From the NCBI RefSeq assembly GCF_037078405.1, contig NZ_JAYMGZ010000001.1:1-64000 (forward strand): DNA of 64,000 nucleotides. The letters run 5' to 3'. The notes below the pieces were generated by a model. That model was not told the DNA's origin and made no database searches. It saw only the letters and a list, made by a program, of their open reading frames with translations. How positions within the stretch are numbered: the first letter of the stretch is position 1; each line of letters starts with the position of its first letter. The position numbers and the translations under genes were made by a program. Source of the stretch: Haloarcula sp. DT43. GTDB taxonomy: Archaea; Halobacteriota; Halobacteria; Halobacteriales; Haloarculaceae. Positions 1 through 64,000 of the stretch are shown piece by piece.

Positions 1-117
1 CTGTAGGGTAGTTTGGCCACGTGTTACTGAGCTATATGCCACGAGTCTAAACTCGTGCGACTAGCATGGCTAAATCGGACTCCGATAGCAATGGCCTCCG
101 GCAGGATCAACCGGAAT
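1..117 (-). rRNA. rrs: 16S ribosomal RNA, 5' end only (cut by window edge)
   Basis: Read on the minus strand, the gene begins ATTCCGGTTGATCCTGCCGG at base 117, the canonical archaeal 16S start, and continues through the conserved stretch that reads TTTAGCCATGCTAGTCGCAC. Only the first 117 nt are in the window; the rest lies to the left. It is the small-subunit rRNA and should head a 16S-23S-5S operon read leftward. The leader and tandem promoters lie at about 118-600. Confidence 0.97.
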
Positions 118-152
118 GTATCCCGGCACGAGGCCGGGGGGTTAGGCGGGAT

Positions 153-173
153 CACACCCAGATGATGGGTGTG
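153..173 (-). other. Pre-16S leader hairpin
   Basis: An 8-bp perfect inverted repeat (CACACCCA and TGGGTGTG) is separated by 5 nt. It lies about 35-55 bases before the mature 16S 5' end, inside the leader, and probably forms a small stem in the precursor RNA near the processing helix. Confidence 0.6.
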
Positions 174-415
174 GTCGCTATCGAAGGGTGTTCGAGGACA
201 CCCGTCGACCGAGTGTCACCGAACTATCAGGGCTAACATCAGATCCCATCTTGACGGCGGACCGCAGGGGTGGAATCCTCATTTCTTCGGACCTGATTGT
301 TGTCTCGAAGCCACCATAAAGGCTTCGAGTTTCGTTGGCGAGCAGACCCCGCCAGGCCCGTGTCGGCAGGGGTTCGAGCACCCCGACCGAACGTCGTTCG
401 CGTTCTTTCCGAGTG

Positions 416-434
416 CCCTGTTACACTTAAGGGC
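416..434 (-). promoter_or_regulatory. rRNA promoter, unit nearest 16S
   Basis: The minus strand reads GCCCTTAAGTGTAACAGGG. CTTAAGTGT is the TATA-like box; transcription would start about 25 bases downstream, near the TTCG-rich segment around 375-400. The box and its flanks of about 45 nt recur 79 bases further upstream with only a few changes, which supports a promoter duplication. Confidence 0.75.
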
Positions 435-494
435 ATCGGAACGGGCTCGCGTCGAATCGCACGACGCGAGCGACCTTCGCGTTCATTCCGAACA

Positions 495-513
495 CCCTGT
501 TACACTTAAGGGC
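495..513 (-). promoter_or_regulatory. rRNA promoter, second unit
   Basis: This copy has the same 19-nt core as the unit at 416-434 and similar flanks (TTCCGAACA against TTCCGAGTG on the downstream side). It is a serial promoter for the same operon. Confidence 0.75.
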
Positions 514-581
514 GTCGGAACGAGTCCGTTCGTTCGGGGGGCGTCGCCCCCTGACCGCGTTCGCATTACATTCCGATGGGT

Positions 582-600
582 GAGCCACACTTAACCCCGT
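582..600 (-). promoter_or_regulatory. rRNA promoter, third diverged unit (putative)
   Basis: The minus strand reads GGGGTTAAGTGTGGCTCACC. It keeps TTAAGTGT and the TTCCG-type downstream segment of the two closer units but differs around the box. It is probably an older or weaker member of the series. Confidence 0.55.
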
Positions 601-779
601 CGAAGGAAGTCGCCCGCGAGACGGAATTACACGGGTGTGAGTGTCCCACACGTGTATTGACGGAACGTACGTGCTATCGAGTAGACGGACTACAGAGGCA
701 CACTTCTGCCCGCGCGCACACGCGAGCGTGGCTACTGAACCACCAGTGATGTCGTCACCGAAAACGTCGGGATTGCGAC

Positions 780-1088
780 CTAGATTTCGTCTAGGTGTTC
801 GACGCCCTGCTTCGAGACGTTCCCCTTCGTGATGTCGCCGGGCATCCAGTCGGGTTTGTCGTCCGGTGCCTCCTCGACCCACGCCCACGCTTCGTAGATG
901 TGGACCTTGTGGGTCCCTTTCTCCCGGAGTCGTATCTCCTCGGGGTCAGCCTGGTCTTCGCCATCGGCCGGTTCGAGTCGACGTGCTGCCTTCAGTGCAG
1001 CCTGCCGAGGTGTGCCGCCGGAGAAGACGCTCGATTCGTCACCGTCTTCGCGCAGTGCGAAGTTGCGCTTGTCACTGTCGGGTGCCAT
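780..1088 (-). CDS. Non-histone chromosomal protein MC1
   Basis: This 102-residue protein matches the small MC1 family of archaeal chromosome proteins, monomeric DNA-bending proteins that compact and kink double-stranded DNA. Visible family features are KRNFALRE near the N terminus, the SSVFSGGTPRQAALKAARRL segment, the basic stretch LREKGTHKVHIYEAW and the C-terminal PDWMPGDITKGNVSKQGVEHL. I chose the ATG at 1088, giving MAPDSDKRNF, because homologues begin this way and GGAG/GGTGA precedes it; an upstream in-frame ATG would add an unconserved tail. The gene lies just upstream of the rRNA operon on the same strand. A small stem (779-795) covers its stop codon. Confidence 0.9.
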   Translation of the reverse strand: MAPDSDKRNFALREDGDESSVFSGGTPRQAALKAARRLEPADGEDQADPEEIRLREKGTHKVHIYEAWAWVEEAPDDKPDWMPGDITKGNVSKQGVEHLDEI

Positions 1089-1127
1089 GGATTTCACCGC
1101 TCCATGCCAATTCAGCACATGCCAGAA

Positions 1128-1139
1128 CATAAATATACC
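1128..1139 (-). promoter_or_regulatory. TATA box of the MC1 gene
   Basis: The minus strand reads GGTATATTTATG about 45 bases before the MC1 ATG. That predicts a short leader of some 20 nt carrying the GGAG ribosome site. A second TATA-like sequence, readable in both directions (TTTATATAC on the plus strand), lies near 1168-1176. Confidence 0.65.
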
Positions 1140-1292
1140 CCCCAATCCGGCCTCCGTCTGGGGGTGTTTATATACGCTCGCACAGTCACACGCCCTCTGA
1201 CCGCCCAGACCGGCCGCTTCAGCCCGGATATTCGGGTCGAAATCGTCACGCGCGCCTGTGAAACCACCAGCCAGCGGCCGGCGGCACGGTAG

Positions 1293-1303
1293 ACTTAAGT
1301 GTA
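1293..1303 (+). promoter_or_regulatory. Promoter box of the AbrB-like gene, rRNA-promoter type
   Basis: ACTTAAGTGTA lies about 38 bases before the ATG at 1336. It shares the ten bases CTTAAGTGTA with the two rRNA promoters at 416-434 and 495-513. A start near 1322-1328 is predicted. Confidence 0.55.
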
Positions 1304-1335
1304 TCCTGCAGTGAAGTGCGGAGTAGGATAGCGCG

Positions 1336-1533
1336 ATGGTGCGAAAGAAGAAGCTCAGCCCGAGTGGCGCCAAAGATGAGGACGGCGAGTACCACAACGT
1401 ACATATCAACATTCATGAAGACGAGCTAGCCGTCGCCGGGATGGAGATCGGCGACGAGGTGTTCGTTCGCGTCCGCGACAACAAGATTATCATCCAGAAG
1501 GCCGACCCCGAAGAGGTCGAGCACGACTTTTGA
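1336..1533 (+). CDS. Small AbrB/SpoVT-like protein
   Basis: This 65-residue protein has a lysine-rich start (MVRKKKLSPSG) followed by a beta-rich core, HINIHEDELAVAGMEIGDEV then VFVRVRDNKIIIQKA. That is the layout of a swapped-hairpin AbrB-type DNA-binding domain: strand, AGMEIGDEV turn, two strands. Such proteins are often dimeric regulators or antitoxins, but no toxin gene is adjacent. It is followed 93 bases later by pyrD on the same strand. The fold call is by pattern and its targets are unknown. Confidence 0.65.
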   Translation: MVRKKKLSPSGAKDEDGEYHNVHINIHEDELAVAGMEIGDEVFVRVRDNKIIIQKADPEEVEHDF

Positions 1534-1626
1534 GGCACCATCGACGGTGACACAGTGCCACCGGGCGGGGCCGACGACGCCCGCTGTCGGCCGTTCACCA
1601 CCGTTCTTCGAGCCAACACAGCACAC

Positions 1627-2679
1627 ATGAGACCCTACGATATCGCGAAGCCACTCCTGTTTTCACTGCCAGCGGAAACCGCCAACCGGAGCGTCCACCG
1701 ACTGCTGGAGGCAGTCGACGGTACGCGGGTCGCCGACGCGATGGCCGACCGCTACACCGTCGCCGACGACCGCCTCGCGGTGAAAGCGTTCGGCCACACC
1801 TTCGACAACCCGGTCGGCGTCGCCGCCGGGTTCGACAAGAACGCGACTGTCCCGGAGGCCCTGGCGTCGCTTGGATTCGGGTTCGCGGAGGTCGGCGGCG
1901 TCACGGCCGAGCCACAGGCGGGGAACGCGCGGCCGCGAATGTTCCGGCTCAGGGAGGACGAAGCCATCATCAACCGGATGGGGCTGAACAACGACGGTGC
2001 CGTCGTCGTCGGCGAGCGGCTGAAGCACGTCGACGCGCCGTTCCCAGTCGGCGTCAACATCGCCAAGACGGAACACGTCGGGACGGACGCGGCCCCCGGC
2101 GACTACCGGACCACGTACGAACACGTCGCCGAGGGCGGGGACTTCTTCGTCGTCAACGTCTCTTGCCCCAACTCCGAGGGGTTCGAGGAACTCCAGAACC
2201 GCGACGCGATGGAAGCCATCCTCGGCGAACTACAGGACGCGGGCGCGGCTCCCCTGCTCGTGAAGCTCTCGCCGGACCTCCCCGAACCGGCCGTCGAGGA
2301 CGCGCTCGACCTAGTGACCGAACTCGGTTTGGACGGCGTCGTCGCGACCAACACGACGACGGAGCGGCCCGCGAGCCTGCGCTCGCCCAACGCCGTCGAG
2401 ACCGGCGGCCTCTCCGGAAAGCCCATCGAGAACCGGGCGACCGAGATGGTGCGGTTCGTCGCCGAGCATGTCGACGTGCCCGTCGTCGGCGTCGGCGGCG
2501 TCTCGACGCCGGAAGGCGCGTACCGGAAGATTCGCGCCGGGGCCTCGCTCGTCCAGCTGTACACCGGCCTGGTCTACCGCGGCCCGTCCATCGCCCGCGA
2601 AATCAACGAGGGCCTGCTCGAACTACTCGCGGAGGACGGCTTCGACTCGGTCGAAGACGCCGTCGGTACGGACCTGTAG
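1627..2679 (+). CDS. pyrD: Dihydroorotate dehydrogenase, class-2 type
   Basis: This 350-residue FMN enzyme oxidises dihydroorotate to orotate in pyrimidine synthesis, with electrons probably passing to the quinone pool at the membrane. It has class-2 landmarks: an N-terminal helical segment (YDIAKPLLFSLPAETANRSV), NPVGVAAGFDKNA, the GGVTAEPQAGNARPRMFRL block, INRMGLNNDG, and the C-terminal phosphate loop VGVGGVSTPEGAYRKIRAGA. In VNVSCPNSEGFEELQ the catalytic-base position (residue about 180) is Cys, as in class-1 enzymes, where bacterial class-2 enzymes have Ser. I chose the ATG at 1627; the open frame upstream (from 1555) is unconserved and proline-rich. Confidence 0.93.
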   Translation: MRPYDIAKPLLFSLPAETANRSVHRLLEAVDGTRVADAMADRYTVADDRLAVKAFGHTFDNPVGVAAGFDKNATVPEALASLGFGFAEVGGVTAEPQAGNARPRMFRLREDEAIINRMGLNNDGAVVVGERLKHVDAPFPVGVNIAKTEHVGTDAAPGDYRTTYEHVAEGGDFFVVNVSCPNSEGFEELQNRDAMEAILGELQDAGAAPLLVKLSPDLPEPAVEDALDLVTELGLDGVVATNTTTERPASLRSPNAVETGGLSGKPIENRATEMVRFVAEHVDVPVVGVGGVSTPEGAYRKIRAGASLVQLYTGLVYRGPSIAREINEGLLELLAEDGFDSVEDAVGTDL

Positions 2680-2718
2680 CCGGCGAATCTTGAAGTGCCG
2701 GTGCGGCGAATCACCGCC

Positions 2719-3198
2719 ATGGCCGACAGTCCCCACACCCTGTACATCGCCGCCTGGGACGACCGCTTTCTCGCGTGGCTCCTCGACGTCGTGCTCGTCG
2801 GCATCGTCCTCTCGGCATTGGGGGAGGCCGCGGGCGCGTTCTCGCTCGTGACCGGCAGCCTCTCGTTTACCTCGCCGTTTGCCGGTCTGAACGGACTCGG
2901 CCTGTTCGTCTACTGGACGGTCCTCGAAGGTCGTCAGGGGCAGTCAGCGGGGAAGGTCGTCATGAACATCGCCGTCAGGGACGAGCGTGGCAAGGCCATC
3001 GGCTACGGCACGGCGGCCATCGAGAGCTTCGGAAAGGCGTTTCTGCTTCCCCTCGACGTCCTCGTCGGGTGGCTGGCCTACGAGGAGGAAGGGCTGCGGC
3101 TGTTCAACAAGCTCTCCTCGACTATCGTCGTCGAGACTGACGAGGAGGAGACCGGGAAACCCAGCGACGTGGAGTACGTATACCCGAGCGAGAAGTGA
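2719..3198 (+). CDS. RDD family membrane protein
   Basis: This 159-residue protein has the RDD-family signature: an early R-x-x-A-W-LLD segment (DDRFLAWLLDVVLVGIVLSA) forming the first membrane helix, a second hydrophobic segment around FAGLNGLGLFVYWTVLEG, and the QGQSAGKVVMNIAVRDERG block typical of RDD proteins, then a third hydrophobic stretch (FLLPLDVLVGWLAY). The C terminus is acidic and cytoplasmic. RDD proteins are poorly understood; some act in ion exchange. I chose the ATG at 2719, 40 bases after pyrD, as a probable leaderless start; a GTG at 2695 is the alternative. Confidence 0.8.
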   Translation: MADSPHTLYIAAWDDRFLAWLLDVVLVGIVLSALGEAAGAFSLVTGSLSFTSPFAGLNGLGLFVYWTVLEGRQGQSAGKVVMNIAVRDERGKAIGYGTAAIESFGKAFLLPLDVLVGWLAYEEEGLRLFNKLSSTIVVETDEEETGKPSDVEYVYPSEK

Positions 3199-3234
3199 GA
3201 GCCCGAAAACCGACTACGCTCCGCTCGCAGTGAA

Positions 3235-3294
3235 GCTACGCCAGCGCGTCCAGTCGGAACTCGAACGCCGCCACCGGCAGTTCCAAGTCGTGTT
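3235..3294 (+). repeat. 60-bp direct repeat: displaced copy of the pheT tail
   Basis: Bases 3235-3294 are identical to 3395-3454 (offset 160), and the latter encode the last 18 or so codons and stop of pheT on the minus strand. The flanking bases 3204-3234 and 3370-3394 are also similar but diverged. The displaced copy would encode the same peptide (ending FEFRLDALA) but has no gene in front of it. Confidence 0.9.
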
Positions 3295-3394
3295 GCAACC
3301 ACCTTTTTCCGCATCGGGTAGCCTCGCTCACTCCGTTCGCTTCGGCACCACTCGCGCAAAAACGTGGGCGAAAAACCGACTGCTCGGAGTCGAG

Positions 3395-3454
3395 GCTACG
3401 CCAGCGCGTCCAGTCGGAACTCGAACGCCGCCACCGGCAGTTCCAAGTCGTGTT
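3395..3454 (+). repeat. 60-bp direct repeat: resident copy inside pheT
   Basis: This partner of the 3235-3294 copy forms the 3' end of pheT. Sequence identity ends exactly at 3455. In the displaced copy the next bases are GCAACC rather than CGACGA. Confidence 0.9.
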
Positions 3455-5132
3455 CGACGAGCACCTTCGGATGAATCTCGCCGACGACGCCGACCGACTC
3501 GCCGTCGAGGACGACCTCGGCGGCGCGGCCGCCGATGAACGACGGATGCGTGGTCGGGGGCGTTTCGAGGTCCTTGTCGAAGGCGTCGGCCAGCGCCTGC
3601 AGGCGGGCCTTCGCGTCCTCATAGGAGGCGTCCGTGCGCGCGAGCGCGCCCGAAACGGTTCGGTGTTCCGCGACGCCGGTGTTCTCCGAGTCGTCGAGGC
3701 CGGCGGCCAGCCCGATTTCGGCGAGGTCCTGCGGGTAACTCCGGTGCGTGTTGTTCTCCAGGACCATCATGATGGAGGGCAGCGCCCACGTCCGGAGGAT
3801 GGTGTAGTCCTCGCTGTAGGGCTCCTGGATTGTGACCGGGTCGGCCAGGCCGACGGCCTCGGCGTCGCCGTCGTCCGGCATCGGGAGGTTCATCCGCTCG
3901 AAGTTCTCGGCCTCGTTGGTCATGTGGAAGTTCAGCAGGTCCTCGAAGCCCAGGCCGACCAGGGCGTCGCGGGCGGCATCCTCCAGTCTGGACCGGTCGT
4001 GGCGGCCGCCGACCGTCGACACGTCGGGATAGGTCGGTTCGAGGCTGTTGAACCCGAGCGCCCGGCCGATGTCGTCGATGATATCCAGCGGGTGGATGAC
4101 GTCGACGCGGTAGGGCGGGACCTCGACCTCGTAGGCCGCGGCGTCGGTCTCGATGGCGTCGAGGCCCGCGCGCTCGGCGTAGTCGACGACCTCGCGGCTG
4201 TCCAGCGAGACGCCGAGGATAGACTCGATGCGGTCGTGCGTGACCGTCTTCGTCCGCACCGAGAAGTCCGGCCGTTCCAGGGTCTTGCCGGCGTACTCGC
4301 CGGGCGCGTCGTCGGCGTAGGACACGTCGACCTTCTCGACCTGGCCGCCGCGGGCGGCGAGCGCGTAGCAGACGATGTTACACATGTGGTCGATGGTCCA
4401 CTGGTCGGTCCCGGTCATCTCGATGAACAGGTCCCGGGAGTCGACGCTGACCTCGGTCCGGCGACCGTTGATGACCGGCGGGAACGAGAACAGACCGATT
4501 GCGTCGTAGATGGCCGGCACGCGGTCGAAGTCGGCCACGAGGTCACCGTAGGTCTGGCCGGTCTCGTGGGACGCCATGACCTCGCTGGGCGTCATCTCCG
4601 CGTCAGCGTCCAGCGGGACGAACGTCGCCTCGTCGGGGTCGGCGCTGGTGTAGGTGATGGACTTGCCTGTCTCGTCCGTGACTGAGTCGCCTTTCAACAT
4701 CGTGAGGTCGTGGACCCCAATCGCGCCTTTCGCCCGCTTGCGGCCCATCGTCGCGTGGAGCTTCTCCTGCAGTTGGATGAGCGACTCCAGCGCGGCGTCG
4801 TCCATGTCCAAGCCACGGACGACGGCCCCGGTGACGTACGGGCGCTCGTCGGGCTGGTCCTCGACCTCGATGGTCCAGTCGGCGCTGTTCGTGTTGGGGA
4901 CGTCCACACCCCGGTCGTCGCCGTAGTGGTACCGCAGCGACCGCGCGACCCCCTCGACGGAGAGGCGGTCGAGGCGGTCCGGGGCGAACTCCAGTTGGAA
5001 CTCGTCGTCCTCGGTCCAGCCCTCGAACTCCAGGCCGAGGTCGAACAGGTCGGACTTGAGTTCGTCGTCGTCTTTCTCGTCGTGACCGGTCAGGTACCGC
5101 AGTTCGTCGGGGTCGACGTCGACGACCGGCAT
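3396..5132 (-). CDS. pheT: Phenylalanine-tRNA ligase, beta subunit
   Basis: This 578-residue beta subunit of the heterotetrameric Phe-tRNA synthetase is of the short archaeal/eukaryotic form without the bacterial N-terminal tRNA-binding domain. Recognisable are the B3/B4-type segment (DDAALESLIQLQEKLHATMG then RKRAKGAIGVHDL), the B5 domain (RPDFSVRTKTVTHDRIESILG followed by the VEVPPYRVDVIHPLDIIDDI block) and a catalytic-like C-terminal domain. Its start ATG shares one base with the stop of pheS (TGATG), so the two subunits are translationally coupled. The 3' end is duplicated downstream. Confidence 0.96.
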   Translation of the reverse strand: MPVVDVDPDELRYLTGHDEKDDDELKSDLFDLGLEFEGWTEDDEFQLEFAPDRLDRLSVEGVARSLRYHYGDDRGVDVPNTNSADWTIEVEDQPDERPYVTGAVVRGLDMDDAALESLIQLQEKLHATMGRKRAKGAIGVHDLTMLKGDSVTDETGKSITYTSADPDEATFVPLDADAEMTPSEVMASHETGQTYGDLVADFDRVPAIYDAIGLFSFPPVINGRRTEVSVDSRDLFIEMTGTDQWTIDHMCNIVCYALAARGGQVEKVDVSYADDAPGEYAGKTLERPDFSVRTKTVTHDRIESILGVSLDSREVVDYAERAGLDAIETDAAAYEVEVPPYRVDVIHPLDIIDDIGRALGFNSLEPTYPDVSTVGGRHDRSRLEDAARDALVGLGFEDLLNFHMTNEAENFERMNLPMPDDGDAEAVGLADPVTIQEPYSEDYTILRTWALPSIMMVLENNTHRSYPQDLAEIGLAAGLDDSENTGVAEHRTVSGALARTDASYEDAKARLQALADAFDKDLETPPTTHPSFIGGRAAEVVLDGESVGVVGEIHPKVLVEHDLELPVAAFEFRLDALA

Positions 5133-6643
5133 CAGTGCATCACCTCCGTCTCCCGAAGCAGTTCAAGGTCACACAGCGTCCCGTGCACGTCGCGGATGTC
5201 CTCGAAGCCGTACATGAGCATCAGCAGGCGCTCGAGAGAGAGCCCCCACGCCATCACGTCGCAGTCGACGCCCAGCGGCGTGAGCACCTCGTCGCGGAAG
5301 ATACCGGAGTTGCCGACCTCGACGACCTCGCCGGTCTCGGGGTGGGTGCCAAAGAGTTCGAAGCTCGGCTCGGTGTAGGGGTTGTAGTGGGGCTTGAACT
5401 CGATGTCGGTGATGCCGAACTGCTCGTAGAACTCCGTGAACGTCCCCATCAGGTCCCGCACGGAGAGGTCCTCGGCCATCACCCACCCCTCTATCTGGAA
5501 GAACTCCAGCAGGTGGGTCGGGTCAAGCGTGTCGTTGCGGTACACCTTCTCGACGCTGAAGTAGCGCTCGGGCGGTTCGAGGTCGCCGACCTGGTGGCCC
5601 GAGAGGTAGCGCATCGACAGCGAGGTGGTGTGGCCCCGCAGGTCCATCCCGCGGGCGATGTCCTCGGTCCAGGGCGAGTGATACCCCTCGCCGTCGGGGC
5701 CGACACCCTCCTTGTGGGCCGACCGGACCCGCTCGACGAGGTCGGCCGGTAGGTCCCGAATCTCGTCGGGCCGTTCCAGCGCGAACTGGTCCCAGTGGGT
5801 CCGTGCCGGGTGGTCCTGGGGCATGAACAGGCAGTCGTTTATCCAGAACTGGGCGTCGGCGTGGGGGCCCTCCATCTCCTGGAAGCCCATCCCGACGAGC
5901 GTGTCTTTCACGCGGTTGGCGGTCTGGCGGAGGATGTGCTCCTTGCCGTGGCGCACGTCCTCGGCGTCGGCCTCGACGTTGTACTCGGTGAACGCCACGT
6001 CCTCCCACTCGCCGCTGGTGAGCAGTTCGGGCGTCAGCTGGTCGACGGTCTCGGCAGCCTCGACGCCCTCCATCAGCGCGGTGACGCCGTCGTCGGTCAG
6101 CCGCACTGAGCGGACGGTCTCCTCGCGTACGTCGACGAGGCCGCGTCGCTCCAGTTGGTCGAGCGCGTCCGCGTTGGCGTCCTCGACGCGCCCGTCGGCG
6201 ACGGCTTCCAGCGCGAGCATCTCGGGGTCCGCGCCGGGATCGGCGTCGGGGTTGGCCGTGATCTCGCCGCTGTCGATGTCGCCGTAGGCCTTGCGGGCGT
6301 AGTTCGACAGCGCGATGTCGACGGCGCCGCCTTCGAGACCCGAGGCACCGATGACCTGCCCCATCTGGACTGGGGCGTCGGCCGCGCCGGCGTCCGTCGC
6401 CGCGGCGTAGAGGTCCTGTTCGGGCAGGCTCTCGCGGACGTACTCTGCGCCTTCCTCGGTGAGTCCGTAGTGTTTGAGCGTCTCCTCGGAGACGGCAACG
6501 AGGCCGTCGTCTTCGAGTTCGAACGCCGCTCTGGTGGCTGCTTCGGGCTTGAGGCCCGCGTCCTCGGCCACCTCGTCGATTCGTCTGTCCTCCTGTGCGT
6601 CGGCGGCCTGCAGGACGGCCACCTGTGCCTGTGGTCGTTTCAT
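5132..6643 (-). CDS. pheS: Phenylalanine-tRNA ligase, alpha subunit
   Basis: This 503-residue catalytic subunit charges tRNA-Phe. The N-terminal half holds tandem winged-helix-like segments (residues about 1-200, e.g. EDRRIDEVAEDAGLKPEAAT and LDQLERRGLVDVREETVRSV) that bind tRNA in archaeal and eukaryotic enzymes. The class II catalytic domain follows, with MGFQEMEGPHADAQFWINDC (motif 1), the motif 2 region around RYFSVEKVYRNDTLDPTHLL and motif 3 near VDCDVMAWGLSLERLLML. The ATG at 6643 gives MKRPQAQVAV; upstream (6644-6680) is a short promoter region. It forms a bicistronic operon with pheT. Confidence 0.96.
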   Translation of the reverse strand: MKRPQAQVAVLQAADAQEDRRIDEVAEDAGLKPEAATRAAFELEDDGLVAVSEETLKHYGLTEEGAEYVRESLPEQDLYAAATDAGAADAPVQMGQVIGASGLEGGAVDIALSNYARKAYGDIDSGEITANPDADPGADPEMLALEAVADGRVEDANADALDQLERRGLVDVREETVRSVRLTDDGVTALMEGVEAAETVDQLTPELLTSGEWEDVAFTEYNVEADAEDVRHGKEHILRQTANRVKDTLVGMGFQEMEGPHADAQFWINDCLFMPQDHPARTHWDQFALERPDEIRDLPADLVERVRSAHKEGVGPDGEGYHSPWTEDIARGMDLRGHTTSLSMRYLSGHQVGDLEPPERYFSVEKVYRNDTLDPTHLLEFFQIEGWVMAEDLSVRDLMGTFTEFYEQFGITDIEFKPHYNPYTEPSFELFGTHPETGEVVEVGNSGIFRDEVLTPLGVDCDVMAWGLSLERLLMLMYGFEDIRDVHGTLCDLELLRETEVMH

Positions 6644-6918
6644 ACGGGTGTCTCGGTCTTGTGGGGATAACCGCGGGTCGCTCAGTTAACGGTTCTCACT
6701 TCCCGCTCGTGGTTTCGTCCGCCAGCGTCTCTCGACGCCGTCAGAGTCCACGCACGGTCAGGCGGCGAAAAAGAAGCCGAACCCCTGTCTGTCGGATGGC
6801 TGGCGCGCGACGCCGGCACGGTGGGATTCGGGTGCCATGTCTCAGCGATTGTGACTGACGAGCAAAAGCGTTGCGCGTGTGGCCGTCCCGACACGAGCCG
6901 GGAGAGGCGACCTGCCGC

Positions 6919-8553
6919 TCAGTCCGCGCCCGAGCGCTTGCGGTCGGAGTCAAGGTCGATGTCCAGGTCGTCGAGCTTGTCTTCCCACTCCGCGCGTTTC
7001 TCCTGGTGCTCTTCGAGGAACTCCGCCATCAGTTCGGCGGCCTGCTCCTTGCAGCCGCCACAGAGGCGCTCGCCGCCGACGCATTCCTCGTAGACCTCCG
7101 TGGCGAACTCGTCGTCGTCGCCCGACAGCAGGTAGGCGTACAGCTCGTAGACCGGGCACTCGTCGGCCTTCCCGCCCTTCTCGCGCTGTTCCTCGGCCGT
7201 GGAGCGGCCGCCCGTCGTCGCCGACTTCACCTTGTCGTAGCCGTCTTCGGGGTCGTCGAGCAGCGAGATGTGCGAGGCCGGAATCGAGGAGGACATCTTC
7301 CCGCCGGTGAGACCAGTCATGAATCGGTGGTAGATAGAGGACGGCGGGAGGAAGCCGTAGCCGCCGGTGTCGAGTTCGACCGCTCGGGCCAGGTCTTCGG
7401 CCTCTGCGTGGTCGAGGTCGAAGGCGTCGACGTGCTCGTCGTAGACGCGCTTCTCCCCGTCGATAGCCTCAATGAGCGCCTCGAAAGCCCCCTCAGTGGC
7501 GTTACGGTCGAGGAACCGAACCCGCGGTCGGAGTGGCTCCTTGCCCGCCTCGTCCAGTTTCGCCGCGACGGCCGCCAGCGCGTCCGCGGGGGCCTGCCGG
7601 TTCTCGCGGAGCCAGTCGGCCGCCTCGCCACAGCGGGGCCGGTCGGGCTCCTCGGCGTAGTCCTCGCGGGCGTCGTAGGCCTGGCGGAGGAGCGTGCGCT
7701 CGGCCGCGTCGGCCGCGAAGCTGGCGAACGCCTCCGTGACGCCGAAGTACCGCATCCGCGCCGCGAGGTCCCGCGCGAGGCGCATGTGCGGGTCCTGGTC
7801 CGGGCCGACGGGGATGACCGTCGGCTTGGGCTCGTCCAGTTGCGGGTAGAGGATGTCGGCCATCTGCGTGACGACCGACTGCATGTGCGAGACGTCGGTC
7901 TCGCCGTCGAAGTCGTAGATGGCCTGCAGTTCGGAGAAGTTCGCCTCAGCCCCGAGTTCGAAGGCGAGGTCCTGCACCTCTCGGTTGTCGGACTGGCGGT
8001 AGAGCGTGCCGTCCTCGGGGTCGAACCCGAGCGCGAGCAGCGAGAGGACGTAGTCCGTCGCGTGCTCGTCGATTTCGTCCCACGTGAGCCCGCGGGCGCT
8101 GTGGGCCTCCAGGTCGGCGATAAGCGCGTGTGCGTCCCCGCCCTGCTGCTGGTGCCAGATTATCTCGTCGAAGACGAGCTTGTGGCCGATGTGGGGGTCG
8201 CCGGTCGGCATGAAGCCCGACAGCGCGGCGAAGGGGTCGTCGTTGCGCATCGCCTCGGCGACGGGGCGGTAGTCGCGGTGGCCGAAGATGACGCCCCGGC
8301 GCATCAGGTAGTGGGGGTTCGGCACCTCGGGGAGCACCTCGTCGAACGCCTCGATACCGAACTGTTCGAACAGTTTGCGGTAGTCAGCGATGGTCGAGGA
8401 GCCCCACGGGTCCAGCGTCGCCTCGTCGGCCCCTTCGGCCTCGGTGCCGCCGTCGGCGCGCAGGGGCGAGTCGGACGCCCGCCACTGCCCGCCCGACTTG
8501 TGGCGGTCCTCGTCGGGCGCTGCGTCGTCGTGGTGGGAGTCGTCCGTCGTCAT
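6919..8553 (-). CDS. trpS: Tryptophan-tRNA ligase
   Basis: This 544-residue class I synthetase charges tRNA-Trp. It shows the HIGH-type motif in GFMPTGDPHIGHK (residues about 110-122) and the KMSKS-type motif GKMSSSIPASH (residues about 412-422), separated by a Rossmann fold with IPVGPDQDPHMRLARDLA. An acidic, unconserved N-terminal extension (HHDDAAPDEDRHKSGG) is typical of haloarchaeal proteins. I chose the ATG at 8553 over an in-frame GTG at 8580. The upstream neighbour on the same strand is endA (111 bp gap), which is needed to splice the intron usually present in haloarchaeal tRNA-Trp. Confidence 0.93.
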   Translation of the reverse strand: MTTDDSHHDDAAPDEDRHKSGGQWRASDSPLRADGGTEAEGADEATLDPWGSSTIADYRKLFEQFGIEAFDEVLPEVPNPHYLMRRGVIFGHRDYRPVAEAMRNDDPFAALSGFMPTGDPHIGHKLVFDEIIWHQQQGGDAHALIADLEAHSARGLTWDEIDEHATDYVLSLLALGFDPEDGTLYRQSDNREVQDLAFELGAEANFSELQAIYDFDGETDVSHMQSVVTQMADILYPQLDEPKPTVIPVGPDQDPHMRLARDLAARMRYFGVTEAFASFAADAAERTLLRQAYDAREDYAEEPDRPRCGEAADWLRENRQAPADALAAVAAKLDEAGKEPLRPRVRFLDRNATEGAFEALIEAIDGEKRVYDEHVDAFDLDHAEAEDLARAVELDTGGYGFLPPSSIYHRFMTGLTGGKMSSSIPASHISLLDDPEDGYDKVKSATTGGRSTAEEQREKGGKADECPVYELYAYLLSGDDDEFATEVYEECVGGERLCGGCKEQAAELMAEFLEEHQEKRAEWEDKLDDLDIDLDSDRKRSGAD

Positions 8554-8664
8554 GGATGTGGTCGGCTCGCGGTGAGCCACGTTACAGGTGCTTTGGTCCC
8601 GGTCGGCGCAAAAAGGGTTCGTTTCCGTGCGCCGAGCTGGCGGCGGTCCCAGCGCCCGACCGAC

Positions 8665-9666
8665 TCAGGGCGTCAGCCGTTCGACGGCCACCCACTCGGT
8701 GTCGTCGCCGGTCGTGAGCGCGAACACCATCGTCTTCCGGACGCCGTGGGCCAGGCGCACGTCCAGCGCGAGGTCCCGCGGCTCGAAGCGGTGGTCGGCC
8801 GACAGCACCCGGACCAGCAGCTCCGAGTGGCCGAGGTTCTCGGCGCTCTCGACGGCGGCGTAGGTCCGGAAGTCGGCGCCGAACTTGAAGCCGGTCTTCG
8901 GGGCGACACCGCTGGCCCGGAGCGCCGTGTACACGGCCAGCCGGCGGTCGAACCGGTCGCCCTCGACCTCGCGGCCGCGCTCGACGACGGCGTCGGTCCC
9001 GCCGTCGACGGTGAGCAGCCCCTCACGGGCGAGATACGCGGCCTCCACGAGCGAGAGCTGGACCGCGCCGTCGTCGCCGAGCCGCTGGCCGTAGAAGGCC
9101 TGGTCGTACAGTTCCGCCGGCGGCTCCCAGCAGACCACCCGCTCGGCGAGCAGTTCGCCCGCCGTCGCCGGCACGACGGCGTCGCTGGTTCCGGAGACGT
9201 CGCGCTGCTCGGTGTCGAGGTAGGTCACTTCGCTCTCCTCGTCGACGACGGCGAGGACGCACTCGCCCAGGGCCGCCGCGTCGACGGTGTCGCGCTCGCC
9301 GACGACCCGGACGCGGTAGGCCACGTCGTCGTCCCACGGCCCCTCGCCCCGCGGGTAGACCACGAAGTCCGCGCCCGCGGCGTCGTCGACCCACCCTTCG
9401 CGGGCCGGCGTGAGGTAGAAGCCGCGGTCCCGCAGGTCTTTGTAGACGGCGAAATCGACCTCTGAGACGGCGGCCGACCCCAGGAACGCGCGGAAGTCCA
9501 TCCCGTCGATGCTCTCGATGTCCCCACGGTAGAGGAGGTGTGCGGCCTCCACCGGGGCCAGGTCGATGTCGCCGTCGCGGACCCGACCGTAGCCACGTGA
9601 GTCGTAGAACCGCTCGCGCGCCTCGTACCCGGCCCGGACGACGTCACCGTCGAGCGTCAGTTCCAT
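8665..9666 (-). CDS. endA: tRNA-splicing endonuclease EndA (fused tandem form)
   Basis: This 333-residue endonuclease cuts bulge-helix-bulge sites to remove introns from pre-tRNAs and to process pre-rRNA. It is the euryarchaeal double-length type: two homologous halves (residues about 1-160 and 170-333), each with an N-terminal alpha/beta part and a nuclease fold. The C-terminal half carries the catalytic set: Tyr near GFKFGADFRTY, His in ENLGHSELLV and Lys in HGVRKTMVFAL. The N-terminal half keeps the fold (YKDLRDRGFYLT, ADFVVYPRGEGP) but not the triad. The ATG at 9666 gives MELTLDGDVV. Confidence 0.92.
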   Translation of the reverse strand: MELTLDGDVVRAGYEARERFYDSRGYGRVRDGDIDLAPVEAAHLLYRGDIESIDGMDFRAFLGSAAVSEVDFAVYKDLRDRGFYLTPAREGWVDDAAGADFVVYPRGEGPWDDDVAYRVRVVGERDTVDAAALGECVLAVVDEESEVTYLDTEQRDVSGTSDAVVPATAGELLAERVVCWEPPAELYDQAFYGQRLGDDGAVQLSLVEAAYLAREGLLTVDGGTDAVVERGREVEGDRFDRRLAVYTALRASGVAPKTGFKFGADFRTYAAVESAENLGHSELLVRVLSADHRFEPRDLALDVRLAHGVRKTMVFALTTGDDTEWVAVERLTP

Positions 9667-9724
9667 GCTCCGACGTGGCCGCCGCGGCGACAAAGCCCCT
9701 GCGGGTCCGGGCCGCTAGCGGCGG

Positions 9725-10447
9725 TCACTCGGACGCCGCGCAGGCGCTGTCCAGGCATCGGCGGCCGCCGGCTGTCTCGAACAGGGGCAGGCCGCAGTCG
9801 CAGTCGCCGACGACGAGTCCGGACGGCATCGAGAAGCCGGTGTCGCAGTCGGGGTAGTGTTCACAGCCGGCGAGGAGGCCGCCGCGGCGGAGAATCAGCA
9901 GGTCGCCTTCGCAGTTCGGACAGGCCCACTCGCGGTCGAAGGCCGCGGTGACGGCGTCGTCCAGCGAGTCACACGCCCGGTCGAGACACAGTTCGAAGGC
10001 CCGACCGCGTTCCACCCGAACCGTCGGCAGGCCGCAGTCGGCACAGCGACCGGCGGTGACCTCCGCGTCGGTCGGAATCCCGTAGGAGGCGTCGCAGGCG
10101 GTACAGTCGACGGCGCTCCGGGCGCGGACCAGGGTGCCGGGACAGTCGGGGCACTCGGCCACCGGGACGCCCGCGCTCGTCGCCGGGTAGCGGGCGGTGC
10201 CGTGTTCCTCGTGGGAGACGACGCGGAGGAGTTCGTCGCCGTCGCGGGCGGTCACCGTCCCGTCCGCCACGGCGACGCTCTCGGCGCGCGTGAGCCACGC
10301 GACCGGCTGGTACCCCTCGGCGTCGTGGACGAGCACGGTGTTGTCGGGCTTGACTACCACGAGGACGGTCCCGCGCTGCTCGCGCTCGCGGGAGCCCTCG
10401 AAGACGGTCGTACACTCGCCGGCCAGCACGTGAAATCCGTCGTGCAT
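9725..10447 (-). CDS. NucS N-domain-like protein fused to zinc ribbons
   Basis: This 240-residue protein has two parts. Residues about 5-75 resemble the N-terminal (dimer/DNA-binding) domain of the NucS endonuclease encoded at 43506-44225; compare VVVKPDNTVLVHDAEGYQPV here with VMLKPDGAALVHTDEGQQPV there. The rest is cysteine-rich: CPDCPGTLVRARSAVDCTAC, then CADCGLPTVRVERG, CPNCEGDLLILRRGGLLAGC, and CDCGLPLFETAGGRRC. These resemble the C4 zinc ribbons at the C terminus of topoisomerase I. There is no nuclease domain. It heads a same-strand cluster with endA 58 bp downstream, then trpS. A nucleic-acid-binding role is likely; the exact function is unknown. Confidence 0.75.
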   Translation of the reverse strand: MHDGFHVLAGECTTVFEGSREREQRGTVLVVVKPDNTVLVHDAEGYQPVAWLTRAESVAVADGTVTARDGDELLRVVSHEEHGTARYPATSAGVPVAECPDCPGTLVRARSAVDCTACDASYGIPTDAEVTAGRCADCGLPTVRVERGRAFELCLDRACDSLDDAVTAAFDREWACPNCEGDLLILRRGGLLAGCEHYPDCDTGFSMPSGLVVGDCDCGLPLFETAGGRRCLDSACAASE

Positions 10448-10590
10448 GGACCGGCCTGGGCCCGTGCTGGTATTTGAACGTTCACACGCGGTCCGTGTCG
10501 CATAACTATTATATCAAACAAATATTTGAATCGACAATACGTCGGAACATGACAGCGGTCAGTTCAGTCGTAACTGTGTGAAGTCGAATC

Positions 10591-10612
10591 CGCTAATCCA
10601 CGTATATTAGCG
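10591..10612. promoter_or_regulatory. Inverted repeat upstream of the transducer gene (putative operator)
   Basis: CGCTAAT and ATTAGCG form 7-bp perfect arms around an 8-bp spacer, in the 235-bp divergent region between the zinc-ribbon gene and the transducer gene. The same region has an AT-rich patch (10501-10530) containing the palindrome CAAATATTTG at 10519-10528. These could be binding sites for a regulator; that is inference. Confidence 0.4.
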
Positions 10613-10682
10613 TTGTGGCCGTTGGTTATCAACGTGGAGAATCGGGAGTAAGAGTTAACTTCGATATTATACGAGCCGAGGT

Positions 10683-13600
10683 ATGGACCTACAAATAAAG
10701 CTAATAGTTTTACTTCTTACAATTTCGCTGGCACCGCTTGCCGGGGTCGGAGTGCTCTCGGCCAACAGCATGGGCGAACTGAACCAGAACGCTCAGACCC
10801 AGAGCGGGAACTACTTGCGGGGGGCGATGACCGACCAGTTGAACAACAGCGTCGAGGCGCGACAGGAGGGCATCCAGAACCAGGTCAATCAGCGCGAGGT
10901 CGACGTCCGGTCGCTGGCGAACTCCGGGACGATGGAGAACTACCTGGCCGCACAGGACGGCGAGATGGAACTCGTCCAGGCGTCGAGCCAGCGGCAACTC
11001 GGCTACATGTCCCTCCAGATGCGCACCAGCATCGACAACGCGATGCAGATGGTGCTGGAAAAGCAGTACGACGGCCGGGACTGGGAGGACCTCTCGCCCT
11101 CGGAACAGGCGCAAGTGAAGCAGGAAGTCGAGACGATGATAAGCGGCACGTCGGGCGACCGGACGCGGGCGGGCGGGACCATGTACGACTCGTTCCAGCC
11201 CGGCTACCTGGGTGACACTGGGTACGCGTACATCACCGACAGCGACTCCGACGTCGTCGTCCACCACAGCCTCGACGACGGACACAACCTCGTCGAGGAC
11301 AGCGGCGGGACGCTGGTCGTCTTCGAGGACATCGAGTCCGAAGTCGAGTCCAACCAGACCATCCGCGACGGCGAGGCGTGGGGCATCGCCGAGTACGAGT
11401 GGGAGGACACGACCCAGGAGGGCAACCCCGAGATGACGAAGTTCATCGCCTACACCTACTACGAGCCCTTCGACTGGGTCATCGCGCCGAGCGTCTACTA
11501 CTACGAGCTCCAGCAGACCGCGGTCGAGGACGCCGAGGGCGAGATGGCAAACTCCTTCGAGCGGTACCTCCTGACGCGGACGGTCACCGTCGGAGACGAG
11601 GAACACCTTGCCTACGAGCAAATCACGTTCGCGGGACCGGACGGAACGGAGATACTCCACGCCGACCGGAGCGGCCGGGACGTGACCACCGGCTCGGACA
11701 GGGCGACGTCCTACGCCGACGAGAACTGGTTCACCAGCGCGAAATCCGGCACGCAGGGCGAGGCCTACTTCGACGAGATAGAGACCAGCGACGGCCACGA
11801 GACGCTGTACGTCTCGACGCCGGTGTACGACGACAGCGGGACCTTCCGGGGCGTCATCGCTGCGCAGTTCAACTACTCTATCATCACCCAGACGACGAAC
11901 CGCGTCACGGTCGGCGAAACCGGCTACCTCTACATCCTGAACGACGCGGGCGAGATAGTCAGCCACCCCGACCAGCGGATGGTCGACCAGCGGACGAACG
12001 TCGCCGACGGAGAGTACGGGGCCGAGCTGGGCGAACTGGCCCAGTCACGGATGCTCGCCGGCGAGTCGGGGATGACGACCCACACGAAGACCGTCGAGGG
12101 CGAGGGCAACGAGACGCGGTACGTCGGCTTCGCCCCGCTCCAGTTCGGTGACAAGCAGTTCACGCTCGTCGCGACGGTCCCGGCCGAGGACATCAACGGA
12201 CCGATTGCCGCGCTCGGGGCGGCGCTCGAATCCACGACGGCGTCGGCCCGGAACCTCCTCATCGCGCTGTCGGGCCTCGCGGCCGTCGCGGTCGCGGTGA
12301 CCGGGTACGCCGCCGCCAGGTACATCTCGAAACCTATCGTGCAGGTCCGCGACCGCGCGATGGCGCTGTCTCAGGGCCAGTTCGACCGGACGGAGGACAT
12401 CTCGACCGGCGACGACGAAATCGGCGAGATGGTCGACGCCTTCGAGGAGATGCAGTCGAACCTGAACCGGCAGGTCGACCAGATAGAGTCCGTCAGCGAC
12501 TCGCTCAGCGAGGGCCACCTCGACGAGGACATCGAGACCGACCTGCCCGGGAAGTTCGGCGAAATAATGGAGGGGCTCGAAGACGGGATGACCCAGCTCG
12601 GGGCGAGCTTCGACGAAATCAGCCGGGCGAGCCGGAACGTCCGTGCCGGGGAACTGGACCAGGACCTCGACACCGACCTGCCCGGTGACTACGGGGCCGT
12701 GATGCGGGAACTCGGCTCCGGGCTCGCACAGCTCTCGGAGAGCTTCGACCAGCTCGAAGCCGTGAGCGCGGACCTGCGGGAGGGGCACCTGGACCAGGAC
12801 CTCGATACCGACCTGCCCGGGGCTTACGGCGAAGTACTCGAAAACATCGACGAGGGCCTCGACGCGGTCGACGAGAGCATCGCCAGGGTCCAGTCGATAG
12901 CCCAGGACGTGAGCGAGGCCAGCCAGGAGGTCGCCACGAGCACGGCCGAAATCGAGGAGGCCAGCCAGGAGGTCGCCGAGTCGGTCCAGGAGATATCCAG
13001 CGGTGCCGACACCCAGTCGGAGAACCTCCAGGAGGTCGTCGACGAAATGAACGACATGTCCGCGACTGTCGAGGAAATCGCGTCTTCGTCGGTCGACGTG
13101 GCCGGAACGGCTCAGGAGGCCGCCGAGCGGGCCCAGGAGGGGAGCGAACGGGCCGCCGAGGCGTCCTCGGAGATACGGGAAATCGAGGACGGGGCCGACG
13201 AAGCGGTCGAGCAGGTCGCCGCCCTGGAGTCGGAGATGGAGGAGATAAGCGAAATCGTCGGGATGATAACCGACATCGCCGAGCAGACCAACATGCTCGC
13301 GCTGAACGCCTCCATCGAGGCCGCGCGGGCGGGCGAAGCGGGCGAAGGGTTCGCCGTCGTCGCCGACGAAATCAAGTCCCTCGCGACGGAGGCGGGCCAG
13401 GCGACCGAGGAAGTCGAATCGCTCATCGACGAAATCCAGTCGTCGACGGGCGAAACCGTCGAGGACATCGAGGAGATGCGCGACCAGGTCGAGGAGGGCG
13501 TCAGCACCACCGAGGACGCTATCGAGATGTTCGAGGAGATAGAGGAAGTCGTCGACGACGCCGAGAGCGGCGTCGCGGAAATCAGCGACGCCACGGACGA

Positions 13601-13877
13601 GCAGGCCGCCACCACCGAGGAGGTCGTGGCGATGGTCGACGAGGTCAGCAGCGTCAGCGAGGAGACGGCCGCCGAAGCGAGCAACGTCTCGGCCGCCTCC
13701 GAGGAGCAGTCCAGTTCGCTCACCAGCGTCTCCGAGAACGTCCGGTCTGTCGCCGGCCTCGCGGACGACCTGGAGGAACTGGTCGACGAGTTCGAGGTCA
13801 CCGACGACACGGCCGACGCGAGCGGACCGGAGTCGCTGGGCGGGGACGGAACCGGGTCCGCCGTCGGGGACGACTGA
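10683..13877 (+). CDS. Methyl-accepting chemotaxis transducer with Cache sensor and poly-HAMP array
   Basis: This 1064-residue membrane receptor is unusually long for the family. It has a first membrane helix (residues about 7-29), an extracellular region of almost 490 residues with Cache-like folds ([20 protein letters not shown]; then [20 protein letters not shown] with HPDQ), a second helix near 519-545, a HAMP domain (about 546-600), and three consecutive 44-residue repeats built on LDTDLPG (about 602-735). The signalling domain has the conserved hairpin [20 protein letters not shown] near 867-886. Methylation helices are Glu/Gln rich. It should report a small extracellular ligand to CheA. 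No che or archaellum genes are nearby, so it is an orphan receptor locus. Confidence 0.93.
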
Positions 13878-14002
13878 ACGGCGGCGTCCCTACTACCCGG
13901 TCGTCGAAGCCCACGAGATGTCGACAAAACGCAAGACTGCTTTTCAATCGCTCGGTGCGTCAAGCAGACGTGTCCAACGCGGCTGCGGGCTACCGCTGCG
14001 AA

Positions 14003-14302
14003 TCAACCGTCGACCGCGAACCCTTCGTCGTCGAGCGCGTCGCGGAGTCGTCTCCCGTGGTCGCCCTGGAGTTCGATGCGGCCGTCGCTGACAGTGCCAC
14101 CGACCGCGAGGCGGCGCTTGAGTGTCGATACGAGCGCGTCGAGGTCGGTCGAGTCGTCCTCGAACCCGGCGACGACGGTCACCGGCTTGTCGTACCGCCG
14201 GGACTCGACGCGGATGGAAACACGTTGCTGTGCCCGAGCGAGGTCGTCCCCGACGCCAACCTCGTCGGGTAGCCCCGTGATGTCGCTGAAGTCGTTGCTC
14301 AC
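14003..14302 (-). CDS. SUI1/eIF1-like translation initiation factor
   Basis: This 99-residue protein matches the archaeal SUI1 family: GLPDEVGVGDDLARAQQRVS, then RRYDKPVTVVAGFEDDSTDL (the basic loop followed by an alpha/beta fold), LKRRLAVGGTVSDGRIELQG and a C-terminal helix RLRDALDDEGF. SUI1 binds the 30S subunit near the P site and checks start-codon choice. The CxxC found at the N terminus of many archaeal SUI1 proteins is absent. It is convergent with the transducer gene and divergent from the HAD hydrolase gene. Confidence 0.85.
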   Translation of the reverse strand: MSNDFSDITGLPDEVGVGDDLARAQQRVSIRVESRRYDKPVTVVAGFEDDSTDLDALVSTLKRRLAVGGTVSDGRIELQGDHGRRLRDALDDEGFAVDG

Positions 14303-14444
14303 TACGGATTACAGTACGTCGGCCGCGAGCTTACGGGTGTCGTCGGCGCACGCCGAACGACTCGCCGGTCGCCCAGAGCGCGGCCCGGGCGGGGAGTGCC
14401 GGAAGTCACAACAGCCAAAGCCGTCGGCGCTCGATTGGGTGGCA

Positions 14445-15101
14445 ATGAGCGACATTCCCGCCGGCGTCTGTTTCGACATGGACGGCGTGCTCGTCCAGTC
14501 CGAAAACCACTGGGTCCGCGCACAGCGCGAGGACATCCTCCCGACGGCCGCGCCGAACGACGACATCCCCGTCGCGGCGATTACCGGCCGCGATTACACC
14601 GAGGTGTATCCGGACCTCGCCGCCGAGTACGACCTCGAAATCAGCCGCGAGGCGTTCGAGGCGCTGTTCGAGGAGCACGGCGAGCGCATCTACGGCGAGC
14701 ACGCGACACTGCTTGCGGGCGCACACGACCTGCTCGACGACCTCCGGGAGGCCGGCGTCGCGCTGGCGCTGACCACGTCGGCCCCGTGGGCCTGGATAGA
14801 CGTGGTCGACGAGCGGTTCGACATCCTCTCGAAGTTCGACGCGGTGGTCAGCGCCGAGGACGTCGACGGGCCCGGCAAGCCCGAACCGGACATCTACGAG
14901 CGCGGCGCGGCGGAACTTGGACTCGCCCCCGAGGACTGCTGGGCCGTCGAGGACTCCACCATGGGCGCGCGTGCGGCCGTCGCCGCCGGCATGCGAACAA
15001 TCGGGTTCCGGGGTGACGGCGACGAGACGGACCTCTCGATGGTCCACGCGGTCGCAACGGACGCCGAAACGCTCCGCGAACGGCTGTTAGGCGGTGTGTA
15101 A
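14445..15101 (+). CDS. HAD-superfamily hydrolase, beta-phosphoglucomutase-like
   Basis: This 218-residue protein has motif I CFDMDGVLVQSE with the nucleophile and acid Asp pair at residues about 10 and 12, motif II ALTTSAPW, motif III Lys in GPGKPEPDIYERGAAELG and motif IV in DCWAVEDSTMGARAAVAAGM. A four-helix cap (about 15-85) follows motif I, as in subfamily IA phosphatases and mutases. The substrate is probably a small phosphorylated metabolite but cannot be named. The ATG at 14445 gives MSDIPAGVCFDMDG; upstream in-frame codons back to 14076 overlap the opposite-strand SUI1 gene and are not conserved. Confidence 0.88.
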   Translation: MSDIPAGVCFDMDGVLVQSENHWVRAQREDILPTAAPNDDIPVAAITGRDYTEVYPDLAAEYDLEISREAFEALFEEHGERIYGEHATLLAGAHDLLDDLREAGVALALTTSAPWAWIDVVDERFDILSKFDAVVSAEDVDGPGKPEPDIYERGAAELGLAPEDCWAVEDSTMGARAAVAAGMRTIGFRGDGDETDLSMVHAVATDAETLRERLLGGV

Positions 15102-15207
15102 CGGACCGAAGAGGGGCACTACTGTCAGGCACATCGGGACGAGAGTGCGTCGAGCGCGCGAAAACGAACGTCGAGGAGCCAGCGTGGCGGGGAGGACACC
15201 GGCCAGG

Positions 15208-15447
15208 TCAGGCTGAGTCGGCGTAGCCTCGACCCGCCAGCAGGCCGAAGACGTTGAGGGCGACGACACCCACGAAGACGAGGAAGCTCTGGCTGTCCAG
15301 CCCACCCAGCAGCAGCGGCGGGTACGCGAGCGGCGTGACGATAGCCAGCCAGAACGCGACGAACTGTAGGGGACGAGTGAGTGACTGGAGGTCGACGCTG
15401 CTGGGGGCGGCCTTCGTCGGGGAGCGGAAGGGCGATGCACTGGACAT
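15208..15447 (-). CDS. Small two-helix membrane protein, unknown function
   Basis: This 79-residue protein has a short polar N terminus and two membrane helices, FVAFWLAIVTPLAYPPLLLG (residues about 29-48) and FLVFVGVVALNVFGLLA (about 55-71). A clear TATA box (minus strand, 15486-15494) precedes the ATG with room for a short leader, which supports a real gene. I do not recognise a named family. The neighbours are a HAD hydrolase (convergent) and a helicase (same strand, upstream). Confidence 0.65.
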   Translation of the reverse strand: MSSASPFRSPTKAAPSSVDLQSLTRPLQFVAFWLAIVTPLAYPPLLLGGLDSQSFLVFVGVVALNVFGLLAGRGYADSA

Positions 15448-15485
15448 TGTGGGCTTCCTCGATTCTTCCTATGGACCCATACCCC

Positions 15486-15494
15486 CATATAAAC
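15486..15494 (-). promoter_or_regulatory. TATA box of the small membrane protein gene
   Basis: The minus strand reads GTTTATATG, about 40 bases before the ATG at 15447, predicting a start near 15460 and a short leader. Confidence 0.55.
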
Positions 15495-15582
15495 GCCAGA
15501 CCCTTGCGGTGAGTTCGCGTTCTTTACCGAGCGTTAACGGGATTTCAGCACCTTTCAGCGATGTTTCACGGACCGGCGTAAC

Positions 15583-15622
15583 GCTTTCAAACACCTTTGT
15601 AAATTTTATAACGCGTTTTGAA
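15583..15622. promoter_or_regulatory. AT-rich island with bidirectional TATA-like sequence
   Basis: This 40-bp patch (core AAATTTTATAAC at 15601-15612) is very AT-rich for this genome. It lies just beyond the stop of the helicase gene and more than 130 bp before the ATG of the small membrane protein gene. It could drive a small leftward RNA or long leader, or a rightward antisense RNA into the helicase 3' end. There is no gene in 15448-15652. Confidence 0.35.
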
Positions 15623-15652
15623 GCCGTCTCGGGAATCCGGGACGGACGCCGC

Positions 15653-18052
15653 TTACCGGACCAGAACCGACCGGGTTTCGGTGACCGTCGGGAGCGGCAG
15701 CGCGGGGAACGCGACCTCGACAGTGAACGTGAGTTCGTCGGCGTCCGCGCCGAAGACGGCCACGGGGAGCGTTGCCTCGCCGAGGTACGACGGCTTGGCG
15801 GTCATCTCACGGCCGTTGACCGTGACCCGCAGGCCCGCGCGGGCGCTGCCGCCGGTGTTCCTGACCGTCACCTCCCGCATGTCGTTGTCGCCGGGCGCAA
15901 TCGTCTCGGGGAACTCGCCCCAGTCGACGGCGACGACGGGGAGGTCCCGGGCGTTCGAGAGCACCTGTTCGGCGACGCCCTCCGAGAGCCCGGCACGGAC
16001 CAGGCCGTCTTCGCCGGCCTCGACCACATCGGCGGGCGAAGACAGGCCCGCGGCGGCGAGCTTGCCCGCGCGACCGCTGCCGACGCCGTCGATGGCGGTC
16101 AGTCCCACCGCGTCGGCGCTGATGCCGTGTTCGACGCGGGCCTCGACCCGGCAGGCCAGGTTCGCGTAGCGGGCCGGCCCGAGCGTGTCGACGAACTCCC
16201 GGAGCGCGGCCAGCAGGCGGAGCGCGTTCTGGCGGATGACCCACGCGTCGCTCTTGAGTTCGGTGGGCGTCGTCCCGGTCATCCCCGACCGGAGGATGGC
16301 CAGCACCTTCCGCTGGCCGGCGTCGAGGGACTCGTCGACGCTGTCCCCCAGCACCGCGTGGACGGCGTCCTCCTCGTCGGAGCGGGCGCTGACGCTGTCG
16401 AACTCGGTCGCGCCGGCCACCGCAGTCAGCAGGTCGTCTTCGTCGACGGTGACTCCGGTGTCGGGGTCGGCGGCGTCCTGACACCGCTCGGCGATGTCGG
16501 CGAACCGTCGGGCCGTCGACAGCCGGAGGTAGAACTTCGAGGCCAGCTGGCCGAGTCGCGTCGGCTCGACCGAGAGGCCGTCCTGCTCGACGAAGCCCTC
16601 CGAGACGAGCGCCGAGAGGGTGTCGCTGACCCGCTGGCGCAGGTCGCTGCCGGCGTCGTACTCGTCGGGCGCGGACTGCGAGCGGGCGTAGTAGAAGGTC
16701 GTGGCGAGCCAGTCCATCACGTCGTCCACGTCGCCGATGGTCCCGAGCGCGATTTCGGCGTTGAGGTGGGCGTCGAGTTCGGCCGCCAGCCGCGACTCGA
16801 TTTCCTTGCCGTCCCTGAGCAGCCGGCGGTACTTGTCGGCGTCCGAGCGGTCGCAGACGACCCAGGCGTAGCCCATATCGTCGTAGCCGGGCCGGCCCGC
16901 GCGGCCGAGCATCTGGAGCACGTCGAGCGGGCTCATGTCCACCTCGCCCTCCAGGGGGTCGTGCAGTTTGGTGTCGCGGATGACGACGCAGCGGGCGGGG
17001 AGATTTACCCCCCACGCCAGCGTCGAGGTCGAGAAGAGCAGCTGAATCTTCCCCTGCTTGAACCACTCCTCGACCCGGTTCTTGTCCTCGCGCGCGAGGC
17101 CGGCGTGGTGGAAGCCGACGCCGTCGAGCACGGACTGCCGGAGCGTGTCGTTCGAGAGGTCAGCGGCGTCGTTGTGGAAGTCGTAGTCCCCGCGTGCGCC
17201 CATCGGCACGTCGCGCTCGGTAATCTCGTCGCGGGCCTTCTTCGCCGCCTGGACGGTGTCCTGCCGGGAGGAGACGAACACGAGCGCCTGGCCCTCCTCG
17301 CGGATGTGGGGCTCGGCGAGGTCGAGCGCCCGGTAGAGGCGGCGGTACTTGTCGGCGAAAGCGTTCTCGCCGTGGGAGTAGGTCTTCACGTCGGCGTTCA
17401 ACGGCACGGGCCGGTACTCCTCGCCGAAGGCGAAGGTGGTCTCGTCGGGGGCGTCGAGCCAGTCGGCCACGTCGTCGATGTTCGGCATCGTCGCCGACAG
17501 CGCGACCACGCGCGGGTCACAGAGCCGGCGCAGGCGCGAGACGGTGACTTCAAGCACCGCCCCGCGACGGTCCGAGTCGAGCAGGTGGACCTCGTCGATG
17601 ACACAGCAGTCCACGTCCGTGATGAAAGAATAGCGGCTCGTCTCGTGTTTCCGCGTGGCCGAATCGGCCTTCTCCGGCGTCATCACGAGGATGTCGGCCC
17701 GCTCGGCCCGGCGGGGGTTCAGGTCCCGCTCGCCGGTGACGACGTACACCGAGTACCCCAGGTCCTCGAAGCGCTCCCACTCGCTTTCCTTCTCGTTTGT
17801 GAGCGCGCGCAGCGGCGCGAGAAAGAGCGCGGTCCCGCCCTCGGCGAGGGTCTTGCAGATGGCCAGTTCCGCCAGCGCGGTCTTCCCGCTGGCCGTCGGG
17901 GCGCTGACGACGACGTTGTCGTCGCGGTTCAGCAGGGCCGGCAGGGCCACCGACTGCATCCGGTTGAACTCCTCGAACGGGAAGGCGTCGGCGAAGTCGG
18001 GGAGCACCTCCGCGACCGCCACAGTCGGCTCGCTGTCGGTTCGGGATGGCAC
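15653..18052 (-). CDS. Ski2-type DEAD/DEAH superfamily 2 helicase
   Basis: This 799-residue ATP-dependent helicase is of the Ski2/Hel308/Brr2 group. Motifs in order: Q-like FNRMQSVALPAL, I SAPTASGKTALAE (about residue 50), Ia LAPLRAL, II CVIDEVHLLD, III ALSATMPN, IV VFVSSRQD, V STSTLAWGVNLPA, VI LQMLGRAGRPGYDDMGY. A winged helix and a ratchet/Sec63-like region follow, with a helix-hairpin-helix (LTAIDGVGSGRAGKLAAAGL, about 635-655), then a beta-rich C-terminal domain (FPETIAPGDNDMREVTVRNT). It may act on stalled forks or on RNA; it is distinct in layout from canonical Hel308. I chose the GTG at 18052; a TTG at 18079 would add nine cysteine-containing residues. Confidence 0.88.
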   Translation of the reverse strand: MPSRTDSEPTVAVAEVLPDFADAFPFEEFNRMQSVALPALLNRDDNVVVSAPTASGKTALAELAICKTLAEGGTALFLAPLRALTNEKESEWERFEDLGYSVYVVTGERDLNPRRAERADILVMTPEKADSATRKHETSRYSFITDVDCCVIDEVHLLDSDRRGAVLEVTVSRLRRLCDPRVVALSATMPNIDDVADWLDAPDETTFAFGEEYRPVPLNADVKTYSHGENAFADKYRRLYRALDLAEPHIREEGQALVFVSSRQDTVQAAKKARDEITERDVPMGARGDYDFHNDAADLSNDTLRQSVLDGVGFHHAGLAREDKNRVEEWFKQGKIQLLFSTSTLAWGVNLPARCVVIRDTKLHDPLEGEVDMSPLDVLQMLGRAGRPGYDDMGYAWVVCDRSDADKYRRLLRDGKEIESRLAAELDAHLNAEIALGTIGDVDDVMDWLATTFYYARSQSAPDEYDAGSDLRQRVSDTLSALVSEGFVEQDGLSVEPTRLGQLASKFYLRLSTARRFADIAERCQDAADPDTGVTVDEDDLLTAVAGATEFDSVSARSDEEDAVHAVLGDSVDESLDAGQRKVLAILRSGMTGTTPTELKSDAWVIRQNALRLLAALREFVDTLGPARYANLACRVEARVEHGISADAVGLTAIDGVGSGRAGKLAAAGLSSPADVVEAGEDGLVRAGLSEGVAEQVLSNARDLPVVAVDWGEFPETIAPGDNDMREVTVRNTGGSARAGLRVTVNGREMTAKPSYLGEATLPVAVFGADADELTFTVEVAFPALPLPTVTETRSVLVR

Positions 18053-18162
18053 GTCACAGTCGCAGTTCCGCGACGGCAAAGGCGTTTCTATGGGCGCGCC
18101 TGCGCCGGCGATGGGCCGACGTGCCGCCCCTCTGACGACCGTGCTATCACGGCTCCCTGCTA

Positions 18163-18173
18163 GTTTATCTATA
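18163..18173 (+). promoter_or_regulatory. TATA box of the NmrA-like gene
   Basis: GTTTATCTATA is centred 29 bases before the ATG at 18197, the classic spacing for a leaderless haloarchaeal transcript. Confidence 0.7.
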
Positions 18174-18196
18174 TCTTCGTCGTATACTCATACGTT

Positions 18197-19078
18197 ATGA
18201 GAAACATACTCGTCACCGGCGCAACTGGCACCCAGGGCGGCGCAGTCGTCGACCACCTCCTCGCTGACAGCGAACAGTGGGAAATCTACGGCCTGACACG
18301 CGACGCGTCCAGCGACGCCGCCGAGGCCCTCGAAACCCGCGGCGTCACCGTCGTCGAGGGAGACATGACCGACGCCGACCGGATGGCAGAGCTCGTAGAG
18401 GGCATGGACGCCGTCTACGGCGTCACGGCGTTCATGGAACACGGGACCGATGTGGAAGTCGACCAGGGCGTCACGCTGGCCGAAGCCGCGGCCGATGCCG
18501 GCGTGGACCACTTCGTTTACAGCTCCGTCGGCAGCGCGGACGCCGACACGGGCCTCCCGCACTTCGAGTCGAAGTGGGCCGTCGAACAACGCATCGAGGA
18601 ACTCGGACTTCCCGCGACGGTGGTCCGCCCGGTGTTCTTCATGCAGAACTTCGCGTACATGATGCGTGAGGACATCATGGACGGCCAGCTAGCGATGCCC
18701 CTGGAGGAGGGCGTCTCCCTGGCCGTCGTCGACGCGGACGACATCGGCCAGACCGTCGTGGCCGCACTGAGCGACCCCGACGCGTTCCTCGGCGAGGTCG
18801 TCACGCTGGCCGGCGACGACCTGACGCTCGAGGAGTTCGCCGCGGCGTTCAGCGAGCAGTTGGGCCACGAGGTCCGGCCGGTCCACGTGGACGTCGCGGA
18901 CTACCGGGAGATGGCCGGCGACGAACTGGCCGACATGTTCCAGTGGTTCAACGACGTGGGCTACGACATCGACATCCCCGCGCTGGCCGAGTGGGGCATC
19001 GAGACCACGACCTTCGAGGCGTTCCTCGCCGACAGCGAGGCCTGGCAGCCGACGGCGGCAGCCGCCGGCGCACAGTAG
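18197..19078 (+). CDS. NmrA-like NAD(P)-binding protein
   Basis: This 293-residue atypical short-chain dehydrogenase-like protein starts with the nucleotide loop ILVTGATGTQGGAVVDHLL (GxxGxxG), then VVEGDMTDADRM and VDHFVYSSVGSADADTGLPH with the family's SS and downstream SKWAVEQRIEELGLPATVVR. It lacks the usual YxxxK pair in place, as NmrA proteins do. Members act as redox sensors or NADPH-dependent reductases. The start is leaderless with a TATA box at 18163-18173. lipA follows after 107 bp, but a functional link is not evident. Confidence 0.85.
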   Translation: MRNILVTGATGTQGGAVVDHLLADSEQWEIYGLTRDASSDAAEALETRGVTVVEGDMTDADRMAELVEGMDAVYGVTAFMEHGTDVEVDQGVTLAEAAADAGVDHFVYSSVGSADADTGLPHFESKWAVEQRIEELGLPATVVRPVFFMQNFAYMMREDIMDGQLAMPLEEGVSLAVVDADDIGQTVVAALSDPDAFLGEVVTLAGDDLTLEEFAAAFSEQLGHEVRPVHVDVADYREMAGDELADMFQWFNDVGYDIDIPALAEWGIETTTFEAFLADSEAWQPTAAAAGAQ

Positions 19079-19185
19079 GGCCGTCGTCCGGGGTAGGGAC
19101 CGTTTTACATCGTCTTCGAATCGCTCACTGGCCGCGCGCATAGGGGAACCCAACTTCTTTTGACCGGAGTCACCAAGAGAGACCA

Positions 19186-20115
19186 ATGAGTCGTTCGCGC
19201 AAGCCCGACTGGCTGAAGATGCGGCCGCCGTCGGGCGAGCGGTTCACCGACATCAAGCGGACGCTCCGAGACCGGGACCTCAACACGGTCTGTGAGGAGG
19301 CCAACTGCCCCAATCTCGGGGAGTGCTGGAGCGGACGCGACGGCCCGGGGACGGCGACGTTCATGCTCATGGGCGACCGCTGCTCGCGGGGGTGTAACTT
19401 CTGTGACGTCGAGACGGGCGGGATGGAGCCACTGGACCCCGACGAGCCGGAGCGGGTGGCCGACGCCGTCGCGGAAATCGGGCTGGACTACGTCGTCCTC
19501 ACGAGCGTCGACCGCGACGACCTCCCCGACCAGGGCGCGAGCCACTTCGCCGAGACCATCCGCGCCATCAAGGACCGGGACCCCTCGATTCTCGTCGAGT
19601 GTCTCGTTCCGGATTTCCGGGGCGAGCCGGACCTCGTACGGCAGATTATCGACGCCGACCCCGACGTCATCGCCCACAACGTCGAGACGGTCGACCGCCT
19701 CCAGTGGCCAGTCCGGGACCGCCGGGCGGGCTACGAGCAGTCCCTCGCGGTGCTCCGGCAGGTCGACCGCGAGAGCGACGTGTACACGAAGACCAGCCTG
19801 ATGTTGGGCGTCGGCGAGTACGCCCACGAGGTGTACCGGACCCTCTCGGACCTCCGGCAGGCCGGCGTCGACGTGGTGACGTTGGGCCAGTACCTCCAGC
19901 CCTCCCGCTCGCACCTCGAAGTGTCCGAGTACCTCCACCCGGACGTCTTCGACACCTGGCGGCGGGTCGCCGAAGAGGAGTTCGGCTTCCTGTACTGCGC
20001 TTCGGGACCGATGGTCCGCTCGTCGTACCGGGCGGGCGAACTGTTCGTCGAGAGCGTCCTGCGCGAGGGGCAACGCGCCGACGAGGCGCGGGCCGACGTC
20101 CGCGCGAGCGACTGA
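19186..20115 (+). CDS. lipA: Lipoyl synthase
   Basis: This 309-residue radical-SAM enzyme inserts two sulfurs into protein-bound octanoyl groups to make lipoyl cofactors. It shows the auxiliary-cluster cysteines ([12 protein letters not shown], residues about 32-43) and the radical-SAM triad CSRGCNFC (about 66-73), followed by [20 protein letters not shown] and the [12 protein letters not shown] block. The length is normal for the family. It lies 172 bp upstream of the 2-oxoacid dehydrogenase operon, whose E2 protein carries the lipoyl lysine it would modify. The ATG at 19186 gives [11 protein letters not shown]. Confidence 0.95.
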
Positions 20116-20287
20116 TACGTTCGAGTTATCCCGGCGAGGCGTCGTTGGGCTGGAATCGGAACAAACGGGCCACGGCGAACGAATTGTCGGTAATACCTAC
20201 GTGAGAAACTGGATTCAGCCCCGCGAAAGCTCTAAGCGTGGCGCGAGTGAACAGTTATCGTATGCTATTTCGAGGGAGGCGGTTCCC

Positions 20288-21394
20288 GTGAGCGTCCTCC
20301 AGCGCGACCCCGCCGACAGGGTACAGGTCCTCGACGAGGACGGGACGGTGGTCGACGGCGCGACGGTCCCGGACCTCCCGGACGACGACCTGGTCGAGAT
20401 GTACCGCTACCTCAAGCTCGGCCGCCACTTCGACCAGCGGGCGGTGAGCCTCCAACGGCAGGGGCGGATGGGGACCTACCCCCCGATGTCGGGCCAGGAG
20501 GCGTCACAGGTCGGCAGCGCCTTCGCCCTGCGGGACGGCGACTGGCTGTTCCCGAGCTACCGCGAACACGTCGCCCTGGCCGTTCGAGGGTGGGACCTGT
20601 CCGACGACCTGCTGTACTGGATGGGCTCCGAGCGGGGCAATTCGCCGCCGGCGGACGTACAGGTGTTCTCGCTCGCGGTGCCGATTGCGACGCAGATACC
20701 ACACGCGACCGGGGCCGCGTGGGCCGGGAAGCTCCGGGGCGACGACACCGCCGTCCTCGTGTACTTCGGGGACGGGGCCACCAGCGAGGGGGACTTCCAC
20801 GAGGGGCTGAACTTCGCAGGCGTGTTCGACGTGCCGGCAGTGTTCTTCTGTAACAACAATCAGTGGGCCATCTCCGTGCCGCGGGAGCGCCAGACCGCCA
20901 GCGAGACGCTCGCCCAGAAGGCGAACGCCTACGGCTTCGACGGGGTCCAGGTCGACGGGATGGACCCCCTCGCGGTGTATCAGGTGACCCACGAGGCCGT
21001 CGAGAAGGCCCACGACCCGCCGGAGGGACAGCGCCGCCCGACGATGATAGAGGCGGTGCAGTACCGCTTCGGCGCACACACCACCGCCGACGACCCGTCG
21101 GTGTACCGCGAGGACGCCGAGGTCGAGCGCTGGAAGCGGAAAGACCCCATCCCGCGGATGGAGCGGTTCCTGCGGGACCGCGGCCTGCTCGACGACGAGC
21201 GGGTCGCGGCCATCGACGAGTCGGTCCGGGAGGAAGTCGCGGCGGCCATCGACGCCGCGGAGGCGACCGAGCGGCCCAGGCCCGAGGAGCTGTTCGCGGA
21301 CGTGTACGCGGAGATGCCGCGGCGGCTCGAACAGCAGTTGCAGTACCTGGAGGAGCTCCAAGAACGGCACGGCGACGAGGTGCTACTGGAATGA
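20288..21394 (+). CDS. 2-oxoacid (pyruvate) dehydrogenase E1 component, alpha subunit
   Basis: This 368-residue thiamine-diphosphate subunit decarboxylates a 2-oxoacid and passes the acyl group to the E2 lipoyl arm. It has the TPP/magnesium motif ([20 protein letters not shown] ... NNNQWAIS, residues about 155-195), the [15 protein letters not shown] region and [15 protein letters not shown], the phosphorylation-loop segment of E1 alpha. I chose the GTG at 20288 because GGGAGG precedes it at good spacing and homologues start MSVLQRDP. Its stop overlaps the E1 beta start by four bases. The true substrate may be pyruvate or a branched-chain or other 2-oxoacid. Confidence 0.92.
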
Positions 21395-22386
21395 GTACTG
21401 ACACACCGACACAGAGTCTCACGCTCGTCCAAGCCGTCCGCGACGGGCTCTACGGCGAGATGGCGCGCGACGAGGACGTCGTCGTGATGGGCGAGGACGT
21501 CGGGAAGAACGGCGGCGTCTTCCGCGCCACGCAGGGCCTCCACGAGGAGTTCGGCGACGACCGAGTCGTCGACACGCCGCTGGCCGAGTCGGGCATCGTC
21601 GGCACCGCCGTCGGCATGGCGGCCTACGGCCTGCGGCCGGTCCCCGAAATCCAGTTCTCGGGGTTCATGTACCCCGCCTTCGACCAACTCGTGAGCCACG
21701 CCGCCCGCCTGCGGACCCGGAGCCGCGGGCGATACAACTGCCCGCTGACGCTCCGTGCGCCCTACGGCGGCGGCATCCGCGCGCCGGAGCACCACTCCGA
21801 GTCCAAGGAGGCGTTCTACGTCCACGAACCCGGCCTGAAAGTGGTCGTCCCCTCGACCCCGCGGGACACGAAGGGGCTGCTCACCGCGGCCATCCGCGAC
21901 CCCGACCCCGTCGTGTTCCTCGAACCGAAGCTCATCTATCGGTCGTTCCGCGAGGACGTTCCAGACGAGTCCTACACGGTGGAACTCGGCGAGGCCAAGA
22001 CCCGCCGCGAGGGGTCGGACGTGTCGGTGTTCACCTGGGGCGCGATGACCCGGCCGACGCTCGAAGCCGCCGAGGAACTGGCCGGGGAGGGCATCGACGC
22101 CGAGGTGGTCGACCTGCGGACGCTCTCGCCGATGGACACCGACGCCATCGTCGAGTCGTTCAAGAAGACCGGACGGGCGGCCGTCGTCCACGAGGCCCCA
22201 AAGACCGGCGGGCTGGCCGGCGAAATCATCGCCACCATCCAGGAGGAGGCGCTGCTGTACCAGGAAGCGCCGATAACGCGCGTCACGGGCTTCGACGTGC
22301 CCTACCCGCTGTACGCCCTGGAGGACTACTACCTCCCCGAGCCCGCCCGCATCAAAGACGGTATCAGAGAGGCAGTCGAGTTCTGA
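21391..22386 (+). CDS. 2-oxoacid (pyruvate) dehydrogenase E1 component, beta subunit
   Basis: This 331-residue transketolase-like beta subunit completes the E1 active site. Landmarks are [59 protein letters not shown], the [17 protein letters not shown] loop that contacts the cofactor, and the C-terminal domain [20 protein letters not shown]. It starts in an ATGA overlap with the alpha gene, and only 3 bases separate its stop from the E2 start, so the three genes form one operon. Confidence 0.93.
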
Positions 22387-22389
22387 GTC

Positions 22390-24033
22390 ATGTTCGAGTT
22401 CAAGCTCCCGGACCTCGGCGAAGGGGTCGCCGAGGGGGAGGTACTCGCCTGGCACGTCGCGCCGGGCGACGCCGTGACCGAGGACCAGGTGCTGGCCGAG
22501 GTGGAGACCGACAAGGCCGCCGTCGACGTGCCGTCGCCGGTCGACGGCGTCGTCCGGGACCTGCACGCCGAGGTCGGCGACGTGGTACAGACCGGCGAGG
22601 TGCTGGTCACCATCGCGGAGGACGGCGATGCGGAGAGCGAAGCGGCCGGCGCGGAAAGCGAAAGCGTCGACGAGGTAGGAGACGACGCGACAGCGGAGGG
22701 CGAAGCGGATTCGAGTACTGACGGCGACGCCGCGGCCGAGAGCGGAACCGCGTCGGCCCGCGGCGGCCGCGTGTTCGCGTCGCCCAGCGTCCGCCGCCTG
22801 GCCCGCGAGCGTGGCGTCGACGTGACGGCCGTCCAGGGGAGCGGCCCCGGCGGCCGCGTCACGGAGAGCGACATAGAGGCGGCGGCGCAGTCGGCCGACG
22901 AGAGGGACTCAGAGGAGGAGGACGGTCCAACGTCGGTCGTCTCGAAGGTATCGGACGCCGACGAAGGTGACGAGAGCGACGGCCCCACATCGGTCGTCTC
23001 GCGGGTCGACGACGGCGAGACGGACGAGGGCGACGACGGGCCGGCCGTGAAGTCGGCCGTCCGGAAGGTCAGCGAGGAGCCACAGGCCGAGCGGCGCGAG
23101 CAGACGCTGGCGACGCCCGCCACCAGGAAGGTGGCCCGCGACCTCGGCGTGGACATCGACGCCGTCCCGACCGACGAGCAGCGGGACGGCGAACCGTACG
23201 TCGACGCGGGGGCGGTCCGGGCCTACGCAGAGGCTCAGCAGGCCGCGCAGGCGGCCGACGCCGAGGCGGTCAGCGGCGACGGGGCGGCGAGCGACGCCGG
23301 GACCGGGGCGGCCGACACCGGCGTCGAGGCGAGCGATGGCGACCGGCGCGAGCCCTACCGCGGCATCCGTCGGCGCATCGGCGAGCAGATGGCGCGCTCG
23401 CGCCGCGAGGTCCCCCACGCCACCCACCACGACATGGCTGAGGTCTCGGGGCTGGTCGCGGCCCGCGAGCGCCTCGAACCGCTGGCCGAGGAGCGCGGCG
23501 TCCGTCTGACGTACACGCCGCTCGTGCTGAAGTGCGTCGCCGCGGCGCTGGACCAGCACCCGATTCTCAACACGGCGCTCGACACCGAGGCCGAGGAAAT
23601 CGTCTACCGCGACAGCTACAACGTCGGCGTCGCGACGGCGACCGACCACGGGCTGGTCGTCCCGGTCGTCGACGACGTGGACGAGAAGGGCATCCTGGAA
23701 ATCGCGCGCGAGGTGAACGACCTCGTCGAGCGGGCGCGCAGCCGCGACATAGAGCGCGCGGAGATGCAGGGCGGGACGTTCACGGTGACGAACTTCGGAG
23801 CCATCGGCGGCGAGTACGCCAGCCCGATCATCAACGTCCCCGAGACGGCGATTCTCGGCATCGGCTCGCTAGCGGAGCGGCCGGTCGCGGAAGACGGGGA
23901 CGTCGTCGCCAGCCCCACGCTCCCGCTGTCGCTGGCTATCGACCACCGCGTCATCGACGGGGCCGACGCCGCCCGCTTCGGCAACACGCTCGAGGCGTAT
24001 CTGGCGGACCCGACGCGCCTGTTGCTGGAGTAG
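22390..24033 (+). CDS. 2-oxoacid dehydrogenase E2, dihydrolipoyl acyltransferase, with two subunit-binding domains
   Basis: This 547-residue core subunit has a lipoyl domain (residues 1-78, lysine in EVETDKAAVDVPSPVDG near residue 41), an acidic linker, a first peripheral-subunit-binding domain (FASPSVRRLARERGVDV, about 125-165), a linker with a repeated DGPTSVVSKV/DGPTSVVSRV decapeptide, a second such domain (LATPATRKVARDLGVDI, about 238-280), another linker, and the acyltransferase domain from about residue 320 with the catalytic DHRVIDGADAARF near 517. Most E2 proteins have one binding domain, so two is notable. The gene follows E1 beta by 3 bp and would be lipoylated through LipA. Confidence 0.93.
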   Translation: MFEFKLPDLGEGVAEGEVLAWHVAPGDAVTEDQVLAEVETDKAAVDVPSPVDGVVRDLHAEVGDVVQTGEVLVTIAEDGDAESEAAGAESESVDEVGDDATAEGEADSSTDGDAAAESGTASARGGRVFASPSVRRLARERGVDVTAVQGSGPGGRVTESDIEAAAQSADERDSEEEDGPTSVVSKVSDADEGDESDGPTSVVSRVDDGETDEGDDGPAVKSAVRKVSEEPQAERREQTLATPATRKVARDLGVDIDAVPTDEQRDGEPYVDAGAVRAYAEAQQAAQAADAEAVSGDGAASDAGTGAADTGVEASDGDRREPYRGIRRRIGEQMARSRREVPHATHHDMAEVSGLVAARERLEPLAEERGVRLTYTPLVLKCVAAALDQHPILNTALDTEAEEIVYRDSYNVGVATATDHGLVVPVVDDVDEKGILEIAREVNDLVERARSRDIERAEMQGGTFTVTNFGAIGGEYASPIINVPETAILGIGSLAERPVAEDGDVVASPTLPLSLAIDHRVIDGADAARFGNTLEAYLADPTRLLLE

Positions 24034-24177
24034 GCCGTTCCACGTCGGTCACGTCGGCGTGGGCGTCGCCGGAAGCTGCGCCGTAGCTGTGCGTCTGCCA
24101 TGCCGATGGGGACGGCCACCACCGTGCCATAGTTTGCCACTGAGTACTGCTGTCAGGATTTGAAATGCTGCCCACAG

Positions 24178-24187
24178 CGTTATACGC
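24178..24187 (+). promoter_or_regulatory. TATA box of the kinase gene inside the dehydrogenase operon
   Basis: CGTTATACGC is centred 26 bases before the ATG at 24209. It suggests that the kinase has its own leaderless promoter despite sitting between E2 and E3. The region 24034-24177 holds nothing else obvious. Confidence 0.55.
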
Positions 24188-24208
24188 GCCAACTGTCGAT
24201 GACTAGCC

Positions 24209-26554
24209 ATGGAATTACCGGCGGTCGTCCTGTACGTCGGGACGGAGGACGGCGCGGACGCCGTTCGTCGGCGGCTGCCCGCCGGCAACGGAATCGCCGT
24301 CGAGGCCGCCGCCGGACAGCGGGCTGGACTGGCCGCCGTCGAGTCCGGGGTCGTCGACTGCGTCGTGACCGAACAGTCCCTCAGCGACGGCGACGGGCTC
24401 TCGCTCCTGCGGGCCGTCCGAGCGGCCGACGAGACGCTGCCCGTCCTCCTCTTCGCGGCAGGCGACGACGAGTCGCTGGCCAGCGAGGCGCTGGCGAGCG
24501 GCGTGACCGGGTTCGTCCCGCGGGTCGGTGACGCCGGCTACGACCTGCTCGCCGACCGAATCGAGGCGGTCCTCGACCACCGGTCGGCCGAGCGGCGCGC
24601 GACGCGGTACGAGCACATCGCCGCAGTCAGCCGGGAAATCAACCGAGCGCTGCTGTCGGCCCGCGACCGGCAGACGCTGGAGGGGCGCGTCTGCGACATC
24701 ATCACCGAGTCCGAGCCGTACCGTTTCGCTTGGATCGGCTGTCACGACCCGGAGACAGACGCCATCGAACCGCGCGCCGGCGGCGGCGACGAGCAGGGCT
24801 ACCTCGACGAGATTTCCGTGACGGCCGCAGAGAGCGAGCGGGGCCGGGGTCCCGCCGGACGGGCGATACGGAACGGCGAGATACAGGTCTGCCAGGACAT
24901 CGAACGCGACTCCTCGTTCGAGCCGTGGCGGGAGGCCGCACTGGAGCGCGGTTTCCGGTCGGTCGCGGCCGTGCCGCTGACCTACGACGGCGTGTCCTAC
25001 GGGGCGCTGTTCGTCTACGCCGACCGGACCGACGCCTTCGACGCGTCGGAGGTAGAGCTGCTGAGCGACGTCGGCCGGGACATCGCCTACGCTACCAACA
25101 CGCTGGAACTCAGAGACGAAGTGGAGAAGCTGGCCGAGTTCTTCGAGCACGCCCCGGTCGGGGTGTTCGTGACCGAGCCGGTCGAGGACGGTGTCGTCCT
25201 CGAAGCGAACCCGGAGATGGCGACGCTACTCGGGGCCGAGAGCGCCGACGACCTCGTAGGTCGGAAGGTTATCGAGGCGTACGCGAACCCGGCGGAACGC
25301 GAGACCGTCCTCGAAGCGATTCGTGAGCGCGGGAAAGTGAGCCGGGAACTGGAGCTGGAGACGGTCGGCGGACAGACGGTCTGGGGGCTCCTGACGGAGA
25401 TACTGAGCGAGCGCCGGGACGGCCGGCCCGTCATCGTGGGGATGGTCAAGGACATCACCAGCAAGAAGCACATCCAGGAGCGCCTCGGCGAGCAGCTCGC
25501 GTTCATCGAGTCCGTGCTGGAGTCGAGCCCGGTCGCTATCGCCGTGCTCGACCGCGACGGGACCGTCCTCCGCGCCAACGGCTACGCCAAGGAGGTGCTG
25601 GACCTGGAGACCGTCGAAATCCTCGGTCGACCGACCGAGGGCACGGAGTGGCGGGTCTTCGACGACCGGACGGACCTGCTCGACATCGGCGACCTGCCGT
25701 TCGACCGCGTCGTGGCGACCGGTGAGCCGGTGTACGGCCACGAGCACGCCGTCGAGCAGTCGGACGGTGAGACGGTGTGGCTCTCGACCAACATGGTCCC
25801 GGTGACGAACGGCGACGGCGAGGTCGTCCGCACGGTGGCTGCCATCGCGGACGTGACCGAACTCCGCAGAAAGGAGTCGGAACTCGAGGCGCGCCAGTCC
25901 CAGATAGCCTTCTTCAACAACCTCCTCCGGCACGAGGTGCTCAACGGGATGACCGTCGTCCTCGGCGGGACGGAACGCCTCCTCGACGCGATGGACGAGG
26001 ACGACGAGCGGCGGGCGCTTGTCGAACAAATCGACGACCGGGGGGTCGAGATGGTCGACACGGTCCAGCGGGTCCGTCGCGTCCTCCGGCAGATTGCGGA
26101 CGAGTCCCCGGCGGTCGAACCGCACGACCTCGCGTCGGTCGTCGACGACTGCGTGGCGCGACTCGAACTCGACTATCCGGCCGCCGCCGTCACCGTCGAC
26201 GCGCCAGCGGCGGCCCCGGTCCTCGCCGACGAACTGCTCGAAGAGGTCGTGTACAACGTCCTCGTCAACGCCGTCGAGCACAACGACGGCGACGACCCCA
26301 GCGCGTGGGTCTCGGTGACGGTCGAGGGCGAGACGACGGTCATCCGCATCGAGGACGACGGCCCCGGCATCGACCCGGCGATTCGAGACAGGGTGTTCGG
26401 CCGTGACGGTTGGCAGACGGCACCGGTCAGCGCGAACGGGTTCGGCCTGCACTTCGTCGAGACGATGGTGACGCAGTACGACGGGTCGGTCCGCATCGAG
26501 GACCGCGAGCCCCGCGGGACACGAATCGTCGTCGAACTGCCGACCGCGGACTGA
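24209..26554 (+). CDS. Multidomain sensor histidine kinase with a degenerate receiver domain
   Basis: This 781-residue soluble kinase has an N-terminal receiver-like domain (about 5-125), GAF (about 150-285, with the REINRALLSARDRQTLEGRV lead-in), two PAS domains (about 300-425 and 428-555), a HisKA-like helix pair with the phosphoacceptor in LLRHEVLNGMTVV (about 575) and a HATPase domain (N box NVLVNAVEHND, G1 EDDGPGID, G2 NGFGLHFVE). In the receiver the phosphoacceptor Asp is Glu (VDCVVTEQ, residue 55), and the Thr and Lys switch residues are also replaced, so it should not be phosphorylated. There are no membrane segments, so the signals are cytoplasmic. It sits between E2 and E3 of the dehydrogenase operon. 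Confidence 0.9.
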   Translation: MELPAVVLYVGTEDGADAVRRRLPAGNGIAVEAAAGQRAGLAAVESGVVDCVVTEQSLSDGDGLSLLRAVRAADETLPVLLFAAGDDESLASEALASGVTGFVPRVGDAGYDLLADRIEAVLDHRSAERRATRYEHIAAVSREINRALLSARDRQTLEGRVCDIITESEPYRFAWIGCHDPETDAIEPRAGGGDEQGYLDEISVTAAESERGRGPAGRAIRNGEIQVCQDIERDSSFEPWREAALERGFRSVAAVPLTYDGVSYGALFVYADRTDAFDASEVELLSDVGRDIAYATNTLELRDEVEKLAEFFEHAPVGVFVTEPVEDGVVLEANPEMATLLGAESADDLVGRKVIEAYANPAERETVLEAIRERGKVSRELELETVGGQTVWGLLTEILSERRDGRPVIVGMVKDITSKKHIQERLGEQLAFIESVLESSPVAIAVLDRDGTVLRANGYAKEVLDLETVEILGRPTEGTEWRVFDDRTDLLDIGDLPFDRVVATGEPVYGHEHAVEQSDGETVWLSTNMVPVTNGDGEVVRTVAAIADVTELRRKESELEARQSQIAFFNNLLRHEVLNGMTVVLGGTERLLDAMDEDDERRALVEQIDDRGVEMVDTVQRVRRVLRQIADESPAVEPHDLASVVDDCVARLELDYPAAAVTVDAPAAAPVLADELLEEVVYNVLVNAVEHNDGDDPSAWVSVTVEGETTVIRIEDDGPGIDPAIRDRVFGRDGWQTAPVSANGFGLHFVETMVTQYDGSVRIEDREPRGTRIVVELPTAD

Positions 26555-26616
26555 CCGGGCACGGCGACGGCACGGGAAGGGCGATACCTTTTCACCGGCC
26601 CCTGCGAGAAGCCGCT

Positions 26617-28035
26617 ATGGTTGTCGGAGACGTCACTACGGGAACCGAACTGCTCGTCATCGGCGGCGGTCCGGGCGGCTACGTCGCCGCCATCCGGGGC
26701 GCGCAACTGGGACTTGACACGACGCTCGTCGAGCGCGACGCCTACGGCGGGACCTGCCTGAACCACGGCTGCATCCCGTCGAAGGCCCTCATCTCGGCGT
26801 CGGACGTGGCCCACGACGCCGGGCAGGCCGAGGAGATGGGCGTGTTCGCCGACCCGGCCGTCGACATGGCCGGGATGACCGAGTGGAAAGACGGCGTCGT
26901 CACGCGGCTGACGAGAGGCGTCGAGGCGCTGTGTGAGAGCGCCGGCGTCGAACTGGTGGAGGGGGCCGCCGAGTTCGTCGACGACGGGACGGTCAGGGTC
27001 GCCCACGGCGGCGAGGGGCAGGGCTCCGAGTCCATCGCCTTCGAGCACGCCGTCGTCGCCACGGGGAGCCGACCGGTCGAGGTCCCGGGCTTCGAGTTCG
27101 ACGGCGAGCGAATCCTCTCCTCGAAGGACGCGCTAGCGCTTGAGTCGGTCCCCGAGAAGCTCGTCGTCGTCGGCGCGGGGTACATCGGGATGGAGCTGTC
27201 GACGGTGTTCGCCAAACTGGGTGCGGAGGTGACGGTCGTGGAGATGCTCGAGGACGCGTTGCCCGGCTACGAGGACGACGTGGCGGCGGTCGTCCGGGAG
27301 CGGGCCGCGGACCTAGGCATCGATTTCAACTTCGGCGAGGCGGCCGACGGCTGGGAGGAGACGGCCGATGGCATCCGGGTCCGGACCCTCGACACCGACG
27401 ACGAGGTCACCGAGTACAACGCCGAGCAGTGTCTGGTCGCGGTCGGGCGCGAGCCGGTCACCGACACGGTGAACCTCGACGCGATAGCCCTCCAGCCCGA
27501 CGAGGACGGGGCCCTGCCGACCGACGAGCAGTGCCGGACGGCCGCCGAGAGCGTCTTCGCCGTCGGCGACGTGGCCGGCGAGCCGATGCTGGCCCACAAG
27601 GCGATGGCCGAGGGGAAAGTCGCCGCCGAAGCCGCCGCCGGGGAGCCGGCCGCCTTCGACCACCAGGCGATTCCAGCCGCGGTGTTTACCGACCCCGAAA
27701 TCGCCACCGTCGGCATGACCGAACGCGAGGCCGAGGCGGCCGGCTTCGACCCGGTCACCGGGGAGATGCCGCTACGGGCCAACGGCCGCGCGCTCACCGT
27801 CAACGAGCGGGATGGGTTCGTCCGCGTCGTCGCCGACGCCGACGAGGAGTTCCTGCTCGGGGCCCAGATAGTCGGCCCGGAGGCGTCCGAACTCGTCGCC
27901 GAACTCGGCCTGGGAATCGAGATGGGCGCGCGGCTGGAGGACGTCGCCGGGACGATTCACACGCACCCGACGCTCTCCGAGGCGGTGCACGAGGCGGCCG
28001 CGGCCGCCCGCGGCGAGGCGGTTCACACGCGGTAG
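26617..28035 (+). CDS. lpdA: Dihydrolipoyl dehydrogenase (E3)
   Basis: This 472-residue FAD enzyme reoxidises the E2 lipoyl group, producing NADH. It has the FAD loop VIGGGPGGYVAAIRGAQLG, the redox disulfide GGTCLNHGCIPSKAL (residues about 44-58), the NAD loop VVVGAGYIGMELSTVFAKLG, the FAVGDVAGEPMLAHKA segment, and the C-terminal His-Glu pair in HTHPTLSEAVHEAA. The ATG at 26617 gives MVVGDVTTGTELLV. It is 62 bp after the kinase gene, with a weak TATA-like sequence (ATACCTTTTC) between, so it could be read from its own promoter as well as with E1-E2. Confidence 0.94.
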   Translation: MVVGDVTTGTELLVIGGGPGGYVAAIRGAQLGLDTTLVERDAYGGTCLNHGCIPSKALISASDVAHDAGQAEEMGVFADPAVDMAGMTEWKDGVVTRLTRGVEALCESAGVELVEGAAEFVDDGTVRVAHGGEGQGSESIAFEHAVVATGSRPVEVPGFEFDGERILSSKDALALESVPEKLVVVGAGYIGMELSTVFAKLGAEVTVVEMLEDALPGYEDDVAAVVRERAADLGIDFNFGEAADGWEETADGIRVRTLDTDDEVTEYNAEQCLVAVGREPVTDTVNLDAIALQPDEDGALPTDEQCRTAAESVFAVGDVAGEPMLAHKAMAEGKVAAEAAAGEPAAFDHQAIPAAVFTDPEIATVGMTEREAEAAGFDPVTGEMPLRANGRALTVNERDGFVRVVADADEEFLLGAQIVGPEASELVAELGLGIEMGARLEDVAGTIHTHPTLSEAVHEAAAAARGEAVHTR

Positions 28036-28125
28036 CGTCACCCTGCGACACGTGCGCCACAGTAGCGAATACCGGCGGCACAGCCGCTCTGGCGTGGATA
28101 GTGGCGAGATTTACACCGTGCAAAA

Positions 28126-28136
28126 AGGTTATATGG
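28126..28136 (+). promoter_or_regulatory. TATA box before the four-helix membrane protein gene
   Basis: AGGTTATATGG lies about 45 bases before the ATG at 28177, predicting a leader of 15-20 nt that includes GGAAGCGG. Confidence 0.5.
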
Positions 28137-28176
28137 GGGATTGAGTAAACAGACGGTGGATAGGAAGCGGTAAGAC

Positions 28177-28806
28177 ATGTCTACTGACTCACAGCCCGAC
28201 GACACCATCGCCCAAGCCATCATTTCAGGTTCGACGTACGAGCGCGTCCGCTACGAGCGCCACTCGTATCTCAGACAGACCGTTCCGCGGACGCTCGCGC
28301 TACAGAGCGCCCTGCTCGGGGCGCTGGCACTGTTGCTCCCGATGTACGGCCTGTACCCGGACAGCACCGCGGCGTTTCTCCCGGCCGTCGACCCCGCCGT
28401 CGCCTCGCCGAAGGTGCTGTTGCTCGGGCTGTTCGGCGCGTTCCTGCAGCTGTTCGGCGCGACGTTGCTCGTCGGGTCGGTCCTCTACCGGGTCCGGTTC
28501 ACCCCGCTGACCGAACGGCAGGCTCACGCGGCGCTCAACGCCGAGGACTTCGCGCGATACGTCGCGCTCGGCACCGGCGGCCTGGCCATCGCGCTCTCGC
28601 TCTGTCTGTTCGCCGTGGGCCTGGGCGGCGGCGACGCAGTGTCGACGTACATCGCGGCGATGGGCCGGAACCCGTTCGTCGACTCCGGGTTCGGCGTGTC
28701 GGTCGCGGAGGCCTCGCTGTTTGCCTTCGTCGCCAGCGTCACGGTCTTTTACGCCTCGCGGTATCTGCTCGTGCACCTCGCGCTGTTCCACCGCGACGGC
28801 GAGTGA
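28177..28806 (+). CDS. Membrane protein of unknown function, about four helices
   Basis: This 209-residue protein has an N-terminal cytoplasmic segment (about 40 residues) and about four hydrophobic helices: LALQSALLGALALLLPMYGL, VLLLGLFGAFLQLFGATLLV, YVALGTGGLAIALSLCLFAV, and ASLFAFVASVTVFYAS. A conserved-looking loop after helix 2 reads YRVRFTPLTERQAHAAL. I do not recognise the family. It has its own promoter and lies between the dehydrogenase operon and an aldo/keto reductase on the same strand. Confidence 0.7.
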   Translation: MSTDSQPDDTIAQAIISGSTYERVRYERHSYLRQTVPRTLALQSALLGALALLLPMYGLYPDSTAAFLPAVDPAVASPKVLLLGLFGAFLQLFGATLLVGSVLYRVRFTPLTERQAHAALNAEDFARYVALGTGGLAIALSLCLFAVGLGGGDAVSTYIAAMGRNPFVDSGFGVSVAEASLFAFVASVTVFYASRYLLVHLALFHRDGE

Positions 28807-28888
28807 CGGCGGCCGGCGCGACGGCCCGACCACGGTAACGGTTGTAACATGCACGTCAGTTTTCAGGCGCGGCGACGACGGTACCGGT

Positions 28889-29728
28889 ATGATCTCAAAC
28901 GAGAGCGACACGTTCGACATCGGCGGAGAGCTGACGGTCCACCGGCTCGGGTTCGGCGCGATGCGGCTCACCGGTGAGGACATCATCGGCGAACCGGACG
29001 ACGAAGAGAACGCCCACGCCGTACTGGAGCGGGCGGTCGAACTCGACGTCGACTTCATCGACACGGCGGACTCCTACGGGCCGGGCGTCTCCGAGCGGCT
29101 CATCGGCGAGGCGCTCGACACCGAGCGCGAGGACCTCGTCATCGCGACGAAGGGCGGCCTGCTGCGCAACACCGACGCCGACTGGCTGGCCCACGGCGAC
29201 CCGGACTACCTGCGCAACGCCCAGCTGTGCTCGCGGGACCGACTGGGAATGGACCCCATCGACCTGTACCAGTACCACCGGCCGGACCCCGACACGCCGT
29301 TCGAGGACTCCGTCCACACGCTCGCCGAGATGAAAGACGAGGGGCTGATTCGCCACGTCGGCCTCTCGAACGTCTCCGTCGAGCAACTGGACCGCGCCCG
29401 CGACATCGTCGACGTGGCGACGGTCCAGAACCAGTACAACGTCGCGCACCGCGACGACGAGGACGTGCTGGAGGCCTGCGAGAACTACGACATCGGTTTC
29501 ATCCCGTGGTTCCCGCTGGGCGCTGGCGACCTCGACGACGTGGACGGCATCGACGACATCGCCGACCGCCACGACGCGACGCCGTACCAGATTGCGCTGG
29601 CGTGGCTGCTGGGTCACTCGGACGTGACGCTGCCGATTCCAGGGACCGGCAGCGTCGCCCACCTCGAACAGAACGTCGCCGCCAGCGCCATCGAGCTGTC
29701 CGACGAGGAACTGGCCCGGCTGTCCTGA
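28889..29728 (+). CDS. Aldo/keto reductase
   Basis: This 279-residue TIM-barrel NADPH oxidoreductase shows the catalytic set: Asp in DFIDTADSYGPGVSE, Tyr in the same segment, Lys in VIATKGGLLRN and His in DLYQYHRPDPDTP. The coenzyme pocket shows in LPIPGTGSVAHLEQN near the C terminus. The substrate is unknown. The ATG at 28889 gives MISNESDTFDIGG, preceded by the TATA-like GTAACGG/TTGTAAC region; upstream in-frame codons overlap the membrane-protein gene. It is one of three aldo/keto reductases in the window, and they are not close paralogs. Confidence 0.9.
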   Translation: MISNESDTFDIGGELTVHRLGFGAMRLTGEDIIGEPDDEENAHAVLERAVELDVDFIDTADSYGPGVSERLIGEALDTEREDLVIATKGGLLRNTDADWLAHGDPDYLRNAQLCSRDRLGMDPIDLYQYHRPDPDTPFEDSVHTLAEMKDEGLIRHVGLSNVSVEQLDRARDIVDVATVQNQYNVAHRDDEDVLEACENYDIGFIPWFPLGAGDLDDVDGIDDIADRHDATPYQIALAWLLGHSDVTLPIPGTGSVAHLEQNVAASAIELSDEELARLS

Positions 29729-29798
29729 GACGGGGCGACGACGCTGTGGCGTCGTCGCTGACCGCGGTTCTTTTGGTTCCCACCGCTGTACCCCGGGT

Positions 29799-30614
29799 AT
29801 GACCACTGTCACGCTGGGTCCGGAGGGGACCTACTCCCACCGCGCCGCGCAGGCAGTCACCGACGGCGACATAGCCTTCTCCGAGTCGGTGACCGCCATC
29901 GTCGAGGCCGTCGCCGACGGCGAGGCCGAACGCGGCGTCGTCCCCGTCGAGAACAGCATCGAAGGCTCCGTCACCGAGTCGCTTGACGCCTTCGCGGAGC
30001 ACGACGTCGCCGTCGTCGAGGAGATTATCACGCCCATCCGCCACGCCCTGCTCGCACAGGACGACGCTTTCTCGCTGGTGGCTAGCCACGCCCAGGCGCT
30101 GGCCCAGTGTCGCGGCTGGCTCGACGAGCACTACCCCGGCGTCGACGTGGAGGCCGTCGCCTCCACGGCCCGCGGCGTCGAACGTGCCCGCGAAGACCCG
30201 AGCGTCGCGGCCATCGGCCACCCCGAGAACGCGACCAACGGCACCGAACTGCAGGTCCTCGCCGAAGACATCCAGGACCGGTCCTCGAACGCCACCCGCT
30301 TCGTCGTCGTCGCCCCGGCGAGCGAGCGCAGCGAGGCCGGCGGCAAGACCTCCTTCATCGTCTACCCCGACGTGGACTACCCCGGCCTGCTGCTGGAACT
30401 GCTGGAACCGTTCGCGGACCGCGACATCAACCTCACGCGCGTCGAGTCCCGCCCCAGCGGCGAGCGACTCGGCGACTACGTCTTCCACATCGACATCTCG
30501 GCCGGCCTCTACGAGGAGCGCACGCAGGACGCGCTCGCCGACATCGAGGCCATCGCCGAGGGCGGCTGGGTCCGCCGACTGGGGTCGTACGACTCCCGGA
30601 CGGTCGTCAACTGA
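29799..30614 (+). CDS. pheA: Prephenate dehydratase
   Basis: This 271-residue enzyme converts prephenate to phenylpyruvate, the committed step to phenylalanine. The catalytic domain (about 1-180) begins VTLGPEGTYSHRAAQAV and includes VPVENSIEGSVTESLDAF and the TRF motif in SNATRFVVVAP. A C-terminal ACT domain (about 185-271) has PGLLLELLEPFADRDINLTR and ESRPSGERLGDYVFHID, which binds phenylalanine for feedback inhibition. It is a stand-alone protein without chorismate mutase. Confidence 0.95.
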   Translation: MTTVTLGPEGTYSHRAAQAVTDGDIAFSESVTAIVEAVADGEAERGVVPVENSIEGSVTESLDAFAEHDVAVVEEIITPIRHALLAQDDAFSLVASHAQALAQCRGWLDEHYPGVDVEAVASTARGVERAREDPSVAAIGHPENATNGTELQVLAEDIQDRSSNATRFVVVAPASERSEAGGKTSFIVYPDVDYPGLLLELLEPFADRDINLTRVESRPSGERLGDYVFHIDISAGLYEERTQDALADIEAIAEGGWVRRLGSYDSRTVVN

Positions 30615-30659
30615 CCCGGCGGGGCGTTTCTTAAGTCCCGGGCACTCGTACCCCCGGAC

Positions 30660-31067
30660 ATGTCAGACAGAGACCCGTTCAGCGAAATCGAGCGCGCGTT
30701 CGACATGCTGGGAGCGCAGTTCGGCGTCGACGTGGGCGCTGTCCCGGTCGACGTACTCGACGCGGGCGACGCCTTCGTCGTCCGCGCGGACCTGCCCGGC
30801 TACGACAGCGCGGACATCGACGTGCAGTTGGTCGAGGACCGCAAACTCACTATCAGCGCCTCGGCGAGCGAGGAGCACGAGGCAAGCGACGGTCAGTACG
30901 TCCAGCGCGAGCGCCGCCAGCAGTCGCTGAGTCGGTCGCTACACCTCCCGGAAGCAGTCGACGAGGAAGAGACCACCGCGAGCTACGACAGCGGCGTCCT
31001 CACGGTGCGGCTGGGGAAGGTCCGACACAGCGAGGACGACGACGGCACGGACATCCCCGTGAACTGA
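30660..31067 (+). CDS. Small heat-shock protein, Hsp20/alpha-crystallin
   Basis: This 135-residue chaperone holds unfolding proteins. The alpha-crystallin domain spans about residues 25-120: PVDVLDAGDAFVVRADLPGY, then DIDVQLVEDRKLTISASASE and the closing YDSGVLTVRLGKV. The N-terminal arm is short, and the C-terminal tail has DIPVN, a weak I-x-V-like anchor. A CTTAAG-type box precedes it by about 30 bases. Only 2 bp separate its stop from the peroxiredoxin gene, so the two stress proteins are co-transcribed. Confidence 0.92.
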   Translation: MSDRDPFSEIERAFDMLGAQFGVDVGAVPVDVLDAGDAFVVRADLPGYDSADIDVQLVEDRKLTISASASEEHEASDGQYVQRERRQQSLSRSLHLPEAVDEEETTASYDSGVLTVRLGKVRHSEDDDGTDIPVN

Positions 31068-31069
31068 CG

Positions 31070-31522
31070 ATGGTGCTGGAACCCGGAACCGAGGTGCCGA
31101 CCATCAGAGCGCGGAACCAGCACGGCGACGCGGTCCGGCCGGCGTTCGCGGAGCCGACAGTGCTGTACTTCTACCCGGCCGACGACACGCCGGGCTGTAC
31201 GACGGAGGCAAATCAGTTCGAGGAGTACGCGGCGCGGTTCGCGGACGCCGGCGTCGAACTGTACGGCGTCTCGACCGACGGCGTCGAGAGCCACCGCGAG
31301 TTCGCCGAGAGCGAAGCCCTCTCGTTCGACTTGCTCGCCGACCCCGAGGGACGTATCGCGGCGGCCTTCGACGTGGACCTGACCGACGGCCGAGCCCAGC
31401 GGACGACGTTCGTCATCGCACAGGGGCAGGTCGTCGGCGTCTACGAGGGCGTCGCGCCCGAGGGCCACGCCGCGAACGTCTACGAGGACCTGCTCGACAC
31501 CGGGCTGGTCAGCGCCGACTAA
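31070..31522 (+). CDS. Peroxiredoxin, Bcp/PrxQ type, lacking a resolving cysteine
   Basis: This 150-residue thiol peroxidase reduces hydroperoxides. The active-site motif is YFYPADDTPGCTTEANQF, with the peroxidatic Cys near residue 43 as the only cysteine in the protein. Many PrxQ enzymes have a second Cys five residues later (CTxExxxC); here that position is not Cys, so it would work as a 1-Cys enzyme needing an external thiol. The GVSTDGVESHREFAESEALS and RTTFVIAQGQVVGVYEGV blocks complete the fold. It sits 2 bp after hsp20, which implies a joint heat or oxidative stress response. Confidence 0.9.
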   Translation: MVLEPGTEVPTIRARNQHGDAVRPAFAEPTVLYFYPADDTPGCTTEANQFEEYAARFADAGVELYGVSTDGVESHREFAESEALSFDLLADPEGRIAAAFDVDLTDGRAQRTTFVIAQGQVVGVYEGVAPEGHAANVYEDLLDTGLVSAD

Positions 31523-31552
31523 CACGGCGGAGAATCGGCGGACGCGAGCGCG

Positions 31553-34249
31553 TCACTTGGCGATGTCGATTGCGGGGCGACCGGGGCCGGCCTTGCTCAC
31601 GAGGTCCGGGTCCGCCTCGTCGGGCCCCTGCACGACGACCTCGGCCCCGAACTCTCGCTCGATGAGCCACGCGGCGCGTTCGAGCGCCTCGCGCTCGCGT
31701 TCGGGCGGCAGTTGCTCGTCGAGCGACTGCGCGCGGCCGGCCACCTCCTTGGCGAAGTCCGCGGCCGCCTCGCCCTGTTCGCGGAGGTCCTCGTCCTGCA
31801 TGACGGTCCCGACGACGTTGCCGTCGGCGTTGCGGGCCAGGTCGAGCACGCGGTGTTTCCACTGGGGCGCGACCGCGAGGGTGATGGTCTGGGGGTCCTC
31901 GATGCCGACGGTGTCGACGATGTCGCGGACGTCCTCGCGGGTGTTCTCGACCAGGCGGCGCTCGATGTCGTAGCCGTCGGGGGCCCGCGCGGCCGGCCAC
32001 TCGGCCTCGGCGATGAGGCCGTCCCGGTCCAGTTCCGCCCACATCTCCTCGGCGGCGTGGGGGGCGACCGGGGCGAGCAGTTTCGCTGCCGTCGCCAGCC
32101 CGCGCTCGAAGGTGTCGGCGTCGGGGGCTGTCGCCTCCTGGTACCGGCGCAGCAGCGACACCAGTTCCCGCACGGCCTGGAGCGCGTGGTTGAACCGGAA
32201 GTCTTCGAACTCCGCGGTCGCCTTCGCCGCGGTGGCGTCGATTTCGCGGGCGACGTAGTCGGCGATTTCGTCGGCGTCGCCGGCGTGCGCGGTTTCCGAG
32301 GCGCTTCCCGCCTCGCCGTCGGCGTACTCCGAGACCAGCGTGTACACGTTCTGGAGGAAGCTGTGGGCCGACTGGACGCCCTCGGGGCTCCAGGCGAACT
32401 CCTTCTCGGGCTGGGCGGCCTCCATGATGAACAGGCGGGCCGTGTCAGCGCCGTACTCCTCGATGATGCGCTGGGGCGAGACGCCGTTGTCGAGGCTCTT
32501 GGACATCTTGTTGCCGTCCTCGCCCAGCACCATGCCCTGGTTCGTGAGGTTCGTGAAGGGCTCGCGGACGCCGTCGACCATGTCGAGGTCGTCGAGCACC
32601 TTCGTGAAGAAGCGGGCGTACAGCAGGTGCATGACGGCGTGTTCGATGCCACCGACGTACTGGTCGACGGGCATCCAGTCGCTCGCCCGCTCGGCGTCGA
32701 AGGGGGCGTCGTCGAGGTCGGGCGACGTGTAGCGCAGGAAGTACCACGAGGAGTCCACGAACGTGTCCATCGTGTCCGTCTCCCGCACCGCGTCGGCTCC
32801 GCACTCGGGGCAGTCCACGTGCTTCCACTCTTCGGCGGCGTCGAGCGGATTGCCGGTCGTGTGGACGAACTCGGGCAGTTCGACGGGCAGGTCCTCGTCC
32901 GGGACCTCGACGTAGCCGCAGTCGTCGCAGTGAATCATCGGAATCGGGGTGCCCCAGTAGCGCTGGCGCGAGATGCCCCAGTCCCGGAGGTTGTACTCCG
33001 TGCGGTGCTCGCCGTCGAACTCGGAGACGAAGCGGTCGCGCGCCTCCTCGCTGGTGAGGCCGTCGAACTCGCCGCTGTTGACGAGCAGCCCGTCCTCGGG
33101 GTAGGCTTGCTCCTGTACGTCGACGTCCTCGGGGTCTGCGTCGGCGTCGTCGGTCGGCTCGACGACCTGTACGACGTCGATGTCGTGGGCCTGGGCGAAC
33201 TCGTGGTCGCGCTCGTCGTGGGCCGGGACGGCGTACAGCGCACCAGTGCCCACGTCGGTCAGGACGTAGTCAGCGACGTAGACGGGAATCTCCTCGCCGG
33301 TGGCTGGGTTCGTCGCGTACTCGCCGGTGAAGACGCCGGAGGTCACGTCGAGGTCGTCCTCGTCTGCGTCCTCGGCCGTCTCGATGTACTCGGCGACCGC
33401 CTCGTTGTCCTCGGCGATTTGCTGGGCGACCGGGTGACCGGGGGCAAGCGAGAAGAAGGTCGCCCCGTGGATGGTGTCCAACCGCGTGGTGAAGATGTCC
33501 ACGTCACCGTAGTCACCGACCTCGAAGGCGACGCTCGCGCCCTCCTGCTTGCCGATCCAGTTGCGCTGCATCTCCCGGACGTTGTTCGGCCAGCCGTCGA
33601 GGTCCTCGAGCGCCCCCAGCAGTTCCTCGGCGTAGTCGGTGATGGTGAAGAACCACTGGTCCATCTCGCGGGCCTCGATGGGCGTGTCACACCGCCAGCA
33701 GAGTTCGTCTTCCCCCTCGACCTGCTCGTCTGCCAGCACCGTCTCACAGGAGGGACACCAGTTCAGTTCGGCGGCCTGTCGCTCGACCAGTCCTTCCTCG
33801 CGGAACTGCTTGAACAGCCACTGGTTCCACTGGTAGTACTCGGGTTCACAGGTGGCGAGTTCGCGGTCCCAGTCGTAGCCAAAGCCCATCTCCGTGAGCT
33901 GCTCGCGCATCGACTCGATGCACTGCATCGTCCAGTCGCGGGGGTTGGTGTCCCGTTCCTCGGCGGCGTTCTCGGCGGGCAGCCCGAAGGAGTCCCACCC
34001 CATCGGGTGCAGGACGCTCTCGCCGCGCATCCGCTCGAAACGGGCGAAGGCGTCCGTGATAGTGTAGTTCCGGACGTGACCCATGTGGAGGCTCCCGGAG
34101 GTGTAGGGGAACATCGCCAGGACGTACTCCGGGTCGGTCTCGTCGTCGTCGATGCGGAACACGTCGGCCTCGTCCCACGTGCGCTGCCACCGGGGCTCGA
34201 CCTCGGTGTGGTCGAACCCCCGCTCGCGTTCCTCGCCGGTCGTGGTCAT
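31553..34249 (-). CDS. leuS: Leucine-tRNA ligase
   Basis: This 898-residue class I synthetase has the HIGH motif YTSGSLHMGHVRNYT (residues about 48-62), a zinc-type insertion (CPSCETVLADEQ ... CWRCDTP), an editing domain (TTRLDTIHGATFFSLAPGHP and DVGTGALYAVPAHDERDHEF), the second catalytic part (RDWGISRQRYWGTPIPMIHC), the KMSKS motif GEDGNKMSKSLDNG (about 577-590) and an anticodon-binding helical domain. The arrangement is of the bacterial type. I chose the ATG at 34249 (MTTTGEERERGFDH). It is divergent from the response-regulator gene. Confidence 0.95.
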   Translation of the reverse strand: MTTTGEERERGFDHTEVEPRWQRTWDEADVFRIDDDETDPEYVLAMFPYTSGSLHMGHVRNYTITDAFARFERMRGESVLHPMGWDSFGLPAENAAEERDTNPRDWTMQCIESMREQLTEMGFGYDWDRELATCEPEYYQWNQWLFKQFREEGLVERQAAELNWCPSCETVLADEQVEGEDELCWRCDTPIEAREMDQWFFTITDYAEELLGALEDLDGWPNNVREMQRNWIGKQEGASVAFEVGDYGDVDIFTTRLDTIHGATFFSLAPGHPVAQQIAEDNEAVAEYIETAEDADEDDLDVTSGVFTGEYATNPATGEEIPVYVADYVLTDVGTGALYAVPAHDERDHEFAQAHDIDVVQVVEPTDDADADPEDVDVQEQAYPEDGLLVNSGEFDGLTSEEARDRFVSEFDGEHRTEYNLRDWGISRQRYWGTPIPMIHCDDCGYVEVPDEDLPVELPEFVHTTGNPLDAAEEWKHVDCPECGADAVRETDTMDTFVDSSWYFLRYTSPDLDDAPFDAERASDWMPVDQYVGGIEHAVMHLLYARFFTKVLDDLDMVDGVREPFTNLTNQGMVLGEDGNKMSKSLDNGVSPQRIIEEYGADTARLFIMEAAQPEKEFAWSPEGVQSAHSFLQNVYTLVSEYADGEAGSASETAHAGDADEIADYVAREIDATAAKATAEFEDFRFNHALQAVRELVSLLRRYQEATAPDADTFERGLATAAKLLAPVAPHAAEEMWAELDRDGLIAEAEWPAARAPDGYDIERRLVENTREDVRDIVDTVGIEDPQTITLAVAPQWKHRVLDLARNADGNVVGTVMQDEDLREQGEAAADFAKEVAGRAQSLDEQLPPEREREALERAAWLIEREFGAEVVVQGPDEADPDLVSKAGPGRPAIDIAK

Positions 34250-34396
34250 GATATCGGAACATCCGATAGCGACGGTGCTATACCTTTCCCTTCGAGAGAC
34301 CCAGCGGCCGCCACGGGCGACGCGAGCGGTCCTGTCGGCGCATCGACCGGTCCCGCCGAGATGCTTTTGTCGGCCGGGAACAGTGGTTACTGCAGC

Positions 34397-35194
34397 GTGC
34401 CCGAACCGATTGCCGTTCTCCACGTCGACGACGACCCCGACTTCGCCGAACTGGCGGCGACCCTCCTGGAACGGCAGGACGACCGTCTCACCGTGGTCCG
34501 GGCAGACAGCACCGGCGATGGCCAGGAGGTGCTGGCGGAGCGTCCCGTCGACTGCGTCGTCTCCGACTACGACATGCCGCGCCGGAACGGCATCGAGTTC
34601 CTGCAGGCGATACGCGAGCAGCATCCCGACCTCCCGTTTATCTTGTTTACCGGGAAGGGAAGCGAGGAAATCGCCAGCGAGGCCATCTCCGCCGGCGTCA
34701 CCGACTACCTCCAGAAGGGCAGCGACGTCGAGCGGTACGAACTCCTGGCCAACCGGGTCACGAACGCCGTCGCGCAGAACCGGGCCCAGCAGCGGGCGCT
34801 CGAAACCACACAGCGCTACGAGACGCTGTTTACGCACACGACGAACGCGATTGCCTCGGTCGAACTGCGGAACGGGGACCCGATAATCCAGTCGGTCAAC
34901 CCCGCGTTCGAGGCGACGTTCGTCCCGCCGGGAACGGACGTCGCCGGCCGGAACCTGGACCGGGTCATCACGGCGACCGACGCCCAGCGGGAACAGGCCG
35001 AACGCATCACGAGTCGTGCGGAGACGGGTGATATTACGACCACGGAGGTCACGCGCCAGACGGTCGACGGCCCCCGGACGTTCCAGCTCCAGTCGGTGCC
35101 GATAAACCCCGACGATGCGGACGGGTTCTGTTCGGCCTTCGCGGTGTACACCGACATCACCGATATCGCCGGGGACGGCGGGACGCCGCCGTAG
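34397..35194 (+). CDS. Response regulator with receiver and PAS domains
   Basis: This 265-residue protein has an N-terminal receiver (about 1-125) with a full active site: Asp pair in VLHVDDDPDF, phosphoacceptor Asp57 in VDCVVSDYDMP, Thr and Lys in FTGKGSEE/YLQKGSDV. A PAS domain (about 145-260) follows, with YETLFTHTTNAIASVELRNG. No DNA-binding or kinase output is visible, and there is no cognate kinase beside it. I chose the GTG at 34397 (VPEPIAVLHVDDD), where homologues begin, with an upstream T-rich box at leaderless distance; an ATG at 34361 is the alternative. Confidence 0.88.
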   Translation: MPEPIAVLHVDDDPDFAELAATLLERQDDRLTVVRADSTGDGQEVLAERPVDCVVSDYDMPRRNGIEFLQAIREQHPDLPFILFTGKGSEEIASEAISAGVTDYLQKGSDVERYELLANRVTNAVAQNRAQQRALETTQRYETLFTHTTNAIASVELRNGDPIIQSVNPAFEATFVPPGTDVAGRNLDRVITATDAQREQAERITSRAETGDITTTEVTRQTVDGPRTFQLQSVPINPDDADGFCSAFAVYTDITDIAGDGGTPP

Positions 35195-35310
35195 CCGCGT
35201 CGGCGACACACCGGCAGTCGCTGTGTGTAACCGGACCCGTCGCGGCACCCGGGCCGACGAAGGGGGACCCACACAAGATTTTTGCCGGACTCGACAGGTG
35301 TCACGGACGT

Positions 35311-35496
35311 ATGGTACACTGCCCTGACTGTGAGACCGCGCTCGAAACGGCCGACGACATCGAGTTCGTCGAAGTGGACTCGGCGGTCGGCTTCATCAAA
35401 GCCTCCAAGCGCTTCTACACCGCGAACTGCGCGGCCTGTGGCGTCACTATCGGCAGCGGCGTCGCCGGCGCGAAGTCCAACGGGGGTGCGGCCTGA
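35311..35496 (+). CDS. Small zinc protein, tandem copy 1
   Basis: This 61-residue protein has two CxxC knuckles, VHCPDCETAL and ANCAACGVTIGSG, separated by an acidic strand (DDIEFVEVDSAVGFIKASKR), a one-zinc ribbon. It starts with ATG 14 bases into the MVHCPDC context and overlaps the next gene by one base (TGATG). The following gene is a clear paralog. Function is unknown; such small zinc proteins are common in haloarchaea and some affect biofilm or stress traits. Confidence 0.75.
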   Translation: MVHCPDCETALETADDIEFVEVDSAVGFIKASKRFYTANCAACGVTIGSGVAGAKSNGGAA

Positions 35497-35663
35497 TGGT
35501 CCACTGTCCCGAGTGCGACGCGGAGCTGACCGACCAGGACGACGTGGAATTCCTCGACATGGACTCGACGACCGGCTTCTTCACGGCCTCGAAGCGGTTC
35601 TACCTCGTCGCCTGTGGCGACTGCGGGGCCGCCATCGGCAGCGGCGTCGCCGGCGCGATGTAG
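35496..35663 (+). CDS. Small zinc protein, tandem copy 2
   Basis: This 55-residue paralog of the preceding gene shares the start MVHCP, the spacer pattern DDVEFLDMDSTTGFFTASKR and the end IGSGVAGA. It has two CxxC knuckles (CPECDAEL and CGDCGAAIGSG). The start codon overlaps the stop of copy 1, so the two are translationally coupled and were probably made by tandem duplication. Both may bind one zinc and could form a heterodimer. Confidence 0.75.
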   Translation: MVHCPECDAELTDQDDVEFLDMDSTTGFFTASKRFYLVACGDCGAAIGSGVAGAM

Positions 35664-35706
35664 CCGCCGGGGCTAGGCTTATACACGTATCAGCGCAAGA
35701 GAGCGT

Positions 35707-35922
35707 ATGGCAGATTCACCTGACGACACGGACGACAGCGGACGACTACCGGCGGCGCTCCGGTCGGTCACGCCGGGGACGCGGAGCCGTCCCAACGAGG
35801 GCATGGACATGATCGGCTGGGGCATGCTCGCCGGCCTGCTCGTCCTGCTTTTCCCGCTCCTGCCGTTTATCGTCATCGTCTGGGGCATCTCGAAGGTCAC
35901 GGACGCCCTCACGCCGACCTAA
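35707..35922 (+). CDS. Small single-helix membrane protein (DUF7535-like)
   Basis: This 71-residue protein has an acidic N-terminal half (DDTDDSGRLPAALRSVTPGT) and one long hydrophobic segment, GWGMLAGLLVLLFPLLPFIV (about residues 38-57), possibly a helical hairpin. It resembles a haloarchaeal small-protein family I know as DUF7535; the function is unknown. A TATA-like GGCTTATACAC precedes it. Its stop abuts the stop of the convergent cyclodeaminase gene with no bases between. Confidence 0.65.
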   Translation: MADSPDDTDDSGRLPAALRSVTPGTRSRPNEGMDMIGWGMLAGLLVLLFPLLPFIVIVWGISKVTDALTPT

Positions 35923-36918
35923 TCAGGTCGCGTCGGTGTCGACCAGCGGGAACGCCGTCCCGTCGCCCTCGGCGCTCGCGTTCTCGTAGACGACGTGTGC
36001 CGCGGCCACGTCCTGGATGGCGAGCCCCGTCGAGTCGAAGACGGTGAGGCCGTCGTCGTCGGTCCGGCCGTCGAGCGTGCCGGCGACGATGGCCCCGAGT
36101 TCCCCGTAGAGGTCGGCGTCGGTCAGGACGCCCTCGCTCCAGGGGACGTTTATCTCGCCGGAGTGGGTACACTGTTCGTAGTTGTCGATGACGACTTTCG
36201 CGTCCAGCAGCGTGCGCGCCTCGTGTTCCTGCTTGCCGGCGGCGTCGGCCCCGATGGCGTTGACGTGCGTGCGCTCGCCGAGCCACGCCCGCTCGACGAT
36301 GGGTGACTCGACGGGCGTAATCGTCGACAGCACGTCACAGCCGGCGGCGTCCTCGATGGTGCCGGCCCGCACGTCGAACCGGTCGTCGAAGGCGTCGACG
36401 AACGCCCGCTGTTTCTCCGCGTCCCGGTCGGCGACGACCACCGTCTCGATGTCCCGGACCGACGAGATGGCCGCCAGTTGCGTGTAGGCCTGCGTGCCGG
36501 CCCCGACGAGCCCCAGCGAGTCCGCGTCGGCGACGGCGAGGTGGTCGGTGGCGACGGCGGCCGCCGCCCCGGTCCGCAGGCGCGTCAGGACGGTGCCGTC
36601 CATCACGGCGAGCGGGAACGCCGTCTCGGGGTCCGAGTAGATGAGCGTCCCGAGCACGGTCGGCAGGTCGTGGTCGCGGGGGTTGTCCAGGTGGACGTTG
36701 ACCCACTTGACCGCGGCGGCGTCCCACGTCTCAGCGTCGACGTAGGCCGGCATCGACCTAAAGTCGCCGTTGTACTGTGGCAGGTCGATGTAGGACTTTG
36801 CCGGCATGACGGTGTCGCCCCTCGCGTCGGCGGCGAAGGCGGCGGCGACCGCGTCGATGACGGCCGGCATCGTCGCGTGAGTCTCGACCGCGTCCGCGCC
36901 GAGAAGCAGCGTCTGCAT
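35923..36918 (-). CDS. Ornithine cyclodeaminase / alanine dehydrogenase family protein
   Basis: This 331-residue mu-crystallin family NAD(P) enzyme shows the N-terminal barrel with AAAFAADARGDTVMPAKSYI, the family signature MDGTVLTRLRTGAAAAVATD (residues about 108-127), the nucleotide loop SLGLVGAGTQAYTQLAAISS, HVNAIGADAAGKQEHEARTL and DVAAAHVVYENA. It may be an ornithine cyclodeaminase, an archaeal-type alanine dehydrogenase or a ketimine reductase; sequence alone does not decide. The ATG at 36918 has a TATA box (CTTATACC on the plus strand, 36943-36950) at leaderless spacing. Confidence 0.85.
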   Translation of the reverse strand: MQTLLLGADAVETHATMPAVIDAVAAAFAADARGDTVMPAKSYIDLPQYNGDFRSMPAYVDAETWDAAAVKWVNVHLDNPRDHDLPTVLGTLIYSDPETAFPLAVMDGTVLTRLRTGAAAAVATDHLAVADADSLGLVGAGTQAYTQLAAISSVRDIETVVVADRDAEKQRAFVDAFDDRFDVRAGTIEDAAGCDVLSTITPVESPIVERAWLGERTHVNAIGADAAGKQEHEARTLLDAKVVIDNYEQCTHSGEINVPWSEGVLTDADLYGELGAIVAGTLDGRTDDDGLTVFDSTGLAIQDVAAAHVVYENASAEGDGTAFPLVDTDAT

Positions 36919-36942
36919 ACGAACCGTTGGCACTCGACCCCA

Positions 36943-36950
36943 CTTATACC
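36943..36950 (-). promoter_or_regulatory. TATA box of the cyclodeaminase-family gene
   Basis: The minus strand reads GGTATAAG, centred 28 bases before the ATG at 36918, which is leaderless spacing. Confidence 0.65.
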
Positions 36951-36994
36951 CACGCCGTCACAGGGACTATACCGCCACGCGACCAGGTACTGGT

Positions 36995-37852
36995 ATGCGT
37001 CGCGGGGCGGCGATTGCCGCGGTCTGTCTCTGCCTGCTGAGCGCCGGGTGCACCGGCCTGTTCGGCGACGACGCCGCAGGGGGGACGGTGACGCCGGCAC
37101 CGGTCCCGACCGCGGACACCCCGACGAGCCCGGACCGACACGCGCCGGGCATCGTCGGCGACCGCGTCGGCAACGCCACCGCGCTCGCCCGCGCCCACGT
37201 CGCCGGGCTCTCGAACACCTCCTACCAGGTCCGCCACACCAGAACCGTCAGGCGCGACGGCGACCTGTACAGGCGCGTCCGGACGCGAGCCAGCGTCAGC
37301 GCGGGCTACCGGTCGTACACGGCCACCCGAACGGTGACCGGCCAGGGGGTTCACGCGCGGGAGGTCCACGAAACCTGGCGGGACGGCCGCGCACTCAGGC
37401 GGACCACCGTCAACGGGTCGACGACGACCGCTGTGGTCGCGGACAGTCGCGGTATCGGCGGCCCGCCGCGCCCCCCGCGGGCCGCGCTGTTCTTCGAACC
37501 CACGTTCAACGGCCGGCTCATCGACCTGCTTTCGGCGACCAACGTAACATCGGTTCGCCCCGGCCAGCCGGTCGTCGAGCAACTGTACGGAGTCTCGCTG
37601 TACCGCATCGAGGGCACCGGCGCCGCCGAAGCCGGCGCAGTCGCCACCCGCCCCGCCGACCGCGTGAGGAACGTCTCCCTCTCCGCGACCGTGACGCCCG
37701 GCGGCGTGGTCCGGAGCTACGCCCTCCAGTACACGGTCGTCGACGGGTCGGACGCGCACCGCGTGACGGAGACGCTCCGCTACAGCGACCTCGGGACGAC
37801 CGAGGTGGTGTTCGACGCCCGCGAGCGAAACCGGACGGCACGGCCGGACTGA
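36995..37852 (+). CDS. Secreted lipoprotein (DUF7537-like)
   Basis: This 285-residue protein has a signal peptide with a lipobox (AVCLCLLSAGCTGLFG; lipidated Cys near residue 19). It is followed by a Thr/Pro-rich spacer (VTPAPVPTADTPTSPDRHAP), typical of haloarchaeal surface lipoproteins, and then a beta-rich domain of about 220 residues that begins ALARAHVAGLSNTSYQVRHT. This layout matches a haloarchaeal lipoprotein family (DUF7537). It is anchored on the outer face of the membrane; the role is unknown. Confidence 0.8.
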   Translation: MRRGAAIAAVCLCLLSAGCTGLFGDDAAGGTVTPAPVPTADTPTSPDRHAPGIVGDRVGNATALARAHVAGLSNTSYQVRHTRTVRRDGDLYRRVRTRASVSAGYRSYTATRTVTGQGVHAREVHETWRDGRALRRTTVNGSTTTAVVADSRGIGGPPRPPRAALFFEPTFNGRLIDLLSATNVTSVRPGQPVVEQLYGVSLYRIEGTGAAEAGAVATRPADRVRNVSLSATVTPGGVVRSYALQYTVVDGSDAHRVTETLRYSDLGTTEVVFDARERNRTARPD

Positions 37853-37892
37853 CGCGGGTACAGAAACAGCCTCGAACCCCCACCCACCGTCA

Positions 37893-37918
37893 CCGGTCCG
37901 TCCCACCAGGCGGACCGG
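37893..37918 (+). terminator. Hairpin downstream of the lipoprotein gene (putative terminator or processing stem)
   Basis: CCGGTCCG and CGGACCGG form an 8-bp perfect stem with a 10-nt loop, 40 bases after the lipoprotein stop. The 316-bp gap 37853-38168 holds no gene. Near its right end (38097-38125) is a GC-rich imperfect stem (CCTCGCTTCGCTCGG core) downstream of the thermosome gene, read leftward. Confidence 0.4.
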
Positions 37919-38168
37919 GACAGTCGGTAGTTCGCAGCGACACAGGTGACTGTTCGTTCAGTTTCACGGGTCGATTCCGCGTTTGGCTAACACGGGTGCG
38001 AACGCCGTGCCCGGTCGAGACAGTTCGGCCTACGCGGCGAAACAGCGGAAAACGGATTCGTCGTTCGTGCGTTCGGAAGTCTCCGCTCGACCGTGAGGTA
38101 GGCCCTCGCTTCGCTCGGCCCTACCCTGCTCGCGTATACGAGGTGTTTCGCGTTGCTCAAAACCTCGC

Positions 38169-39848
38169 TTACATCATGCCGCCCATGCCGCCGCCCATAC
38201 CGCCCATGCCGCCGGGCGCGCCGCCGGGGCCGCCGGCACCCTCGTCCCCGTCGCCGGAGGTCGAGAGTTCGCCGGCAGCGATGATGTCGTCGATCTTGAG
38301 GACCAGGTTCGCGGCCTCGGCAGCCGAGGAGATGGCCTGGCGCTTGGCGTGGGTCGGCTCGACGACGCCGGTGTCGAGCGTGTTCTCCACGTCGCCGGAG
38401 AAGACGTTCAGGCCGGCGCTGACGTCGCCGTCCTCGTGGGCGGCGCGCAGGTCGACGAGCGTGTCGATGCTGTCGAGGCCGGCGTTCTCCGCGAGGGTGC
38501 GCGGGATGATTTCCAGCGCGTCGGCGAAGGACTCGATGGCGAGCTGCTCGCGGCCCTCGATGCCGTCGGCGTAGTCGCGGAGCCGGCGGGCGACCTCGAC
38601 TTCGGGTGCGCCGCCGCCGCCGAGGACGCTGCCGTTGGCAACGGTGGACGCGACGACGTCCAGCGCGTCCGTGACACCGCGTTCGAGTTCGTCGACGACG
38701 TGGTCGGTCGAGCCACGGAGCAGGAGCGTGACGCCGTGGGCGTCGTCGCCGCTGCCCTCGACGTAGAACAGGCCCTCGGCCTCGTCGCGGGTGACGGAGC
38801 CGTGGCCGAGGTCCTCCGCGGTCGCGGAGTCGAGGTCGGAGACGATGCGAGCGCCCAGGACCTCTTTGAGGAACTCGATGTCGGACTTCTTGGCGCGGCG
38901 CACTGCCAGAATACCCTTCTCGGCGAGGTAGTGCTGGGCCATGTCGTCGATGCCCTTCTGACAGAAGACCACGTCAGCGCCGGTGTCGGCTATCCGGTCG
39001 ACCATCTGCTTGAGCTGCTCCTCTTCCTTGTCGAGGAAGTTCTGGAGCTGGCTCGGGTCGTCGACGGAGAGCTGGGCGTCGACCTCGGTCTCGTCGAGTT
39101 CGATGGCGGTGTCGACCAGCAGCACGTCGGCGTCGTCGACCTCGGTCGGCATCTCCTCGTGGACTGGGTCCTTGTCGATGACCGCGCCCTCCAGCAGCTC
39201 GGAGTTGCCGGCGGAGCTGCCGGTCTGGGTCTCGATGTTGAGGTACTCGAGGTCGGCGATGACGGAGCCGTCCTCGGCCTCGACGGTGACGGCGTTGACC
39301 GCGTCGACGATAATCTGGGCGAGCAGCTCCTTGTTGAGCTCCGCGCCCTTGCCCGTCATCGAGGTCTCGGCGACCTTCTTCAGGAGTTCCTCGTCGTCGG
39401 GTTCGACGTCGGTGGCGATGTCGTCGAGTTCGTCCTTGGCCTGCGTGGCGGCCATGTTGAAGCCCTTGATGATGGCCGTCGGGTGGATGTCCTGTTCGAG
39501 GAGGTCCTCGGCGTTCTTGAGGAGCTCGCCCGCGATGGCGACGGCGGATGTCGTGCCGTCACCGGCCTCGTCCTCCTGTGTCTCCGCGACCTCGACGATC
39601 ATCGAGGCTGTCGGGTTGTCGATGTCCATCTCCGAGAGGATGGTGACGCCGTCGTTGGTGACGGTCACGTCGCCCATCGAGGAGACGAGCATCTTGTCCA
39701 TCCCCTTCGGGCCGAGCGTCGAGCGTACCGACTCGGCGACCGCGCGAGCGGCCGAGATGTTGTGTTCCTGTGCGGACTTGTCCTTCATCCGCTGGGAGTC
39801 CTCTCCCAGGATGATCATCGGCTGGCCCTGCATCTGGCGTTGGCTCAT
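38169..39848 (-). CDS. Thermosome subunit (group II chaperonin)
   Basis: This 559-residue ATP-dependent chaperonin subunit forms the double-ring folding machine. Visible are the equatorial ATP loop RSTLGPKGMDKMLVSSMGDV, the catalytic NDGVTIL and GDGTTSAV motifs, an apical domain (about 190-370) and the C-terminal Gly/Met tail GGMGGMGGGMGGMM that projects into the cavity. I chose the ATG at 39848 (MSQRQMQGQPMIILGEDSQR) rather than a TTG two codons upstream. A strong TATA box lies at 39871-39883. Haloarchaea usually carry two or three paralogs; which one this is cannot be told here. Confidence 0.95.
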   Translation of the reverse strand: MSQRQMQGQPMIILGEDSQRMKDKSAQEHNISAARAVAESVRSTLGPKGMDKMLVSSMGDVTVTNDGVTILSEMDIDNPTASMIVEVAETQEDEAGDGTTSAVAIAGELLKNAEDLLEQDIHPTAIIKGFNMAATQAKDELDDIATDVEPDDEELLKKVAETSMTGKGAELNKELLAQIIVDAVNAVTVEAEDGSVIADLEYLNIETQTGSSAGNSELLEGAVIDKDPVHEEMPTEVDDADVLLVDTAIELDETEVDAQLSVDDPSQLQNFLDKEEEQLKQMVDRIADTGADVVFCQKGIDDMAQHYLAEKGILAVRRAKKSDIEFLKEVLGARIVSDLDSATAEDLGHGSVTRDEAEGLFYVEGSGDDAHGVTLLLRGSTDHVVDELERGVTDALDVVASTVANGSVLGGGGAPEVEVARRLRDYADGIEGREQLAIESFADALEIIPRTLAENAGLDSIDTLVDLRAAHEDGDVSAGLNVFSGDVENTLDTGVVEPTHAKRQAISSAAEAANLVLKIDDIIAAGELSTSGDGDEGAGGPGGAPGGMGGMGGGMGGMM

Positions 39849-39870
39849 AATCAAGCGAAGATTGCATGTG

Positions 39871-39883
39871 GTTCTATATAAAA
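39871..39883 (-). promoter_or_regulatory. Strong TATA box of the thermosome gene
   Basis: The minus strand reads TTTTATATAGAAC, centred 29 bases before the ATG at 39848, so the mRNA is leaderless or nearly so. A purine/C-rich stretch with CCCCTA lies just upstream where a BRE would be. Heat induction is expected for the family but cannot be read from the sequence. Confidence 0.75.
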
Positions 39884-40022
39884 GTAGGGGTTATAGGGTG
39901 CTCGCCGACCACCGGTCGACGCGGCCGGAACAGGTGAAATCACCCGACTGAGGTAGTACTGTCTGTCAACAGTGGTAGCTGTTGGCACGCCCCATCGGGA
40001 CGGCGACGGACTGTTTATATAT

Positions 40023-40412
40023 TCACTCGACGGGCTCCGTCCAGTGGACCGTGACCGACCCGACGACGAAGGCGTCCTTCGAGTCGGGGTTCCGGCGGAA
40101 CTGAATCGTGTTCTCGCCGCGGTGGAGGCGCTCGGGGGCAATCGTGTCCATCCAGAGCTGCCAGCCCTCGCCCGGCGCGATGTCGAACCCCGACAGCGGG
40201 TCGCCGTTGACCACGATTTCGTGGTCGAAGTCCGCGACGTCGAACACCTGCATCTCGACGTACGGGTCCGCCGGCGACGCGGTCGGGAGGTCGAACGCGA
40301 CCGGGTCGGTGGCGTCGCCGGTGAACTCGGCCCAGGGGACGGCGAGCGAGTCCGCCGACGGACCGAGGTGTTGCTGGAACTGACAGAGCGCGTAGTTGGC
40401 GCGACGTGACAT
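40023..40412 (-). CDS. Conserved haloarchaeal protein, beta-sandwich-like (possibly DUF7383)
   Basis: This 129-residue protein starts [20 protein letters not shown] and has alternating hydrophobic strands ending [40 protein letters not shown] with [11 protein letters not shown] suggests a jelly-roll or carbohydrate-binding-like fold. It resembles a family I recall as DUF7383; the function is unknown. There is no signal peptide. A TATA box (GGTATAAAAAT on the plus strand, 40433-40443) sits 25 bases before the ATG. It is divergent from mutS, 112 bp away. Confidence 0.65.
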
Positions 40413-40524
40413 ACAGCCTACGTCTCTCGGACGGTATAAAAATCAGTGGCCGGACGGCGACGGCGGGCGGTCACCCGGGGCGGAGAGCGGAGCGCCTATC
40501 AGGAGTCGGCTGTTGCCAACGGGT

Positions 40525-43296
40525 ATGGACGCTGCGCTTGGCCCGCCCGAGCAGATGGCCGAGCTCGAGGAGGACCTGACGCCGATGATGGCACAGTACT
40601 ACGAGCTGTGCCGCCAGTACGACGACGCCCTGGTCCTCTTTCAGGTCGGGGACTTCTACGAGACCTTCTGTGCGGCCGCGAAACGGGTCGCCCGGCTGTG
40701 TGAGATTACGCTGACTCAGCGCGAGGACTCGACCGGCGAGTACCCGATGGCCGGCATCCCCATCGACAACGCCGAGTCCTACGTCGAGACGCTGCTGGAC
40801 GCGGGCTACCGGGTCGCCATCGCCGACCAGGTCGAAGACCCCGACGAGGTCAGCGGCGTCGTCGAACGGGCGGTGACCCGCGTCGTCACGCCGGGGACCC
40901 TCACCGAGAGCGAACTGCTCGGCGGCGCGGACAACAACTACGTCGCCGCGCTCACCGCCGGCGAGCGCTACGGGCTGGCGCTGCTCGACGTGTCGACCGG
41001 CGACTGCTACGCCACGAGCGTGGGCTCGGAGGCCGCCGTCGCCGACGAACTCAGCCGATTCGGGCCGGCCGAGGCCATCGTCGGCCCGGACGTGGACGTG
41101 GACCGCGACACCGTCTTCGGTCCGGCCTGTCTGGTGACGCGCTACGAGGCGGCGGCCTTCGACCGCGAACGGGCCGACGAGCGCGTGGCCCAGTACTTCG
41201 GCCCGCCCGAGCGTCTGCTGGGCAGCGACGCGGAAATCCGTGCCTGCGGCGCGCTGCTGGCGTACGCGGAGTACACGCGCGGCAGCGCGGGCGCGGTCGG
41301 GCCCGACGGCGAACCGGTCGACCCCGACGTGGACCCCGCGGGGACGCTCGACTACCTCAATCACCTCACGCGGTACGACCCGCGGGAGTACATGCTGCTG
41401 GACGCGGTGGCCGTCGAGAGCCTCGAACTGTTCGAGCGCCGGTCGGTGCGGGGCCACGAGAACCGCACGCTCGTCGACACGGTCGACGAGACGGCGTGTG
41501 CGCTGGGCCGGCGGAAACTGACCGACTGGCTCCGCCGCCCGCTGCTCGACGCCGACCGCATCGAGGCCCGCCACGGCGCGGTCGCGGAACTCCAGCGGGA
41601 CCCCGCGACCAGGGAGGCGCTCGCGGACCTGCTCGCGGACGTATACGACCTCGAACGGCTCATATCGCGCGTCTCTCGCGGCCGGGCGAACGCACGGGAC
41701 CTCCGGTCGCTGGCCGCCACGCTGTCGGTCGTGCCGGACATCCGGGACCGCCTCGCCGACGCCGACGCCCGCCTGCTCGCGGACCTGCACGCGACGCTGG
41801 ACCCGCTCACGGCGGTCCGCGAGGAAATCGAGGCGGCGATTCGCCCGGACCCGCCACAGGCGGTGACCGAGGGCGGGGTCGTCCGCGAGGGCTACGACGA
41901 GGAACTGGACCGACTCCGCTCGACCGAGCAGTCGGGCAAACAGTGGATAGACGACCTCGAAGCGAGCGAGCGCGAGCGCACCGGCATCGACTCGCTGAAG
42001 GTCGGCCACAATTCGGTGCACGGCTACTACATCGAGGTGACCAACGCCAACCTCGACTCCGTGCCCGACGACTACCAGCGCCGCCAGACGCTGAAAAACA
42101 GCGAACGCTACTACACGCCGGAACTCAAGGAGCGCGAGGAGGAGATTCTGCGCGCCGAGAGCGCGGCCGACGACCTGGAGTACGACCTGTTCTGTGCGGT
42201 CCGGGACGAGGTGGCCGGCGAGGCCGAGCGCGTCCAGGCCCTGGCCGACCGACTGGCCCGCCTCGACGTGCTTGTCTCGTTCGCCGCGGTCGCGGCGCAG
42301 TACGACTACTGCCGGCCGACCGTCGGGAGCGACGGCATCGACATCACCGCCGGCCGCCACCCGGTCGTCGAGCGGGCCGAGGACGCGTTCGTCCCCAACG
42401 ACACGGGGCTGGGCAGCGGGCCAGTCCAAGCGAGCGGGGACAGCAGCGACGACGGCGTTGCTGCGGACGATATCCGGCCCTTCCTCGCCGTCGTCACAGG
42501 CCCGAACATGAGCGGGAAGTCGACGTACATGCGCCAGGTCGCGCTGATATGCCTGCTCGCGCAGGCGGGCAGTTTCGTCCCCGCGAAGGCGGCCGACCTC
42601 CCGATACTGGACCGGGTGTTCACCCGCGTCGGGGCCAGCGACGACATCGCCGGCGGCCGCTCGACGTTCATGATAGAGATGACCGAACTGGCGACGATTC
42701 TCGACGCGGCGACCGCCGACTCGCTCGTCCTGCTGGACGAGGTGGGCCGCGGCACGTCGACGGCTGACGGACTGGCTATCGCCCGCGCCGTCACCGAGTA
42801 CCTCCACGACGAGGTCGGCGCGTACACGCTGTTTGCCACCCACCACCACGACCTGACCGCCGTCGCGGCCGACCTGCCCGGCGCGACCAACCGCCACTTC
42901 GAGACCAGCCGGGAGGACGGCGATGTCCGCTTCGACCACGAACTCGCGCCCGGGCCCGCGGCGGCCTCCTACGGCGTCGAGGTGGCGAGCATGGCCGGCG
43001 TGCCCGAGGCCGTCGTCGAGCGGTCGCGAGCCCTGCTGGCGGACGCCGACGGAACGGCGGCCACTCCCGATGCGGAGACGGACCCAGCGACGACAGGGCC
43101 GGCGGAGAACGGGGCGACAGCGGCGAACGGAGCGGCCCCGGCCGACGAAGCGACGGCGGACGGCGAGGCGCTCCGGACGAACGGGCGCGAACTCCCGGCG
43201 TCGGTGGCCGCGGAGTTGGCGTCGCTCGACGTGGCGACGATGACGCCGATAGAGGCGATGAACGCGCTCGCGGACCTGCAGGACCGGCTCGAATGA
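40525..43296 (+). CDS. mutS: DNA mismatch repair protein MutS
   Basis: This 923-residue mismatch-recognition ATPase has the mismatch-reading Phe-x-Glu in [10 protein letters not shown] (residues about 34-43), a connector domain, lever/clamp domains (about 260-640), Walker [15 protein letters not shown] (about 657-670), Walker [17 protein letters not shown] (about 733-748) and the ATHHHDL segment. The C-terminal region carries an Ala/Thr/Gly-rich low-complexity linker (about 845-890) before a final helix. The ATG at 40525 gives [11 protein letters not shown]. Haloarchaeal MutS is of bacterial type. No mutL follows; instead there is a HalOD1 remnant and convergent nucS. Confidence 0.95.
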
Positions 43297-43690
43297 GTCA
43301 GCCGTCGTTCGGGCCGTCGCGGTCCCAGAGGGACGGCCGACGCGGACCCTGCCACCGCTGGCCGACAGCATCAATCCGGACGCACTGACGGCGTGCACCG
43401 TCGAATCGGACACCGGCGGGCACGTCGCGTTCGATTACAGGGGCCACCGCGTGGTCGTCGACACCGCTGGGACGGTCGCGGTGGACTGGGAGCCGACACG
43501 GGGCGTTACGGCGGCTCCAGCGGGACGAACTCCAGTCCCTTCTCCGCGAGCAACTGGCGTGCCCGGTCGGTCACCGACGGGGCGACGAGGACGCCGCGGA
43601 CCTCGGTGTCGGCGTGCAGGTCACGTTCCAGCGCGTCGACGTACCGACCGAGCTGGCCGACCGCGTCGGGGCCCACGCGCCGGCGCTTGA
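43293..43690 (+). pseudogene. Frameshifted HalOD1-domain gene remnant
   Basis: An ATG overlapping the mutS stop (ATGA, 43293) opens a frame that ends after about 31 codons. A different frame covering 43301-43490 encodes a clear HalOD1 domain: AVVRAVAVPEG, then LPPLADSINPDALTACTV and GGHVAFDYRGHRVVVDTAGT. That frame has no ATG, GTG or TTG start, and no stop until 43690, deep inside nucS on the other strand. Loss of a single base just after the ATG would explain the split. The HalOD1 homology is confident; whether it is a true pseudogene or a sequencing error is not settled. Confidence 0.65.
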
Positions 43691-44225
43691 GTTCGAGTAT
43701 CGTCGTCCGGCCGTCGGCGTCCTCCCCGTAGATGTCGACCGCACCGGCGGGCGTCTCGCGCTCGGTCGCGAGCGGCGTAAAGCCCGACTCGACCAGGGCC
43801 GGCTCCTCCAGGATGCGGTCTTTCAAATCGGCCTCGGTCCCGGTGAGCGCGAGGTCCTCGGAGTCGGTCACGTCGAAGGCGGCGGCGTGGGCGACCGTCT
43901 CGAAGACAACCTCCAGGAATTCCTCGGGCGTCGACCGCGTCGACCGGACGACGAGCGAGCCGTCGGCGACGTCGACGCTGTGTTCACAGCCCGGCGGCTG
44001 CCAGTTCACCGGCTGCTGGCCCTCGTCGGTGTGGACCAGCGCGGCCCCGTCGGGCTTGAGCATCACGTGGCGGTCCCCGGGCCCCAGCGAACTGGCCGCT
44101 CGGCCCTCGTACTCGACCGTACAGGTGCCCACGAGCGTCACCAGCGCGCCGCGGTCGGTGGCCCGCGACGCGAGGTCCAGGGCGGCGGCGGGGTCGGGGT
44201 ACGTCAGCGTCTCGACGGCGGTCAC
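43506..44225 (-). CDS. nucS: Endonuclease NucS (EndoMS)
   Basis: This 239-residue dimeric nuclease cuts both strands at mismatches or acts on branched DNA. The N-terminal domain (about 1-110: GTCTVEYEGRAASSLGPGDR, VMLKPDGAALVHTDEGQQPV) gives dimerisation and DNA binding. The C-terminal RecB-like nuclease has GAVDIYGEDADGRTTILELK with the catalytic Asp, Glu and Lys, plus the QLGRYVDALERDL helix. It is convergent with mutS and with the HalOD1 remnant, which overlaps its 3' end. It may be co-transcribed with the gene at 44235-44672, 9 bp upstream. Confidence 0.93.
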   Translation of the reverse strand: MTAVETLTYPDPAAALDLASRATDRGALVTLVGTCTVEYEGRAASSLGPGDRHVMLKPDGAALVHTDEGQQPVNWQPPGCEHSVDVADGSLVVRSTRSTPEEFLEVVFETVAHAAAFDVTDSEDLALTGTEADLKDRILEEPALVESGFTPLATERETPAGAVDIYGEDADGRTTILELKRRRVGPDAVGQLGRYVDALERDLHADTEVRGVLVAPSVTDRARQLLAEKGLEFVPLEPP

Positions 44226-44234
44226 GGGCGGCGG

Positions 44235-44672
44235 TTAGCGGTCCCCGCGTAAAAAGGACGCGTCGTCGGGGGAGTGGACCGACGGAACGCAGTCCCGGAG
44301 AGCGTCGAGGAGGGCGCGCCGGACGGTCACCGGGTCCCGGTCGGCGCGGTCGAGCGTCCGACAGGCCTCGTCCTTGCGGTCGACCCACCACTGCCGGAAC
44401 GCGCCGGGGTCGGCAGTGCGGGCCAGGACGATGTCCGTCGGGTCCGACAGCGTCGGGTCGAGCCAGCAGACGGCGAACGAGCGGACCGCGCCGTCGCAGA
44501 CGACCAGCCGGTCGTAGGTGGCATCGAGCGTCCCGAGGACGGCCGACGCCGTCCACCCGGTCCCGAGCGGCCTCGACTGGGACAGGGGGTCGGCGTCGAC
44601 GCCCCAGTGTGCGAGACGGGGGTCGTATCGGCCGTCGGGCCGGGCGACGGCCACGAGTGTTCGACGGCCCAT
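44235..44672 (-). CDS. Conserved haloarchaeal protein of unknown function (DUF6735-like)
   Basis: This 145-residue protein starts MGRRTLVAVARPDGRYDPRL and contains AHWGVDADPLSQSRPLG and FAVCWLDPTLSDPTDIVLAR. It resembles a haloarchaeal family I recall as DUF6735, which begins similarly with a short beta-hairpin and a HWG motif. It has no membrane segments or catalytic motif I can name. It lies 9 bp upstream of nucS on the same strand, so co-transcription with nucS is likely. Confidence 0.6.
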   Translation of the reverse strand: MGRRTLVAVARPDGRYDPRLAHWGVDADPLSQSRPLGTGWTASAVLGTLDATYDRLVVCDGAVRSFAVCWLDPTLSDPTDIVLARTADPGAFRQWWVDRKDEACRTLDRADRDPVTVRRALLDALRDCVPSVHSPDDASFLRGDR

Positions 44673-44851
44673 CAGGGACCACCGAGCGCGTGAGCGGGCA
44701 TAGGGGCCCTGACCGCGTTGTCCTATTTGAACGCTGGCCTACACCGTCCGGCGTCCCGCTGGGCCACCGTTGAGGCGTGAGACCACCCGAAATTGCCGGG
44801 TATTGCTAACTCGGCACAACCCTCAAGTAGTACGTTCACGTATCATTACAT

Positions 44852-45139
44852 ATGATGGTGAGCGAGTGGCTCTACGGCGCAATCGCGCTTCTCGTGGGGC
44901 TCCACGTCCTGACCATGCTGTACGCATATCGGTACCGGGGCGACCCCGCCGGCGCGACGGGGCAGGGCGATACCGAAGCGCGCCGTGGTAACGCCACCGA
45001 CGACAGCACTGCCGCCGTCGACTGTCCACACTGCGGGGCGAGAAACGAGGAAGACTACCAGTTCTGTCGGCAGTGCGCCGCGGACCTGACGAACGGGAGC
45101 CCGAAACGCCAGCCGACGGACCGGAGCCAGCCGTACTGA
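44852..45139 (+). CDS. Membrane-anchored zinc-ribbon protein (DUF7577-like)
   Basis: This 95-residue protein has one N-terminal membrane helix (EWLYGAIALLVGLHVLTMLY, about 5-24), a polar linker, then a zinc ribbon CPHCGARNEEDYQFCRQCAA (about 58-77). The layout matches a haloarchaeal family I recall as DUF7577. Two ATGs are adjacent (44852 and 44855). The ribbon faces the cytoplasm if the short N terminus is outside. Function is unknown. Confidence 0.65.
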   Translation: MMVSEWLYGAIALLVGLHVLTMLYAYRYRGDPAGATGQGDTEARRGNATDDSTAAVDCPHCGARNEEDYQFCRQCAADLTNGSPKRQPTDRSQPY

Positions 45140-45291
45140 GACGGCATCCGGTCGAACCGGCCGGTGCGGGACCACAGCAGTCGCTTCTGCGGGAGCGCAT
45201 CCGAATACGCTATCCGGTGGCGTCATCGACGGACAGAGAGGCCTGACCGAAATGTCGATAATTGTTTATCGGAGGGGGTTCGGGTACCGGT

Positions 45292-46275
45292 ATGCGCTTT
45301 GGTGTCATCTCGACGGCGGCAATCGCACGCGAAGACGTGATTCCGGGCATCCAGAAGTCCGAGCACACGGTCGCGGCAATCAGCTCCCGGTCCCGGGACC
45401 GGGCCGACGAGGCGGCCGAGGCGCTCGGTATCGAGAGCGCCTTCGGCGACTACGAGACGATGTTCGCCGAGGCGGACATCGACGCGGTGTACAACCCGCT
45501 CCCGAACGGGCTCCACGCCGAGTGGAGCCAGCGGGCCGCCGACCACGGCCTCGACGTGCTCTGTGAGAAGCCGCTGACGGTCGACGCCGCCGAGGCGGCG
45601 GACCTCTTCGAGTACTGTGCCGACCAAGACGTCGCGCTGATGGAAGCGTTCATGTATCAGTTCCACCCGCGAACCCGGCGGGCGAGGGAAATCGTCGAGA
45701 CCGAACTGGGCGAGATTCACACCGTCGACGCGTCGTTCAAGTTCCCGCTGTCCGACCCCGACGACATCCGGCTGGACCCGGAACTGGCCGGCGGGAGCCT
45801 GATGGACGTGGGCTGTTACGCCGTCAGCGCGGCCCGGGGCTTCCTCGGCGAGCCGGACCGGGCGTTCGCTCACACGCGGGACTCGTGGGACAGCGGCGTC
45901 GACACGAACCTCAGCGGCGTCCTCTCGTACGACGACGGCCGGGTCGCCTCGGTCTCCTGCGGGTTCGACGGCCCGGACCGGGACTACTACCGGGTCGAGA
46001 CCGACGACGGCTGGCTCGAAGCGCCGAACTGCTTCGGCCCAGAGCACGACCAGTCGGTGTCGCTGACCTACAGCGTCGACGGGCGCGAGGTCACCGAGAC
46101 GTTCGACCCCGTCGACCACTACCAGCTGCAGGTCGAGGCGTTCGCCGAGGCCGTCGAAAACGGCGACGCGCCGCCCGTAGACCGGGCCGAGACGCTGGGG
46201 AACATGCGGACCATCGACGCACTGGCCCGGAGCGCGGACCTCGGCGAGCCGGTCGACGTCGCCAACCCCGACTGA
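45292..46275 (+). CDS. Gfo/Idh/MocA-family oxidoreductase
   Basis: This 327-residue NAD(P) sugar-type dehydrogenase has an N-terminal Rossmann fold (RFGVISTAAIAREDVIPGIQ), the family EKP motif in VLCEKPLTVDAAEAADL (about 90-106) and a catalytic region MDVGCYAVSAARGFLG. It resembles glucose-fructose oxidoreductase and archaeal D-xylose 1-dehydrogenases, but the substrate cannot be named. A TATA-like TTGTTTATCGG (45262-45272) lies 25 bases before the ATG. An aldo/keto reductase follows on the same strand. Confidence 0.85.
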   Translation: MRFGVISTAAIAREDVIPGIQKSEHTVAAISSRSRDRADEAAEALGIESAFGDYETMFAEADIDAVYNPLPNGLHAEWSQRAADHGLDVLCEKPLTVDAAEAADLFEYCADQDVALMEAFMYQFHPRTRRAREIVETELGEIHTVDASFKFPLSDPDDIRLDPELAGGSLMDVGCYAVSAARGFLGEPDRAFAHTRDSWDSGVDTNLSGVLSYDDGRVASVSCGFDGPDRDYYRVETDDGWLEAPNCFGPEHDQSVSLTYSVDGREVTETFDPVDHYQLQVEAFAEAVENGDAPPVDRAETLGNMRTIDALARSADLGEPVDVANPD

Positions 46276-46336
46276 GCCGCGCGGCCGCCGCGACGAGCGC
46301 GAAACGGTTTTGACTGCGGCGAGTGAGGCATCTACT

Positions 46337-47176
46337 GTGACACCCCCAACAGTGACGCTTCCGAGTGGCGACGAGCTACCGATGGCCGGTGTCGGGACGT
46401 GGGACATCGACGGCGACACCGTCCGAGAGTCCGTCCGCGCCGGTCTCGACGCCGGCTACGGCCACGTCGACACGGCCGAGGGCTACAAGAACGAGGCCGA
46501 AGTCGGCGAGGCGCTGGCCGACTACGACCGCGACGACGTGTTCCTCACGTCGAAGGTCCTGCCAAAGCACCTCGACTACGAGTCCGTCATCGAGTCCTGC
46601 GAGGCGTCGCTGGACCGCCTCGGCACCGACTACCTCGACCTGTACCTCGTCCACTGGCCCAACCCCGCGACCTCGATTCGGGAGACGATGGACGCGATGG
46701 CCACGCTCCACAACCAGGGCAAGGTCCGCAACGTCGGCGTCTCGAACTTCAGCGCGTACCAGCTGGGGGCTGCCCAGCACGTCGCCGACGTGCCCATCGC
46801 CGTCAACCAGATAGAGTACCACCCCTGGAACACCCAGGACCAGGTCGTCGAGTTCTGCCGCGACACCGACACCGTCGTCGAGGCCGCCGCGCCCCTCGCC
46901 CGGACGGAGGTGTTCGGCGACGACGTGGTCCAGGACGTGGCCGAGCAGTACGACAAGTCACCGGCCCAGGTCGTCCTGAAGTGGGCAGTCGAGAACGGCG
47001 TGGTGGTGCTGCCCAAGTCCTCCTCGCCCGAGCACGTCCGGCAGAACCTCGACCTGTTCGACTGGGAACTCGACGACGTCGACCGCGAGCGCATCGACGG
47101 CATCGACCGCGAGCAGGCGGTCTACGACACCGGCATCAACGACTGGGAGGACGACACCTACGGCATCTCGCAGTAG
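46337..47176 (+). CDS. Aldo/keto reductase, AKR5-like
   Basis: This 279-residue NADPH reductase has the catalytic residues in YGHVDTAEGYKNEAEVGEAL, FLTSKVLPKHL and LYLVHWPNPATS. The segments VRNVGVSNFSAYQL, VNQIEYHPW and VLPKSSSPEHVRQNLDLFDW are typical of the 2,5-diketogluconate reductase group. I chose the GTG at 46337 (TPPTVTLPSGDELP) because a GGTTTT box lies about 27 bases upstream (leaderless) and homologues start near this point. It probably reduces aldehydes or ketones; the substrate is unknown. A small membrane gene starts 4 bp later. Confidence 0.88.
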   Translation: MTPPTVTLPSGDELPMAGVGTWDIDGDTVRESVRAGLDAGYGHVDTAEGYKNEAEVGEALADYDRDDVFLTSKVLPKHLDYESVIESCEASLDRLGTDYLDLYLVHWPNPATSIRETMDAMATLHNQGKVRNVGVSNFSAYQLGAAQHVADVPIAVNQIEYHPWNTQDQVVEFCRDTDTVVEAAAPLARTEVFGDDVVQDVAEQYDKSPAQVVLKWAVENGVVVLPKSSSPEHVRQNLDLFDWELDDVDRERIDGIDREQAVYDTGINDWEDDTYGISQ

Positions 47177-47180
47177 CCGC

Positions 47181-47366
47181 ATGGCCACACCGCCCGCGCT
47201 GGACCGCTGGGACGCCGCGGCCGCGGCGAGCGTCGCCGCGTCGCTGGTCACGGCGTACGTCCTGGTGCCCGACCCGACGGTCCAGTACGGGGCGTGGCTG
47301 GTCGTCTTCTGCGTCTGGATGGCCTGGTTCGTTTCCTTCGGGGCCAGATGGTTATACGGCCCCTAG
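47181..47366 (+). CDS. Small two-helix membrane protein
   Basis: This 61-residue protein has two hydrophobic segments, AAAASVAASLVTAYVLV (about 12-28) and YGAWLVVFCVWMAWFVSFGA (about 36-55). It starts 4 bp after the aldo/keto reductase stop and is probably in the same transcript. I recognise no family. Confidence 0.6.
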   Translation: MATPPALDRWDAAAAASVAASLVTAYVLVPDPTVQYGAWLVVFCVWMAWFVSFGARWLYGP

Positions 47367-47407
47367 AGGGCCGCGCTGAAGCTTTTACTCGATTCCGTGT
47401 CAGCGGA

Positions 47408-47418
47408 GATTTATTTAC
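47408..47418 (+). promoter_or_regulatory. TATA box of the 45-residue protein gene
   Basis: GATTTATTTAC is centred 28 bases before the ATG at 47441, indicating a leaderless mRNA and supporting this very short gene. Confidence 0.6.
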
Positions 47419-47440
47419 TCCCACTGCCTATGCACACTTG

Positions 47441-47578
47441 ATGCCTCGTATCGAAGTCTCGGAGAACCTGTACCGGCAAATCGAGAGCGAAGCCAGCGAG
47501 GACGACTTCAACGACACGCTGTGGAAGATGGTCGGCTCCTATCGGCGCACGCACAACCCTGAAGCGGACCGAGCGTAA
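47441..47578 (+). CDS. Small antitoxin-like/ribbon-helix-helix-type protein (DUF7557-like)
   Basis: This 45-residue protein begins PRIEVSENLYRQIESEAS and continues with DFNDTLWKMVGSYRRTH. The strand-helix-helix pattern recalls ribbon-helix-helix or VapB-type DNA-binding proteins and a haloarchaeal family I know as DUF7557. It has its own well-placed TATA box. No toxin gene (PIN domain or other) is adjacent, so an antitoxin role is only a possibility. Confidence 0.55.
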   Translation: MPRIEVSENLYRQIESEASEDDFNDTLWKMVGSYRRTHNPEADRA

Positions 47579-47647
47579 CGCGAGAGATCGGCGACGGCCG
47601 CGAGGAGAGGTGTTTCTGAGCGTTCTGTGGACGAGTAGCCGCCGTGC

Positions 47648-47665
47648 CGCCGTCACGTGACGGCG
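47648..47665. repeat. 18-bp perfect palindrome between genes
   Basis: CGCCGTCACGTGACGGCG is self-complementary over all 18 bases. It lies 70 bp after the stop of the 45-residue gene and about 100 bp before the amidotransferase gene, where it could be a terminator stem or an operator. The rest of the gap 47579-47762 holds a TATA-like TTTTTAC (near 47731) for the next gene. Confidence 0.5.
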
Positions 47666-47762
47666 TAGTCGCCGCGTCGAGAGCCCCCGGCGCTGTCACC
47701 GTGAGCGGCAATCACTGCCGTCGGTGCTATGTTTTTACGAGTTGAGACGCTTCGTGTCGATA

Positions 47763-48476
47763 ATGAGGCCACGAATCGCCCTGCTGAACGCGGCCCACGA
47801 CGGCGACGACAACCGCCGGAACTTCCGGCGTGAACTCGACGCCGACCTCGTGGAATACGACGTGACCGAGCGCGAACTGCCCGACACCTTCGCGTTCGAC
47901 GGCTGTCTGGTCACGGGCAGCCGCGCGTCGGTCTACTGGGACGAGCCCTGGATTCGGGACCTCGAATCCTGGGTCGGGGAGGCCATCGACCGCGACATCG
48001 CGTTCCTGGGCGTGTGTTTCGGCCACCAGTTGCTCGCCCACGCGCTGGGCGGCACCGTCGAGCCGATGGACGAGTACGAAATCGGCTACCGAACCGTCGA
48101 ACACGACGGCGAGAACGAACTGCTCGCCGGCGTCGACGAGTCGTTCACCGTCTTCACGACACACTCCGACCGCGTCACCGAGTTGCCGCCGGGCGCGACG
48201 CGGTTCGCCGAGAACGACTACGGCGTCCACGGGTTCCGGAAAGGCCCCGTGTTCTCGGTGCAGTTCCACCCCGAGTACGACCCCGAGACGGCCGAGACGG
48301 TGACCAAAGGCAAGGACGACCAGCTCTCCGAGGAGCGCATCGAGGCAGTGCTCGACGGCGTCACCGAGGAGAACTACCGCGCGGCCTGTGAGGCGAAACA
48401 GCTGTTCGACAACTTCACCGCCTTCGCCGCGCGTCGCACGGGCGACGCGACCGGCTCCGCCGCGGCCGACGACTGA
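47763..48476 (+). CDS. Class I glutamine amidotransferase-like protein
   Basis: This 237-residue stand-alone GATase-1 domain carries the nucleophile in FLGVCFGHQLLAHALGG (Cys near residue 82) and the His/Glu pair in FSVQFHPEYDPET (about 168-180), so the triad is complete. The N terminus RPRIALLNAAHDGDDNRR is typical of the haloarchaeal GMP-synthase-like group. The substrate or partner enzyme is unknown; some relatives hydrolyse gamma-glutamyl compounds. The ATG at 47763 has a T-rich TATA-like box about 30 bases upstream. Confidence 0.88.
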   Translation: MRPRIALLNAAHDGDDNRRNFRRELDADLVEYDVTERELPDTFAFDGCLVTGSRASVYWDEPWIRDLESWVGEAIDRDIAFLGVCFGHQLLAHALGGTVEPMDEYEIGYRTVEHDGENELLAGVDESFTVFTTHSDRVTELPPGATRFAENDYGVHGFRKGPVFSVQFHPEYDPETAETVTKGKDDQLSEERIEAVLDGVTEENYRAACEAKQLFDNFTAFAARRTGDATGSAAADD

Positions 48477-48488
48477 GCCGCCGCGGCG

Positions 48489-48956
48489 TCAGGTGAACCG
48501 CCCGGTCTCGCTGTCGCATTCCTCGCAGCGAGTCACCAGCGCGTCCCGGTCGTCCGTCATCTCGACGTAGTTGTGCGTGCGGCCGCCACAGTTCTCGCAG
48601 TGCCGGAGCATGTCGGTGTCGCCCATCGACTGTGGCGCGCCGAGCGCGAGCGCGACGACGCGCTCGTCGCCCTCGTTGTGGCCGCGTTGCCACTCGCCGG
48701 GGGCGAAGCGGACGGCCTCGCCGGCCCCGACGCGTACGTCGCCGTCCTCGGTCTCGAACGTCGCCGTGCCCGACTGGACGAAGAACACCTCCTCCTGGTC
48801 CGGGTGGCGGTGGTAACCGAAGGCGAAGGACTCGCCGGGGGCTAGTTCGTAGTAGTTCACCGCGATGGCGTCGGTGCCGAGCGGCCCGGCGAGGGCCCGC
48901 TTGACCGACGCCGGCCCCATCCGCGATTCGACGGCGTCGACGCTGACTTTCTCCAT
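48489..48956 (-). CDS. Cupin-domain protein with C-terminal zinc ribbon
   Basis: This 155-residue protein has a cupin barrel (about 30-105) with FGYHRHPDQEEVFFVQSG (metal-binding His and Glu) and VRFAPGEWQRGHNEGDE (second motif), then a zinc ribbon CENCGGRTHNY ... TRCEECDSETG at the C terminus (about 115-150). The combination suggests a small-molecule-binding or isomerase-like domain with a nucleic-acid or protein-binding tag. I chose the ATG at 48956 with a TTAAGG box at leaderless distance; a GTG lies three codons upstream. Confidence 0.8.
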   Translation of the reverse strand: MEKVSVDAVESRMGPASVKRALAGPLGTDAIAVNYYELAPGESFAFGYHRHPDQEEVFFVQSGTATFETEDGDVRVGAGEAVRFAPGEWQRGHNEGDERVVALALGAPQSMGDTDMLRHCENCGGRTHNYVEMTDDRDALVTRCEECDSETGRFT

Positions 48957-49043
48957 AGTTGCCACGTAGAGTCGGCCAGTCCTTAACAGTTAGTCAGGCC
49001 GCCGACAGCCGTACCGCCGGCACAGAAGGAGAGACGGCGTCGG

Positions 49044-49208
49044 TCACTCGCGTCGGTCGATATCGAGTTCCTCGTCGAGGTCTTCGAGCCAGTCGGCGTC
49101 CTCCAGTTCCGCCATCTGTTCACGGAAGTGCGTCTTGCAGACGCCGACCTTGACGCCGTCGTTCTCAACGGCGATGTCGGCTTCACGGTCGCAGTAGTGA
49201 CACTGCAT
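49044..49208 (-). CDS. Small zinc-knuckle protein (DUF6757-like)
   Basis: This 54-residue protein begins MQCHYCDREADIAVENDG and continues VKVGVCKTHFREQMAELEDA with a highly acidic tail. CxxC plus C-x-x-H (CKTH) makes a likely single zinc site. It resembles a haloarchaeal family I recall as DUF6757. It is free-standing between the cupin and PHP genes on the same strand. The start at 49208 is the only ATG giving the CHYC motif. Confidence 0.7.
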   Translation of the reverse strand: MQCHYCDREADIAVENDGVKVGVCKTHFREQMAELEDADWLEDLDEELDIDRRE

Positions 49209-49262
49209 ACTCGAAGGGAAGTCCCGGACGACATTGAACCCTCGGGTTCCGTCTGCCGGTCG

Positions 49263-50039
49263 TCAGACGCCGAGGGCCGTCCGGACGCGGTCCCAGGCGG
49301 CCCCGTCGAGGCCAGTGTCGCCCAGCGTCTCGCCGTGGGCGTCGCTGCCGCCCGTCGGAACGAGGGCGTATCGCTCGATAGCGTCGTCGACGAGGCCGTC
49401 GTCGACGGCGCGGCCGTAGGGGTACCACCGCTCGACGGCGTCGAGCGAGTCACACGTCGACAGCGCGGCCGCGGTGTCCGGGTAGCGAAACGGGTGCGCG
49501 AGACCGACCAGCCCGCACGCCTCCGAGAGCACCGCCCGGCCCCGCTCGAACGACGGGACCTCCCGGGCGACGTAGCAGGGACAGTTGCCGCCGATGAGTT
49601 CGTCGAACGCGGACTGGAAGGTGTGATCGGACACCTCGGCGATGGCGCTGGCGATGTGGGGACGCCCCAGGCCGTCGCGCGGTTCGACGGGCAGCGACAC
49701 GCCCAGGCGGTCCTCGACGCAGTCGATGATGCGCGCCCCACGCTCGCGGCGGTTCCGCTGGATGCGGTCGCACTCGGCCCGGAGTTCGTCGGTCGGGTCG
49801 ACACCGTAGCCCAGCAGGTCCAGCCGCTGGGTGCTGGTCTCGACGCGGAGTTCGATACCGTGGAGTAGCGTCACGCCGTCGCGCTCGGTGACAGGGCGGT
49901 CGAGATCTGGCTGGAGACGGTCGTGGTCCGTAACGGCGACGACTTCGACGCCCGCTTGTTTCGCGGCGGCCGGGACCTCGTCCAGGGAGAGCGTCCCGTC
50001 GGAGCGGGTCGTGTGTACGTGCAAGTCAGCGACGACCAT
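49263..50039 (-). CDS. PHP-domain metal-dependent phosphoesterase
   Basis: This 258-residue TIM-barrel-like phosphoesterase has the four PHP motifs: DLHVHTTRSDGTLSLDEV (I), VAVTDHDRLQPDLDR (II), LLHGIELRVETSTQRLDLLG (III) and PTGGSDAHGETLG (IV, residues about 234-246), with AHPFRYPDTAA between III and IV. It is related to the group that degrades 3'-phosphoadenosine phosphate or short RNAs. The ATG at 50039 gives MVVADLHVHTTR. The predicted start of transcription falls in a perfect inverted repeat (50083-50108), suggesting repression. Confidence 0.88.
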   Translation of the reverse strand: MVVADLHVHTTRSDGTLSLDEVPAAAKQAGVEVVAVTDHDRLQPDLDRPVTERDGVTLLHGIELRVETSTQRLDLLGYGVDPTDELRAECDRIQRNRRERGARIIDCVEDRLGVSLPVEPRDGLGRPHIASAIAEVSDHTFQSAFDELIGGNCPCYVAREVPSFERGRAVLSEACGLVGLAHPFRYPDTAAALSTCDSLDAVERWYPYGRAVDDGLVDDAIERYALVPTGGSDAHGETLGDTGLDGAAWDRVRTALGV

Positions 50040-50082
50040 ACCGTTCGCACGACCCCCAGCGGGAAGCCGCTTCTGCCGGAAC

Positions 50083-50108
50083 CACGTGGCGTGTGTCCAC
50101 GCCACGTG
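50083..50108. promoter_or_regulatory. Perfect 11-bp inverted repeat over the PHP promoter start (putative operator)
   Basis: CACGTGGCGTG and CACGCCACGTG are perfect complements separated by TGTC. The TATA box for the PHP gene (minus strand GTATAAG, 50114-50120) would place its transcription start near 50090, inside this repeat. A repressor bound here would block initiation. The divergent DUF5789-like gene has its TATA at about 50153-50162. Confidence 0.55.
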
Positions 50109-50185
50109 AGTGCCTTATACGCATTAAGGGACATTATGATTATCTATAGTGAAGGTTTATTAACGACCATGAACTTTCGTCGGAT

Positions 50186-50473
50186 ATGCGAATGCTAAGC
50201 AACGCGACGGACGCTTTCCAATCGTACGACTACCCGATTTCCGCCGAGGAAATCATCGAGAGCGACGGTGACATGGAACTGGAGCTCCCGAACGGCACCG
50301 AGCGGCTGGGCGACGCGCTGAGCCGGTCGGCCCCGGAGACCTTCGAGAGCGCGGAAGACGCCGAGTTCGCGGCGTTTTCCGGCGTTTCGAGCAAGGCAAT
50401 CGGCCGGAAGGGCTACTCCGACCGCGACCCGATCTGCATGGGCGAGGACGGTCCCGAGGAAGTCTCCTTCTGA
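50186..50473 (+). CDS. Conserved haloarchaeal protein (DUF5789-like)
   Basis: This 95-residue acidic protein has the pattern YDYPISAEEIIESDGDMELE, then LPNGTERLGDALSRSAPETF and the C-terminal signature SKAIGRKGYSDRDPICMGED. It matches a very widespread haloarchaeal family I recall as DUF5789; the function is unknown. Its TATA box (GGTTTATTAAC) lies about 28 bases before the ATG, so it is leaderless. It is divergent from the PHP gene, 146 bp apart. Confidence 0.75.
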   Translation: MRMLSNATDAFQSYDYPISAEEIIESDGDMELELPNGTERLGDALSRSAPETFESAEDAEFAAFSGVSSKAIGRKGYSDRDPICMGEDGPEEVSF

Positions 50474-50601
50474 CGCGGTCAGCCGCTGTGCGGCACCGAC
50501 CGCTCGTCGCGGTCGCCCCAGCTCCGGACGGAGTTTCCGTCCGTTCGTTTCTGTCCCCGCGAGCGACAGCGCCGTCGCTGGCGAGTGTGCGGGCGCGAGC
50601 G

Positions 50602-51012
50602 CTACCGGTCGAGGAAGTCCGGCCTGTCGACGGCGTCGGTGCTGTCGATGGACTGCTTGTCGAGTAGTTCGGATGGGTCCAGCGCCGAAGGCAGGCCGTC
50701 GCGTCCGCCGGTCGGCACGTCATCCTCGTCGATGTGGGTCTTCTCGCCGGTGACGAGGTCTGCCCAGACGGCGTCCCGGTCGGCGCTGGACCCCTCCGCC
50801 GCTTCCTTCGCTTCGTTGCGCCCCTCGTCGTACGCGAGTTCGACCATGCTCTTGTGGTACGCGGAGTTCATCTCGGCGTAGATGGCCTCCAGTTCTTCCC
50901 GGTTGAACTCCCCGAGGCGCTCGGCGACCCCGATGGCGTAAGCCCGGTCCGTGGCCTCGTCCTTGTCGAGAGTCTCCCAGTCGGTCCCGAATTCGCGCTC
51001 GTAGCGGCTCAT
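50602..51012 (-). CDS. Conserved protein coupled to the RAD55-like ATPase
   Basis: This 136-residue soluble acidic protein is mostly helical in the first half (YEREFGTDWETLDKDEATDR, then AYAIGVAERLGEFNREELEA and SMVELAYDEGRNEAKEAAEG) and disordered in the second. I recognise no domain. Its start codon overlaps the stop of the RAD55-like gene by four bases (ATGA), so the two are translated together and it is probably a partner or regulator of that ATPase. Confidence 0.7.
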   Translation of the reverse strand: MSRYEREFGTDWETLDKDEATDRAYAIGVAERLGEFNREELEAIYAEMNSAYHKSMVELAYDEGRNEAKEAAEGSSADRDAVWADLVTGEKTHIDEDDVPTGGRDGLPSALDPSELLDKQSIDSTDAVDRPDFLDR

Positions 51013-51722
51013 GTCTCCACTTTCCGGTCGGCGTGGACCTGCAGGCCGGCGTCGGAGAAGGAGATTTCGCGGATGTCACAGTCGATGGCTGTCCCGCGCA
51101 TCTTGATGACCTGGACGCCGCGGGTCATGCTCCCGTTTTCGAGGAAGTTGTGGAAGAAGACGACCCCGTGGGCGAGGTAGTGCTCGTCGCTGTAGGAGGA
51201 GGGGTCGGTCATCTCGGAGATGAGCAGCGTCGTCGCGTCGGTCTGTTTCAGCGCGGAGAGAAAGCCCGTAATCTCGTCCTCGACGTCGTTCATGAAGTGC
51301 TGGAGCAGCATCGTCGAGTCGATGACGACCCGCTGGATGTCGTTTTGCCTGATGTAGGCGACGAGGCGGTTGGTCAGCCCGCCCTCGCTGCCGAACTGCG
51401 TGATGGTGCGTTTGCCGCTCTCGGTGACGAGGTTGAGAAACTGGATGGCGTCGGACTGCATCGCCCGGTCGAAGCCGAAGTCGTAGCCGGCCATGTCCTG
51501 CATGAGCTCCGATTTCGTCTCGTGCATCGTCACGTAGAGACAGGTCTCGCCCTCCTTGACGCCCTGCGTGATGAACTGTGAACAGAAGGTGGTCTTCCCG
51601 CTGCCCGGCGGGCCGCTGACCACGTAGAGGCGGTTGGGTAGCAACCCCCCCTGAATGAGTTCGTCGAAACCGGGAACCCCGCTAGAGAGACGCATATCAG
51701 CTACCTGAGTCCGTCTGGACAT
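51009..51722 (-). CDS. RAD55/KaiC-like single-domain ATPase
   Basis: This 237-residue RecA-fold protein has RLSSGVPGFDELIQGGLLPN leading to Walker A SGPPGSGKTTFCSQF (residues about 36-50), a Walker B-like VVIDSTMLLQHF, and TLLISEMTDPSS. The Lys/Glu arrangement is that of KaiC-type rather than RadA recombinases, and there is a single domain. These archaeal ATPases act in signalling or as phosphorylation-driven switches. The ATG at 51722 is 46 bp from the next same-strand gene; an in-frame ATG at 51695 is possible. It is coupled to the gene at 50602-51012. Confidence 0.85.
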   Translation of the reverse strand: MSRRTQVADMRLSSGVPGFDELIQGGLLPNRLYVVSGPPGSGKTTFCSQFITQGVKEGETCLYVTMHETKSELMQDMAGYDFGFDRAMQSDAIQFLNLVTESGKRTITQFGSEGGLTNRLVAYIRQNDIQRVVIDSTMLLQHFMNDVEDEITGFLSALKQTDATTLLISEMTDPSSYSDEHYLAHGVVFFHNFLENGSMTRGVQVIKMRGTAIDCDIREISFSDAGLQVHADRKVET

Positions 51723-51768
51723 ATGCTTTCACCTTCTGTTTTCACCGGTGATAACTCATTCGGCTGGG

Positions 51769-52476
51769 TCAGCGGCCGATAGCGCCGGGGTGACTATCGG
51801 CCAGGTCCAGCAGTCGCTCAGTGCCGGCCTCGTCGAACCGCATCGGCCGCCGCCACCACGGCCCCTTCCCCGAGTCCGACGACAGGTCAGTGACCAGTTC
51901 GTTGGCGTCGGTGCCGCCGCTCGGGGCCGACAGCGGCACGGCGGTGTCGTACAGCCGCGAGTCGTCGGCGTTGCCGCGAATGAGAACGCGAGCGTCGAAG
52001 GGGTCACGTTTCACGTGGGCGTTCGAGGCGAACCGGGCCTGCTCCTCTGGCGGGAGGGCGCGGTACTCGTCGCCGGTCACCGCGTCGCCGGCGAGGCGGA
52101 AGTGGCCGACGACGTACGCACCCCACTCCGGCGGGGCCCAGGCCGGCGCGTCGCCGACGGTCGAGAGCGTCGCGTAGAAGAAGAGGTAGTCGCCGGCCGA
52201 CAGCTCCGAGAGCGGACCGGCCTTCACGCCGTGTTCGTCGCCGTAGGTGTAGCGCTCGCCGCCGGCCTCGGGGAACTCCGGGTCGAAGTGGACCGGCTGG
52301 TCGGCCACCGCGGAGACGTCGGTCCGCAGGTCGAGGTCGGCGTAGGTCGGCACCGGCTCGGCGGTCGGTTTCGACTCGGGAATCGGGACGTACTCGAAGG
52401 AGCCGTCGGGAAACAGCGGCCCGCGGAAGCCGGGCTCGTTCGTGTTGGCTCCGACGTTGATGGCGACGCTTCGCAT
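51769..52476 (-). CDS. Possible Nmad3-type (nucleotide modification-associated) protein
   Basis: This 235-residue protein begins SVAINVGANTNEPGFRGPLF with PDGSFEYVPIPESKP, and contains HGVKAGPLSELSAGDYLFFY and GDAPAWAPPEWGAYVVGHFR. That order (start with PIFPDGSFEYIPIPE-like text, then a long beta-rich body with GDYLFFYATL) matches the Nmad3 family, proposed to act with DNA-base modification in phages and bacteria. The assignment is from memory of the pattern and no modification genes are nearby. It may have a housekeeping role in haloarchaea. Confidence 0.5.
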   Translation of the reverse strand: MRSVAINVGANTNEPGFRGPLFPDGSFEYVPIPESKPTAEPVPTYADLDLRTDVSAVADQPVHFDPEFPEAGGERYTYGDEHGVKAGPLSELSAGDYLFFYATLSTVGDAPAWAPPEWGAYVVGHFRLAGDAVTGDEYRALPPEEQARFASNAHVKRDPFDARVLIRGNADDSRLYDTAVPLSAPSGGTDANELVTDLSSDSGKGPWWRRPMRFDEAGTERLLDLADSHPGAIGR

Positions 52477-52535
52477 AGCCGAGGTTGGTCGGTTCCGGAG
52501 AAAGGGTTTCGGTTACGCTCGTGGTACCGGCGCGC

Positions 52536-53441
52536 CTACTGGCGGTCCGGCGGCGAGAGGTCGCGCTGGAACTCGTCGAACGGCTCCAGGTCGTCGGGCA
52601 GGTCGACGGGCAGTTGCCGCTCGGCGCGGCGGTCGACGTTCGCGCCGTCGATGGGGTCCGCGACGGACTCCCAGCCGTCCTTGACGGTCAGGGACTTCGC
52701 CGGCGTGCCGGCGGCGATGTGGTGGGCGGGGATGTCCTTGCCGGCGATGGACTTCGCCGCGAGGATGGCGTTTTCCCCGACCTTCACGCCGGCCCGGACC
52801 ATCGAGTCGTAGGTCAGGCGCACGTCGTCCTCGATGATGGTGTGGTAGTTGTCGACGTGGGTCTGGTCGACGGCGTCGTGGTCGTGGCTGTAGACGTGGG
52901 TGTCGTCGGAGATTGAGACGCGGTCGCCGATGGTGAGCTTCCCGCGGTCGTCCAGGTGCACGTCGTCGTGGACGACGACGTTGTCGCCGACCTCGATGTT
53001 GTGGCCGTAGGTGAAGGAGATGCCCTTGAAGAAGCGACAGCCCTCGCCGCAGGACTCGAAGAGGTGGTCGGCGAGCATCCGTCGGAACCGCAGGGCGAAC
53101 TCGACGTTGTCGGCCATCGGCGTCGCGTCGAACTGCCGCCAGAGCCACTGGAGGTGCTTCGAGCGTTTGAACCGCTCCTCGTCTTTCTCGGCGTAGTACT
53201 CGCTTTCGAGGGTCGTGTTGCAGGGGTCGTAGCCCTGGAGGCGGACCCGCTCGGCCGGGGAGATATCCGCGCCGTCCTGCCAGCGCTCGTAGGCCTCCCG
53301 GTCGCCGTGGAGGTCGATGAGCACGTCAGTGACGACGTCGCAGGTGTCCTCGTCGCCGGAGAGGCGCTCGTCGACCTCGTCGATAAACGCCCTGAGCCCC
53401 TCTTCGGCGAGCGGTGGCAGCGACACGTGACGCTTCGTCAT
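52536..53441 (-). CDS. Left-handed beta-helix acyltransferase
   Basis: This 301-residue protein has a helical N-terminal half (about 1-120) and a hexapeptide-repeat beta-helix (about 130-250): YGHNIEVGDNVVVHDDVHLD, KLTIGDRVSISDDTHVYSHD and AGVKVGENAILAAKSIAGKD. The catalytic-type His is in VYSHDHDAVDQTH. HIAAGTPAKSL closes the coil, as in maltose/galactoside O-acetyltransferases. It probably acetylates a sugar or other small acceptor. The ATG at 53441 (TKRHVSLPPLAEEG) is preferred; the upstream open frame is unconserved. Confidence 0.85.
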   Translation of the reverse strand: MTKRHVSLPPLAEEGLRAFIDEVDERLSGDEDTCDVVTDVLIDLHGDREAYERWQDGADISPAERVRLQGYDPCNTTLESEYYAEKDEERFKRSKHLQWLWRQFDATPMADNVEFALRFRRMLADHLFESCGEGCRFFKGISFTYGHNIEVGDNVVVHDDVHLDDRGKLTIGDRVSISDDTHVYSHDHDAVDQTHVDNYHTIIEDDVRLTYDSMVRAGVKVGENAILAAKSIAGKDIPAHHIAAGTPAKSLTVKDGWESVADPIDGANVDRRAERQLPVDLPDDLEPFDEFQRDLSPPDRQ

Positions 53442-53572
53442 GTCGAGTACGTGGCCTCGCGGGCAGATAGGGGTTTCCGTTACGTGGGCCCCATCCAGTA
53501 ACGCGCGTGTCACGACACCACGGAACACGCGGAGCAAGCCACAGTTAAGACGTCCCCGGCCAAGGCGACGAC

Positions 53573-54586
53573 ATGGTCAGGTCGGACTTCATCATGGAAG
53601 TGCGGCGCTACATCGTCAACCCCACGGAGCACCGACTGCGGGCCCCGTGGCGGGTCACGCTCTGGCTGTTTCTCGCCGGGTTCGGCCTCGTCCTGCTCTC
53701 CGGGGTAGTCGCGCTGGCGTCGTCGGCGGGCCGCGCGACCCCGGCGGTCGCCGTCGCGCGCCAGATTGCGCTCTTCGCCGGCGGGACCGCCCTCGCCGTC
53801 GGCATCGGCTACCTGCTCGACCGGCGGACGCTCGCCGACTACGGGCTGGGGCTCGACCGCCAGTGGTGGCGCGACGCGGCCTTCGGCCTCGCGCTCGGGG
53901 CGGGGCTTCCCGCGCTGGTCCTGCTCGCCGAGTTGAGCGTCGGGTTCGTCGAGGTCAGCGTCGCCCTCGCGACCGTCGACAGCGGCCCGCTCCCGCTGAC
54001 CGCGTTCGGGCCGGCGGTCGCCGTCCTCGTCCTGGGGGCGTTCTTCCTCGTCCAGGCGACCGCCGAGGAGGTGCTCGTCCGCGGCTACCTGCTGACGAAC
54101 GCGGCCGAGGGACTGGCCGGCTGGGTCGGCAGGCGGCGGGCGGTCGTCGTCGCGACGGCGCTGACGGCCGCGCTGTTCGGCGTCCTCCACTGGACGAACC
54201 CCGGCGCGTCGCTGCTCAGCGTGGCCAACATCACCCTCTACGGCCTCCTGCTGGGCGCGTGTTACGTCCTGACCGGCCGGCTCGGCGTCGCCAGCGGCTT
54301 CCACGTCGCCTGGAACTACGCGCTCGCGGTGCTTGGCTTCCCCGTCAGCGGCCTCCGGATGGGCGTCGCCCTGCTCTCGACGGAGGCGACCGGTCCCGCG
54401 CTCGTGACCGGCGGGGCGTTCGGCCCCGAGGGCGGGCTCGTCGCCCTCCCGCTGCTCGGCGTCGGCGGGGCCGCGCTGTACTGGTGGGTCCGCCGCGAGT
54501 ACGGCGGGGTTGAACTGCTGGAGAGCGTCGCCACCCCCGACCTCCGGGTTCGAGTGCGGTCCGACACCGCAAACCAAGACGGCTAA
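53573..54586 (+). CDS. CPBP-family intramembrane metalloprotease
   Basis: This 337-residue membrane protein has about eight hydrophobic segments. The CPBP/CAAX motifs are ATAEEVLVRGYLL (EExxxRG, residues about 163-175), FGVLHWTNPGASLLS and SGFHVAWNYALAVLG (His/Asn). These proteases act on prenylated or hydrophobic substrates within the membrane. A TTAAGA-type box lies 29 bases before the ATG (leaderless). The aldo/keto reductase starts 24 bp after its stop. Confidence 0.9.
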   Translation: MVRSDFIMEVRRYIVNPTEHRLRAPWRVTLWLFLAGFGLVLLSGVVALASSAGRATPAVAVARQIALFAGGTALAVGIGYLLDRRTLADYGLGLDRQWWRDAAFGLALGAGLPALVLLAELSVGFVEVSVALATVDSGPLPLTAFGPAVAVLVLGAFFLVQATAEEVLVRGYLLTNAAEGLAGWVGRRRAVVVATALTAALFGVLHWTNPGASLLSVANITLYGLLLGACYVLTGRLGVASGFHVAWNYALAVLGFPVSGLRMGVALLSTEATGPALVTGGAFGPEGGLVALPLLGVGGAALYWWVRREYGGVELLESVATPDLRVRVRSDTANQDG

Positions 54587-54610
54587 GTGGACAGCGCCGC
54601 TACGTCGGGT

Positions 54611-55663
54611 ATGGAATACGCGACACTCGGAAACTCCGGCGTCGAGGTCTCGGAAGTCGGCTTCGGTGCCTGGGTCGTCGGCACGGACTGGTGGGGCGAC
54701 CGCACCCGCGAGGACGCCGTCGAGATGGTCCAGCACGCGCTCGACGAGGGCGTGACGTTCTTCGACACCGGCGACGTGTACGGCCACGGCGACAGCGAGG
54801 AGATAATCGGCGAGGCGCTGGCGGAACACCGCGACGAGGTGACGGTCTCGACGAAAATCGGCTACGACTTCTACAACAACCCACAGGCCGGCCACGGCGA
54901 ACTCCCGAAGAAAGTTACGCCCGAGTGGGTCCACACCGCCTTCGACCGCTCGCTCGACCGCCTCGGCATGGACCACGTCGAACTCCTGATGCTCCACAAC
55001 GCCAACGTCGACGAGGTCGACGAGGACGTGCTGGAGGCGCTGGACGAACTCCGCGAGGAAGGCAAAGTCGAGGCCATCGGCTGGGCGCTTGGCCCCTCCA
55101 TCGGCTGGCTCGCCGAGGGCGACGCCGCCGTCGCCAACGAGTTCGACGCGCTCCAGACCGTGTTCAACCTCTTCGAGCAGACTCCCGGCCAGCACTTCAT
55201 CGACACCATCCGCGAGCAGAACGCCGACACGTCGGTTCTCGCCCGCGTCCCCCACTCCTCGGGCCTGTTGAACGAGCAGGTGACCCCCGAGACGGAACTC
55301 GGGAAGGGCGACCACCGCTCGCACCGACCCAGCGAGTGGTACGAGACCGGCTGGGAGAAGGTCGAGGAAATCCGCTTCCTGGAACGGGACGGCGCGCGGA
55401 CGATGGGCCAGGCCGCCATCCAGTGGCTGCTGTACAACGACGAGGTGGCGTCGGTCACCCCGACGTTCCGGACCAACGCCGACATCGACGAGTGGGCCGG
55501 CGCGCCCGACACGCCGCCGCTCAGCGACGACGAGTACGACCGCGTGCAGGACCTGTACCGAGACAACTTCGGCATCGACCGCGACGACGGGATGGACGCC
55601 CTGCGCTCGTCGGTCGGCGGTGCGGACCTCGAAGAGACCGGCATGAAATCTGCCGGGGACTGA
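54611..55663 (+). CDS. Aldo/keto reductase
   Basis: This 350-residue member of the AKR superfamily has the catalytic set in FFDTGDVYGHGDSEE (Asp, Tyr), VSTKIGYDFYNNPQ (Lys) and VELLMLHNANVDE (His). It is longer than the aldo/keto reductase at 28889-29728, with extra loops around residues 80-100 and 215-260. The substrate is unknown. The ATG at 54611 gives MEYATLGNSGVEVS. It follows the CPBP protease, possibly with its own promoter (GGCTAAG box). An inverted repeat covers its stop codon. Confidence 0.87.
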   Translation: MEYATLGNSGVEVSEVGFGAWVVGTDWWGDRTREDAVEMVQHALDEGVTFFDTGDVYGHGDSEEIIGEALAEHRDEVTVSTKIGYDFYNNPQAGHGELPKKVTPEWVHTAFDRSLDRLGMDHVELLMLHNANVDEVDEDVLEALDELREEGKVEAIGWALGPSIGWLAEGDAAVANEFDALQTVFNLFEQTPGQHFIDTIREQNADTSVLARVPHSSGLLNEQVTPETELGKGDHRSHRPSEWYETGWEKVEEIRFLERDGARTMGQAAIQWLLYNDEVASVTPTFRTNADIDEWAGAPDTPPLSDDEYDRVQDLYRDNFGIDRDDGMDALRSSVGGADLEETGMKSAGD

Positions 55664-55703
55664 CGGCGAGGCGTTGTAGCGCCGACGCACAGTCCCCGGC
55701 AGA
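55649..55703 (+). terminator. Inverted repeat across the aldo/keto reductase stop (putative terminator or RNA stem)
   Basis: TCTGCCGGGGACTG (55649-55662) and CAGTCCCCGGCAGA (55690-55703) are perfect 14-base complements, with a 27-nt loop. The left arm includes the last codons and first base of the stop region of the gene. No T run follows, so it may be a processing or stability stem rather than an intrinsic terminator. Confidence 0.55.
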
Positions 55704-56090
55704 CCAGGCGGGCGACTGATTCCGCTACACAAACTGAGTTTTGCGTTCCAGTACGGCGTCGTCGTCGGCGGTCGAGCACTGACAGATGGACCCGAAATCT
55801 CCAGTCGAGAACTGACCCCCGGAAATCAGCGGCGACCGGATAGCCGTCTGTCGGTTCCCGTCTCTTACCCCTCTGTTTCGACAGGAGATGTATCGCTGTC
55901 CGGCGGTTAGGGTGATGAAGTTTCACATTCACTCCGGTCCGTCAGACGAACGCAAGACGCCGGACGGGAGCGGGTTCGACCTGAAACGAGGGGGTTCGGG
56001 TCGCGGGACCAGTCCACACGGGTGCCGAGAAATCGCCCGGACAGGGCTGGGACTCGGCGGGAGTGGGTTCGCGGCTCCAGAAACAGAGCC
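55704..56090. other. 387-bp gap without a recognisable gene
   Basis: Open frames here lack conserved patterns or acidic composition. The segment is slightly more AT-rich than its neighbours at 55730-55750 but has no convincing TATA box. I see no tRNA or repeat. It lies between two convergent genes and probably holds 3' ends only. Confidence 0.6.
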
Positions 56091-57176
56091 TCACTCTGAC
56101 ATGCTCGCACCGGAGACGACGACCATGGCACCGCCGCCGGGGGCGTCGGTGGCGCGGACGGACCAGCCGTGAGCTCTGGCGATCTCCCTGACGATGAGCA
56201 GCCCCAGCCCCGTCCCAGTTCCCTGGGTGCTGGTCGTGAATCCGGCGTCGAACACCTGCTCGCGGCGGTCGGGCGGGATGCCGGGACCGTCGTCGGTCAC
56301 GGCGAATCCGTCGTCGCGGGCCGTGACCGTGACCGCGACCGCCCCGGCGTCGGTTGACGGCGGCTGGTCGTCCCCGGAGCCGTGCTCCACACTGTTGCGA
56401 AACAGGTTCTCGAGCAGTTGGGAGAGCAGGCTCGCGTCGGCTGCAATCGACGCCGCGGTGTCGACGGTCAGTGTCGCGTCGCCAGTCGAGACGTGAGCCC
56501 ACGCATTCTGTGCGGCGCTGTCCAGAGCTACTGTGTCGAGTGGGCCGAGGTCTTTCTCGCGGGCGATGAGGAGCGCGTCCTCGATGATATCGCCCATCCG
56601 TTCGAGCGAGCCCCGGACGGTGTCGGCGTGAGCCCCGTCGCTCTCGATGAGTTCGATGTGGGCCAGGGCGACCGACAGCGGACTGCGCAGGTCGTGGCTG
56701 AGGACGCCCGCGACGAGTTCGAGCAGTTCGTTTCGTTCGGCGACGGCCTGCTCCGCCTGGTATCGGTCGGTGATGTCGGCGTGGTCGATGAGGACGAACG
56801 ACTCCTCCGCGACCGTAAACGGTTGAGCGTGCATCGTGAACCAGCGTTGCTCTGTCGGAGAGTGACACGGGTACTCGACCGTGAACGTGGACTTCGTGCC
56901 GTCAATGACGGCTTCGATACCATCTGCCGCCCGCGCCCCGATGTCGTCGTCTCCGTCTCGGCAGGCCGCCAGATAGTTATCGCCGACCATGTCTGTCGCT
57001 ATCGCAGCGCCGTTCTCGGCACCGAACGTCTCCCAGGCCCGGTTCGTGGCCCGGATGACGCCGTCGGTGTCAATGACGGCAATCTGGTCCGGGTGCTCGT
57101 CGAAGACCGCCTCCGAGAGAGTGCGCCGGACCGACGACCCATCTGTCACAGCGTCACGTACGACGCCAAGCGACAA
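56091..57176 (-). CDS. PAS-domain sensor histidine kinase
   Basis: This 361-residue soluble kinase has a PAS domain (about 20-140; DEHPDQIAVIDTDGVIRATN and FVLIDHADITDRYQ), an H box VLSHDLRSPLSVALAH (phosphoacceptor His near residue 160), an N box ENLFRNSVEHG and G boxes TDDGPGIPPDRRE and GTGLGLLIVREIARAHGW. No receiver or membrane region is present. It senses a cytoplasmic or membrane-soluble cue; its partner regulator is not adjacent. It is 21 bp downstream of radA on the same strand, but convergent gene order on the left isolates it. Confidence 0.9.
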   Translation of the reverse strand: MSLGVVRDAVTDGSSVRRTLSEAVFDEHPDQIAVIDTDGVIRATNRAWETFGAENGAAIATDMVGDNYLAACRDGDDDIGARAADGIEAVIDGTKSTFTVEYPCHSPTEQRWFTMHAQPFTVAEESFVLIDHADITDRYQAEQAVAERNELLELVAGVLSHDLRSPLSVALAHIELIESDGAHADTVRGSLERMGDIIEDALLIAREKDLGPLDTVALDSAAQNAWAHVSTGDATLTVDTAASIAADASLLSQLLENLFRNSVEHGSGDDQPPSTDAGAVAVTVTARDDGFAVTDDGPGIPPDRREQVFDAGFTTSTQGTGTGLGLLIVREIARAHGWSVRATDAPGGGAMVVVSGASMSE

Positions 57177-57197
57177 AAGTGTCTCTTCAAAATCAAG

Positions 57198-58247
57198 TCA
57201 CTCGTTCAACAGTCCGTCCTCTTCGACGCGCATGACGCCCTCGCCGTCCGGGAGGTTGGGCGCGTCGACGAGCTTGACGATGCGCTTGTTCCCTTTGGAC
57301 TTGCGGAGGTACATCCGGAACGTGGAGGTGTGGCCGAGGATGTTGCCACCGATGGGCTGGGTCGGGTCACCGAAGAAGGAGTCGGGGTTGGAGGCGACCT
57401 GGTTCGTGACGACGACCGCGGTGTTGTTGAGGTCGCCGACCCGCATCAGGTCGTGGAGGTGCTTGTTGAGCTTCTGCTGGCGGTCGGCGAGTTCGCCACG
57501 GCCGACGTACTCGGCGCGGAAGTGGGCGGTCAGCGAGTCGACGGCGAGCAGGCGGACGGGGAACTCCTCGTCCTGGCTCTCGCTGGCGATTTCCTGGGCC
57601 TTCTCCGCCAGGAGAATCTGGTGGTTGGAGTTGAACGCCTTGGCGACGTGGATTTTCTCCAGCACGGAGGAGACGAGGGCGTCGAGCTGGTCCTCGTCGG
57701 TCGGGTCGGCGTCGGCTTCCTCCTCGACGACGCCGTGGAGGACCAGCGTGTCGGCCAGTACCTCGTCGGCGAGACCCTTGACCATCTGTTCGATACGTTC
57801 GGGCCGGAACGTGTCCTCGGAGTCGACGAAGATGGCGCTGCCCTCCAGACCGCCGTGTTCGGCGGGGAGCTGGACGTTGACGGCGAGCTGGTGGGTCACC
57901 TGGGACTTGCCGGCCCCGAACTCGCCGTACACCTCGGTGATGGACTGGGTCTCGACGCCACCACCCAGCAGGTCGTCGACCTCGTCGACACCCCAGGAGA
58001 GCTTCCCGATTTGCTCGCGGCGCTCCAGCACCGTCGAGCCGGTCTCGAAGCCGCCGATGTCGGCCGCTTCGCGGGCGGCGTTGATGATGTCGGCCGCCGA
58101 CGACTCGCCGATGTCGGCCGTGTTCGACAGTTCGCCGGGGGAGGCGACCGCAATCCCCTGGTAGGAGTCGTAGCCGTTCTCTTCGAGTTTCTCTGCTGTC
58201 GCCGGACCGACACCCGGCAGCTCCTCGAGGTCCTCGCTTGCGGACAT
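57198..58247 (-). CDS. radA: DNA repair and recombination protein RadA
   Basis: This 349-residue archaeal RecA/Rad51 recombinase forms filaments on single-stranded DNA. It has an N-terminal helix-hairpin-helix domain ([20 protein letters not shown], about 7-60), Walker [16 protein letters not shown] (about 108-122), the [15 protein letters not shown] segment, Walker [21 protein letters not shown] and the C-terminal [15 protein letters not shown]. No intein is inserted. A TATA box (58271-58278) lies 28 bases before the ATG. Confidence 0.96.
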
Positions 58248-58270
58248 AGATGTGCCTTGTGCGTCCGGGG

Positions 58271-58278
58271 GTATAAAG
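58271..58278 (-). promoter_or_regulatory. TATA box of radA
   Basis: The minus strand reads CTTTATAC, centred 28 bases before the radA ATG, which predicts a leaderless transcript. Confidence 0.7.
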
Positions 58279-58434
58279 CCTCGTTAACACCAGAGTGAAA
58301 GTGAAAGTGCTGGACGGAAGCGGGGTGGTTCAGGACGGAATCGGGAGTTTTAGATGTGAAAGGGAAAGAGTCCGGAAGGCGTCAGGCCGGGCGACCGGAC
58401 GTGGTCGGCGACAGTGACGCCGCAGTCTGCCGTC

Positions 58435-59052
58435 CTACTCCCAGGGGTGGTAGCCGGGCCGGTCGGGCCACAGCGGGTACCAGTACTCCTTGTCGTCCTC
58501 GACGGTAATCTCGTCGCTGAGGTTGCTGTCCAGTTTGAACTCCGCGGCGGTGTCCCGCTCGTGGCTGTCGTGGGGGTCCGGCGCGAACGGGTAGTACGCG
58601 CCCCGTCGGAAGGAGTAGACCCAGTAGACGGTGCGGTCGTCGCGCGCGTGCTCGAACGCGAACAGGGCCGCGAGCAGGCGCGACCCGTACCGGCGCTCGA
58701 CGAGCGTGTCCGCCGCGAAGTGGATGGACGTGAGCAGGTCCTCGAAGTCGTCGTCGTGGAGGACGACCCACTGGTAGCCGTGGTCGTCGGTCTCGAAGGT
58801 CGCTCGCGTGCCCGTCTCGACCATCCCGGCGTCGAGGATGGACTCGACCTCGTCGACTGCGTCCTGGAAGTCCGTGCTGTCCACGTCGGCGAAACACAGC
58901 GCCGCCTCGCCGGTCGACTCGTACCCCAGGTCGGCCTCCATCGTGATGTAAGCGGTACTCATCCCGAACAGGTCCTCCGGGTCGGCGTCCCGCGTCGCGT
59001 CGGCCTCGGCTTTCACCCCGAGGACGCTCTTGAGTCCGTCGAGCAGTCCCAT
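58435..59052 (-). CDS. pspAB: PspA-associated protein PspAB
   Basis: This 205-residue protein begins GLLDGLKSVLGVKAEADATR and contains DPEDLFGMSTAYITMEADLG and GTRATFETDDHGYQWVVLHD, the pattern of PspAB proteins of haloarchaea and actinobacteria, which are linked by gene context to HtpX and PspA-type membrane-stress systems. It is soluble, with no catalytic motif. I chose the ATG at 59052. It lies downstream of htpX on the same strand, with a hairpin-containing 291-bp gap between. Confidence 0.85.
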   Translation of the reverse strand: MGLLDGLKSVLGVKAEADATRDADPEDLFGMSTAYITMEADLGYESTGEAALCFADVDSTDFQDAVDEVESILDAGMVETGTRATFETDDHGYQWVVLHDDDFEDLLTSIHFAADTLVERRYGSRLLAALFAFEHARDDRTVYWVYSFRRGAYYPFAPDPHDSHERDTAAEFKLDSNLSDEITVEDDKEYWYPLWPDRPGYHPWE

Positions 59053-59186
59053 ATGCCGACCCCTACGGGCCGGAGACCAAGGTGGTTTGCGTCTCGGCGA
59101 GTGGGTGTTTGAGTACGGTACCGAGTAGTCTACCAGCCAGAAAGGCCGGCCCGTAGCCGATTGGTCAATCAAGGCTGGGTGGGACT

Positions 59187-59275
59187 GAAAGGGGCCGTGC
59201 TCTCGGCGAACCCCGGCGTAGCGAGCACTTACCGGAGCGCAGCAAGCCGCGGGAGCCGAGAGCACGGGGGCTTTC
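59187..59275. repeat. Long stem-loop element between htpX and pspAB
   Basis: Two 21-base arms (59187-59207 and 59255-59275) are complementary except for three consecutive positions. The inner 13 bases (CCGTGCTCTCGGC / GCCGAGAGCACGG) match perfectly, and the ends read GAAAG and CTTTC. The loop is 47 nt and GC-rich with TAGCGAGCACTTACC. The gap 59053-59343 has no gene. The shape suggests a dispersed haloarchaeal intergenic element or an mRNA stem that separates expression of the two genes. Confidence 0.55.
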
Positions 59276-59343
59276 TGGCACTGTGCAGTCGGTACCACGA
59301 GAAGAGACGCAACTGCAGCGACGAGCGGCAGAAAAACCGACGA

Positions 59344-60222
59344 TTAGCGGCCTTCGAGTTCGCGTTCGAGGTCCTGCAGGCGGTCGATGCGCTTCTCGGT
59401 CGAGGGGTGGGTGCTGGCCAGACGGCCTATCCAGCCGACCCTGATGGGGATGATGAAGAAGGCGTTCATCTCCGCCTGGTCGCGCATGTCCTCTTTCGGG
59501 ACCTTGTCCATCCGGCCGTCGATTTTCATCAGCGCGTTCGCCAGCGCCGAGGGCTTGCCGGTAATCATCGCGCCGCCGCGGTCGGCGGCGTACTCGCGGT
59601 AACGGCTGAGCGCACGGATGAGCAGGAACGAGACGACCCAGACGGCCAGCGAGACGAGGATGGCGACGATGACCGGGACCTGCTGGCCGCCCCGTTCGCG
59701 GCCGCCGCTGAACAGCCAGCCCCAGCGGACGATGAGGAAGGCGATGGTCGAGAGGAACGACGCGATGGTCATCACCATCACGTCGCGGTTCTTGATGTGG
59801 GCCAGTTCGTGGGCCAGCACGCCCTCCAGTTCCTCCTGGTCGAGCGTGTTCATGATGCCGGTCGTCACGCAGACGGCCGAACTGCTCTTCGACCGGCCGG
59901 TGGCGAAGGCGTTGGGGACCCGTGAGTCGGCGACGGCGACCTTCGGTTTCGGGAGGTCGGCCTGCTGGGCCAGGCGGTCGACGGTGCGGTGGAGTTCCGG
60001 GTACTCCTCCGGTTCGACCGTCCGGGCCCCCATCGAGTAGAGCGCGAGCTTGTCGCTGAAGAAGAACTGCGCGCCGAGAAACAGCGCCATGAAGAAGATA
60101 CTTATCTGGAAGCCGGGACCGAACTGACTGAGGACAGCCACGAAGATGATGTACAGCGCGAACAGCAGGAACATCGTCAGGGCCATCCGGCCACGGAGCC
60201 CCCAGTCCGTTTGCCATTCCAT
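59344..60222 (-). CDS. htpX: Protease HtpX
   Basis: This 292-residue membrane M48 zinc metalloprotease degrades damaged membrane proteins. It has two N-terminal helices (MALTMFLLFALYIIFVAVLS and ISIFFMALFLGAQFFF), the zinc motif VLAHELAHIKNRDVM (HExxH near residue 134), two further helices (about 150-200) and the third ligand Glu in YREYAADRGGAMITG. The NAFATGRSKSSSAVCVTTG segment is typical. It is divergent from nmd3 (112 bp) and followed by pspAB. Confidence 0.93.
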   Translation of the reverse strand: MEWQTDWGLRGRMALTMFLLFALYIIFVAVLSQFGPGFQISIFFMALFLGAQFFFSDKLALYSMGARTVEPEEYPELHRTVDRLAQQADLPKPKVAVADSRVPNAFATGRSKSSSAVCVTTGIMNTLDQEELEGVLAHELAHIKNRDVMVMTIASFLSTIAFLIVRWGWLFSGGRERGGQQVPVIVAILVSLAVWVVSFLLIRALSRYREYAADRGGAMITGKPSALANALMKIDGRMDKVPKEDMRDQAEMNAFFIIPIRVGWIGRLASTHPSTEKRIDRLQDLERELEGR

Positions 60223-60334
60223 ACCCCATGGTAGACGGTCGACACTCTAAAACCTCGCTATCGTGCGAAAACACCACACGGGCGAGGCGGGCGGGAACAC
60301 ACGGCTTAAACAGTTCAGTACAGTAGGTCCGGTA

Positions 60335-61477
60335 ATGAGCCGGTCGGGAGAGTTCTGTCCACGCTGCGGTGACGAGATACCGGAGGGCACCGACGAGCGC
60401 CCGGAGCTTTCGGGTGCCGGCGGCCAGCGCAACTCCGAGCACGTCCTCTGTGACGCCTGCTACTTCGAGGAGTTCGACCTGGTGGACGCCCCCGACACCA
60501 TCCAGGTGCGAGTCTGTTCGCGGTGTGGCGCGGTCCACAAGGGGAACCGCTGGGTCGACATCGGGGCGGAGGACTACACCGACATCGCCGTCGAGCAGGT
60601 CAGCGAGGCGCTGGGCATCCACGTCGACGCCCAGTCGGTCGCCTGGCAGGTCGCCCCCGAGCAACTCGACAAGAACAACATCCGGATGCACGCCGAGTTC
60701 TCCGGCGTCATCCGCGGGACGCCGGTCACCGAGGAAGTTGCCGTGCCGGTCCGCATCTCCCGACAGACGTGCAAGCGCTGCGGGAAAATCGCCGGCGGCT
60801 CCTTCGCCAGCATCGTCCAGGTGCGGGCCGACGGACGCGACCCGACCGACGAGGAGCGAGAGCGTGCTGAGGAAATCGCCCAGGAGTACATCGCCGCCCG
60901 CGAGGAGACCGGCGACCGCAACGCCTTCATCACCGAGACCAAGACCGTCGACGACGGACTGGACATGAAGATATCGACGAACCAGATGGGGCTGGGCATC
61001 GCCAAGCGCATCACTGCCCAGCTCGGCGGCTCCTACTCCGACTCACGGCGTCTCATCTCGGAGGACGAGGACGGCCAGGAGCTGTACCGGATGACCTACG
61101 CCGTCCGCCTGCCCCGCTACCGGCAGGGCGAAATCATCGACCCGGAGGACGGCGACGGGCCGGTCCTGGTCCGTTCGGTCCAGGGGAACCTCAAGGGGGT
61201 CCGGCTGGCGACCGGCGCGGACTACGAGGCGAGTTTCGAGGACGGCGAGACGCCCGACGCCCGCCGTCTGGGGGTCCGCGAGGACGCCGTGCCGACGACG
61301 CTCGTCGCCGTCGAGGACGACAACGCCGTCCAGGTGCTCGACCCCGAGACCTTCGAGAGCAAGACCGTCCCGCGGCCGGACTACCTCGACACCGACGCCG
61401 ACGAGGTACCGGTGCTGAAGAGTCATGCGGGGTTGCACGTCCTCCCAGATACCGACGGCGCGGAGACCGATGAGTGA
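60335..61477 (+). CDS. nmd3: NMD3-related ribosome protein
   Basis: This 380-residue protein is homologous to the eukaryotic 60S export adaptor NMD3. It has four zinc knuckles in the N-terminal part: CPRCGDEIPEG, CDACYFEEFD, CSRCGAVHKGNRW and CKRCGKIAGGSF. A middle domain then follows (DIAVEQVSEALGIHVDAQSV, GLDMKISTNQMGLGIAKRIT), with an OB-like C-terminal part. In archaea it is thought to act in large-subunit maturation. The ATG at 60335 has a TTAAAC box about 30 bases upstream. Its stop overlaps the next start by eight bases. Confidence 0.9.
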   Translation: MSRSGEFCPRCGDEIPEGTDERPELSGAGGQRNSEHVLCDACYFEEFDLVDAPDTIQVRVCSRCGAVHKGNRWVDIGAEDYTDIAVEQVSEALGIHVDAQSVAWQVAPEQLDKNNIRMHAEFSGVIRGTPVTEEVAVPVRISRQTCKRCGKIAGGSFASIVQVRADGRDPTDEERERAEEIAQEYIAAREETGDRNAFITETKTVDDGLDMKISTNQMGLGIAKRITAQLGGSYSDSRRLISEDEDGQELYRMTYAVRLPRYRQGEIIDPEDGDGPVLVRSVQGNLKGVRLATGADYEASFEDGETPDARRLGVREDAVPTTLVAVEDDNAVQVLDPETFESKTVPRPDYLDTDADEVPVLKSHAGLHVLPDTDGAETDE

Positions 61478-62555
61478 CGAGGCGGAGGCGACGACCGACC
61501 AGCAGTTGTCCGTCGTCGTCCACAAACCCCGCTCACAGGTCGCTATCGAGTCCCTGCGAGCCGAGGGCGTCTACGACGACGCCAGAAGTGTCACCGAGTG
61601 GAGCGAGGACAGCGTCGCCATCCCGGTGACCGCCCCGCCACAGGAGACCCAGTTCCGAGAGGTCGTCCGGCAGGTCGGCGAGCCGCGGCTGCGGACGCTC
61701 GACGACCACCTCCGGGAGCGCGGCTGGACCGACGCGGAAATCGCCGCCGCCCCGGGGTCGTGGGCGGTGCTCGGCTCGGTCGTGCTGGTGGACGTGGGCG
61801 ACAGCCCGCGGCCCGGAGAGGTCGGCGAAGCGCTGCTCGCGCTCCACGGCGAGGCCGAGACGGTGCTGGCCCGCCACGGCATCTCCGGCGAGCACCGCGA
61901 ACCCAGCGTCGAGGTCATCGCCGGCGACGGTGACACCGAGACGGTCCACACCGAGCACGGCACGCGCTACGCGATGGACCTCGCGAAAGTGATGTTCTCG
62001 CCCGGGAACAAGGCCGAGCGGGCGCGAATGGGCGAAATCGTCGCACCCGAGGAGCGCGTCCTCGACATGTTCGCCGGCATCGGCTACTTCACGCTCCCGA
62101 TGGCCCGTGCCGGGGCCCGCGTCACCGCCGTCGAGCGCAACCCCACGGCGTTTCGCTATCTCGTCGAGAACGTCAGGCTCAACGGTGTCGACGAGCGGGT
62201 CCACGCCTACCGCGCCGACTGCCGGGACGTTGTGCCGGGCTTCGCCGAGGAGGGGCGCGCCGACCGCGTGGTGATGGGCTACTACGAGGCTTCCGCGCCG
62301 CGCGCAGCGGACAGTCGGGCTCCGCCCGACGCTTCGCACGAGTACCTCGACAGCGCGCTCGACGCGCTCGCGCCGGGCGGCGTCCTCCACATGCACGAGG
62401 CCACGCCGGACGCGCTCGTGTTCGACCGCCCAATCGAGCGCCTGGAGACGGCCGCCGCCGAGGCCGACCGGGACATCGAGGTGCTCGACACCCGGCGCGT
62501 CAAGGAGTACAGTGAGGGCGTCGCCCACGTCGTCGTCGACGCTCGGGTGGAGTAG
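61470..62555 (+). CDS. taw2: Taw2-type aminocarboxypropyltransferase (wyosine tRNA-Phe modification)
   Basis: This 361-residue SAM-dependent enzyme of the Trm5/Taw2 family has an N-terminal domain (about 15-180) followed by a Rossmann fold with VLDMFAGIGYFTLPMARAGA, RVTAVERNPTAFRYLVENVR and ADRVVMGYYEASA. The MGY after motif IV, in place of the Trm5-type NLP, favours Taw2, which transfers the 3-amino-3-carboxypropyl group of SAM to the wyosine precursor at position 37 of tRNA-Phe. It overlaps nmd3 by 8 bp. Assignment against Trm5 or another methyltransferase is probable, not certain. Confidence 0.78.
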   Translation: MSDEAEATTDQQLSVVVHKPRSQVAIESLRAEGVYDDARSVTEWSEDSVAIPVTAPPQETQFREVVRQVGEPRLRTLDDHLRERGWTDAEIAAAPGSWAVLGSVVLVDVGDSPRPGEVGEALLALHGEAETVLARHGISGEHREPSVEVIAGDGDTETVHTEHGTRYAMDLAKVMFSPGNKAERARMGEIVAPEERVLDMFAGIGYFTLPMARAGARVTAVERNPTAFRYLVENVRLNGVDERVHAYRADCRDVVPGFAEEGRADRVVMGYYEASAPRAADSRAPPDASHEYLDSALDALAPGGVLHMHEATPDALVFDRPIERLETAAAEADRDIEVLDTRRVKEYSEGVAHVVVDARVE

Positions 62556-62624
62556 GGCGTCCGTAACGTGGAACGTCGGACGGGCGGTCGTAACGCCTAA
62601 TTACGCCAGTGGTCAAGGGGAACC

Positions 62625-62714
62625 ATGGATAGACAGCAGCTTATCGCCATCATTCTCGTCGGCCTGATGGTCGGGTCGTCGGTGGTCTACGGGTTAGCCT
62701 TCGCCTTCTTCTAG
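62625..62714 (+). CDS. 29-residue single-helix membrane peptide
   Basis: This tiny gene encodes a Met-Asp-Arg-Gln start and one continuous hydrophobic helix (QLIAIILVGLMVGSSVVYGL). I recall near-identical tiny genes in other haloarchaea. GGGG precedes the ATG in the AAGGGGAACC context, a possible ribosome site. The stop shares the CTAG tetranucleotide with the stop of the convergent helicase gene. It may be a small subunit of a membrane complex; the partner is unknown. Confidence 0.6.
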   Translation: MDRQQLIAIILVGLMVGSSVVYGLAFAFF

Positions 62715-64000
62715 TCCCACACGTCCGACAGCGGGTGGGTGCCGTCCCCGGACCGCGAGCGCGAGCGGTCGTGACGGCGTTTCGTCCCGGAACTGAGCGC
62801 CGACAGCGCCCGGTCCGGCGAGAACCGCGGCAGGGCAGGCTGAGAGAGGCGGTCGACCTGGGCTCGGAACCAGTCGGGCATGTCGTGGTCGGCCCGCTCG
62901 AAGAGGTCAAGGAGCGACGAGTCCGCGAGGTACGTCGCGCCGTAGTCGTCGGGCGCGCGGACGACGCGGCCACAGGCCTGGATGACCGTCCGCAGCGCGG
63001 TCCGGTAGTACCAGCCCCACTGGTCGTCTTCGAGCCGTCGGGCGACGCGGGAGTCGCGGGTGTTGGGGTACGGGGCCTTGCACAGCACCTGCCAGCGACA
63101 GAGGTCCCCCTCCAGGTCCAGGGCCTCCTCCATCTTCACCGAGAGGAACACGTCGGGGTTGTCGCTACGCTTCCAGGCCGCGAGCGCCCCGTCCCGACCC
63201 TCCTTGTCGTGTGTGCGGACGCGGGCACCGACGCCGAAGTCGTCCAGGAGTTCGTTCAGTCGCTCCTGAATGGCGTAGGAGTGGCAGTGGACCAGGCCCT
63301 TCTCGTCGGCGTGGCGGGCCATGATGCGCACGATGGTCCTGGCGATGTCGGGCAGCGTGTCGTCGCGGTGCTCGAAGGTCATCTTCCCCTGGGCCACGTC
63401 GTACAGCGGCCGGTTCTCGACGGGGAAGGTGTGGCCCACTTCGACGAGCGCGACGTTCTCGGGGTCGAGGCCGACGTTGGCACAGAACGCCTCCTTGTTG
63501 AGGATGGTCGCCGACAGCAGGGCGAAGCGGTTGCCCCGGTCCCAGACGGTGTGTTTGAGGTACCGCTCGGGGTTCATCGGCTTGATAGTCACCGGGGCGT
63601 TCTCGCCGTCGGACTGGTCGACGACCCAGGTGGTCGCGCTCTCGGTGTCCGTGTAGTCCTCGCGGAACCACCCGAGGTCCTGCCGGAGCGTGTTCAGCGA
63701 GTCGCGTTCGGCCACCTCGTCGCCGGTCAGTTCCGCCTGGTTCCGCAGTTCCTTCACGCGGCGCTCGGCGAGGTGTTCGACGCGCTCGGTGAACGCGACG
63801 GCCTCGTCTAACCCGTCGATGTCGGGCACGTCGACGTCGTTCCACATCGGGATGGTCTCGGGCGAGAGGTCGATGGTGGCGTACATCTCCGCCCACTCGC
63901 CCAGCCCGTGGGCCTCGTCGATGACCACCACGTCGCGCTTGCCGAACACGTCGCTGCCGGCGGTCTGCATGAAGTACGCCAGCGTCATCGCGGCGATGCG
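62711..64000 (-). CDS. DinG/XPD-like superfamily 2 helicase, C-terminal part (truncated by window edge)
   Basis: This is the last 429 residues of an ATP-dependent DNA helicase, running off the right edge; the N-terminal Walker A and any FeS-cluster cysteines lie outside. Visible are the DEAH box in VVVIDEAHGLGEWAEMYATI, motif III-like ALLSATILNKEAFCANVG, motif IV/V GLVHCHSYAIQERLNELL, and motif VI VIQACGRVVRAPDDYGATYL. The tail is basic and serine-rich (SSGTKRRHDRSRSRSGDG). It probably acts in nucleotide-excision or damage-tolerant repair, as XPD/Rad3-type archaeal proteins do. It converges with the 29-residue gene at CTAG. Confidence 0.85.
   Translation of the reverse strand, partial: RIAAMTLAYFMQTAGSDVFGKRDVVVIDEAHGLGEWAEMYATIDLSPETIPMWNDVDVPDIDGLDEAVAFTERVEHLAERRVKELRNQAELTGDEVAERDSLNTLRQDLGWFREDYTDTESATTWVVDQSDGENAPVTIKPMNPERYLKHTVWDRGNRFALLSATILNKEAFCANVGLDPENVALVEVGHTFPVENRPLYDVAQGKMTFEHRDDTLPDIARTIVRIMARHADEKGLVHCHSYAIQERLNELLDDFGVGARVRTHDKEGRDGALAAWKRSDNPDVFLSVKMEEALDLEGDLCRWQVLCKAPYPNTRDSRVARRLEDDQWGWYYRTALRTVIQACGRVVRAPDDYGATYLADSSLLDLFERADHDMPDWFRAQVDRLSQPALPRFSPDRALSALSSGTKRRHDRSRSRSGDGTHPLSDVWD

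Follow-up and report, generated by a model that had tools for sequence, protein, structure and literature searches.

A sensor kinase with a pseudo-receiver in the variable E2–E3 interval of a Haloarcula 2-oxoacid dehydrogenase locus

The 781-residue sensor kinase encoded between the E2 and E3 genes of a 2-oxoacid dehydrogenase locus in Haloarcula sp. DT43 is best explained as an ordinary orphan sensor kinase, one with no special tie to the dehydrogenase and placed beside lpd by chance; we put the probability of this reading at about 0.77. Judged from the gene orders of its relatives, the kinase is a young occupant of the interval, limited to one small lineage, and the interval itself is, in Haloarcula, a variable slot where unrelated genes turn over. 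The evidence also supports assignment of the N-terminal domain as a pseudo-receiver, without the residues that ordinary phosphotransfer requires.

The kinase and its genomic setting

The window—the whole stretch of 64,000 nucleotides that was analysed—contains the following features, given with the evidence for each.

20201..21394, + strand: E1 alpha (Pfam E1_dh, 2e-84; NCBIfam TIGR03181 above cut-off)
21391..22386, + strand: E1 beta (Pfam Transket_pyr, Transketolase_C)
22390..24033, + strand: E2 (Pfam 2-oxoacid_dh, Biotin_lipoyl, E3_binding)
24043..24101, − strand: remnant of a CMD-family gene, intact in H. salina (alignment score)
24180..24184, + strand: TATA-like element of the kinase gene, TTATA, 29 nt 5' of the ATG (conserved in H. 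salina)
24209..26554, + strand: sensor histidine kinase, pseudo-REC-GAF-PAS-PAS-HK, 781 aa (ORF, Pfam, H. salina ortholog)
24209..24583, + strand: pseudo-receiver domain, residues 1-125 (Pfam, AlphaFold2, Foldseek)
24371..24373, + strand: codon of Glu55, phosphoacceptor position, end of strand 3 (alignment to Asp-bearing receivers, and model)
24662..25093, + strand: GAF domain, residues 152-295 (Pfam GAF_2, 6e-22)
25127..25870, + strand: two PAS domains, residues 307-416 and 437-554 (Pfam PAS, PAS_4)
25931..25933, + strand: codon of His575, H-box LLRHEVLNGM (homologue alignment)
26234..26545, + strand: HATPase_c, residues 676-779 (Pfam, 1.5e-19)
26583..26593, + strand: promoter-like element of lpd, CGATACCTTTT region (motif conservation)
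26617..28035, + strand: E3, dihydrolipoyl dehydrogenase, lpd (NCBIfam TIGR01350, 513 bits against a cut-off of 408.8)

The E1 alpha, E1 beta and E2 genes are as tightly linked as the initial annotation of this DNA had described: E1 alpha ends at 21394 and overlaps the E1 beta ATG at 21391 by 4 bp, and E1 beta, ending at 22386, is separated from the E2 start at 22390 by 3 bp. The ORF and its Pfam matches likewise confirm the kinase gene, with its GAF and PAS domains, between E2 and E3; 62 bp separate it from lpd. The lipoyl synthase gene lipA (19186-20115) lies immediately 5' of E1 alpha, as it does in most congeners. The E1 alpha, E1 beta, E2 and E3 genes are of the same enzyme type as the OADHC clusters of Haloferax volcanii, for which one paralog has been assigned to isoleucine catabolism and the substrates are otherwise unsettled (PMC8305020, PMC3235422).

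An N-terminal receiver-like domain (Pfam Response_reg at residues 22-104, 41.5 bits against a cut-off of 30.2), GAF and PAS domains between, and an acceptor His with HATPase_c give the protein the REC-(GAF/PAS)n-HK architecture. According to a 2018 census of archaeal two-component proteins, this architecture accounts for almost 20% of REC proteins, and up to 40% of the receivers in the class are possibly not phosphorylatable, none having been characterised (PMC5847659). The window kinase shares the layout of that class, being cytosolic and without a fused output, and differs in that its HisKA part has no Pfam match, although the H-box around His575 is plain in alignment. The closest homologue outside its own ortholog group is a kinase from another genus of the family (G325, locus L212), which matches over its full length at 43% identity, has the same domain order and carries the H-box LLRHEVLNGMTVVLG; it has Thr at the acceptor site where the window kinase has Glu. 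Degenerate receivers in the same architecture also occur in other haloarchaea.

Two ideas about the source of the gene were set aside. A mobile-element origin was rejected on the lack of notable flanking repeats and on composition—GC 0.694 and GC3 0.895, the same as neighbouring genes—so there is no sign of a recent foreign source. Plasmid relatives were rejected as a close donor, their matches reaching only 31-40%. The nearest other two-component gene in the window is a REC-PAS ORF at about 34400-35194 (+ strand), about 8 kb downstream, whose receiver keeps its active-site residues (VDDD, Asp, Thr, Lys); H. salina likewise has a receiver about 8.5 kb downstream.

Turnover in the E2–E3 interval

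The initial annotation held that haloarchaeal E1-E2-E3 genes normally form one unbroken operon, and from the exception it proposed a kinase linked to the complex. The premise fails in Haloarcula. Across the genus as delimited by GTDB, E2 and E3 are never adjacent, the gap being at least 416 bp in all 23 loci that have E3 downstream; the stretch retrieved for another seven loci showed no E3. Thirteen of the 23 gaps hold an ORF for a membrane protein of roughly 133 aa and four an antisense CMD-family gene, while membrane and CMD genes together, an antisense CheF-arch gene, and the kinase are each found in two. Gene order across Halobacteria, which the initial annotation had proposed to compare, offers no better footing: outside Haloarcula, 60 loci of the order were compared, and E2 and E3 lie within 225 bp in only 31, with other genes between them in 17, no E3 in the stretch in 11 and a broken E3 in one. 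No kinase was detected in the E2–E3 gap of any of these 60 outgroup loci.

Several occupants of the interval merit description in their own right. The antisense CheF-arch gene of two congeners (L086, L089) encodes an archaeal taxis protein (Pfam, 1.2e-52). AhpD is known for its Cys pair. The antisense CMD-family protein (L066, L080-L085) does not have that pair and carries instead the motif EGAVHSHVRRGL, making an AhpD-like thiol link to lipoamide or Lpd unlikely. In six loci of other haloarchaea (L161, L177, L178, L183, L192, L197) a same-strand gene between E2 and E3 is threonine dehydratase-like (PALP and ACT), a call that rests on Pfam for one and on evident similarity for the others; some of the six add acyl-CoA dehydrogenase, LUD-domain or Lrp/AsnC genes. 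Such neighbours hint at 2-oxobutyrate or branched-chain 2-oxoacids as the substrate of this complex type.

The history of the slot can be traced through the closest named genome, that of Haloarcula salina YGHS18. Whole-genome searches found an ortholog of the kinase only there, at 87% identity, and a scan of genome contigs likewise returned H. salina as the one true ortholog; no further one came to light among other congeners or across the order (293 genomes; E 1e-90, identity above 43%). Phylogenetic analysis of E1 beta, E2 and E3 pairs the window species with H. salina (support 0.99); this pair has the 13 membrane-gene loci as its sister group, and the CMD loci, with or without a membrane gene, fall outside both groups. 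In H. salina, E2 is followed by the antisense CMD gene and then by the kinase gene, ahead of E3, which puts the kinase in the place of the membrane gene of its relatives. The window species retains a trace of that order, for the CMD remnant keeps its start-codon and stop-codon ends and has lost about 270 bp of interior; its alignment score of 31.7 compares with a mean of -32.7 for shuffles (sd 7.1, maximum -13.4), and the rest of the genome yielded no CMD match. The likely course of events is that, in the ancestor of the two species, the kinase entered the space between the antisense CMD gene and lpd, the space that houses the small membrane-protein gene in relatives, and that the window species afterwards lost its CMD gene by internal deletion.

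GAF and PAS domains can bind small molecules. That capacity, together with a same-strand position between E2 and E3 retained in both species, is what commends the idea that the kinase regulates the 2-oxoacid dehydrogenase complex, or reads one of its metabolites, the linkage being an adaptive acquisition in a small lineage. We regard it as very unlikely, however, given that only two sister species share the arrangement, with no kinase detected in the slot among the outgroup loci, that the slot accepts unrelated genes, antisense ones included, and that the nearest homologue is distant from E2 in its own genome: the G325 kinase gene lies at 2.26 Mb and E2 at 1.39 Mb of the same contig, about 0.87 Mb apart, whereas the window kinase adjoins E2 and E3. 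Conserved linkage of the kinase to dehydrogenase genes across lineages was thus not found. The window and H. salina kinases differ with a dN/dS of 0.26, indicating purifying selection, at a third-site divergence (dS) of 0.27, and the protein is probably a working sensor; the kinase has also kept its location in each of the two species ever since they diverged, a period in which the CMD gene next to it disappeared from the window species. Some benefit of its position is conceivable on those two grounds. The more specific proposal, that the H. salina lineage captured the kinase beside lpd and now tunes the complex through a metabolite-reading GAF, PAS or pseudo-receiver domain, is very doubtful.

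A receiver without its phosphotransfer residues

The acidic pair, phosphoacceptor Asp, switch Thr and switch Lys are all replaced in the N-terminal domain, while the receiver fold is kept. In alignment, the DCVVSDY of a typical haloarchaeal receiver becomes DCVVTEQ, with Glu55 at the Asp site; VDD becomes VGT; FTGKG becomes FAAGD, with Ala for the switch Thr; and Arg105 takes the Lys position. The initial annotation had read these residues in the same way. AlphaFold2, given an 11-sequence alignment, models the domain confidently as a (beta-alpha)5 receiver (pLDDT 93.8), with strand 3 spanning residues 51-55 and Glu55 at its end, and the top Foldseek matches of the modelled domain are receiver domains. 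A conserved Asp elsewhere in the active site, which the initial annotation had named as a finding that would count against it, is present in neither the model nor the alignments. A 2025 review lists Asp to Glu, Thr to Ala and Lys to Arg among common pseudo-receiver replacements (PMC12632262); the window kinase has the same three, on a fold that the model likewise predicts to be retained.

It is tempting to read Glu55 as a conserved phosphomimetic, one by which the receiver and hence the kinase would be locked in an active-like state; the initial annotation had suggested a fixed receiver as one of two options. No replacement is commoner in pseudo-receivers than Asp to Glu (PMC12632262), Glu55 is retained in the H. 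salina ortholog, and the modelled fold appears well formed. Such a role is nevertheless very unlikely. With the metal-binding acidic pair and the switch Thr and Lys gone, the normal active-state chemistry is not left. Nor is the residue constant, for the full-length homologues closest to the kinase carry Thr, Gly, Thr, Ser or Glu at the acceptor site, and this variation weakens the case for a conserved Glu; of that suggestion, then, the pseudo-receiver is borne out and the fixed phosphomimetic is not. Among 30 loci retrieved with the kinase receiver as query, the acceptor site is Asp in 19, Ser in five, Glu in four (the window kinase among them) and Ala in two. A second recurrent haloarchaeal pseudo-receiver type, with a Ser acceptor (DCVVTSYSLPDGTG), was seen in L010, L011, L017, L121, L126, L129 and L133.

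Comparison of the two orthologs also counts against the phosphomimetic role. At 0.54, dN/dS is higher in the receiver than in any other part (0.18-0.29), with residue changes at 27 of 125 positions compared with 77 of 656 elsewhere (Fisher p 0.006). Rapid change of this kind fits a domain freed from phosphotransfer.

The same tempo argues against a further alternative, in which the pseudo-receiver would bind a ligand and gate the kinase, by analogy with the c-di-GMP-binding pseudo-receiver of ShkA in Caulobacter. Several bacterial pseudo-receivers do bind ligands (PMC12632262), and an invariant VDCVVTEQ block is common to the kinase receiver and Halorubrum proteins. Those proteins were, however, retrieved with that very peptide as probe, so the Glu in them is a biased sample, and they were kept out of the frequency counts. 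In a domain that is changing more quickly than the remainder of the kinase, we consider ligand gating very improbable.

Transcription and the meaning of position

The initial annotation gave the kinase gene its own TATA box, and a TATA-like TTATA is indeed found at 24180, inside a block conserved with H. salina. Downstream, a CTTTT lies 29 nt 5' of the lpd ATG, within CGATANCTTTT at -35, in 15 of 15 ingroup loci, 13 of which are kinase-free. Positions about 29 nt upstream of the ATG fit leaderless haloarchaeal transcripts. Both elements sit at such positions, and the kinase and lpd are therefore likely to be transcribed separately, as far as motif conservation can indicate; read-through from the kinase into lpd is possible, given the short gap. 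Promoter-like elements of their own for kinase and lpd are a further point against a regulatory tie and, with the variable gap and the restriction to two sister species, they leave the proposed link to the dehydrogenase complex unsupported. What emerges is largely the outcome that the initial annotation had itself set against its proposal: a recent, lineage-specific insertion, with expression that is probably unlinked.

We therefore return to the orphan sensor kinase as the preferred explanation. The protein would be a member, with a degenerate receiver, of the established REC-(GAF/PAS)n-HK class. Its gene would probably be transcribed as its own leaderless unit, with lpd retaining an older promoter 3' of it. 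The GAF and PAS domains would control autophosphorylation at His575, from which the phosphoryl group would pass to a response regulator encoded at an unlinked locus, and the pseudo-receiver may serve, without being phosphorylated, as a structural, dimerising or ligand-read module. Its position next to the dehydrogenase genes would then have no functional meaning.

Gene order from one genome can mislead. In Haloarcula the E2–E3 interval is a turnover site for unrelated genes, which makes the position of the kinase weak evidence of function, and a regulatory claim built upon it is of little weight. As for the protein itself, the 2025 review was aware of no published work on the function of any archaeal pseudo-receiver (PMC12632262). 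In a class that is experimentally unexplored, this kinase offers a usable, if not a special, test case.
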